Below are positions 1 through 38,153 of a stretch of 38,153 nt of DNA, piece by piece; position 1 is the stretch's first letter; each line of letters starts with the position of its first letter. The DNA is from Candidatus Saccharimonadota bacterium (lineage in GTDB: Bacteria > Patescibacteriota > Saccharimonadia > Saccharimonadales > UBA4665), in NCBI GenBank assembly GCA_027327085.1, contig DAHWAT010000004.1, positions 1-38,153 on the forward strand. The letters run 5' to 3'. The notes under the pieces were generated by a model that was not told the origin of the DNA, searched no databases, and was given only the letters and a program-made list of their open reading frames with translations. Position numbers and translations under genes: made by a program.

Positions 1-1383
1 GAGGATTTCCACCCCCTTGATAACGATTCAGTCAATCTTTACAGTTGTGGCCCAACCGTTTATGCTCAGATTCACTTAGGCAACCTCAGCTCTTTTATAT
101 ACGCTGACAGCCTGCACCGTTTGTTAGTAGCATCAGGCTATAAAGTAAATCATGTCATGAACATTACCGATGTTGATGACAAAACGATTAAAGCTAGCCA
201 GACAGAATATAAAGATTTAGAGCCTAAACAGGCACTAGCTAAGCTCACCGAACACTATGAAAGTATCTTTAAAAGAGATCTTAGCCTTGTCGGTATTAAA
301 CATGATCATTATGAATTTACTAAAGCAACAGCCTATATAGGTCAAATGCAGCAGCTGATAGAGCAACTGCTCAGCGATAAGTTTGCCTATGTAGCCGATG
401 ACGGTGTCTACTTCTCCATAAAAAACTATCAGGCTAGCGGTAAGGTTTATGGTCAGTTAAGCGACATACCAAAAAGTTCAAATAGTGAAGCACGGATCAA
501 TAATGACGAATACGACAAAGCATCCATCCACGATTTTGCCTTATGGAAAAAAGCTAAAGCAAATGAGCCAAGTTGGCCATTTAAACTTGATAATCAAGAC
601 TTAGTTGGTCGACCCGGTTGGCACATTGAGTGTTCGGCTATGAGTACAACAAAACTCGGACAGCCTTTTGATATTCATACCGGTGGCATAGATTTACTTT
701 TTCCGCACCATGAGAACGAGATCGCTCAAAGTACGGCCGGCCATCATAATCCGGTTTTAGCCAATTACTTTTTTCATAACAACTACATGCTGATTAATAA
801 TCAAAAAATGAGCAAAAGCTTAGATAACTTTATTAACCTAAAAGATATCATCGCTCAAGGTTTCGATCCCTTAGCGTTTAGGCTACTAGTGCTGCAGTCG
901 CACTATCGGTCACAGGCGCATTTTTCTTGGGAAAATTTAAGTGCAGCCGAAAATCGCTTACTAGATTTAAGGGCTATGGCTGTTTTACGTTGGCAACCTC
1001 GCAAAGTTACCCATGATAGTTCAACTTTTGCCCTAGAAGACGCTGGCGATGATCTAATTAAGCTTTTACAAGACGATTTAAATACTCCTGAAGCCTTAGC
1101 TTTCTTAAGCAATGTCAGCACTCAGCTACAAACAGTCCATTTAGAAGAAGACATGTTGGATCACTTTAATAAGCTGTTGCAGACCATAGACGACTTACTC
1201 GGGCTTCAACTAACCAAGGAGCCTGACATAACCCAGCTCCAAAAACAGCTAATATTTAGGCGAGAGCAAGCTAGACAGGCTAAAGACTATCAAGCGGCTG
1301 ACGAACTAAGACAGCAACTTTTAAACCAAAATATCGGCCTAAGAGACGCTACTCATGGACCTATTTGGTATCGAGTGAAGTAA
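1..1383 (+). CDS. cysS: Cysteine--tRNA ligase (5'-truncated by window edge)
   Basis: Open frame continues from base 1 (EDFHPLDNDSVNLYSCGPTVYAQIHLGN...); CGPTVY, GGIDLLFPHHENEIAQS and KMSKS class-I aaRS motifs. Confidence 0.97.
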   Translation, partial: EDFHPLDNDSVNLYSCGPTVYAQIHLGNLSSFIYADSLHRLLVASGYKVNHVMNITDVDDKTIKASQTEYKDLEPKQALAKLTEHYESIFKRDLSLVGIKHDHYEFTKATAYIGQMQQLIEQLLSDKFAYVADDGVYFSIKNYQASGKVYGQLSDIPKSSNSEARINNDEYDKASIHDFALWKKAKANEPSWPFKLDNQDLVGRPGWHIECSAMSTTKLGQPFDIHTGGIDLLFPHHENEIAQSTAGHHNPVLANYFFHNNYMLINNQKMSKSLDNFINLKDIIAQGFDPLAFRLLVLQSHYRSQAHFSWENLSAAENRLLDLRAMAVLRWQPRKVTHDSSTFALEDAGDDLIKLLQDDLNTPEALAFLSNVSTQLQTVHLEEDMLDHFNKLLQTIDDLLGLQLTKEPDITQLQKQLIFRREQARQAKDYQAADELRQQLLNQNIGLRDATHGPIWYRVK

Positions 1384-2482
1384 CATGTCTAAATTCTTTA
1401 TTGTCAATTACGTTTTTGCTTCTAAGGTATTCTAAAACAGCAATTCTTAAACAACCGGCGACAGGAATTGCTAATATGCCACCAAATATACCGTCAAAAC
1501 TAACACCTATAATTACTGATATGAAGACTAAAAGAGGCGACATTTTGGTTGTATTGGATTGAATCCTCGGCTGAATAATATAGGCTTCGATTTGCATATA
1601 TAAGATATAGTAAGCCAGGATAATGATAGCCGAAGTAGTAGAGTGAAAAAGCGCGACTAGCGTTACGATAATTGCCCCAATAGTATGCCCAATCATCGGT
1701 ATGAGCGCACAGATAAAAATAACTACAACTAGTCCTGCTGGATAGCCAATGTGCAAAAGTACTATAACCGGCGAAATAACTAAAGCTGCAATTGCCGCCA
1801 TGATAACTTGACCGTTAGCATAGCCCCTAATCACCATGTACATGTCATGCGATAATCTTTCAGCCAAGCTATGATGGTGATCTGGAAGTAACTGTTTAAA
1901 AAAGTCTATCCATCTTGGCCCCTCAACTAGCATCATGAAAGTGGTAACCAGTATAACCAGTACCGAAAAAATACTACTCCCAACGGTTTTAGCAGTGCTA
2001 AAGGCTGTACCACCAATATTGGTTAACCTTTTAGATAGTTGATTAGAGATATTATTAATGGTGCCTTCTAGATTATGGTGTCTTATGAATGAGCCGATCG
2101 GGCTCTTTTGATCATGAAACTCTCGAAGAATATGAGGAGCTGCTTTAATTAATGAACCGGTTTGTCTGACTAACGGCGGCACAATGATAGATAAAAAGGT
2201 TCCGAGAACGATGACCACGATTAAAAATGACAGGGTAGTCGCAAACGAACGGCTTCCTTTGATTCTACCTGGCAAGTGCTGACTAACCCAGTTTACTGGT
2301 GTATTAAGCGCTAAGGCTAAGATAAAGGCTACAAAAATTAAGGCTAGAATATGCTCAGCTTTTTTAACACTAATGAATATCGCAATACTGGCAGCCGTTA
2401 GCAAAGCTATTCTAATAAAACTGCCCGTTGAAATCGTAACAGCTATCTCTTGCTTTTTATCATCATTTCTAAAATGTAGCAT
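1361..2482 (-). CDS. AI-2E family transporter (PerM/YdiK-like permease)
   Basis: 373 aa multi-TM protein with typical AI-2E architecture (LIPMIGHTIGAII, QIEAYIIQPRIQSNTTKMSPLLVFISVIIG...FGGILAIPVAG). 3' end overlaps cysS by 23 bp. Confidence 0.9.
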   Translation of the reverse strand: MLHFRNDDKKQEIAVTISTGSFIRIALLTAASIAIFISVKKAEHILALIFVAFILALALNTPVNWVSQHLPGRIKGSRSFATTLSFLIVVIVLGTFLSIIVPPLVRQTGSLIKAAPHILREFHDQKSPIGSFIRHHNLEGTINNISNQLSKRLTNIGGTAFSTAKTVGSSIFSVLVILVTTFMMLVEGPRWIDFFKQLLPDHHHSLAERLSHDMYMVIRGYANGQVIMAAIAALVISPVIVLLHIGYPAGLVVVIFICALIPMIGHTIGAIIVTLVALFHSTTSAIIILAYYILYMQIEAYIIQPRIQSNTTKMSPLLVFISVIIGVSFDGIFGGILAIPVAGCLRIAVLEYLRSKNVIDNKEFRHVTSLDTK

Positions 2483-2498
2483 TAGTCAATATTATCCT

Positions 2499-3653
2499 TT
2501 AACTACGTTTTTTTAGCAACGCTTTATAGTAAAAATCTAGCAAGGTTCCCCCTACAAGCTTAACATCAAATTTAGCCGCATAGGCACTACCTGAAGCAGC
2601 TATGTCGGCTCTTAATTTTGGATGCAGCATTAATTGTTCAATCCTAGAGGCAAGGGCAGCCGGATTATTAGTCGGGAATAATTGCTCAGGTTGGTGCTTA
2701 AGTACGGTTTTATAGCCTTCATTATCGGCCGCAATGACGGCTGAGCGGCCTGAAGCCATGGCCTCAAGCAGCACTATACCGAAACTTTCACCACCTGAAG
2801 CTGGGAAGACCGTTATATCGGCCGAAGCATAGTATCTAGGCTTAATCTCTTCCGATACAAACCCCTTAAATTCAACTACATTATGTAGATTATGAGTTGT
2901 GACGAAGTTATCTAAGCTAGACCGCAGCGGCCCTTTGCCACAAATGATTAGCTTAAATGGCGGCAAATCAGCTGTTTGACTTAAGATATAGATAGCTTTA
3001 ATTAGATCAAGGCAACCCTTACGTTTGACTAAGCGACCTAAAAATAAAATATTGAGACAGTTGTCGCTACCTGCTAGTGGCTTAGCCTTTTTAAATCTTG
3101 GGTAGTTAATCGGATTAGGTATAACTTCAGTTTTAACGCCAAAATCTCGCTTGACCACTCTGGCTGCAGCATCCGACACGCTAATTATTTTGTCAAACCG
3201 CTTGATTGATAGCCTAGACCACGCACCTAGCATAAAGTTACCAACATTTAGCAACCAACCATTAGGTACAACATGAAACGTCCCAATAATAGCCGTATTC
3301 TTACTGGCTAAATAAATAAATCTCTCGCCAAAGACAGGGTTATATGGAGCCTGAATGTGCAACACGTCAAACTGCTGATCTTTTAAAAACTGTCTTATTC
3401 TAGCTTGTCTAACTGGCAAAATCGGTATAGTTAGTCTATTGCCATTGGATCTAACGGCCATAGTACTGTTTAAAGAGACGGCATCGGCTTGACCGTAGTT
3501 TACCTCGCCAGCAACTATGTAGACTACCTTGTGTCCGCATGATTTATAAAAGCTCCCAAGCGTTAAGATATATTGTTGTACGCCATCAGGTTCTGACAGT
3601 CCGCCATCTAAAATAAAACCTATTTTAAGCAACGGCTTGTTTGTGTTTGTCAT
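2499..3653 (-). CDS. GT-B glycosyltransferase (GT4-like)
   Basis: N-terminal GGLSEPDGVQQYI and C-terminal FLGRLVKRKGCLDLIKA...FPASGGESFGIVLLEAMASG motif. Confidence 0.9.
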   Translation of the reverse strand: MTNTNKPLLKIGFILDGGLSEPDGVQQYILTLGSFYKSCGHKVVYIVAGEVNYGQADAVSLNSTMAVRSNGNRLTIPILPVRQARIRQFLKDQQFDVLHIQAPYNPVFGERFIYLASKNTAIIGTFHVVPNGWLLNVGNFMLGAWSRLSIKRFDKIISVSDAAARVVKRDFGVKTEVIPNPINYPRFKKAKPLAGSDNCLNILFLGRLVKRKGCLDLIKAIYILSQTADLPPFKLIICGKGPLRSSLDNFVTTHNLHNVVEFKGFVSEEIKPRYYASADITVFPASGGESFGIVLLEAMASGRSAVIAADNEGYKTVLKHQPEQLFPTNNPAALASRIEQLMLHPKLRADIAASGSAYAAKFDVKLVGGTLLDFYYKALLKKRS

Positions 3654-4776
3654 GATGCTTAACTAAAGCCTGCTGGTAAAACTCTTCGTATTGCTTAACT
3701 ATTTTAGAATAATCAAATTGCTTGACATAAGCCTTGGCCCATTTCTGCCAAACCCGCCTCAGTTCTTCGTTATAGGTAAGCAGCTCAAGCCGCCGAGAAA
3801 ACTCTTCAGTATCTTCAGCGTTGACGATCGACAGCGCTCCAGTACCTTTCATCAAATCATTATAGCCAGAGTTAGAGCCCGCTACCGTAACCACATTCAT
3901 AGCCATGGCTTCTAGCAGGACTATGCCAAAACTCTCACCAAATAGTGCAGGTGAAACAAATAAGTCGGCTTGATTAAACAACTCCAGTTTACGTTCTTCA
4001 GATACAAAACCAAGAAAACTAACATTATTTAGCTCTAAATCTTCACTTAGTAGCTTTAGTTTTTCCCGGTCAGGTCCATCACCAACAATAATCAGTTGAT
4101 CCTCTGGGTGATTAATACAGTAAACCTTAAAAGCTCTAAGTAAGTATTTGATACCTTTTCGGCCTTCTAAACGACCAATGTAGAGGATGGTTTTAGGTGC
4201 ATTTTCTGGTTTAGCCATTTTTTTTGACGGCTTGTACTTAGTTAGATCTATGCCATTAGGAATGATAGTTATAGGTTCATCGGTTAGGCTTGAGACGTAA
4301 TCGGCTCCGGAGGCAGAAACAGCTGTTAGTTCATCTATGTAACTAAGGACTGATTTTAAGTAGGGATTGACTACCTTAATAACCGTTCTGGTCATGAAAG
4401 CTTCAGGAATCTTAGAGTGAAAGGTCGCAATATTAACAGCTGTTGATCGCTGTAGTAACTGGCGGCTTAACAACGGAGACCATGGTTCATGAAAATGCAG
4501 AATGTCAAATTTCTCTTGCTCAAGTAAAGCATCTATTTTATCTATATCGTCAGAGCTGGAAACTTGGGTAGTAGTCGCAGCAGGGGACCTAAAATCAGTT
4601 GAAGTCCCCAAAAAAATAATATCCTTAACGGTTTTAGGCTCTTCTTTACGTGGCTTAGGTGTAATAATTTTAACTTCGTGGCCACAATCTATCAGTCCGT
4701 CTTTTAAAGCTAATATAACCTCAAGAACGCCACCATATCGATTGATGTTGTATGGACAGACCAAACCTATCTTCAT
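3625..4776 (-). CDS. GT-B glycosyltransferase (GT4, PimA-like)
   Basis: MKIGLVCPYNINRYGGVLEVI...; ILYIGRLEGRKGIKYLLRAF; FGESFGIVLLEAMAM. Paralogue of the adjacent GT; frames overlap by 29 bp. Confidence 0.9.
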   Translation of the reverse strand: MKIGLVCPYNINRYGGVLEVILALKDGLIDCGHEVKIITPKPRKEEPKTVKDIIFLGTSTDFRSPAATTTQVSSSDDIDKIDALLEQEKFDILHFHEPWSPLLSRQLLQRSTAVNIATFHSKIPEAFMTRTVIKVVNPYLKSVLSYIDELTAVSASGADYVSSLTDEPITIIPNGIDLTKYKPSKKMAKPENAPKTILYIGRLEGRKGIKYLLRAFKVYCINHPEDQLIIVGDGPDREKLKLLSEDLELNNVSFLGFVSEERKLELFNQADLFVSPALFGESFGIVLLEAMAMNVVTVAGSNSGYNDLMKGTGALSIVNAEDTEEFSRRLELLTYNEELRRVWQKWAKAYVKQFDYSKIVKQYEEFYQQALVKHHDKHKQAVA

Positions 4777-4785
4777 TAGGCTACA

Positions 4786-5724
4786 TTATACACTAGGAGC
4801 GGTATTCAGCCTTTTTCTGAGAGCTGGTGGTAACATCTTGCCAGCCTCCTTTTTGTCAGCTATGGTACTTGATGTATGCGAATTTCCTTTATAAACATAA
4901 GATTTATAACCCTTATAGACCACTTGCATATGTTCCGTAACGATTTCGTTACGTAAATAATGATCAACTTTTGAAACTACGTGTATCACATCTAAATCGA
5001 TCCGTTGTTGGCAGTTATCTATTTTTAAGAACTCGCTAATAGTTAGCCAGTTAGATCTAAGATCGTTAACTTGCCACAACATTGCTTCAAGCTCGATCAT
5101 GGCCTGATTCTCCTGCTTAGATAACGTATATTTTCGTTGTTTTGAATTTGGCGCCCTATCATAAATAAATTTAATGACCGGATAATTGATAAAAAATAAG
5201 TCCTGCGTTAAGCACATCACTTTGGTCCCCAAGAGCCGGCACAAAAAACTATAGGTAACCCGTTGAGGTTTGCTATAAATAAAATCATCTTTATGCATAA
5301 AGCCGGCTAAACTTATTAGTAAGTCGGTTTTTTTTGTTAGTTCTGGATATTTCTGGAACATTCTGGTAACAACAGCAAAGCCAAAAGAGATACCGACTAT
5401 TGTAATCCTTTTTCTACGAAAGCGTAATTTAATAAAAGCCGCTAAGTAATCAGCATATGAATCTAAGTTGATTTTTTTACCTATCTTTTCAAAACTATCC
5501 ATACCGCCAAAACCAGGTAAATCTGGTACAGTGACAGATCCGAAATCGGCAAAGTTTTCAGCTAAACTCCACCATCTTTCTAGCAGGCCATGATGACCAG
5601 ATATAATCAGGATCTCTCGTTTCTTATTCTGAGGCGCCGGGATATAAAGCATTCTGCCTTCAAGTTTGTTAATATTTAAAGGCGCAATGTAATCCGCCGG
5701 ATTAGAAGTTAGTCTACTAGCCAT
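4786..5724 (-). CDS. Alpha/beta-hydrolase fold protein
   Basis: GHHGLLERWWSLAENFADFGSVTVPDLPGFGG and nucleophile elbow GISFG; likely catalytic His near GNSHTSS. Confidence 0.75.
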   Translation of the reverse strand: MASRLTSNPADYIAPLNINKLEGRMLYIPAPQNKKREILIISGHHGLLERWWSLAENFADFGSVTVPDLPGFGGMDSFEKIGKKINLDSYADYLAAFIKLRFRRKRITIVGISFGFAVVTRMFQKYPELTKKTDLLISLAGFMHKDDFIYSKPQRVTYSFLCRLLGTKVMCLTQDLFFINYPVIKFIYDRAPNSKQRKYTLSKQENQAMIELEAMLWQVNDLRSNWLTISEFLKIDNCQQRIDLDVIHVVSKVDHYLRNEIVTEHMQVVYKGYKSYVYKGNSHTSSTIADKKEAGKMLPPALRKRLNTAPSV

Positions 5725-5807
5725 AATTTACTTCGTTGTATTTTAGCAAAGATATCGACAGATAACTAATAGTTTAGTATCTTATAGTAGCCTACGTAAA
5801 TATCCAA

Positions 5808-5882
5808 TGGGACGTGGCCAAGTGGTAAGGCACCGGGTTTTGGTCCCGGCATTCGGGGGTTCGAATCCCTCCGTCCCAGCCA
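5808..5882 (+). tRNA. tRNA-Gln (anticodon UUG), CCA encoded
   Basis: Acceptor TGGGACG/CGTCCCA; anticodon arm CCGGG-TTTTGGT-CCCGG (TTG at 34-36); T arm GGGGGTTCGAATCCCTC; discriminator G then CCA at 5880-5882. Confidence 0.97.
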
Positions 5883-5892
5883 AAGTATCTTG

Positions 5893-5920
5893 TTGACATG
5901 TGATACACTTTTGATACACT
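5893..5920 (+). promoter_or_regulatory. Promoter and probable operator of the toxin-antitoxin operon
   Basis: TTGACA (5893-5898), N16, TACACT (5915-5920) with extended -10 TG; direct repeat TGATACACT at 5901-5909 and 5912-5920 (11-bp period) suits RHH antitoxin autoregulation. Confidence 0.55.
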
Positions 5921-5926
5921 ATATCT

Positions 5927-6151
5927 ATGAGTACTGCAAAATCACGACTAAACATCAGTCTCCCAGACGATACCAAAGAAGCTCTCCTAAGAATTGCTAA
6001 GCGAGACCAAATGCCTGCCGCTACTAAGGCTGTTCGGCTTATGGAGATTGGCATGGAAACCGAAGAAGATGAAATATGGGATAAAATTGCTGCAAGTAGA
6101 GACCATAAAAATACCGTTTTTCACTCACACATTACCGCATTTGGTAGCTAA
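5927..6151 (+). CDS. RelB-like/ribbon-helix-helix antitoxin
   Basis: 74 aa; N-terminal MSTAKSRLNISLPDDTKEALLRIAKRDQMPAATKAVRLMEIGM matches an RHH pattern; stop codon directly abuts the ATG of the next gene. Confidence 0.8.
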   Translation: MSTAKSRLNISLPDDTKEALLRIAKRDQMPAATKAVRLMEIGMETEEDEIWDKIAASRDHKNTVFHSHITAFGS

Positions 6152-6424
6152 ATGTACAAGATCACCTATGCAGATAAGGTGTTTAAGGATGATTTACCTA
6201 ATATTCTTGAGCCATGGAAAAGCGAAATTAGAATAGCTATTGAAACAAAGCTTGCAACTCGACCGGAGCTATATAGTAGACCACTTCGTCGCTCATTAAA
6301 AGGGTATCGTAAATTAAGAGTTGGTGGTTATCGTGTCATATTCAGGATAGAAAACAAAAAAGTTAAAATCTTTGTTATCCAACATCGTTCAACTGTATAC
6401 ATAACTGCCCCAGATCGTCTTTAA
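6152..6424 (+). CDS. RelE/ParE-superfamily toxin
   Basis: 90 aa; YADKVFKDDLPNIL...RPLRRSLKGYRKLRVGGYRVIFRIENKKVKIFVIQHRSTVY, typical RelE core. Confidence 0.88.
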   Translation: MYKITYADKVFKDDLPNILEPWKSEIRIAIETKLATRPELYSRPLRRSLKGYRKLRVGGYRVIFRIENKKVKIFVIQHRSTVYITAPDRL

Positions 6425-6453
6425 ACTACTACCATAGATAAACTCAACTCACT

Positions 6454-6482
6454 GAGAGTTCAAATCCATTATCCCCAGACAA
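6454..6482 (+). repeat. tRNA-3'-end-like sequence, copy 1 (degenerate)
   Basis: GTTCAAATCCATTATCCCCAGACAA aligns gaplessly to the tRNA-Gln end GTTCGAATCCCTCCGTCCCAGCCAA with 18/25 identities by eye. Confidence 0.5.
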
Positions 6483-6516
6483 TATTTGACGTATTATTAT
6501 CTGTTATTATAAATGA

Positions 6517-6732
6517 ATGTCAGTGGAACTGCGAGACAATATAAACGATGGTTTTACCCACCCTTCCGAAGAAGCAGCCCGCCTGCTTACTCTTGAGGAA
6601 AGAGAGCAAAGAATTGGCATGTTTATTATTGCAGCCACAAAAGGTACGGCTTCTGTTGCTCTCCCAGGAGCAATAGTTGAGATAGGCAGCGACGTTATAG
6701 TTGGTAATCCGTACTTCCCTATAAGCAAGTAG
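6517..6732 (+). CDS. Small hypothetical protein (71 aa)
   Basis: Complete ORF preceded by extended -10 TGTTATTAT (6502-6510) exactly 6 nt before ATG; no recognised family. Confidence 0.5.
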   Translation: MSVELRDNINDGFTHPSEEAARLLTLEEREQRIGMFIIAATKGTASVALPGAIVEIGSDVIVGNPYFPISK

Positions 6733-6932
6733 CCGTCATGGCCGGCGTACTGGCGGTGTACCAAACTTATCAATTTCTAAGACAACGTTTGGCTAGAAGA
6801 TAGTAAATCTTGTTAATTATTACTCAAATCTAAAAAGCTTAGGGAATAAAAGACGCCATTTCATACGAATTCATAAGTAGGTGTTTAACACTGAACATAA
6901 TGGCTCATCTATACGACCACGATAAATTCTTA

Positions 6933-6965
6933 GGTTCGAGAATCGGAATATAGTCTTTGAAAAGC
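6933..6965 (+). repeat. tRNA-3'-end-like sequence, copy 2 (degenerate)
   Basis: GTTCGAGAATCGGAATATAGTC matches copy 3 (GTTCGAAAATCCGACCATAGTC) at 18/22 positions by eye. Confidence 0.45.
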
Positions 6966-6996
6966 TGAGTATCATTCATTTTGATACAATTAGGAT

Positions 6997-7215
6997 ATGT
7001 TTAAAATTATCGGTGCTTTGGGCTTGATCTTAATCTCGATTGGGGTTATTACAAAGCAGAGGAAACGTCAGGACATTCTGTATATTGTTGGAGGGTTGTG
7101 CTTAGAGGCTTACAGCATCAATTTAAATGATGTCATATTTATCATTCTTCAAATAGTTTTTAGCTTGTCAGCAATATACGATTTAACAAAACTTATGCGC
7201 TCAACAAAGCCTTAA
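6997..7215 (+). CDS. Small two- to three-TM membrane protein, unknown function
   Basis: 72 aa, hydrophobic segments (IIGALGLILISIGVI; VIFIILQIVFSLSAIYDL); preceded by TGATACAAT 6 nt before ATG. Confidence 0.65.
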   Translation: MFKIIGALGLILISIGVITKQRKRQDILYIVGGLCLEAYSINLNDVIFIILQIVFSLSAIYDLTKLMRSTKP

Positions 7216-7252
7216 CTCTAGCTATCGACTCAGGGTCAATAGCAAGATTCAA

Positions 7253-7284
7253 AGTTCGAAAATCCGACCATAGTCCCAGCCAAG
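7253..7284 (+). repeat. tRNA-3'-end-like sequence, copy 3
   Basis: GTTCGAAAATCCGACCATAGTCCCAGCCAA; exact 11-bp GTCCCAGCCAA match with the tRNA-Gln 3' end plus the T-loop-like GTTCGAA. Confidence 0.6.
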
Positions 7285-7334
7285 GCCTACTATAAATAAG
7301 GTAAAGCTATGTAACTGCGCTGTCCTGTATTTTA

Positions 7335-9440
7335 TTAGCCAGTAGAACCATGTGTTGGAGTAGTCCCGTTTGGTGCCAATAAGTCAAATCCATCAACCTT
7401 ATTCAGCATACCCTTTGAGCTGCCGGGTGTATCACTTACGCCATACTGCCAAACCAATGCTTTAGTTGTAGGGTCAATTGCTACCATTCTATCTCTATGA
7501 TCATCATTTAACATAAAAACCCCACTAGGTAATTTTTCTACCAAGGAAGGGTCGTTTAAGCGTCCCGGTCCAGACGTCGGCTGATACCGGTATAGTACTT
7601 GTCCTTGACGAGTAAAAGTCAGAATAGCACCTGGATTTGAATAGTCAGCTATTAAATATAGGTTTGGGTTTTTACCAGGACCTGCTCCAAGTTGCTGCGG
7701 GTCTGAAGGATAAGAAATAGGTAACTTGGTAGCCCAAACCATCTTACCGGTAGGTGTATACTCGCTGACCCATGACCCAATAATTTCAGATACCAGTATA
7801 TTACCGTCGTACAATGGCGTATCACCATTGGGAGAGCCGAGCGATACCCCTGGATTATGCACACAAACCCCAGGTTCGCCAATAGTATGCGCAATTGTCT
7901 TATTTGGGTTAATAAATAGGATGCGACAATTTTGGTCATCTGCAACCACAACTTGTCCATTCTTAAGTTGATAAGCGTCATCAGGAGCTCTAAGATACCC
8001 TGGGGCACTACCTGCCGCTAGAGGATGCCCATAGGACCAGATTATTTTGCCTGATGGATAAGCTATTTTTACTATCGTATTATTGTTTTCTTGGTTAGAA
8101 ATTATTGCATGACCTTGATTTGCGAAAAATGCATCATCTGGAAAATAAAAGTTTGTGTTGCTTGCAGGCAAAGATTTAGATGGATACTTCCAGGTAATAT
8201 TCATTGATGAGTTCATTACCAAAATACGGTTGTTGCCCCTGTCGGCAATCATTAATTTATTACCATAGTAAGGGGAACCAGCTCCAGGAGTACCGGCTAC
8301 TCCAAACAATATATTGGGCTTAAGCATCTGCACAACTCCAACTACCTGTCCGTTAGACTCTCCGCCTACTAGCCAACCCGTGTTAGATATCACTGCGATA
8401 CCAGCATTAGATACCGGAACCTGTAGTCTACCGGCTAATAGGAATTGACCGCTGCTAGGATTTACAGCCCAGATATTATTAGTAGTTTTGGTGTTTGTAA
8501 CAGATATACCGCTTACTTGGGTAGTACCAACGCCTAGAGGTATATTTTGGACCTGATTACTTTGTCCCCCAACCAAGAACATTTCGTTATTTAAGACTAC
8601 TGCCGTAGAACCTTCTAGGGGCATAGGTAACTTCCAGGAGGCTAATTTAATAGTATGATTAGCTGGATTGATTATCTGTACTGTATTAACAGGCTGATTA
8701 GCGTCATGGCCCGATACAGCCAACCCGCCAAATATATATATTTTCCCATCAAAGCTAGCTGCGGCAGCATACCTCACAGGATATGGTAATAAACCAAAAA
8801 CGCTAAAGTTTTTTCCATCCGTAGTTGATAAAACCTGAGGGTCAGCCGTATTGCCATTGTACCCACCTATAATATAGGTCGTGTTGCCGATAGTTGCAGC
8901 TGTAGCATCAGATCTTAACTGAGGCATTTTTGCAACATTTGTTGCTCCTTGGTTAGCCGAAATTATCTGGGCTGTATTGACCGAACCCGATTGTCCGCCA
9001 CCGAAGATAACCATCTTACCTTTAACCATAGCACTGGCCGCATCATGTACACCAGTAGATAAATTACTGGTTAGATTAAGGTTGCCGTTAGAAGTGTTTA
9101 AGCTATACACGCCGCTAGCAGATGAGTTAGATGATGTATACCCACCGACAATGATTAAATTATTGCCGTTAGGGAAAACTGCCATACGGCTTAACGGTGA
9201 TGATAGCTGCCAAGGTAACAAACCTGATTCTGCGGCTGCTAATTTTGGAGTCGAATTTTTAGGTGTAACTCTAGTTGATAAACCAGAAATAGTGTTATGA
9301 TTTTGCCCTTTAAAGATTAAAAGCCCTGCTGCTATAACAATGACGATTCCAAAATAAATAAATTTAGCCTTAGAGTTTTTTTTTCTTTTTAAGACAAATT
9401 CTGGCCGCTTCCTTCTTGGTACAAACATCATGATATCCAA
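7335..9440 (-). CDS. Membrane-anchored kelch-repeat / beta-propeller protein
   Basis: N-terminal basic stretch and single TM (FIYFGIVIVIAAGLLIF), kelch-like repeats (NLIIVGGY, KMVIFGGGQ, TTYIIGGYNG, KIYIFGG, EMFLVGG), then a second propeller-like half (IADRGNNRILVMN, VVADDQNCRILFIN, MLNDDHRDRMVAID). ORF-track start is TTG; ATG at 9431 or 9428 is more likely. Confidence 0.8.
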   Translation of the reverse strand: MDIMMFVPRRKRPEFVLKRKKNSKAKFIYFGIVIVIAAGLLIFKGQNHNTISGLSTRVTPKNSTPKLAAAESGLLPWQLSSPLSRMAVFPNGNNLIIVGGYTSSNSSASGVYSLNTSNGNLNLTSNLSTGVHDAASAMVKGKMVIFGGGQSGSVNTAQIISANQGATNVAKMPQLRSDATAATIGNTTYIIGGYNGNTADPQVLSTTDGKNFSVFGLLPYPVRYAAAASFDGKIYIFGGLAVSGHDANQPVNTVQIINPANHTIKLASWKLPMPLEGSTAVVLNNEMFLVGGQSNQVQNIPLGVGTTQVSGISVTNTKTTNNIWAVNPSSGQFLLAGRLQVPVSNAGIAVISNTGWLVGGESNGQVVGVVQMLKPNILFGVAGTPGAGSPYYGNKLMIADRGNNRILVMNSSMNITWKYPSKSLPASNTNFYFPDDAFFANQGHAIISNQENNNTIVKIAYPSGKIIWSYGHPLAAGSAPGYLRAPDDAYQLKNGQVVVADDQNCRILFINPNKTIAHTIGEPGVCVHNPGVSLGSPNGDTPLYDGNILVSEIIGSWVSEYTPTGKMVWATKLPISYPSDPQQLGAGPGKNPNLYLIADYSNPGAILTFTRQGQVLYRYQPTSGPGRLNDPSLVEKLPSGVFMLNDDHRDRMVAIDPTTKALVWQYGVSDTPGSSKGMLNKVDGFDLLAPNGTTPTHGSTG

Positions 9441-9686
9441 TTACTTATTATCTTTAACTTAACCTTATTAAATCATACTATATTATATGTTTGTTTAAGA
9501 TAAAATATGCAAAAAATATGAGCTAATAGCCTTTTTGATATTTAGTAAAAAGCTACTGTTGAAATAGGCTACAACAAACTTCTTTAGGTTATATGTGTAA
9601 TCATTACTATAAAGATTAAATTACATAGAAAAAAGTTGTTTTAAAAAAGTTAAATCAATAAGCTTAGTAGTTTTGTTCTAGTTTAA

Positions 9687-10112
9687 CTAACTACCATCTA
9701 GTGAAATATCTTCTGACTGGCCAATTGGCTTCAGAATGGTGCCAACTATCTGATCGACTTGATCGTCGGTTAAGTTTGCTTTAACTAAATAGCCTTCTAT
9801 TTTCAGATCTCTTAAGCTTGATGGGGCATCTGCTTCATTAAGATTGGAAATAATCAGAACCTTAATATCTTCGCCCCAATCTGATGAACGCATTACTTTA
9901 AGGATTTGTTCACCAGAAAGCTTAGGTAGCATTAGATCCAATAAGACAAGCTCGGGTCGATTCTTTTCTATCTCCACCAATGCCTGGATACCGTCGCCGG
10001 CCACGGCACATTTATAGCCAATTAGCTCTAGTCTAGTTTTATAGATTTCTGCAAGACTTGGCTGGTCTTCGACAATAACTATTTGGGCTTTTGTTTGATT
10101 ATTTTCATCCAT
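9687..10112 (-). CDS. Receiver-only response regulator (CheY-like)
   Basis: VIVEDQPSLAEIYKTRLE; phospho-Asp in LVLLDLMLPKLSG; conserved Lys in YLVKA; no output domain. Confidence 0.88.
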   Translation of the reverse strand: MDENNQTKAQIVIVEDQPSLAEIYKTRLELIGYKCAVAGDGIQALVEIEKNRPELVLLDLMLPKLSGEQILKVMRSSDWGEDIKVLIISNLNEADAPSSLRDLKIEGYLVKANLTDDQVDQIVGTILKPIGQSEDISLDGS

Positions 10113-10246
10113 AAAGGCATTATATTACTTTTGTGTTTGGATACAAAGCTGAATCTAACAAAAGGCTAGGTATGTTTATTTGCAATATAACTTAATATGT
10201 TATACTATATAGTATATAATTATAATGTTAGTCAGACACAACATTC

Positions 10247-10915
10247 ATGTCTAGTACAATAAACCGGTTTGAATACGATGAAGCTGTTACTAAAGAGGCT
10301 GAGCAACGATATGTTTATCTGCCGTCTATCGCTATAGCTAGCGGGCTAGACCCGATGATTGATATTAATCAAGTTGCTTTACTCGAAGGAGTAAGCAAAA
10401 TTAAGCCGGGGCATCTTGCTGTGACTCTTCGTGACTTCAACGCTAACTTAGCGCCTAACCCATCTTTAGTTTACGATCTAGAGGGACAAGCTTTTAAGTT
10501 AAGCTTAGACGAAAGACAGACTGTTAGCGAAAACCAATTAAATGAAGCTTTCTGGTTAGGCTGTTTAGTCACTAAAGCTGCTACCGGCAAGAATGGGGCT
10601 CTTAAGTACAATCAGCACCAAAAGAACCTTAAGAAGACTAACTCAAATCTCTTGGCAATTGGCGCTACAGCCTTATTATTAACACCAGAGTTAATTGACC
10701 AGATTGGTAATACGGCAATTGTGGCTGAAGCCTTAATTATGTCAGGTTTAATTTTAAATAAATTAAAACTGATAGCAGAAGATAAGGAAGTCTATTTTAA
10801 AAAGCGCTATCTTGGGCAAGCTCAAACTTTAGCTGCTAATTATCGAGCTCTTAAATTTAAAACTCCAGATCAATTAGCCGCCAACGTTATTCAATTTCCA
10901 GCTAAAGTTCGCTAA
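10247..10915 (+). CDS. Hypothetical protein (222 aa)
   Basis: Long ORF with coding-like composition and upstream TATAAT-like region; no family recognised. Confidence 0.7.
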   Translation: MSSTINRFEYDEAVTKEAEQRYVYLPSIAIASGLDPMIDINQVALLEGVSKIKPGHLAVTLRDFNANLAPNPSLVYDLEGQAFKLSLDERQTVSENQLNEAFWLGCLVTKAATGKNGALKYNQHQKNLKKTNSNLLAIGATALLLTPELIDQIGNTAIVAEALIMSGLILNKLKLIAEDKEVYFKKRYLGQAQTLAANYRALKFKTPDQLAANVIQFPAKVR

Positions 10916-10935
10916 GTAGTCAATAAATAACTAAA

Positions 10936-11919
10936 TTATTGGTCGAGCTCTAGGGTTTTTCTGATAATACTATCGTCACTTAGACTAGTTAAATCGCTTA
11001 AGAGACTAACCGCATAAGTTAAACAGGCCCTAGCAAATACTATTTCATCATGTCTAGCCTGTCTTAAGTCCTGATTGATCTTCTCTTCATATGTAGCATT
11101 GTTTAAAAAATTAACTTGGACTCTAGACCAGGTTTGAGTCATGATTTTGCCGGCATACATAAATATTTTTTGCTCAGGTCTAGCCACAAACGAAACATTA
11201 TTAGCTTTATCTAGATGACTAACTTGCTTATAGACAATCAATAAACTAGCTAATGCTGCTTCAGTCTCAATCAGTATATAGTCAATTGGCTGAGCCTTAG
11301 TATCCGAATTGGGGCCTAAAAAATTGTAACTAACTAGCTCGGAGACATAGTTACTGATAAAACTGCCGACCGACTCAGGATCTTTGAGAAACCTTTCGGC
11401 TAGATCTAATTCATAGGCTTTACGCTGATTCTCGGTCGTAGCTTTTATTTTTTCTATAAAACCTATTTCTTCTAAATAGACGACTTGAGCGCATTCCTCA
11501 ACATCAAGATCATCAAAGATATTTGTATTTTTTAGTATCTCGACTAAACCACTCCAATAGCCATGCTCTAAAAAGTGGCTAACCGGCTTATCTTCTTGTA
11601 GAGCAGCCGAAAAGACATGATCAGGCAGTAACTCAATAAATAAATTCCGAAAATCTTGGAATTTTACTTTTGCAAAATCTAAGCTATCGTTGATGTCTTC
11701 ATCATCTAGACAACTTAGGCTATCAACCATAGTTGCCGTAGACTTTAAAAAATCATGAACAGCCGAGTCCTGGCTATTAGGTTGATTAACTTGTAACTCA
11801 AGCAGGGTAAAGTCAATTTGTTCTGGCTCAGCCAAACGCTCAACTAGTTGACGAGATAAAGCCTGATAGCGCTCAAGACCTTCACTAAAACTTAGTTGTA
11901 TATTCTCTTCTCTTGCCAT
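10936..11919 (-). CDS. Hypothetical acidic protein (327 aa)
   Basis: Long ORF, mostly helical and Asp/Glu-rich; lies downstream of the VirD4-like ATPase gene on the same strand. Confidence 0.75.
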   Translation of the reverse strand: MAREENIQLSFSEGLERYQALSRQLVERLAEPEQIDFTLLELQVNQPNSQDSAVHDFLKSTATMVDSLSCLDDEDINDSLDFAKVKFQDFRNLFIELLPDHVFSAALQEDKPVSHFLEHGYWSGLVEILKNTNIFDDLDVEECAQVVYLEEIGFIEKIKATTENQRKAYELDLAERFLKDPESVGSFISNYVSELVSYNFLGPNSDTKAQPIDYILIETEAALASLLIVYKQVSHLDKANNVSFVARPEQKIFMYAGKIMTQTWSRVQVNFLNNATYEEKINQDLRQARHDEIVFARACLTYAVSLLSDLTSLSDDSIIRKTLELDQ

Positions 11920-12001
11920 ATTTAAGTTTATTTAGTCTTAACATATATGCTTAGAAAGTAAAACCCTAATTACTACTTAATATTACATAGCTTTTCTTTA
12001 C

Positions 12002-14281
12002 TCAACCTGACTTAAGCGGCTTTAATAGAATAGTTGAGCCAGAAACTGGTAAGGCGTTGTCTTGTCCTTCAAGCCTAGCATAAAATTTAAAACGTGCTAG
12101 GTTGGCAATCTCAGAGGTTTTAACGTATGGCTCAAAAAAGCTTTTTAATAAATTAGCTGAGTAAGGACTCTTTTGGCGAAAGACCACTAAATTGCCGACG
12201 TTGTCTAATATCGTGCTAGCTAGCTTAGGATCGTCTAATTGGGCTAGCGATTGTTGAGCCATAGTCAGGCATAAGCCGTACTTTCTGCTTTCTGAGAATA
12301 AGTTAACAAATGATTTACTAGCATAATTTTGAAACTCATCTACATACAGATAAAAAGGCTCCCTATCTCTAGAGCTCATCGCTTGACGGGCAAGCACGGC
12401 AAGTTCTAATTTGGCTAAAATTAAAGACCCTATTACAGTTGAAGCTTCTTCGCCAATTGCTCCTTTAGCTAAATTGCAAACGATTATTTTTTGATCATTT
12501 ATCGATTGATAGAAATTAAGCCCTGGCTTTTTAGTGGCAACTACCGCTTTAATGTATGGATTGGTAGTTAATCTATCTAAACGGCTTAGTGGGCCTAATC
12601 CCATTTTAACTCTCTGAAAATCACCGGCTTTATTAAACTCCTCCTGCCAAAAGCGTTTGATTGATTCGTCGTCAAGACCCTGTATGACTTGCCACCTAAA
12701 AAGCTTGTCGCTAATCATTCTAGCTACATCGATCAAACTAGGTTGATCTAAACTTAAAACCGACAAAACAGCGTACTTAAGCACTCTTTCTATCCTAAAG
12801 GCACTTGTCTCGTCATTGGATGCGAAAATCTTTCTAAATACACTCAAACAGGCTTCGCTTACTTGATCTTTGGCTATAACTAAAGCCTGGCCACTTAAGT
12901 TTTTGGGTAATTCTAGTAAGTTAATACCGATCACTGAACTAATGTCCTGTGGATTAAAATAGATTACGTCTTTAAGCCGATCTTTTGGCACACGAGTTAT
13001 GACTGATTGCGCTAAATCACCATGCGGATCAACAATCATTAAACCGTGTTTATTGTCTATGTCTTGATTAATCATATATTCCAGCATGGTCGTTTTACCG
13101 TTGCCGGTTCCTCCAAGAATATAAACATGCCTCTGCCTATCAGCCTTAGTTAAACCAATCCTTTGAGTACTACCTTGATAATTATTTAAGCCAATGTAAA
13201 CATCGGCTGATTTTACTAAATTGCTCGAAGCCAGGCTACGGCTTGCAGCCTGTTTAAAATACACTCTTGCCGGGTCTAAATTAGACGGAAAGTGGAACAA
13301 AGAAGCTAGTTCACTCGAAGCTAGGATATTGTTTCGATTGATTAAAGCTGGCAGCTTATGCTTAAAACCAAAATTGAGCCAAACGCTTGGACGCCAAGAT
13401 GTTACTAAAGCTTGTTCTCCGGGTAAGTCTATGTTTTTTAATGAGGCTTCAAAGAGCTGTAATCTCGCCTTAATGTCTTCGGCTGTGTCGCCGATTATTA
13501 ATAACCTAATAGTAGTTTTGAATAAAACTTGATCAAGTTTTGAGGTTGATTGTTGGTTAGCCTTTAATGAGCTAGCTCTTATTTTCTTTATGAAAAAGTT
13601 GATCGACCTTATTATATAGCCACTGTTTTTGTGGTTTTGACTATCGATTCGTTGACTTAAGCGTCGATTAAAACTTTCCGGCAAAGGGCTGAGCGTAATT
13701 TGAAAGTAAAGTTTAGACCGCTTAGACTTTATCTGGTTAGAATTAAAGGCTAAATTAGCTAAAGCGTTTTGTCTGAGTGAGCCGGTAAAATTGTACTTTA
13801 GTTTGAACTGTTTAATCATAAAATGGCTGGAGCTTGATAAGTAGGGCTGGCTACCAATTGATTGCAATACCACATCCTGCAAGCAGTCATGGATTAAATG
13901 TTTTGCCGGTTCAACTAGCTTTTGCGGCATAAACACACAAAAACTAACTCGGTCGTTACTAGTTGTCCTTACTTCAAGCAAATAAGTTGGTTTTAATCGG
14001 AGTAATTTAGATGCTAAACTACTGCTTCTCAGGCCGTTTAAACTAGTAAAAAGCTTTGAAAACGCTTCAGGCGATAAGTCAATATATGTGGGAGGGATAA
14101 TTTCTAGTCCTACTAAATGGTTATTCAAATTAACAACCTCTTGAGCGATTCTGCAAATAAACCAGTAGATTAAGCCTAAAAGACAAACAATAGCTATAAA
14201 GTTCACAATAAAACCACCAAGACCGCTGCCAAATAGGTTGAAAGTTTGGTTTGCCAACAAGAAAGGCTGATCTATAGCCAT
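12002..14281 (-). CDS. Type IV secretion/conjugation-type ATPase (VirD4/TraG-TraM recognition, HerA/DUF87-like)
   Basis: N-terminal TM; Walker A ILGGTGNGKTTMLEYMI; Walker-B-like GLMIVDPHGDL; PFYLYVDEFQNYASKSFVNLFSESRKYGLCLTMAQQSLAQL. Confidence 0.87.
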   Translation of the reverse strand: MAIDQPFLLANQTFNLFGSGLGGFIVNFIAIVCLLGLIYWFICRIAQEVVNLNNHLVGLEIIPPTYIDLSPEAFSKLFTSLNGLRSSSLASKLLRLKPTYLLEVRTTSNDRVSFCVFMPQKLVEPAKHLIHDCLQDVVLQSIGSQPYLSSSSHFMIKQFKLKYNFTGSLRQNALANLAFNSNQIKSKRSKLYFQITLSPLPESFNRRLSQRIDSQNHKNSGYIIRSINFFIKKIRASSLKANQQSTSKLDQVLFKTTIRLLIIGDTAEDIKARLQLFEASLKNIDLPGEQALVTSWRPSVWLNFGFKHKLPALINRNNILASSELASLFHFPSNLDPARVYFKQAASRSLASSNLVKSADVYIGLNNYQGSTQRIGLTKADRQRHVYILGGTGNGKTTMLEYMINQDIDNKHGLMIVDPHGDLAQSVITRVPKDRLKDVIYFNPQDISSVIGINLLELPKNLSGQALVIAKDQVSEACLSVFRKIFASNDETSAFRIERVLKYAVLSVLSLDQPSLIDVARMISDKLFRWQVIQGLDDESIKRFWQEEFNKAGDFQRVKMGLGPLSRLDRLTTNPYIKAVVATKKPGLNFYQSINDQKIIVCNLAKGAIGEEASTVIGSLILAKLELAVLARQAMSSRDREPFYLYVDEFQNYASKSFVNLFSESRKYGLCLTMAQQSLAQLDDPKLASTILDNVGNLVVFRQKSPYSANLLKSFFEPYVKTSEIANLARFKFYARLEGQDNALPVSGSTILLKPLKSG

Positions 14282-14386
14282 AGTGTCTCTTTATGTCTTA
14301 ATGACTAAATACTAGTCTTAAAACTTATCATCTTACTGTAAGAATTTAAGCTAAGTATCTTTTGAGTATAGTTTTAAAACAGGCTA

Positions 14387-15127
14387 TTAATAATCGGCCT
14401 GCTTAGTTATACTGGCCGACAAAAGATTATCGGTAACTAAACTAACTTGGCCATTATTAGACTCTATAAAGTTTACTATCCGGCTTATCGGTATGCTTTG
14501 GTCTTGGTCAATTAGGCGTTTAAGCGCTGCAGCTTTATTATCCCCGGTTGCTACTACAACCGCCTGATTAACTTGCTTAAAAGCCGCTAGGCTCAAGCTA
14601 ATTCTTTGACTAGGTGGTTTTGGCGAATCCTTAACTGTAATAACGAGCGGACTTGAAGCTTTAAGGCCGGCTGAGCCAGGGAAGAGCGACAGACTATGCC
14701 CGTCCTCGCCGATGCCTAAATAAACCAGATCAAACCTAGGCGAGTCACCGACTTTAGCTAGACTATTTAAGCGCTTTTCATAATCAAGCGCCATTTGGTC
14801 TAAATTGTCGAAATAGCGTGGAGCAAGCAAACGATCAGGCTTAAGTTTTAATTTACTTATTAAGTGTTGCTGAACAGCTAACCAGTTGGACTCAGGATCA
14901 TTAGCAAGCACATATCGCTCGTCGCCAATTAAAAACCAAACTTTAGACCAGTCTAAAAACTGAGCATAATCATAAGCTAAAACCTGATAAACCGGCTGAA
15001 AACTATGCCCACCGGCAAGGACCCAAGTAGCCTCGGCGTGTTCTATTAAAGCCTGCTTTAAAGTCATAGCGCTTAAGTAGGCTACTTTGTCGGCAAGATC
15101 ACTAGATTGGCAGCTACACAGATTCAT
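14387..15127 (-). CDS. pgl: 6-phosphogluconolactonase
   Basis: VLAGGHSFQPVYQVL, WFLIGDERYV..SNW, YLGIGEDGHSLSLFPGS: SugarP isomerase/DevB motifs. Confidence 0.9.
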   Translation of the reverse strand: MNLCSCQSSDLADKVAYLSAMTLKQALIEHAEATWVLAGGHSFQPVYQVLAYDYAQFLDWSKVWFLIGDERYVLANDPESNWLAVQQHLISKLKLKPDRLLAPRYFDNLDQMALDYEKRLNSLAKVGDSPRFDLVYLGIGEDGHSLSLFPGSAGLKASSPLVITVKDSPKPPSQRISLSLAAFKQVNQAVVVATGDNKAAALKRLIDQDQSIPISRIVNFIESNNGQVSLVTDNLLSASITKQADY

Positions 15128-15158
15128 TTATCAGCCTTTTTAATTAATTTGTATTATA

Positions 15159-16613
15159 ATGGAATCAATGGGGAAAACAGAATTAGCAGATATTGCCGTT
15201 GTCGGCATGGCCGTTATGGGCCAAAATTTAATCCTAAATATGAATGATCACGGCTTTAAGGTTGTGGCCTTTAACCGAACAGTCTCAAAAGTTGACGATT
15301 TTTTAAACTCAGCCGCTAAAGGGACCCAGATAGTTGGGGCTCACTCTGCCGCTGAAATGATCAGCCTGCTTAAAAAACCAAGACGAGTAATGTTAATGGT
15401 TAAGGCCGGTGAAGCAGTTGATGAGACGATAGAGCATATACTGCCCTATATGGAAGCAGGCGACATCATTATTGATGGCGGAAACAGCCTGTTTACCGAT
15501 ACTATTAGAAGACAAGCTTACCTTAATCAAAAATCTATTTTATATGTAGGCACTGGTATATCTGGCGGTGAAGAAGGAGCCCGCCATGGCCCAGCCATTA
15601 TGCCTGGTGGCGATAAGCAGGCTTGGCCACACTTAAAAGACATTTTTCAAGCAATCGCTGCCAAAGATCTCAATGGCAATCCATGCTGTGACTGGATTGG
15701 TGACGGAGGAGCTGGTCATTACGTCAAAATGGTTCATAACGGTATTGAATACGGCGATATGCAATTAATTAGCGAAAGCTACGCTCTTCTAAAAGCTCTA
15801 GGCCTTAGTAACCAAGAGCTTAGTGACACGTTTAGAGATTGGAATAACGGCGTACTAGACAGCTACTTAATCGAGATTACTGCCAATATTTTGAGCTACA
15901 AAGATGGCAACGGTGATTACGTTATTGATAAGATTTTAGACGTCGCCGGCCAAAAGGGAACAGGCAAGTGGACAGTCATCAGTGCCAGTGAACTCAGTCA
16001 GCCGGCAACGGTTATTGCTGAAGCCTTATTCTCTAGATTCATATCGTCTTTAAAAAAGACTAGGCTCAAACTCAATGCGGTCTACCAAACAACTGCACCC
16101 ATACAACTTGATTTGACTGGTGAAAAAATAGGACAAGCCTTATACGCTAGTAAAATTATTAGTTACGCTCAAGGCTATATGTTACTCAAGCAAGCTTCAA
16201 GTGAATACGGCTTTGACATAAATTATGCTAAAGTTGCGGCAATATGGACCGGTGGGTGTATAATTAGAAGTAGATTCCTAGGCGATATCGAGAAGGCCTA
16301 TATAAAAAATCCTAATTTAGAAAGTTTACTTTTAGACGATTTTTTTGTTGAGGCCATTTTAAATAATCTTACGTCATGGCGTGAAGTTGTGTCTAAGTCC
16401 GTAGCCAGCGGTATACCTATTTCAGGTCTAGCTTCGGCACTAACTTTCTTTGACGCTTTTAGAAGCAATAGCTTACCAGCTAATTTAATTCAAGCTCAAA
16501 GGGATTATTTTGGCGCTCACACCTATGAGCGCATCGATACGCCAGGAAAGTCTTTCCATACTAATTGGACAGGCAGCGGCGGTGATACAACAGCCGGACT
16601 CTACAATAACTAA
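15159..16613 (+). CDS. gnd: 6-phosphogluconate dehydrogenase (decarboxylating); start likely 15168
   Basis: VVGMAVMGQNLILNMNDHGF, GTGISGGEEGARHGPAIMPGG, GAGHYVKMVHNGIEYGDMQLI, GQKGTGKWT. The 15159 ATG overlaps TATAAT (15155-15160), so ATG 15168 is preferred. Confidence 0.96.
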   Translation: MESMGKTELADIAVVGMAVMGQNLILNMNDHGFKVVAFNRTVSKVDDFLNSAAKGTQIVGAHSAAEMISLLKKPRRVMLMVKAGEAVDETIEHILPYMEAGDIIIDGGNSLFTDTIRRQAYLNQKSILYVGTGISGGEEGARHGPAIMPGGDKQAWPHLKDIFQAIAAKDLNGNPCCDWIGDGGAGHYVKMVHNGIEYGDMQLISESYALLKALGLSNQELSDTFRDWNNGVLDSYLIEITANILSYKDGNGDYVIDKILDVAGQKGTGKWTVISASELSQPATVIAEALFSRFISSLKKTRLKLNAVYQTTAPIQLDLTGEKIGQALYASKIISYAQGYMLLKQASSEYGFDINYAKVAAIWTGGCIIRSRFLGDIEKAYIKNPNLESLLLDDFFVEAILNNLTSWREVVSKSVASGIPISGLASALTFFDAFRSNSLPANLIQAQRDYFGAHTYERIDTPGKSFHTNWTGSGGDTTAGLYNN

Positions 16614-16636
16614 TCAACCATTCGATATGGAGGCAA

Positions 16637-17440
16637 ATGACAGAAACTATAATCCAAGCAATCGATTTAAAGAAGCAATTTGGCGACTTTGAAGCCGTTA
16701 AGGGCATTTCGTTTGAAGTAAAAAGAGGTGAGATATTTGCCTTTCTAGGACCCAATGGAGCCGGCAAAAGTACCACCATTAAAATGCTAACGACCATGCT
16801 TAGGCCTACATCAGGCACCCTAAAACTAGACGGACATGATGTGGCTAATGAGCGAGATAGTGCCCGTAAAGCCTTTGGCATCGTTTTCCAAGATCCCAGT
16901 CTTGACGAAGAACTTAGTGCCTATGAAAATATGGAGCTACACGCCATTCTTTATAGGGTTCCCAAAGCTCAACAAAAGCACCGGATTAATAGCTTACTTG
17001 AGCTAGTCGATTTAAATGAGAGAAAAGACTCAATGGTAAAAACTTTTTCAGGTGGTATGCGACGAAGACTTGAGATAGCCAGAGGTCTTATTCACGAACC
17101 AAAGGTGCTTTTTTTGGATGAACCGACTTTAGGCCTTGATACTCAAACCCGCAACATGCTCTGGAATTATGTCAAAAAACTAAGCAAGGAAAAGGGAATG
17201 ACCATATTCTTTACCACTCACTACCTTGACGAGGCAGAAGCAGTAGCCGAAACCATAGCAATTATTGATCATGGCTTAATCATCGAAAGAGGCACATCCA
17301 AGCAACTGACTAAAGAGACAGGTACTAAAACTCTGGAACAAGCATATTTGAAGTTAACCGGTACAGAAATTCGCGATGAAAGCGGTAATAATGATGGCCT
17401 TAACGCCCGGATGGCCAGAAGAAATAAGGCATTGAGGTAA
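16637..17440 (+). CDS. ABC transporter ATP-binding protein (DrrA-like)
   Basis: Walker A FLGPNGAGKSTTIKML, signature FSGGMRRRLEIARGL, Walker B VLFLDEPTLGLD. Confidence 0.95.
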   Translation: MTETIIQAIDLKKQFGDFEAVKGISFEVKRGEIFAFLGPNGAGKSTTIKMLTTMLRPTSGTLKLDGHDVANERDSARKAFGIVFQDPSLDEELSAYENMELHAILYRVPKAQQKHRINSLLELVDLNERKDSMVKTFSGGMRRRLEIARGLIHEPKVLFLDEPTLGLDTQTRNMLWNYVKKLSKEKGMTIFFTTHYLDEAEAVAETIAIIDHGLIIERGTSKQLTKETGTKTLEQAYLKLTGTEIRDESGNNDGLNARMARRNKALR

Positions 17441-17445
17441 TAGAT

Positions 17446-18198
17446 ATGGATATAGATATTATTAAAGTTCTTTGGCTAAGACAAGTACGACGCTACTACC
17501 GCAGTGGCAGTAGGTTACTTGGTACTTTAGGCCAACCAATTCTGCTACTGTTAGCCTTAGGTTACGGTATCGGCGCCATCTATAGACGGGCTGGTGACGG
17601 TAACTACTTGCAATTTTTAGTACCCGGCATAGTTACTCAGACAGTTTTATTGTCAGGTATCTTTTGGGGCATAATCATTATTCAGGATAAACGTTTTGGC
17701 TTTTTGTCTGAAATGCTAGTTGCGCCAGTCAGCCGACTTAAGATACTAATTGGTAGCGCTATTGGTGGTGCCACAATATCGATTATCCAAGGTATTTTAG
17801 TCTTTATTATGGCTCTAATTTTCGGCTTTAGACCGTATAGCTGGGCAGAAGTCCCAATCGCTTTTCTTATTTTAGTAATGATGTGTATTGCCTTAACCAG
17901 TTTAGGCGCTGGCATCGCTTCATCGGTCAACGATTTCCAAGGCTTTCAAGGCATCAATAACCTAATAGTTACTCCAGCCTTTTTCCTGTCTAGCGCGCTT
18001 TATCCGCTAAATAATATCCCAACCGTGCTAAAGATTATAAGCACGATCAACCCAGTCAGCTACATGGTTGACGCCCTCAGAACAATTCTTGCCAACCAAA
18101 GTCATTTTGGCTTAACTAAAGACCTGATCGTCATGTCAATCACCTTTGTTGTAGCGATTGCTTTTGCTGTTTATAGGTTTAATCGAATCCAGCTGTAG
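17446..18198 (+). CDS. ABC-2 type permease (DrrB-like)
   Basis: Six-TM ABC-2 permease; starts 6 bp after the ATPase gene; TPAFFLSSALYPLNNIP...INPVSYMVDALR. Confidence 0.92.
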   Translation: MDIDIIKVLWLRQVRRYYRSGSRLLGTLGQPILLLLALGYGIGAIYRRAGDGNYLQFLVPGIVTQTVLLSGIFWGIIIIQDKRFGFLSEMLVAPVSRLKILIGSAIGGATISIIQGILVFIMALIFGFRPYSWAEVPIAFLILVMMCIALTSLGAGIASSVNDFQGFQGINNLIVTPAFFLSSALYPLNNIPTVLKIISTINPVSYMVDALRTILANQSHFGLTKDLIVMSITFVVAIAFAVYRFNRIQL

Positions 18199-18605
18199 TT
18201 GCTACTTTAGCTAATTTTTTATAGACACTATTTAGTTAAACTCTCTAAATTACTAGCTACGAAACTAAGTTTAGAGTGTAGATTAATCTGCCAGTATGAC
18301 CATCTTACAATGACCTGGATCGGTTTTAGCTTAATGATTTCCAATAACAGTATGCGATTAAGAGTCATAAACAGCAAAGCCTAAGTAGCTACGGCAGCTG
18401 GTACAACTGGTCCGATTGAACTGCCTATTGACTGAGACGTATTAAGTAAAGCCAAGTCGATTTCAAATAAAACTAGAGTGTCATAGTTTAACCAGACATT
18501 GGGTTTTTTGAATATGGATATAGACTAAAACTGACCACTAAAAATCAACACTTAAAAAAAGTAATTTTGTTTCTAAGTAAGCTCACTTTTTTCTTTGGCT
18601 AAGCT

Positions 18606-19529
18606 CTACTTATAAAAAGTAACGTTAGCTGTTTCTTGGCCCTTGTGGGTAAAGATACTTATTGCTTTGACTGGCCTAGTGTTACTGGAACTGTCTTGGT
18701 TTCTAAAGAAGATACGGGCATCAGTTCTACTCTTACTTCTATATTGATCAACTAGTAGTAGAGCAACTGAGCCAAAGCTGGCTCTGGACATCAGTTTAGG
18801 TTTTAGTCCGGTAGCGTAAGCTTCAGCTTCACTAGCTACAGTCTTAAGGATTGGTACCAGATTCATGTCCTTACAGTTAACTTGACTTGGTACCACACAT
18901 TCTTTGCTGTGAGGAAAGTAGAAGTTCTGAGCAGGTTGGTCACCATTAGCACAGCTGATTTCATGATCATATTTAAGATTGCTTAAGACAAATCTGACAT
19001 CGTTATAATAATTGTTATTATTGGTATTAACATTACAGGCACCGACAATCTCAAAACTATGGGGTTGAATCTTCATGTGCTCAACATAGTTCATTGCCCC
19101 TTCTGAAGAAATTGCCTCACCATAGACGACTGTGTCACGGTAGAAATCTTCAACTTGAGTTAGGAATCTTAGTGGCCTGGCTTGACTGGCTAGGTTTTTT
19201 GACGGTGCTGCTAGAGCTATATCACTACTACCAAGAGCAGCGATAGAGCTTAATAGGGCTGCAGCGCCGTATTTAACTATCCTTAGATGTTTAGCTAGAA
19301 ATGGTTGGTTGAAATTATCTAAAGTATTAGGACTAGGTTCAGCTGACTTTGCACTATTTGTTTCTAGACTAGGCGTAGTTAGATCTGTTCGATCAGCTGT
19401 TTCTAATTGGTTGAGGGTATTATCCCACAGACTATCTACTTCTAGTGGTGTATCAATAAATGCACCTGGGTAGACTACATCTGCCTGATTGTCAGGATTA
19501 AGTGTTTGTAGCTTATTTAGTTCGCTCAT
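18606..19529 (-). CDS. Hypothetical exported or membrane-anchored protein (307 aa)
   Basis: About 80-residue polar N-terminus, then hydrophobic segment (IVKYGAAALLSSIAALGSSDIALAA) resembling an internal signal/anchor, then a predicted extracytoplasmic domain with several Cys. Confidence 0.75.
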   Translation of the reverse strand: MSELNKLQTLNPDNQADVVYPGAFIDTPLEVDSLWDNTLNQLETADRTDLTTPSLETNSAKSAEPSPNTLDNFNQPFLAKHLRIVKYGAAALLSSIAALGSSDIALAAPSKNLASQARPLRFLTQVEDFYRDTVVYGEAISSEGAMNYVEHMKIQPHSFEIVGACNVNTNNNNYYNDVRFVLSNLKYDHEISCANGDQPAQNFYFPHSKECVVPSQVNCKDMNLVPILKTVASEAEAYATGLKPKLMSRASFGSVALLLVDQYRSKSRTDARIFFRNQDSSSNTRPVKAISIFTHKGQETANVTFYK

Positions 19530-19785
19530 CTTCTTTAGTTCCTCTATTAGGGTTAACTTAATTTAAATATTTAATGTATTAAGCTATGTTAGTATACTTA
19601 GTCATTAATATTTCTAACAGTAGCTTTAAGAAATATTTGTTTTGATTAATGCTATTTATATAGTATTTTAGGAGTCTTAGCAAGGTTATAGCTTAAGTGA
19701 ATGTCTGATTTTTTACCAAAAATTTGACTGGTACGTGTTAGACTACCAAAGAATCATCACAGTTAAATAAGCAAAGAGAAGGCTA

Positions 19786-20721
19786 ATGACAATTAGAAAA
19801 ACGGTAGGTATTAGCTCTATAACACTAATTATAGCTACTGTTTTAACAGCTTTTTATGTATTGGAGGAATTACTTCTGCCGATTAACCACGTAAGCGCCA
19901 GTGGCTATGGCTTATCGGCGATTGACTATAGGCTAGTTAGTATCCTGGTTAATTTGCCACTAATTATTATTTGGTTTGTGGCTTTTTGGGGCTATAGCCA
20001 GCTTAAAGCTTACTCTAAAAGCCTGGGCAACAGCCGCGAAGCTCCGGCCTATAGAAGTTTAGCTATCGGCATAGCTTGGTTAACTTACGGTCTAATTATA
20101 AAAACCATGGTTGAGCGTTTGCTAGCTGCCCTCAGCAATACTAACCCAGCCTTAGTTGGGCCAACCACCATCATTAGCAGTTACCTAAATTTAATCTTGC
20201 CGCTTATTGGTTTTATTATAATCTTTGCCGCCTCTAAAACCTTAATGCGACTGCAATCTAGCCTGACTAAAACCATAAAGCCCCTCCAGTTGATGGGCTT
20301 ATGCCTAGTTGCTGGTGCTATCTATAACTTTACCTATATTCGAGCAGCCGGCCTACATAGTATTTCTAGTCACAATAACATCTATAATTTACCAGGCTGG
20401 CTACTGTTAATTAGCTTAATCTTACCTTACTTATACGCCTGGCTAATTGGGCTTACAGCCTCTTATCAACTAGGTCTGATCAGTCTTCACTCTTCAGGTA
20501 TTCTTTATAAAAAAGCTCTGTCTTACTTAACAATCGGCCTGATTACCATAGTTATCGGTTTTATGTTTAACCAGTACTTGTCGGCTATTTGGCCACTTAA
20601 AAATCATTTAGTTTTAAATTATCAGTTAATCATCATACTGCTATTTCGCATCATCAGCGGCATAGGCTTCATTATTGCCGCAATCGGGGCTAACAAATTA
20701 AGAATGATTGAGGAGCTATAA
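19786..20721 (+). CDS. Polytopic membrane protein (about 8 TM), possible sensory module
   Basis: 311 aa, very hydrophobic; translationally coupled (TAATG) to the next ORF and then to the PAS histidine kinase. Confidence 0.8.
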   Translation: MTIRKTVGISSITLIIATVLTAFYVLEELLLPINHVSASGYGLSAIDYRLVSILVNLPLIIIWFVAFWGYSQLKAYSKSLGNSREAPAYRSLAIGIAWLTYGLIIKTMVERLLAALSNTNPALVGPTTIISSYLNLILPLIGFIIIFAASKTLMRLQSSLTKTIKPLQLMGLCLVAGAIYNFTYIRAAGLHSISSHNNIYNLPGWLLLISLILPYLYAWLIGLTASYQLGLISLHSSGILYKKALSYLTIGLITIVIGFMFNQYLSAIWPLKNHLVLNYQLIIILLFRIISGIGFIIAAIGANKLRMIEEL

Positions 20722-20999
20722 TGGCTAAACTATCCAATAGCTCAACCTACAATCAGGTTGTCGAGGTGACACGCAAGTACCTTGGCCCAGCTGCTGAGCG
20801 GTTTATTAATAGACAAGTGTCTAATCACCTCAAAAAAAACCCTAAACAACTAACCAAAGCCGATTTAGCTAGTTTAATCGATTGGATCAAAGTCATCGTA
20901 TCTTTAATCACTGAAGACACGTCTATTGTTGAAGAGTACATCTCAGAACTAAGTAAGCTGAGTATGCCAAAAAGCCAAAAAGGGAAGGCTAACCCGTGA
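20721..20999 (+). CDS. Small hypothetical protein (92 aa) in kinase operon
   Basis: Start overlaps upstream stop; its stop overlaps the GTG start of the kinase (GTGA). Confidence 0.75.
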   Translation: MAKLSNSSTYNQVVEVTRKYLGPAAERFINRQVSNHLKKNPKQLTKADLASLIDWIKVIVSLITEDTSIVEEYISELSKLSMPKSQKGKANP

Positions 21000-22114
21000 A
21001 TCAAGCTAATTTAAAGCTATCTCAGCAGAAGTCAATTCGAAAGTCTAAGGAAGCTGATGCTCTTTTCAATAGTATCGGTGAAGGAGCTATCACTACCGAT
21101 GAGTTTGGCCGTATCACCCGAGTCAATAAGCCAGCCCTAAAAATGCTTGGGTTTCATAAAAGCGAACTGATTGGCCAGCCTTTTCTAAAATTAGTCATAG
21201 CTGAAGATTTTGACGGGAAAGTAATTGGCACGATTGACCGACCAATAGTTCAGGCTTTTTTAACCGGACAGTCAATTTTAACTAAATTAAACTATCGGAC
21301 TAAAAAGGGAACTTTACTGCCTGTAGATATTAGCATTTCGCCCTTGATGCTCAACAATCGACCAGTAGGAGCAATTGAAGTTTTTCGCGACATTAGCCTA
21401 GAACAAGAAATCGACCGCATGAAAAGCGAGTTCATATCTCTGGCATCACACCAACTAAGAACGCCTTTATCGGCTATTAAAACCTACTCTCATATGCTAA
21501 GAGACGGCTATATGGGTAAACTAAATAAACACCAAAAGAGCTCCCTAGACACAATTATCGGCGCTACCAATCGAATGAACGAATTAATATCAACCCTGCT
21601 TAACATTAGCCGGATTGAAAGCGGCACGATTAATGTTACTCTGAAAAAGAATAATATTGAAAAGGTTATCAAAGAAATTATCCCGGAATTAACACTAATT
21701 GCCGATGCTAAGGCAATAGAGTTTAAGCTTGTATCTACATCAACTGAATCGCTTGAAATCGTCACCGACGCCTTAATCGTTAAAGAAATAGTAACTAACC
21801 TAGTCTCTAATGCTATTAAATATACCGAGGCTAACGGCAAAGTATGCCTAACCATAGCTCCTAGAAAACAAGATATCCTACTAAAAATCAAAGACAGTGG
21901 TTGGGGCATCCCTGAAATAGCTCGCGATAAAGTTTTTACTAAATTTTACAGAGGTTCTAATATCGTTAGTAAAGAAACCAATGGCACAGGCTTAGGCCTT
22001 TATTTGGTCAAAGGCCTAATTGAGGCTATCAACGGAAAGATTTGGTTTAAAAGCGTTGAGAAAAAGGGTACAACTTTTTATGTTAGTTTACCAAGAGAGC
22101 TTGACTTAAAATAG
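20996..22114 (+). CDS. Soluble PAS-domain sensor histidine kinase
   Basis: PAS region (ADALFNSIGEGAITTDEFGRITRVNKPALKMLGF), H-box FISLASHQLRTPLSAIKTY, N box NLVSNAIKYTE, G boxes; no TM segment. Confidence 0.93.
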   Translation: MNQANLKLSQQKSIRKSKEADALFNSIGEGAITTDEFGRITRVNKPALKMLGFHKSELIGQPFLKLVIAEDFDGKVIGTIDRPIVQAFLTGQSILTKLNYRTKKGTLLPVDISISPLMLNNRPVGAIEVFRDISLEQEIDRMKSEFISLASHQLRTPLSAIKTYSHMLRDGYMGKLNKHQKSSLDTIIGATNRMNELISTLLNISRIESGTINVTLKKNNIEKVIKEIIPELTLIADAKAIEFKLVSTSTESLEIVTDALIVKEIVTNLVSNAIKYTEANGKVCLTIAPRKQDILLKIKDSGWGIPEIARDKVFTKFYRGSNIVSKETNGTGLGLYLVKGLIEAINGKIWFKSVEKKGTTFYVSLPRELDLK

Positions 22115-22221
22115 TAAGAAATTAGACAATCTAATGCTCTAGTCTTATGATATAAGTAATAGAGTAAAACTAAAACCTCAAGCAAATTGACGGTTTAATT
22201 AATCAAGGGGAGACAATATTA

Positions 22222-22632
22222 GTGGCCAAAATATTAGTAGTAGAAGACGACCGTGATCTTAATAAAGCATACTGCATTATCTTGAGACATGAAGGTCATG
22301 ATGTTGTCGCTGCCTTTGACGGTAAAGAGGCCCTAGTTAAGTTAAGTGAAATTAAACCAGACCTTGTCCTGCTAGACCTACTAATGCCGGTGATGGGTGG
22401 CTTAGAATTTCTTAAAGCCTGGGCCGATCATAAGAAAAATGATGCTAAGATTCTGCTGTTTACTAACATGGAGAACTCACCCGAAATCTCTGAAGCCTAT
22501 AAGCTAGGGGCTAGTCGCTGTATTATTAAGAGTTGGACGGCGCCTCATAATCTAGCCAAGGTAGTTAACGATACTTTAAAAAGCGATAGTTTTAAGAAAA
22601 TAAAGTCTAGGCCAAAAGTGCAGAAGGTTTAA
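22222..22632 (+). CDS. Receiver-only response regulator
   Basis: ILVVEDDRDLNKAYCIIL, LVLLDLLMPVMGG, conserved Lys in CIIKSW; no output domain. Confidence 0.9.
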   Translation: MAKILVVEDDRDLNKAYCIILRHEGHDVVAAFDGKEALVKLSEIKPDLVLLDLLMPVMGGLEFLKAWADHKKNDAKILLFTNMENSPEISEAYKLGASRCIIKSWTAPHNLAKVVNDTLKSDSFKKIKSRPKVQKV

Positions 22633-23311
22633 GATCAGCAATAAACTGATCGTTGGCAATCTGAAATAATTTACTTAGATTAAGCACATAAGGCGTATTT
22701 TTGGTATAGGTAATAATACCTGCTCGTTTTAACTTATTAAGCTCGGTTGCAGCCGTCTCGCGGGTAAGCCCAGTCAGGTTAGCAAAATCTTGATGAGTCA
22801 GATGAATGGTCAATTCTACCGTCTGGTTATTAATGACTTTGCCATGAGTTAAAGCTAAATAATGTAAGGTGTAAATTAACTTATCGCTAGCTCTGGAATG
22901 CTGCAAAGCATTCAACCTCATAGAGCCGCCTAATTGATCAGTCAAAAAACGGTCCATTTCCTGATAAAGTAACTCAGGGCTTTTCTTAATAAAATTAACG
23001 TAGCTTTTCCGATCTATCAAGTAAACTTCAACTGATGAGGTAAACGCCTCATAGTAAAACACGGCACTAGGCAGTTTAGCGTAGACCCAGGTTGCCGGAA
23101 AAACATGAGTCTCTTGGTAAAAAGCTATTGGTTTTTCTTCTCCGTTAACACTTAAATTATAGGCTTTAACGATACCACTTTTAACGGCGTAGGCATGCTG
23201 AGGAGCTTCCCCTTGAAAAATAATTATCTCGCCTTTTTTAAATTTTCTAACAGGATGACGCTCTAGAAATACTTTTAAATAATTATTAGCTACTCTATCA
23301 AGCATGGCCAC
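22607..23311 (-). CDS. Crp/Fnr-family transcriptional regulator (cysteine-free)
   Basis: cNMP-binding-like fold (FKKGEIIIFQGEAPQHAYAVKSGIVKAY) and HTH (LTHQDFANLTGLTRETAATELNKLKRAGII). Convergent 26-bp overlap with the receiver gene. Confidence 0.88.
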   Translation of the reverse strand: MAMLDRVANNYLKVFLERHPVRKFKKGEIIIFQGEAPQHAYAVKSGIVKAYNLSVNGEEKPIAFYQETHVFPATWVYAKLPSAVFYYEAFTSSVEVYLIDRKSYVNFIKKSPELLYQEMDRFLTDQLGGSMRLNALQHSRASDKLIYTLHYLALTHGKVINNQTVELTIHLTHQDFANLTGLTRETAATELNKLKRAGIITYTKNTPYVLNLSKLFQIANDQFIADLKPSALLA

Positions 23312-23508
23312 TAAACCGCCTTTATTAAGTAAGTCTATTATAGCTTAACTCTTGTCGCATCAACAGCCTGCTAGAAATGCATTATGATCAATAATAGAAT
23401 AGTAGTTGATTAACAGCTTTAGGTTTTTAGAGACAATTGATTCTAGTATACTGATAGCATCAAAAACATTTACAGCTAATTTTCAATAACACTTATATAA
23501 TCATAGGT

Positions 23509-24189
23509 ATGAAGATATTAGTTATTGAAGATGAGCCGAAAATTGCCCAAGCAATCAAGAAGGGACTAGAGTTAAAAAAATTTGCCGTTGACGTTGTCTA
23601 CGATAGCGACAATGGCTACTCCTATGCGTCAGACCCGGATTATGACGTAATCGTTTTAGACCGTATGCTGCCCGGTAGTATGGATGGGGTAGAGCTGTGT
23701 CATAAGCTAAGACAAGAAAGCATTAAAACCCCTATTATCATGCTAACTGCCCGTGGCACCATCGGCGATAAAGTCGAAGGTCTAAATAGCGGCGCTGACG
23801 ATTACCTCGTCAAACCATTCTCGTTCGACGAACTGATCGCAAGAGTCAAGGCCTTACTTAGACGCCCGCCTGAACACTTAGGCACATCTTTGCAAGTTGG
23901 CGATTTAACCCTCGATACTAATTCCTATGAAGTCAAACGAGCGGGTAAGCCGATAAAGTTGTCCTCTAAAGAATTTTCACTGCTTGATTACTTCATGCAT
24001 CATCCCGGTCAGATAATTACCAAGGACATGATTATCAACCATGTTTGGGATCAAGATGCCGATGTCTTACCCAATACAATTGAGGTCTACATCGGTTATC
24101 TAAGAAATAAAATTGATCGACCATTTCCTAAACAAAAACCAATGATCATAACCGTTCGTGGGTTTGGTTATAAAATCGAGGATAGCTAA
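23509..24189 (+). CDS. OmpR/PhoB-family response regulator
   Basis: ILVIEDEPKIAQAIKKGLE, VIVLDRMLPG, DDYLVKPF and winged-helix ELSLLDYF-like C-terminus (KEFSLLDYFMHHPGQIITKDMIINHVW). Confidence 0.95.
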   Translation: MKILVIEDEPKIAQAIKKGLELKKFAVDVVYDSDNGYSYASDPDYDVIVLDRMLPGSMDGVELCHKLRQESIKTPIIMLTARGTIGDKVEGLNSGADDYLVKPFSFDELIARVKALLRRPPEHLGTSLQVGDLTLDTNSYEVKRAGKPIKLSSKEFSLLDYFMHHPGQIITKDMIINHVWDQDADVLPNTIEVYIGYLRNKIDRPFPKQKPMIITVRGFGYKIEDS

Positions 24190-24191
24190 AT

Positions 24192-25202
24192 ATGTTTCGT
24201 TCGGCAACTCTTCGCTTAACTTTATCTTATTTAACGATAGTTATGGCTATTAGCTTGGTGTTCAGCGCCCTACTTTATAACGAAACTACTCGTGATTTAA
24301 GCCAGGGCTTGAGGAGTGAATCTCAGTCTATTTTTAGCCAATACCCGATTTTTCAAAATGACCCGAGTCTTAACCTTCAGCCCACTCATTATTATCGAGC
24401 CGAAGCCCACCGCATATTAATTCGCTTAATTGGCTTTAATCTAATTGTTTTAGTAGTAGCCGGCTTTTCCAGTTATTGGTTAGCCGAGAAGACCCTTGAA
24501 CCAATTATAGCTGCTCACGATAGGCAAAGGCGCTTTACTTCTGACGTATCTCATGAGCTAAGAACCCCCTTAACGGCTATTAAAATGGAGAGTGAGGTAG
24601 CTCTATTAAGCACTAAAACACCAACTAGCGAGTTAAAACAGACGATTAAAAGCAATCTGGAAGAAGTCGCAAAGCTAGAGACACTAATCAATAACTTATT
24701 GAAGTTATCACGGTTAGAAACGACCGACCTAAAAGCCAACTTTAAAGCCGTGAACGCCAAAGATATGGTCGAACAAGCTGTTAAAAAATTAGAAAGTAAG
24801 TCTAGTAACCATCATGTGCTCATCGATGTACCCGATAAACTTACCCTGTATGGCGATAGCGATAGCCTAGAACAACTAACTATTATCCTGTTAGATAATG
24901 CTCTGAAATACAGCCCAAAAGACAGCAAAATCAACATCAAAGCCTATTTAAATAACCATCAGACTATTTTGGAGGTAGAGGATAACGGCTATGGCATTTC
25001 CCCTAACAACCTGGAGAACATTTTCGACAGATTTTATCGAGTCGATAATTCAAGAAATAAAGGCCAGGAAAGCGAAGGTTATGGATTGGGTCTAAGTATC
25101 GCTCAAATGATTGCCGATCTTCATGATGCCGAAATAACCATCACTAGCCAGGTAAGTCAAGGGACTAGCGTCAAAGTACGTTTTCCGTCAAGCAAAACCT
25201 AA
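24192..25202 (+). CDS. Two-TM sensor histidine kinase
   Basis: H-box FTSDVSHELRTPLTAIKMESE, N box LDNALKYSP, G2 GYGLGLSIAQMI; starts 3 nt after its regulator gene. Confidence 0.95.
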   Translation: MFRSATLRLTLSYLTIVMAISLVFSALLYNETTRDLSQGLRSESQSIFSQYPIFQNDPSLNLQPTHYYRAEAHRILIRLIGFNLIVLVVAGFSSYWLAEKTLEPIIAAHDRQRRFTSDVSHELRTPLTAIKMESEVALLSTKTPTSELKQTIKSNLEEVAKLETLINNLLKLSRLETTDLKANFKAVNAKDMVEQAVKKLESKSSNHHVLIDVPDKLTLYGDSDSLEQLTIILLDNALKYSPKDSKINIKAYLNNHQTILEVEDNGYGISPNNLENIFDRFYRVDNSRNKGQESEGYGLGLSIAQMIADLHDAEITITSQVSQGTSVKVRFPSSKT

Positions 25203-25210
25203 ATTAACCG

Positions 25211-26128
25211 CTAGACTATCAACCTAGATACCGGCAGCATAACTGCCATGATTAGTAGGATAGCTAGAGAAGCTATAAAGACCTTTTTAGCCCAAGCCGT
25301 CGCATTACTACTATCAACTGGCTTATAAGCCAGATGTAGCCAATAGCTACCAATCACTACCATGACACCCAAAAAACTATAGCCGCTGTAGCCAAAGAAA
25401 CTTAAAAGAGCACTAACGATTATAAGCGAAAAGACATAGAACCTTATTTGTTTAACCGTACTTGCCAGACCTCGCTTAATCGGCCATAGCGGTAAATTAG
25501 CCCCTTTATAATCACTTAACCTATAAATAGCTATGGCATAAAAATGAGCCATTTGCCAACAAATCATGAGGGCTAATAGTAATACACAAGCGAAATTAAG
25601 TTTGTTTGTAAATGTAGTGTAGCCGGCTACTAGTGAGGCAGCCCCAGGCAGAGTGCCAACTAGAGTTGAATAAACGCTGTGGCGTTTGGCGAAACCGTAA
25701 ATAATAACGTAAAAAACAACCGCTAAGATACCAATTAGCAAGGTAAGTTTATTAGTTCCTCTAAGCACGATGAGGCCGATTACCAACATAACTAGGCCTA
25801 AAGAAAGCGCATGTCTTATGCTAACCTGTCCGGTCACGATAGCCCGTTTTTTAGTTCTTTCCATACGCTCATCAATTCTTCGATCAAGTACATTATTAAA
25901 AATACAAGCCGCCCCAATTAGCAGCGACATACCAATGATTAAAGCTAAAAACTGACCTAATTTTAGCTGCCATTTACTGGCTAAAAGATAACCAGCCGTG
26001 CCTGTTAATACATTGGCATAAACAATCCCTGGTTTAATCAATGAATAGTAGGTTTTAAAGCTAGGTTTAGGTTGATCCTGCTTTAACCTGGAACTGGGGC
26101 GCCTAGACGACCTAAAGTCCGCTGTCAT
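25211..26128 (-). CDS. cyoE: Protoheme IX farnesyltransferase (heme O synthase)
   Basis: UbiA-family; AACIFNNVLDRRIDERMERTKKRAIVTG; directly downstream of cyoABCD. Confidence 0.95.
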   Translation of the reverse strand: MTADFRSSRRPSSRLKQDQPKPSFKTYYSLIKPGIVYANVLTGTAGYLLASKWQLKLGQFLALIIGMSLLIGAACIFNNVLDRRIDERMERTKKRAIVTGQVSIRHALSLGLVMLVIGLIVLRGTNKLTLLIGILAVVFYVIIYGFAKRHSVYSTLVGTLPGAASLVAGYTTFTNKLNFACVLLLALMICWQMAHFYAIAIYRLSDYKGANLPLWPIKRGLASTVKQIRFYVFSLIIVSALLSFFGYSGYSFLGVMVVIGSYWLHLAYKPVDSSNATAWAKKVFIASLAILLIMAVMLPVSRLIV

Positions 26129-26495
26129 CTTGTTGTTTCATATATTTATCAATCTGAGACGGTAAGAACATACGGTGATTTAGGTTATGCATTATCCAAA
26201 TAGACCCACCAACTAAAATCAAGACTACTGTTATCATAAAACCAAAAACGACTAGCTTAAGTCTTGGTTTGGTTTCTTTACCTAAATGCAAGAATAGAAC
26301 TAGCTGAGTAATTGCTTGAATAATCGCTAGGGTTGCTACAACCAGAGCTATCGCCCAGTTCTGCGACAGAACATGATTAACGGTTAAGCTGTAAGCTAGC
26401 AACGTACAGGCTAGGCTTAATAAAAAGCCAGTCACGTAAGCTCTATATGATGCTTGATTAGGATTGTGCACCGATACGACCATTGCTTTGCTCAT
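26112..26495 (-). CDS. cyoD: Cytochrome bo3-type quinol oxidase subunit IV
   Basis: 127 aa three-TM protein with ITQLVLFLHLG motif; overlaps cyoE start. Confidence 0.9.
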   Translation of the reverse strand: MSKAMVVSVHNPNQASYRAYVTGFLLSLACTLLAYSLTVNHVLSQNWAIALVVATLAIIQAITQLVLFLHLGKETKPRLKLVVFGFMITVVLILVGGSIWIMHNLNHRMFLPSQIDKYMKQQDDSGL

Positions 26496-27124
26496 ATATT
26501 AAGCCCTCCGCTTATTAGATAGACAACGCTAAAGATAAAGATCCAGATAAGATCAAGAAAATGCCAAAATAGACTCATTAAAGTTAGCTGTCTGACTGTT
26601 ATCCGGTTTAAACCCTTTTTTAGCACTTGGAACATCATCGTACCAATCCAAAGCAACCCAATCGTAATATGCAGGCCATGAGTAGCCACTAAAGTGAAGT
26701 ATGAAGATAAAAAGCCACTCCGGCGCCAGCTGTCACCTTGATTGACAAAGTTGGCAAACTCTCTAAACTCTAAAACCAAGAAGGCTAAACCGAGCAAGAA
26801 GGTAATCAAAAGCCAAAACAGGACCAACCTTTTAGCCTTGTTCTGAGCCGCCAAAATAGCTAGTCCGCAAGTAAAGCTACTAGTTAAAAGTATCAGTGTT
26901 TCGGCAAGAGCGTAAGGCAAGCTAAACAAACTATGCGCACTTGGCCCATTAAAGGTATTAGCATGCAGCACGGCAAAGGTGGCAAAAAGACTGGCAAACA
27001 AGACACAATCGGTCATTAAATAGACCCAGAAGCCAAAATAAGTTTTACTGTCGGCTTCAGCCTTTAGGCTAGCCTGGTTAATCTTGTAAGAATCTACAGC
27101 CGAGTTAAGCTCACTCACGCGCAT
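26492..27124 (-). CDS. cyoC: Cytochrome bo3-type quinol oxidase subunit III
   Basis: GFWVYLMTDCVLFASLFATFAVL; FTLVATHGLHITIGLLWI; FWHFLDLIWIFIFSVVYL. Confidence 0.95.
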   Translation of the reverse strand: MRVSELNSAVDSYKINQASLKAEADSKTYFGFWVYLMTDCVLFASLFATFAVLHANTFNGPSAHSLFSLPYALAETLILLTSSFTCGLAILAAQNKAKRLVLFWLLITFLLGLAFLVLEFREFANFVNQGDSWRRSGFLSSYFTLVATHGLHITIGLLWIGTMMFQVLKKGLNRITVRQLTLMSLFWHFLDLIWIFIFSVVYLISGGLNI

Positions 27125-29102
27125 AATCCTTCCATGAAGTCATACTTGCTTCAATTTGGTTAATTGTTTTAACCGATACAATTTCTTCGTGCTCACCACT
27201 TGTGGTTCTAATTAAGACAGTTAAAATAATGCCAATTAGGCCAATCGGCGCCAACACCCATAAGTGCCAAATCATTGAAAAGCCAAAAATAAAGGCAAAT
27301 ACGGCAATGAATAGACCAGCAGGGGTATTCTTTGGCAAATGAAGCGCTACTATTTCAGATTCAGGTAAGTCTTTGCGGTGCTTCATGTCCCAAAAGGCAT
27401 CGCGGCTTCTGACTACCGGCAGTACGGCAAAGTTATAAAAAGGTGGCGGGGAAGCGGTTGACCATTCTAAAGTACGGCCGTTCCAGGGATCACCGGTTAT
27501 ATCTTTAGTCTCATCGCGTTTTATGATGCTATAGATAACCTGGACAAACTGTACGGCTATACCGCAGGCAATGATGGCACCACCTATCCCGGCTGTCACA
27601 AATAGTAAATGCCAGCCCGTAGCCGCACTATAATGATCAAGTCGCCGAGTAGCTCCCATCAGCCCCAAGATGTATAGTGGGCCAAAGGCTACAACAAAAC
27701 CGATAATCCACAAATATGCGGCATATTTGCCGAGTTTATCATTTAGCCTAAAACCAAACACTTTCGGGAACCAATAGGTAATTCCGGCAAAATAGCCAAA
27801 TAATACACCACTAACTATCATGGTGTGGAAATGAGCCACTAGGAATAGGCTGTTATGTAATTGAAAATCAATTGCCGGAACAGCCATCAAAACTCCAGCT
27901 ACACCGCCCATGGTGAACAGAAAAATAAAACCCATAAACCAAATCATGGGTGAAGTAAACCTAATTCTGCCTCTATACATGGTAAATAACCAGTTAAAAA
28001 TCTTCACCCCAGTGGGAATGGCAATGAGCATGGTAGCGATACCAAAAACTGCGTTGACATTAGCGCCAGCCCCCATCGTAAAGAAATGGTGTAGCCAAAC
28101 TCCGTAAGATAAGACAACTATAGCCATAATTGCCCAAACCATCGACTTGTAGCCAAATAAGCTTTTCGACGAAAAAGTTGACACAACCTCAGAAAAAATA
28201 CCAAAAGCCGGCAAGACTAAAATATAGACCTCTGGATGGCCCCACGCCCAAATCAAATTAACATACATCATGGCATTACCCCCACCACCAGCCGTGAAGA
28301 AATGAGTCCCAAGAGTCCTATCAAGAGCAAGTAAAGCTAAGGTAACCGTTAGAATTGGAAAGGCAAAGGCTACTAAAACCATAGCTCCTAGTACACTCCA
28401 GGAGAACAAAGGCATTTTCATTAGACTCATACCCCTGGCTCTTTCTTTTAAAATAGTGGTGATGAAATTAATACCTGACATCAGTGAACCGATACCAGCA
28501 ATTTGTAAACTCCATATCCAATAATCTACGCCGGTTGTCGGGCTATACTTTAGTTCTGAGAGCGGCGGGTAAGCTAACCAGCCTGCAGCCGAAAAATCAC
28601 CTAAGCCTAAGGAAACGTTAATTAGTAAAGCTCCAGCAGCAAATAACCAAAAACTAGTAGCGTTCATAAACGGAAAGGCAACATCCCTAGCTCCGATTTG
28701 TAGTGGCAAAACTAGGTTAATTAGGCCAAACATCAGCCCCATAGCCGCAAAGAAAATCATAATCGTACCATGGGCGCTGGCTACCTGCTGAAACATTGAT
28801 GCCGACATAAAGCCATGGCTGCTACCTACGCTTGTGGCTTGCTGCAGCCTCATCATGGCCGCGTCAGATGCACCACGTAGTAACATCAGTATAGCCACAA
28901 TAAGATACATGACACCAATTTTCTTGTGATTAGTGGTAGTTAACCATTCCCGCCAAAGCCAAGTCCAGCGTCTAGTCAAAGTGATAAGTAATAAAATAGC
29001 AATGATTAATATGACTACACCTATGGCTGCCGCTGCGGTGACTAGGCTAGTTGGAAAGACATTACCGCCAGAAAAACGACCAAAAAGGTTAGCTAGGTAC
29101 AT
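27111..29102 (-). CDS. cyoB: Cytochrome bo3-type quinol oxidase subunit I
   Basis: HCO subunit I: WAWGHPEVYILVLPAFGIFSEV, VWLHHFFTMGAG, HFHTMIVSGVLFG; 663 aa. Confidence 0.97.
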   Translation of the reverse strand: MYLANLFGRFSGGNVFPTSLVTAAAAIGVVILIIAILLLITLTRRWTWLWREWLTTTNHKKIGVMYLIVAILMLLRGASDAAMMRLQQATSVGSSHGFMSASMFQQVASAHGTIMIFFAAMGLMFGLINLVLPLQIGARDVAFPFMNATSFWLFAAGALLINVSLGLGDFSAAGWLAYPPLSELKYSPTTGVDYWIWSLQIAGIGSLMSGINFITTILKERARGMSLMKMPLFSWSVLGAMVLVAFAFPILTVTLALLALDRTLGTHFFTAGGGGNAMMYVNLIWAWGHPEVYILVLPAFGIFSEVVSTFSSKSLFGYKSMVWAIMAIVVLSYGVWLHHFFTMGAGANVNAVFGIATMLIAIPTGVKIFNWLFTMYRGRIRFTSPMIWFMGFIFLFTMGGVAGVLMAVPAIDFQLHNSLFLVAHFHTMIVSGVLFGYFAGITYWFPKVFGFRLNDKLGKYAAYLWIIGFVVAFGPLYILGLMGATRRLDHYSAATGWHLLFVTAGIGGAIIACGIAVQFVQVIYSIIKRDETKDITGDPWNGRTLEWSTASPPPFYNFAVLPVVRSRDAFWDMKHRKDLPESEIVALHLPKNTPAGLFIAVFAFIFGFSMIWHLWVLAPIGLIGIILTVLIRTTSGEHEEIVSVKTINQIEASMTSWKDYARE

Positions 29103-29968
29103 TATAGCTTTGCTCCAGTCATATATTGATTAATGATGTCACTAAATAAATTGTCGGCCGGGTCCTTATAATAAGCCACCGGATTATATTCGCTAGGCCT
29201 TGCTAATTTTTTATAATTGGCAATATTTAAGCTTAGGCGTGATTGACTTAGTTTATGCAGCCAAGACGAAAAAGCTTGGTAATTAAGACTCAAAGCCTCA
29301 AAATGCATACCGGCAAAGCCCTTGCCGCTAATATTAGCCGACGAGCCATAATATGAGCCTAACTTAGAAGCTTCTAAATTAAGCTGAGTCATCATGCCTG
29401 GCATGGCATAAATTTGCCCTCCTAAAGATGGGATCCAGAACGAATTCATAACCGTATCAGAAGTTATATAAAAATGCACCGGATGATTAACCGGTATAGC
29501 CAGTTGGTTGACACTAGCGACAGACTGGTTTGGGTAAATAAACAGCCATTTCCAATCAAGTGAAACAACCTCAACATTAATTGTCGAGTGAACAGAAGCA
29601 ATCGGCTTATACGGATCAAGTGCGTGTGAACTAGTCCAAGTAACAACCGACAGTACGGCAATAATCGCCATAGGGATACCCCACCAAATAGTCTCTAGAA
29701 CCCGACTATGGTCCCAATTTGGTTCATACCTGGCCTTTTTATTTGATTCTCGATACTTAAGCGCTATTAAAATAGTTAAACTATAAACCGGAATAACTAC
29801 AAAAGCCGCCAAAATTAGAGCGAACACGAATAGGTTTCTTTCCTGAGCGGCAATTGTTCCGGCAGGTGTTAAAACTGGCACATTATGTTGACTTAAAAAA
29901 ACAATTAATAGCCCTATGACCACCAAAACCGGCAAAGCAATAATTAATATTTTTCTTTTTGTGCTCAT
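29102..29968 (-). CDS. cyoA: Cytochrome bo3-type quinol oxidase subunit II
   Basis: ETIWWGIPMAIIAVLSVVTW and cupredoxin-like VVSLDWKWLFIYP...SFWIPSLGGQIYAMPGM; no cysteine, so no CuA ligands. Confidence 0.94.
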   Translation of the reverse strand: MSTKRKILIIALPVLVVIGLLIVFLSQHNVPVLTPAGTIAAQERNLFVFALILAAFVVIPVYSLTILIALKYRESNKKARYEPNWDHSRVLETIWWGIPMAIIAVLSVVTWTSSHALDPYKPIASVHSTINVEVVSLDWKWLFIYPNQSVASVNQLAIPVNHPVHFYITSDTVMNSFWIPSLGGQIYAMPGMMTQLNLEASKLGSYYGSSANISGKGFAGMHFEALSLNYQAFSSWLHKLSQSRLSLNIANYKKLARPSEYNPVAYYKDPADNLFSDIINQYMTGAKL

Positions 29969-30033
29969 TAACCACCTTTAAATGTTAAGTCTATTTAAAA
30001 GCCTCAGCTTAAATCTAATTATACACTAGCGTT

Positions 30034-31704
30034 TTAAAAATGGTCACGGATGTGACTGAACGAAAAATCCCAATCGGCATTAGCTTTTTTATGAGGGTTA
30101 AAAATACCGTCCGGATCCATAATCTGCTTAGCTTGTCGGAACAAATTGACAATTTCCTTACCATACATAGCCTCTAACCAAGGACCGCGCACCAATCCAT
30201 CATTATGCTCCCCAGATAAAGAACCGCCATATTTAAGTACCAGATTATTAACTTCTTTCATCGCCGGTAATATTTTGTCTCGATCTTTTTTATCTTCAAG
30301 TTTCATTAAAGGAATGACGTGGAAATTACCATCACCCATGTGCCCTGCAATCGTTGCAAACAATTGATATTTTTTAATAATTTGTTGCAACTGAGGCAAA
30401 AACTCAGTTAAGTGCGCCGGTGGCACAACAAAATCATCTATAAACGGTGCCGTGTGTTTATCTTTAACCTTACTGCGTAACAGCTGAAAGCTATAACGAC
30501 GCATCAGCCAGAATTTAGCACTTTTCCCCTCAGTCGGATCTTCCTCGAAGCCGTTAATCTCATATCTGGCTCGATGCTGATTAAGGTTTCTATGTAAATC
30601 GTGAATGCGCTGACGAACTTCAGCTTCGTCGTCACCATTGAACTCAACCATGAGTATTAGTTTTGGTAGACCACGCCAGGCGTTAACATCAAAGGCTGTT
30701 GGCAAAAAGGATAGTAGCAGCTTAAGCACACCAGCCCAACCTAACATTTTATGAAAACTTGGTAAAAACTTAAGCCCAAGGTACATAGTTGCATCATCAA
30801 ATGATTCAAAAGTGGCCGGTTTGGCTTCTAAGACTTTGGGGATAATTTCACCCAAATCATCAATATTATCTAAAAATAATATTAGTAGACCGGAATGAGC
30901 TTTAGTGGGGACTAAGCGAAAATGGATATCGGTTACAAAGCCCAAAGTGCCCTGAGCCCCAACAATGAGCTTATTAAGGTCAAAGATTCCCTTGTCCTTA
31001 TCTAAAACGTCCCATAAATTATAGCCGGTCGAGTTTTTGCTAACCTTCGGCTTGGCTGCTTTTAATTTATCGTAATTATTCTCAATAAGTTCATATAGTT
31101 TTTTATAGACCTCACCCTCAAAGTCAGTTTGCGACATTTTTTGATGTAGCTCGTCTAAGCTTAAAGGTTTGACTGTTCTTTCAATACCATCAGCAAAAAC
31201 AAACTTTAATTCGGTTACAAAATCTTCGGTCTTGCCATACTCTAACGACTTTTCACCTCCAGAGTTGTTATTGACCATCCCGCCAATAGAGGCTAAATCG
31301 CGTGAAGCCGGGAAGGTTGGCATTAGAGCCTTGTGCTTTAACGTTTCTGGCTCAAAGTCTCGATAAAGCACACCAGGTTGAGCCTGAGCCGCACGATCAG
31401 AGACCTGCTCTATGGTCGTAAAATACTTACTAAAATCAACTATAATCGATTCATTAATCGCTGCCCCCGACATGTCAGTACCAGCGCTCCTAGCTGTTAA
31501 ATTAAGGCCTTCAACCTCATGTTTATGATCATTGACAAATTTAACTAAAATTTCCACATCATTAGCGTCTTTAGGTTTGACAACTAACTTAGGCCTGAGC
31601 TCAAACATTGACGCGTCATGACTGTAAAAATCTAGGGTCTGATCACTATTATCTATGTCGCCTTTAAAGCCGGCTTTAACTAAAGCTGTTTCAACAGAAT
31701 CCAT
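30034..31704 (-). CDS. FAD-linked oxidase (D-lactate/glycolate dehydrogenase, GlcD/DLD-like)
   Basis: FAD-binding type 4: TARSAGTDMSGAAI, PTFPASRDLASIGGMVNNNSGGEKSLEYGKTEDFV; C-terminal AGHMGDGNFHVIP...SGEHNDGLVRG...IMDPDGIFNPHK. Confidence 0.92.
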   Translation of the reverse strand: MDSVETALVKAGFKGDIDNSDQTLDFYSHDASMFELRPKLVVKPKDANDVEILVKFVNDHKHEVEGLNLTARSAGTDMSGAAINESIIVDFSKYFTTIEQVSDRAAQAQPGVLYRDFEPETLKHKALMPTFPASRDLASIGGMVNNNSGGEKSLEYGKTEDFVTELKFVFADGIERTVKPLSLDELHQKMSQTDFEGEVYKKLYELIENNYDKLKAAKPKVSKNSTGYNLWDVLDKDKGIFDLNKLIVGAQGTLGFVTDIHFRLVPTKAHSGLLILFLDNIDDLGEIIPKVLEAKPATFESFDDATMYLGLKFLPSFHKMLGWAGVLKLLLSFLPTAFDVNAWRGLPKLILMVEFNGDDEAEVRQRIHDLHRNLNQHRARYEINGFEEDPTEGKSAKFWLMRRYSFQLLRSKVKDKHTAPFIDDFVVPPAHLTEFLPQLQQIIKKYQLFATIAGHMGDGNFHVIPLMKLEDKKDRDKILPAMKEVNNLVLKYGGSLSGEHNDGLVRGPWLEAMYGKEIVNLFRQAKQIMDPDGIFNPHKKANADWDFSFSHIRDHF

Positions 31705-31790
31705 ATATTTAAGCTTAAGCCTTTTTATGTCTAAAGGGCAAGTAAAAATAGCTAGTTAATCTGTAACGTCATAGTCTTATTAAGTATAAC

Positions 31791-32450
31791 GTGCTATATT
31801 GCCTAAAGTTAATAATTAAAAAGGCAGTCTTAAATATGCATAATAACGATATGATACCTGGAGGTAAATGGCCAGGTGCTTTTGGTGTTTACAAATATTC
31901 TAAAAAAGTTGTCACTTATAACCTTAATGCCTTTTTACCGCTTATCATCCTAGGTTATGCGGCTGACATTATTGCCAATTACTCTAATATGGCTGTAGCA
32001 ATTTTGCTTTATGTCATGATCTTCCTATTTCAAATATCGGCCTATACTGTCCTAATTTCTAGCCTGCACCTGCAAAAAATATCGCTTGCTCAAGCCTTGG
32101 ATAAAGCTACTCGGTTATCTCTAAAGATTATTGCAGTTTACATTATTATCCTTGTAACGGTATTCGTAGGCTTAGTGGCCTTAATCGTCCCCGGCCTAAT
32201 TTTACTGCCAAGACTTATTTTGGCACCTTACTACATTATTGATCAGGAGATGACGGTTAAACAGGCTATTGAGGCAGCTTGGCATAATAGCAAGGATCAG
32301 GGTCTAAGAACCTGGGCAGTTATAGCCGTTCAAATACTATTTGGCCTACTGGCTATTATAATTATCGGCATTTATTTATCGATAGTTTATAGCGCTGCAC
32401 TAATTGTGCTCTACGGTTTCACAAACGGTCATTTAAAGACAAAAAAATAA
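31791..32450 (+). CDS. Multi-TM membrane protein (glycerophosphodiester phosphodiesterase membrane-domain/DUF975-like style); start may be 31836
   Basis: Hydrophobic helices; LIVPGLILLPRLILAPYYIIDQEMTVKQAIEAAWHNSK typical of this membrane family. Confidence 0.75.
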   Translation: MLYCLKLIIKKAVLNMHNNDMIPGGKWPGAFGVYKYSKKVVTYNLNAFLPLIILGYAADIIANYSNMAVAILLYVMIFLFQISAYTVLISSLHLQKISLAQALDKATRLSLKIIAVYIIILVTVFVGLVALIVPGLILLPRLILAPYYIIDQEMTVKQAIEAAWHNSKDQGLRTWAVIAVQILFGLLAIIIIGIYLSIVYSAALIVLYGFTNGHLKTKK

Positions 32451-32525
32451 TTTGCAATCAATTTTAATTTCATTTAAACTTAGGCTAAATTAACAACATT
32501 AGGTGGGGGATAAAAATAGAAAACC

Positions 32526-33314
32526 ATGAAAAAAAGAAGTTTAGTGGCTGTTTTGATATTCAGCGTTATAACGGTCGGTATTTATGATCTTGTCTGGCTT
32601 TATAAGATCAAGAAAGAACTTAATCAAAAAACTTCAATCCATATTCCAAGTATCTTTTTGCTGTTTGTGCCTATAGTACTAATCCTCATCGCTTTTGTGG
32701 CCATGTTTGCCTTAGCTGGATCAAGCACAACCACTAGCTCAACCAGCAGCATCAGCTCATACGGTTCTAATTCATTTAACACTACTAGCTCTAGTTCTGG
32801 ATCGGTTCTTGGGCCAGTTGTAGGTATGTTGATCTACGCCATTGCTATATTAGCTTGGTTAGGTATTGGTTTTTATTGGTTTTTGAGATTCTCAAAAGGC
32901 ATTGATCGCTACACTGAAGGCAAAATTAGTACACCTTTGAGCTTTTTGCTACTCTGGGTGCTAAACATTATAGGTATAATGCTACTGCAAGACTACTTTA
33001 ACGACATGTTGGATGGTAACATGGATGCTCAACCAGCTCTGGCGTCTCAGCCAACGCCAATGCCACCAGTTAATACTCAGCCACCGACCATATCAATGCC
33101 GCCTCAGCCTCAAATACAGCCAAACTTAGTTACTCCTGCAGTAGTCAGCTCTAGCGATAATTTAGCACCCATGTCGCCGACCAATGCTCCGGCTCCTAGC
33201 CCAACATTTAGCCCCACTAACGACTCTAATTTAGCTAGCCCAGCTAACGCTACAACACCAAATCAAATAAACGGCCAACAACCAATTATTGGACAAGGGC
33301 CTCTAGTCCAGTAA
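32526..33314 (+). CDS. DUF4234-like membrane protein with Pro/Gln-rich C-terminal tail
   Basis: VAVLIFSVITVGIYDLVWLYKIKKELNQ motif; low-complexity Ser/Thr loop and Pro-rich tail. Confidence 0.75.
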   Translation: MKKRSLVAVLIFSVITVGIYDLVWLYKIKKELNQKTSIHIPSIFLLFVPIVLILIAFVAMFALAGSSTTTSSTSSISSYGSNSFNTTSSSSGSVLGPVVGMLIYAIAILAWLGIGFYWFLRFSKGIDRYTEGKISTPLSFLLLWVLNIIGIMLLQDYFNDMLDGNMDAQPALASQPTPMPPVNTQPPTISMPPQPQIQPNLVTPAVVSSSDNLAPMSPTNAPAPSPTFSPTNDSNLASPANATTPNQINGQQPIIGQGPLVQ

Positions 33315-33405
33315 CTCCTCTTAATACTAGATTGGACTTAGAGGCAATAGCCTTTTAATTAGTTATTGTCAAAGTCGACTAGTTTAAGATATAATCATAA
33401 GCAAT

Positions 33406-34599
33406 ATGACCAAAACAAAAGTATTGATAGTCGGTGGTGGCTTTGGCGGGGTGGCAGCTGCCTTAGAGTTAGTCAATCACCCTCATTTTAACGTCACCTT
33501 GCTGAGCGATAGTAGTAGCTTACGTTATTATCCAACCCTTTATAGAGCGGCTACTGGAGGTTCAAGAGCAAATTCAGATATCCCTTACTCGGTTATTTTT
33601 CAAAACACGCCCATTAATATAGTTCAAGCTGAAGCCGTTAGTATTGATCGTCAGGCTAGGCAAGTTATAACCAAAGATAATCAAGCCTATGCTTACGATT
33701 TTCTAATCTTAGGCTTAGGTGTGGTAACTAACTATTTTGGTATTCCTGGTCTAGACCAGTACTCATACAGCATTAAATCTCAAGACGAGGCAGCTAGATT
33801 TAAAAAACATTTACACGAGCAATTAATCAATGACGGTAGGCCCGATCTTAACTATTTAATTGTCGGGGCCGGTCCTACTGGTATTGAACTAGCTGGCGCG
33901 CTGCCAAGCTACCTTAAGCAAATCACTAAAAACCACGGCATCGCCCCCAAAAGGCTTAATATTAGCCTAATCGAGGCCATGCCTAGACTATTACCTAATT
34001 TACCAAAAGCTACCTCAAGACAGGTGAAACGTCGGCTTAAGCGGCTTGGTATAAATGTTTACCTTAACTCTAAGGTTGAAGGGCAAACTGCTGACGCTCT
34101 AGTAATTAATGGTCAACCAATGCCCAGTCAAACGGTCGTTTGGACAGCCGGAGTAACTAATCATCCGTTTTTCGTTAATAATCATTTCGTGATCATGGGC
34201 CGCGGTAAAGTCGGAGTAGATGCTTATCTGCAAAGTGAACCCAAAATCTTTGTGATAGGCGATAATGCCAATACGCCATTCAGCGGCTTAGCCCAAACCG
34301 CCCTGCACGATGGTAAGTTTGTAGCGCAAAATCTAATAAGAGCAGCTAGAGGCGAAATGTATAAATCTTATGAAGTTAAAAAACCAATTACCGTCATTCC
34401 GGCTGGTCCAGGTTGGGCGGCTGTTGACACCGGTAAGTTTCGCTTACATGGACGTTTAGGCCTACTCGTAAGGGAAGCGGCCGATCTAGAAGGCTTCAAA
34501 GATCTTGAGCCTTGGAGTCAAGCAGCCAAGCAATACTTCACCCAATTTAAAACCGACGATAGTTGTGAAGTTTGCAGTTTAGCCAAAGCTCGTTACTAA
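33406..34599 (+). CDS. Type II NADH dehydrogenase (NDH-2)
   Basis: KVLIVGGGFGGVAAALEL; YLIVGAGPTGIELAGAL; VDAYLQSEPKIFVIGDNA. Single-chain FAD pyridine nucleotide oxidoreductase. Confidence 0.92.
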   Translation: MTKTKVLIVGGGFGGVAAALELVNHPHFNVTLLSDSSSLRYYPTLYRAATGGSRANSDIPYSVIFQNTPINIVQAEAVSIDRQARQVITKDNQAYAYDFLILGLGVVTNYFGIPGLDQYSYSIKSQDEAARFKKHLHEQLINDGRPDLNYLIVGAGPTGIELAGALPSYLKQITKNHGIAPKRLNISLIEAMPRLLPNLPKATSRQVKRRLKRLGINVYLNSKVEGQTADALVINGQPMPSQTVVWTAGVTNHPFFVNNHFVIMGRGKVGVDAYLQSEPKIFVIGDNANTPFSGLAQTALHDGKFVAQNLIRAARGEMYKSYEVKKPITVIPAGPGWAAVDTGKFRLHGRLGLLVREAADLEGFKDLEPWSQAAKQYFTQFKTDDSCEVCSLAKARY

Positions 34600-34619
34600 A
34601 TCTTGTACAATAGGCTATA

Positions 34620-37600
34620 GTGAATAAAGACTTGAGCGATGCATTTTCAAAACTCAACGCACAACAAAAAAAAGCTGTTGAGCTTATAGATGGTCCTGTG
34701 CTGGTTATAGCTGGACCAGGTACTGGAAAAACCCAATTACTGAATCTAAGGGTTGCCAATATTTTAGCTAAAACCGATACCGACCCCAGCCAAATCCTTT
34801 GTTTAACTTTTACCAATGCCGCCGCTACTAATATGAAAGAGCGGCTGTTTGGTCTAATCGGGGTTAGCTCACGAGCCGTCAATATTAAAACCTTTCATAG
34901 TTTTGCTGCAGAAATCATGTCTGAGTATCCCGATTATTTTTGGAGTGGTGCCCGATTAAGTGTCGTCCCAGAAGCCGTTCAAAAAGCTATCATAGATAAT
35001 ATCCTTGCTGGGCTGCCTCTAGATAACCCTTTGGCCAGCCGTTTTGAGGATAATTTTACAGCTACCAGTGATATTTTATCAGCCTTGAGACTGACTAAAG
35101 AAGCCGGTTTAACACCTGAAAAATTGCTAGCTTTAATTGAAGTCAACGATAGATACATCGATTTAATCGAGCCCGAATTAGCCGAAATCACAAGTAATCA
35201 ACTAAGTATTAAAAAGCTAGACGATTTAGAGCAAAAAATTAGCCAACTACCTGACCAAAACATCGACGACCTAGTCGCCCCCTTAAGTTCATTGTCAGCC
35301 GTTATTAAATCAAGCCTGGCAGTGGCTGTCGAGGAAGATAAACTAACCAACAAGACAACCGCTACTAGTAAATGGAAAGCACGCTGGACAAAGAATATAG
35401 GTGGCAAACGGGTGATGTATGAAGAAAGGAGGCGTAACCAGTGGTGGAGACATCTAGCTGAAGTTTACAGTCTATATCGTAACCACTTACATCAAAAAGG
35501 CTATTATGATTATTCCGACATGCTAGTTGAAGTCCTATCGACTCTTGAGCAACAACCAGAACTACTTACTTTAGTCCGTGAACGATATCTCTATATTTTG
35601 ATCGATGAGTTCCAAGACACTAATGCCGCCCAACTAAGACTAGCTCATCTGGTAGCTTCAGCTCAAGATAGTCAAACCACACCAAACATCATGGCAGTAG
35701 GCGATGACGATCAATCAATTTTTGCCTTTAACGGTGCTGAGCTTAATAACATGTTGTCGTTTAATAAGTTATATCCCAGCGTTAAAACCATCTTTTTAAC
35801 CGAAAACTACCGCTCAAACCAAGCAGTTTTAGATGCTGCAGCATCAATTATTAGCCAAACGGATAATCGTTTATCTGTTTCTAGGGGTTTCTCTAAAGAC
35901 TTAAGGGCGGCTTTAGACCACCCAAAAGGTAAGATTGAGCATCTAATTTATCCAACTAAAGAGCACCAACTGGAATTTATCGCTCAACGAATAAAAGCCG
36001 ATCGGGAAGCAGATTCTAGTCGCTCCATAGCAGTTATAGCTCGAAAGCACAGCAGCTTAAAAGACATCTCTAGCTATCTTTTAAAATATGATGTTCCCTT
36101 GGTGTACGAGAAGCAAAATAACATACTCGAGCTTGAGCTTATACAGCAAATTATTATTCTAGCCAGATTACTTTCGTCTATTGCGTCCGGCAATAACCAT
36201 GAGGTCAACTATAACTTGTCCAGTTTGCTATTTTACCCAGCCTGGCAAACCAGTCCAAAACTACATTGGCAGCTAGCCCTTAGCATCGAACGACAGGGAA
36301 GTTGGCTCGAGGCTTTAGCTCAATCTGGCAATGACTATTTCAGGCAACTGTACAATTGGCTTTTAAGCCTAAGTAGTCAGAGCATGACTCAACCTTTAGG
36401 CGTCGTAATTGAATATATGATCGGCCTGCGTGAACTTGAAGCTTTTTCTAGCCCTTTAAAAGCTTATTACCTAGATAAACGTACTATCGATAACCATTAT
36501 CTGGCAAATTTGTCGGCCATCTCACTGCTAATTAGTCATGTTCATGAATTCGTAGCCACCAGCCACACTACTCCATCGCTTAGCGATTTTATAGACTTTA
36601 TTACCGCTACCCCAGCTATAACTGATAGTTCTTGGTATATCGCTCACGAAGAAGCTGTCCAACTACTAACTGTCCATAAAGCCAAAGGTTTAGAGTTCGA
36701 TAAAGTCTACATTATTGATGCCATCGAAAAAAATTGGTCACCGAGTAGTAAAGGCCGTAAAGCACCATCTAACTTACCCTTGCAACCTATTGGTGAAGTC
36801 TACGACGATTATGTGCGTATGGCCTACGTAGCTGCCACCAGAAGCCGTTCTAGCCTCATTATTAGTAGTTATATGGTTGACCAAACCAACAATGCCGTGC
36901 TGCCGTCTAGCTTATTCTCAGCCTTTTCAAGTCACCATATCAAAAAGATAGAGGCTAACCATAGCGCAGAATCACTCAAGACTAAACTTACTTGGCCGAG
37001 ACTAGAAAAAGCCGATGAACGACTTTTACTCAAACGTCGCCTAGAAGACTACAGCTTAAGTGCCACCGGCTTAATCCAGTATCTAGATGTTAGTCAGGGT
37101 GGACCTAGTCAATTTTTGGAGCGTCAAATTTTAAACTTACCCCGTCCTAAAACCGCTTACATGGCTTACGGCATAGCCATGCATGCTGCCATGCAAACTG
37201 CTCAAAATCTAGTCAACCACGATCGTTTTGACAAAGGACTGATTGTTCAAGCTTATAAACTAAGCCTAGAAGAGCAACAATTACCGGCAATTGAATTTTC
37301 CAAGTATTTAAATCACGGTAAGTTAATGCTAGATAGACTGTTTGATGATTACCACTTGCAGTTATCATTTAATGATCTTAGCGAAGTCGGCATTAGTAAC
37401 GTTGACATAGGCCCAGCCATTATAAACGGCAAGATCGATCACATCCACATCGATAAAAAGAGTCTTATTATTACCGACTATAAAACCGGTAAGTCACTTT
37501 CCAGTTTTCAAACAAAAGATAAAACTAAAGCAATCAAAGTCTGGCGACAGCGAACCCAGTTATTGTTTTATTGTTTACTAGTCAGCCAGGCTAAACGACT

Positions 37601-37823
37601 TAAAAACTATTCCGACATCAGTGCACAAATAACTTATCTTGAGGCTGATAACCCGAAGCATTTAAACTTAGTTCTAAAACCCGATCCTAGCGAACTAGAC
37701 AGGACTCGCCGCTTAATTGAAGCTGTTTGGTTAAAAATCCATAGCTTGGACTTTAGTTTAACCCCAATCTATCAACCCACCATAGATGGCATAGAAGCCT
37801 TCGAACAAGACTTGTTAAAATAA
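34620..37823 (+). CDS. UvrD/PcrA-superfamily helicase with C-terminal PD-(D/E)XK (RecB-like) nuclease domain
   Basis: VIAGPGTGKTQLLNLR, LIDEFQDTNAAQ, VGDDDQSIFAFNGA, LLTVHKAKGLEFDKVYI; C-terminal YGIAMHAAMQ...GKIDHIHIDKKSLIITDYKTGK. Confidence 0.94.
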   Translation: MNKDLSDAFSKLNAQQKKAVELIDGPVLVIAGPGTGKTQLLNLRVANILAKTDTDPSQILCLTFTNAAATNMKERLFGLIGVSSRAVNIKTFHSFAAEIMSEYPDYFWSGARLSVVPEAVQKAIIDNILAGLPLDNPLASRFEDNFTATSDILSALRLTKEAGLTPEKLLALIEVNDRYIDLIEPELAEITSNQLSIKKLDDLEQKISQLPDQNIDDLVAPLSSLSAVIKSSLAVAVEEDKLTNKTTATSKWKARWTKNIGGKRVMYEERRRNQWWRHLAEVYSLYRNHLHQKGYYDYSDMLVEVLSTLEQQPELLTLVRERYLYILIDEFQDTNAAQLRLAHLVASAQDSQTTPNIMAVGDDDQSIFAFNGAELNNMLSFNKLYPSVKTIFLTENYRSNQAVLDAAASIISQTDNRLSVSRGFSKDLRAALDHPKGKIEHLIYPTKEHQLEFIAQRIKADREADSSRSIAVIARKHSSLKDISSYLLKYDVPLVYEKQNNILELELIQQIIILARLLSSIASGNNHEVNYNLSSLLFYPAWQTSPKLHWQLALSIERQGSWLEALAQSGNDYFRQLYNWLLSLSSQSMTQPLGVVIEYMIGLRELEAFSSPLKAYYLDKRTIDNHYLANLSAISLLISHVHEFVATSHTTPSLSDFIDFITATPAITDSSWYIAHEEAVQLLTVHKAKGLEFDKVYIIDAIEKNWSPSSKGRKAPSNLPLQPIGEVYDDYVRMAYVAATRSRSSLIISSYMVDQTNNAVLPSSLFSAFSSHHIKKIEANHSAESLKTKLTWPRLEKADERLLLKRRLEDYSLSATGLIQYLDVSQGGPSQFLERQILNLPRPKTAYMAYGIAMHAAMQTAQNLVNHDRFDKGLIVQAYKLSLEEQQLPAIEFSKYLNHGKLMLDRLFDDYHLQLSFNDLSEVGISNVDIGPAIINGKIDHIHIDKKSLIITDYKTGKSLSSFQTKDKTKAIKVWRQRTQLLFYCLLVSQAKRLKNYSDISAQITYLEADNPKHLNLVLKPDPSELDRTRRLIEAVWLKIHSLDFSLTPIYQPTIDGIEAFEQDLLK

Positions 37824-37830
37824 AAAATTA

Positions 37831-37848
37831 CCCTGGCATCAACCAGGG
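37831..37848. terminator. Probable bidirectional intrinsic terminator
   Basis: CCCTGG-CATCAA-CCAGGG hairpin flanked by A-rich (5') and T-rich (3') tracts between convergent genes. Confidence 0.65.
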
Positions 37849-37876
37849 CAATTTTAGTAGCATAAAAACTACTTAA

Positions 37877-38153
37877 TTATTTCTTTTTGCTAGTCTTCTT
37901 TTTAGCAACCGCCTTTTTGGTCACACTTTTACGAGTAGTCGTAGCGCTAACTTCTGCAGCTTTAACTACTTTTGGTTCAGCAAAAACCATAGTGTATAGA
38001 TTAATGCCTAAAATGGCACCAATAAATGGACCGACAAAGTAAGCTGTGGCCCAAGCCCGAATGCCTAAAGCAACGGCTGGGTTAAGTAGGCCAATAGCAG
38101 CCGAGCTGGCAACTAAAATACCTACGGTATAAGCTACTCCAGAAAAGGCAGCT
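37877..38153 (-). CDS. MIP family channel (aquaporin/glycerol facilitator), C-terminal part, truncated by window edge
   Basis: Reverse-strand translation ...AAFSGVAYTVGILVASSAAIGLLNPAVALGIRAWATAYFVGPFIGAILGINLYTMVFAEPK... with NPA motif, ending in a Lys-rich tail. Confidence 0.9.
   Translation of the reverse strand, partial: AAFSGVAYTVGILVASSAAIGLLNPAVALGIRAWATAYFVGPFIGAILGINLYTMVFAEPKVVKAAEVSATTTRKSVTKKAVAKKKTSKKK

Follow-up and report, generated by a model that had tools for sequence, protein, structure and literature searches.

Gene cassettes behind a tRNA-Gln gene in a Candidatus Saccharimonadota genome that probably carry their own extended -10 promoters and leaderless starts

The window analysed here is a stretch of 38,153 nucleotides, contig C44 of a 636-kb Candidatus Saccharimonadota genome in 50 contigs (about 82% complete). 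Behind its tRNA-Gln (TTG) gene, whose 3′ end GTCCCAGCCA forms the 5′ border, lies an island of three small modules. Sequence comparison makes it likely that modules 1 and 3 represent separate mobile cassettes, each with an extended -10 promoter of its own, and that they are expressed as leaderless messages. The second module is doubtful both as a promoter and as a gene. Most of the widespread CPR bacteria are uncultured, and to our knowledge translation start in this group has been little studied. A literature search that missed most subscription journals and preprints yielded nothing on leaderless genes for Saccharibacteria, CPR or Patescibacteria, and no paper on cassette arrays such as these.

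Results

Promoter geometry of the three modules

A preliminary description of this DNA had placed an extended -10 box 6 nt before each of three start codons, and this is exact to the base. Module 1 has TG at 5912-5913, TACACT at 5915-5920, atatct at 5921-5926 and ATG at 5927; module 2 has TG at 6502-6503, TATTAT at 6505-6510, aaatga at 6511-6516 and ATG at 6517; module 3 has TG at 6982-6983, TACAAT at 6985-6990, taggat at 6991-6996 and ATG at 6997. The number of nucleotides between the end of the -10 box and the ATG is called d below. Open reading frames were called mechanically, and the start codons of some genes may be wrong. The features of the island are collected in Table 1.

Table 1. Features of the cassette island and related repeat loci
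Feature	Position	Strand	Basis or remark
tRNA-Gln (TTG)	5808..5882	+	ARAGORN and Rfam RF00005
Module 1 -35 box TTGACA	5893..5898	+	spacer 16 to -10; kept in homologues
Module 1 doubled box GTGATACACT-TTTGATACACT, overlapping the extended -10	5900..5920	+	nearly all CPR homologues keep the doubled box
Module 1 antitoxin, RHH/CopG-like, 74 aa	5927..6151	+	Pfam RHH_5, E=0.0033, below curated cut-off
Module 1 toxin, ParE/RelE family, 90 aa	6152..6424	+	Pfam ParE_toxin, E=1.8e-7, above cut-off
GTTCAAATCCATTATCCCCAGACAA, degenerate tRNA-Gln(CTG) 3′-end copy closing module 1	6458..6482	+	compared with GTTCGAATCCCTCATCCCCAGCCA of tRNA-Gln(CTG); copy after the toxin-antitoxin pair in L129
Proposed module 2 extended -10 TGTTATTAT	6502..6510	+	read from sequence; rival TTGACG-N16-TATAAA overlaps
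Module 2 ORF, 71 aa, possibly not a gene	6517..6732	+	no Pfam match
Decayed repeat and cassette border, GTTTAACACTGAACATAATGG..; ..GTTCGAGAATCGGAATATAGTC	6880..6957	+	blastn to L123/L105 and L122
Module 3 extended -10 TGATACAAT	6982..6990	+	TGATACAAT-N6-ATG identical in L122 and L123
Module 3 gene, 72-aa membrane protein	6997..7215	+	weak Imp-YgjV similarity, Pfam E=0.0096, below cut-off
80-bp conserved palindromic cassette-end site, ending GTCCCAGCCA	7204..7282	+	17 of 295 genomes in this order have copies
CAGCCA-bounded repeat loci	L161 5012-5101, L169 4599, L204, L168, L160 6528, L162 4091

Among all ATGs in 385 kb sampled from this genome, 0.21% have the arrangement TGnTAnnnT-N6-ATG, and 1.3% have a TA...T box with at least four of six matches to TATAAT at the same distance. 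The chance of finding the geometry at all three modules is about 1e-8 if random ATGs are the reference. With true gene starts as the reference, of which 11 of 234 in the genome have an extended -10 at d = 6, it rises to about 1e-4; the pattern was picked post hoc, and both values are therefore upper limits on significance. The geometry of the modules differs from the expectation for random sequence, and the joint chance value is not to be over-read.

Homologues of the modules

Module 1 is a type II toxin-antitoxin (TA) pair, a ParE/RelE-family toxin with an adjacent RHH antitoxin, and the antitoxin-toxin order is conserved in its homologues. There are 59 relatives in the genome collection, the closest of them in Candidatus Saccharibacteria loci. 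TTGACA-N16-18-TACACT recurs in nearly all, mostly together with TGATACACTTTTGATACACT. None of the 48 CPR homologues has a Shine-Dalgarno (SD) sequence, in contrast to all 10 non-CPR relatives with an identified start, in which the leaders measure 17-21 nt at the six located promoters. Assignment by similarity was needed for seven CPR loci and one non-CPR locus, and the SD contrast is unchanged without these. Of the 41 promoters that could be located in CPR homologues, 19 stand at d = 5-7 and another 6 at d = 8-9, so that 25 lie at most 9 nt from the ATG. Because the remaining 16 have leaders longer than 12 nt, the leaderless form is not obligatory for this family.

A second copy of TGATACACT lies at 5900-5909 in module 1, 11 bp 5′ of the other. 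The doubled box around the -10 is probably the operator of the RHH antitoxin, which would bind it and repress its own operon. At three loci from other CPR phyla (L014, L021, L037) the same TA pair seems to stand directly behind the 3′ ends of other tRNA genes, and the tRNA association of the pair may perhaps be general. Another contig of the same genome carries two weak toxin relatives side by side (L002/L003; G000:C11 11091-11923).

Module 3 has a paralogue on contig C46 of its own genome, 84% identical, and a relative in genome G008. Both lie downstream of tRNA-Gln(CTG) and keep TGATACAAT-N6-ATG, which gives two further contexts for the box; a copy in G030 seems identical to that on C46 and is not counted as independent. 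The stretches concerned (G000:C46 and G030:C92, or L106 and L104) seem identical in genomes assigned to different genera, and probably represent one contig binned twice. Comparison of promoter boxes in homologous cassettes, which had been proposed as a check on the preliminary description, thus finds the box kept with the gene for both modules 1 and 3.

The sharing of TTTTGATACAMT by modules 1 and 3, also described earlier, is borne out. It does not show common regulation, because in module 3 TTTTGATACAMT is the organism's extended -10 consensus and in module 1 it is half of the doubled, operator-like box. A shared operator was rejected as the main reading of the two modules, since TGATACAAT-N6 also precedes unrelated genes. 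A broader version of this idea is unlikely, though it is the best of the alternatives: the promoters would be real but give short leaders of a non-SD kind, or TGATACACT and TGATACAAT would be mainly operators co-regulated by the antitoxin. The high conservation of the doubled TGATACACT box in module 1, the common TTTTGATACAMT and the d of 8-31 in many CPR homologues would fit such a reading, but module 3 copies elsewhere have one box only and vary at the doubled part, and the occurrence of TGATACAAT at d = 6 before unrelated chromosomal and cassette genes is better explained by an extended -10 consensus.

The second module fares differently. No convincing relative of its ORF, only marginal partial matches, was found in 93 genomes of the family and 380 of the phylum, and it was rejected on this ground as a conserved gene. 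At 6486-6513 TTGACG-N16-TATAAA competes with the proposed box, and its predicted start falls inside or past the ATG. Because the module has no homologue and a competing -10, both its promoter and its gene are doubtful. The earlier suggestion that every module has its own promoter and would be read as a leaderless message is therefore weak for module 2; for modules 1 and 3 it is well supported, because the box is conserved with a moving cassette and the genome as a whole shows a peak of -10 boxes at d = 6-7.

Genome-wide distribution of the -10 box

The peak appears among the 202 gene starts that have 35 nt or more of space on their upstream side, when boxes with at least five of six matches are counted. 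Such boxes stand at d = 6 in 13 of 202 and at d = 7 in 11 of 202, compared with 1-4 at d = 0-5, and their number drops again beyond. Internal ATGs, taken as a control, have 2-5 of 1044 and no jump at d = 6-7. The same peak is found in two other Saccharibacteria (G075 and G127), where a box at d = 6 precedes 13-15% of genes; among 63 sampled genes of E. coli K-12 none has it. An SD-like motif accompanies 1 of 57 d = 6 genes from three genomes. Since the peak is genome-wide and TGATACAAT-N6-ATG is found at ordinary chromosomal genes as well, the d = 6 geometry would appear to be a general leaderless architecture of the organism and its CPR relatives, with a TGn-extended -10, rather than a mark of the island.

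The geometry is nevertheless enriched in cassettes. An ORF was taken as a cassette gene if it had 70 aa or more and lay upstream of the 80-bp site, and the sample comes from one site family. A -10 at d = 6 precedes 17 of 34 of these genes (50%). The share is 25 of 234 genes (11%) genome-wide (Fisher p = 3e-7), and in the sequence flanking the same loci it is 23 of 142 (p = 1e-4). The box is thus about four to five times commoner in cassette genes than in the average gene, and half of the cassette genes sampled have none at this distance. TGnTAnAAT-N6-ATG is found before unrelated cassette genes at five loci (L159, L162, L163, L200, L201); the d = 6 genes include a glyoxalase-type gene (L159), a DUF1653 gene (L201) and genes outside any Pfam family (L162, L200). 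Two homologous NUDIX cassettes (L160, L204) keep d = 6 with differing boxes, TATCAT and TATTAT.

These distributions make it improbable that the geometry is a coincidence of AT-rich DNA and that the modules are read from the tRNA-Gln or some external promoter. The module region is indeed AT-rich, in a genome of GC 0.39, the pattern was selected after the fact, and read-through from the tRNA-Gln gene, 45 bp 5′ of module 1, is possible. An extended box at d = 6 is rare before random ATGs, however; it stays with its gene in other genomes and contexts; and the peak at d = 6-7 is absent at internal ATGs.

Cassette borders and the 80-bp site

In the site downstream of module 3, 23-bp arms form an imperfect palindrome; GTTCGAAAATCCGACCATAGTCCCAGCCA comes next, with an end like that of tRNA-Gln. 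The site contains GTTCGAA and closes with CAGCCA. There are up to three copies per array at a spacing of 0.6-0.7 kb, and 24 aligned copies have a mean column identity of 83%. The central GCCATTGAC-N5-GTCAATAGY resembles dif in its symmetry; the dif layout, with Xer sites of 11+6+11 bp, is 28-bp, and the conserved unit here is 80 bp. RNAalifold found no consensus structure for the site despite a hand-drawn hairpin in which 85% of cells are paired, and folding is therefore not claimed. The site also occurs at L158, L161, L163, L164, L169 and L200, where the arrays contain TA, NUDIX, glyoxalase-type and small membrane-protein genes, and several arrays lie behind tRNA-Gln(CTG). Copies of a tRNA-Gln end border the cassettes of the window at 6458-6482 and 7254-7283, and an intact form of the 6880-6957 repeat, with CCAGCCA, is present in L123. 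Other repeat families of about 80-90 bp are likewise bounded by CAGCCA, some with no gene between, for example CAGCCAAAGCTAACTACAGCATTAAAGTCCGT...GCTCAGCCA.

Individual cassettes recur between genomes: NUDIX cassettes at 86% (L160/L204) and 89% (L163/L205) identity, a 71-aa protein at 85% (L200/L206) and module 3 at 83%. Like 5′ ends meet different upstream sequences at CAGCCA, the 3′ end of tRNA-Gln. In the window the TA cassette lies behind tRNA-Gln; in four other genomes of the family the sequence before it is unrelated, and genome G009 has the same tRNA-Gln(TTG) without the cassette; the cassette start CAGCCAATTTGGTAATATA is found after a tRNA, the 80-bp site or other repeats. Within array cores CAGCCA is enriched on the strand of the site, 70 against 30. 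In cassettes with a clear 5′ border the ATG lies 34-98 nt within it, and the promoter therefore travels with the gene. No clean empty site for the whole island was obtained via the neighbouring genes, because the downstream Kelch gene is itself sporadic (6 of 91 genomes). This gene, on the minus strand at 7335-9440 behind the island, encodes a Kelch/NHL-repeat protein of 701 aa; it is near an 80-bp site in L204 too, and may belong to the mobile region.

Recombinases

No recombinase or integrase was found among the ORFs of the island. The genome, at about 82% completeness, which leaves room for a missed gene, has one PF00589 protein, an Xer-like tyrosine recombinase (304 aa, L208:596-1510) that scores 257.7 and 251.4 bits against XerC/XerD and 133 against the integron integrase model (integrase_gron; cut-off 265). 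One tyrosine recombinase per genome is typical; second copies were seen only in G030 and G056, and none was found in G032. The second recombinase of G056, a genome that carries the 80-bp site, is divergent and Xer-like (325 aa, L209:918-1895).

That the island is a sedentary chromosomal integron, with promoters that happen to lie inside its cassettes, is very improbable: the cassette arrays, the imperfect palindrome closing a cassette at its 3′ end and the TA, NUDIX, glyoxalase-type and small unknown genes are all integron-like, but the search for recombinases, which finds typically one per genome and in this genome one far nearer to XerC/XerD than to an integron integrase, and the anatomy of the site, which lacks clean RYYYAAC/GTTRRRY ends of a canonical attC and is joined at CAGCCA and not at G^TT, lead us to reject it.

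Discussion

The preferred reading of modules 1 and 3, as mobile cassettes with their own leaderless promoters, implies the following course of events. Site-specific recombination would most likely insert each cassette at a CAGCCA end, the recombining sequences being CAGCCA and the 80-bp site. A sigma-70-type extended -10, inside or near the 5′ border and 6 nt before the ATG, would then direct RNA polymerase to start at the A of the ATG or within one base of it; a -10 at d = 6 can tolerate a start one or two bases either way. Translation of the mRNA would be leaderless, and the cassette would be expressed from its own promoter wherever it is inserted.

A bolder proposal, which we hold only tentatively, is that Saccharibacteria have a system of their own, in which integrase-less cassettes are moved in trans between tRNA-Gln 3′ ends and 80-bp sites. 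The resident Xer recombinase would perhaps be the mover. If this is true, a leaderless promoter on each cassette would let it be expressed at any position, with no need for an array promoter.

Precedents exist both for leaderless genes and for cassettes that bring a promoter (PMC4633059, PMC11014356). Mycobacterial leaderless genes, in the Actinobacteria, have a promoter directly 5′ of the ATG and no Shine-Dalgarno sequence, and transcription is expected to start at the start codon (PMC4633059). The present genes in Saccharibacteria and CPR resemble them in all three respects; they differ in that the -10 is TGn-extended and the case is built from sequence.

The preliminary description had also set these modules apart from classical integron cassettes by their internal promoters. 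This contrast was too sharp, since integron toxin-antitoxin cassettes also bring their own promoters (PMC11014356), although, on the features examined, the locus is no integron. The likeness lies in a small cassette with its own promoter within an array and a site at its 3′ end. Here, in contrast, no integron integrase or attI was found, the site is not a canonical attC, joins are made at tRNA-Gln 3′-end sequence, and non-TA cassettes also carry promoters as a rule.

The plasmid dif (pdif) modules of Acinetobacter are likewise small, often encode toxin-antitoxin pairs and are shuffled with only Xer-type recombinases at hand (PMC6449649, PMC13141974). The present modules, unlike these, are chromosomal, lie behind tRNA-Gln and have an 80-bp site that ends in a copy of the tRNA 3′ end. 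Genomic islands and satellites targeted to tRNA genes also insert at the 3′ end and leave the tRNA intact, whereas the units here are about 0.5-1 kb, have no integrase and form serial arrays with decayed tRNA-Gln ends between them.

Module 1 shares with other type II ParE/RelE and RHH systems a two-gene operon with the antitoxin first and repeated boxes over the promoter. Its CPR members are without an SD leader, whereas the non-CPR members keep one. The family thus offers a natural comparison, in which the same promoter is followed by an SD leader elsewhere and by none in CPR bacteria. The cassettes suggest, moreover, how genomes of about 0.6-1 Mb could acquire and express new genes without a platform promoter.
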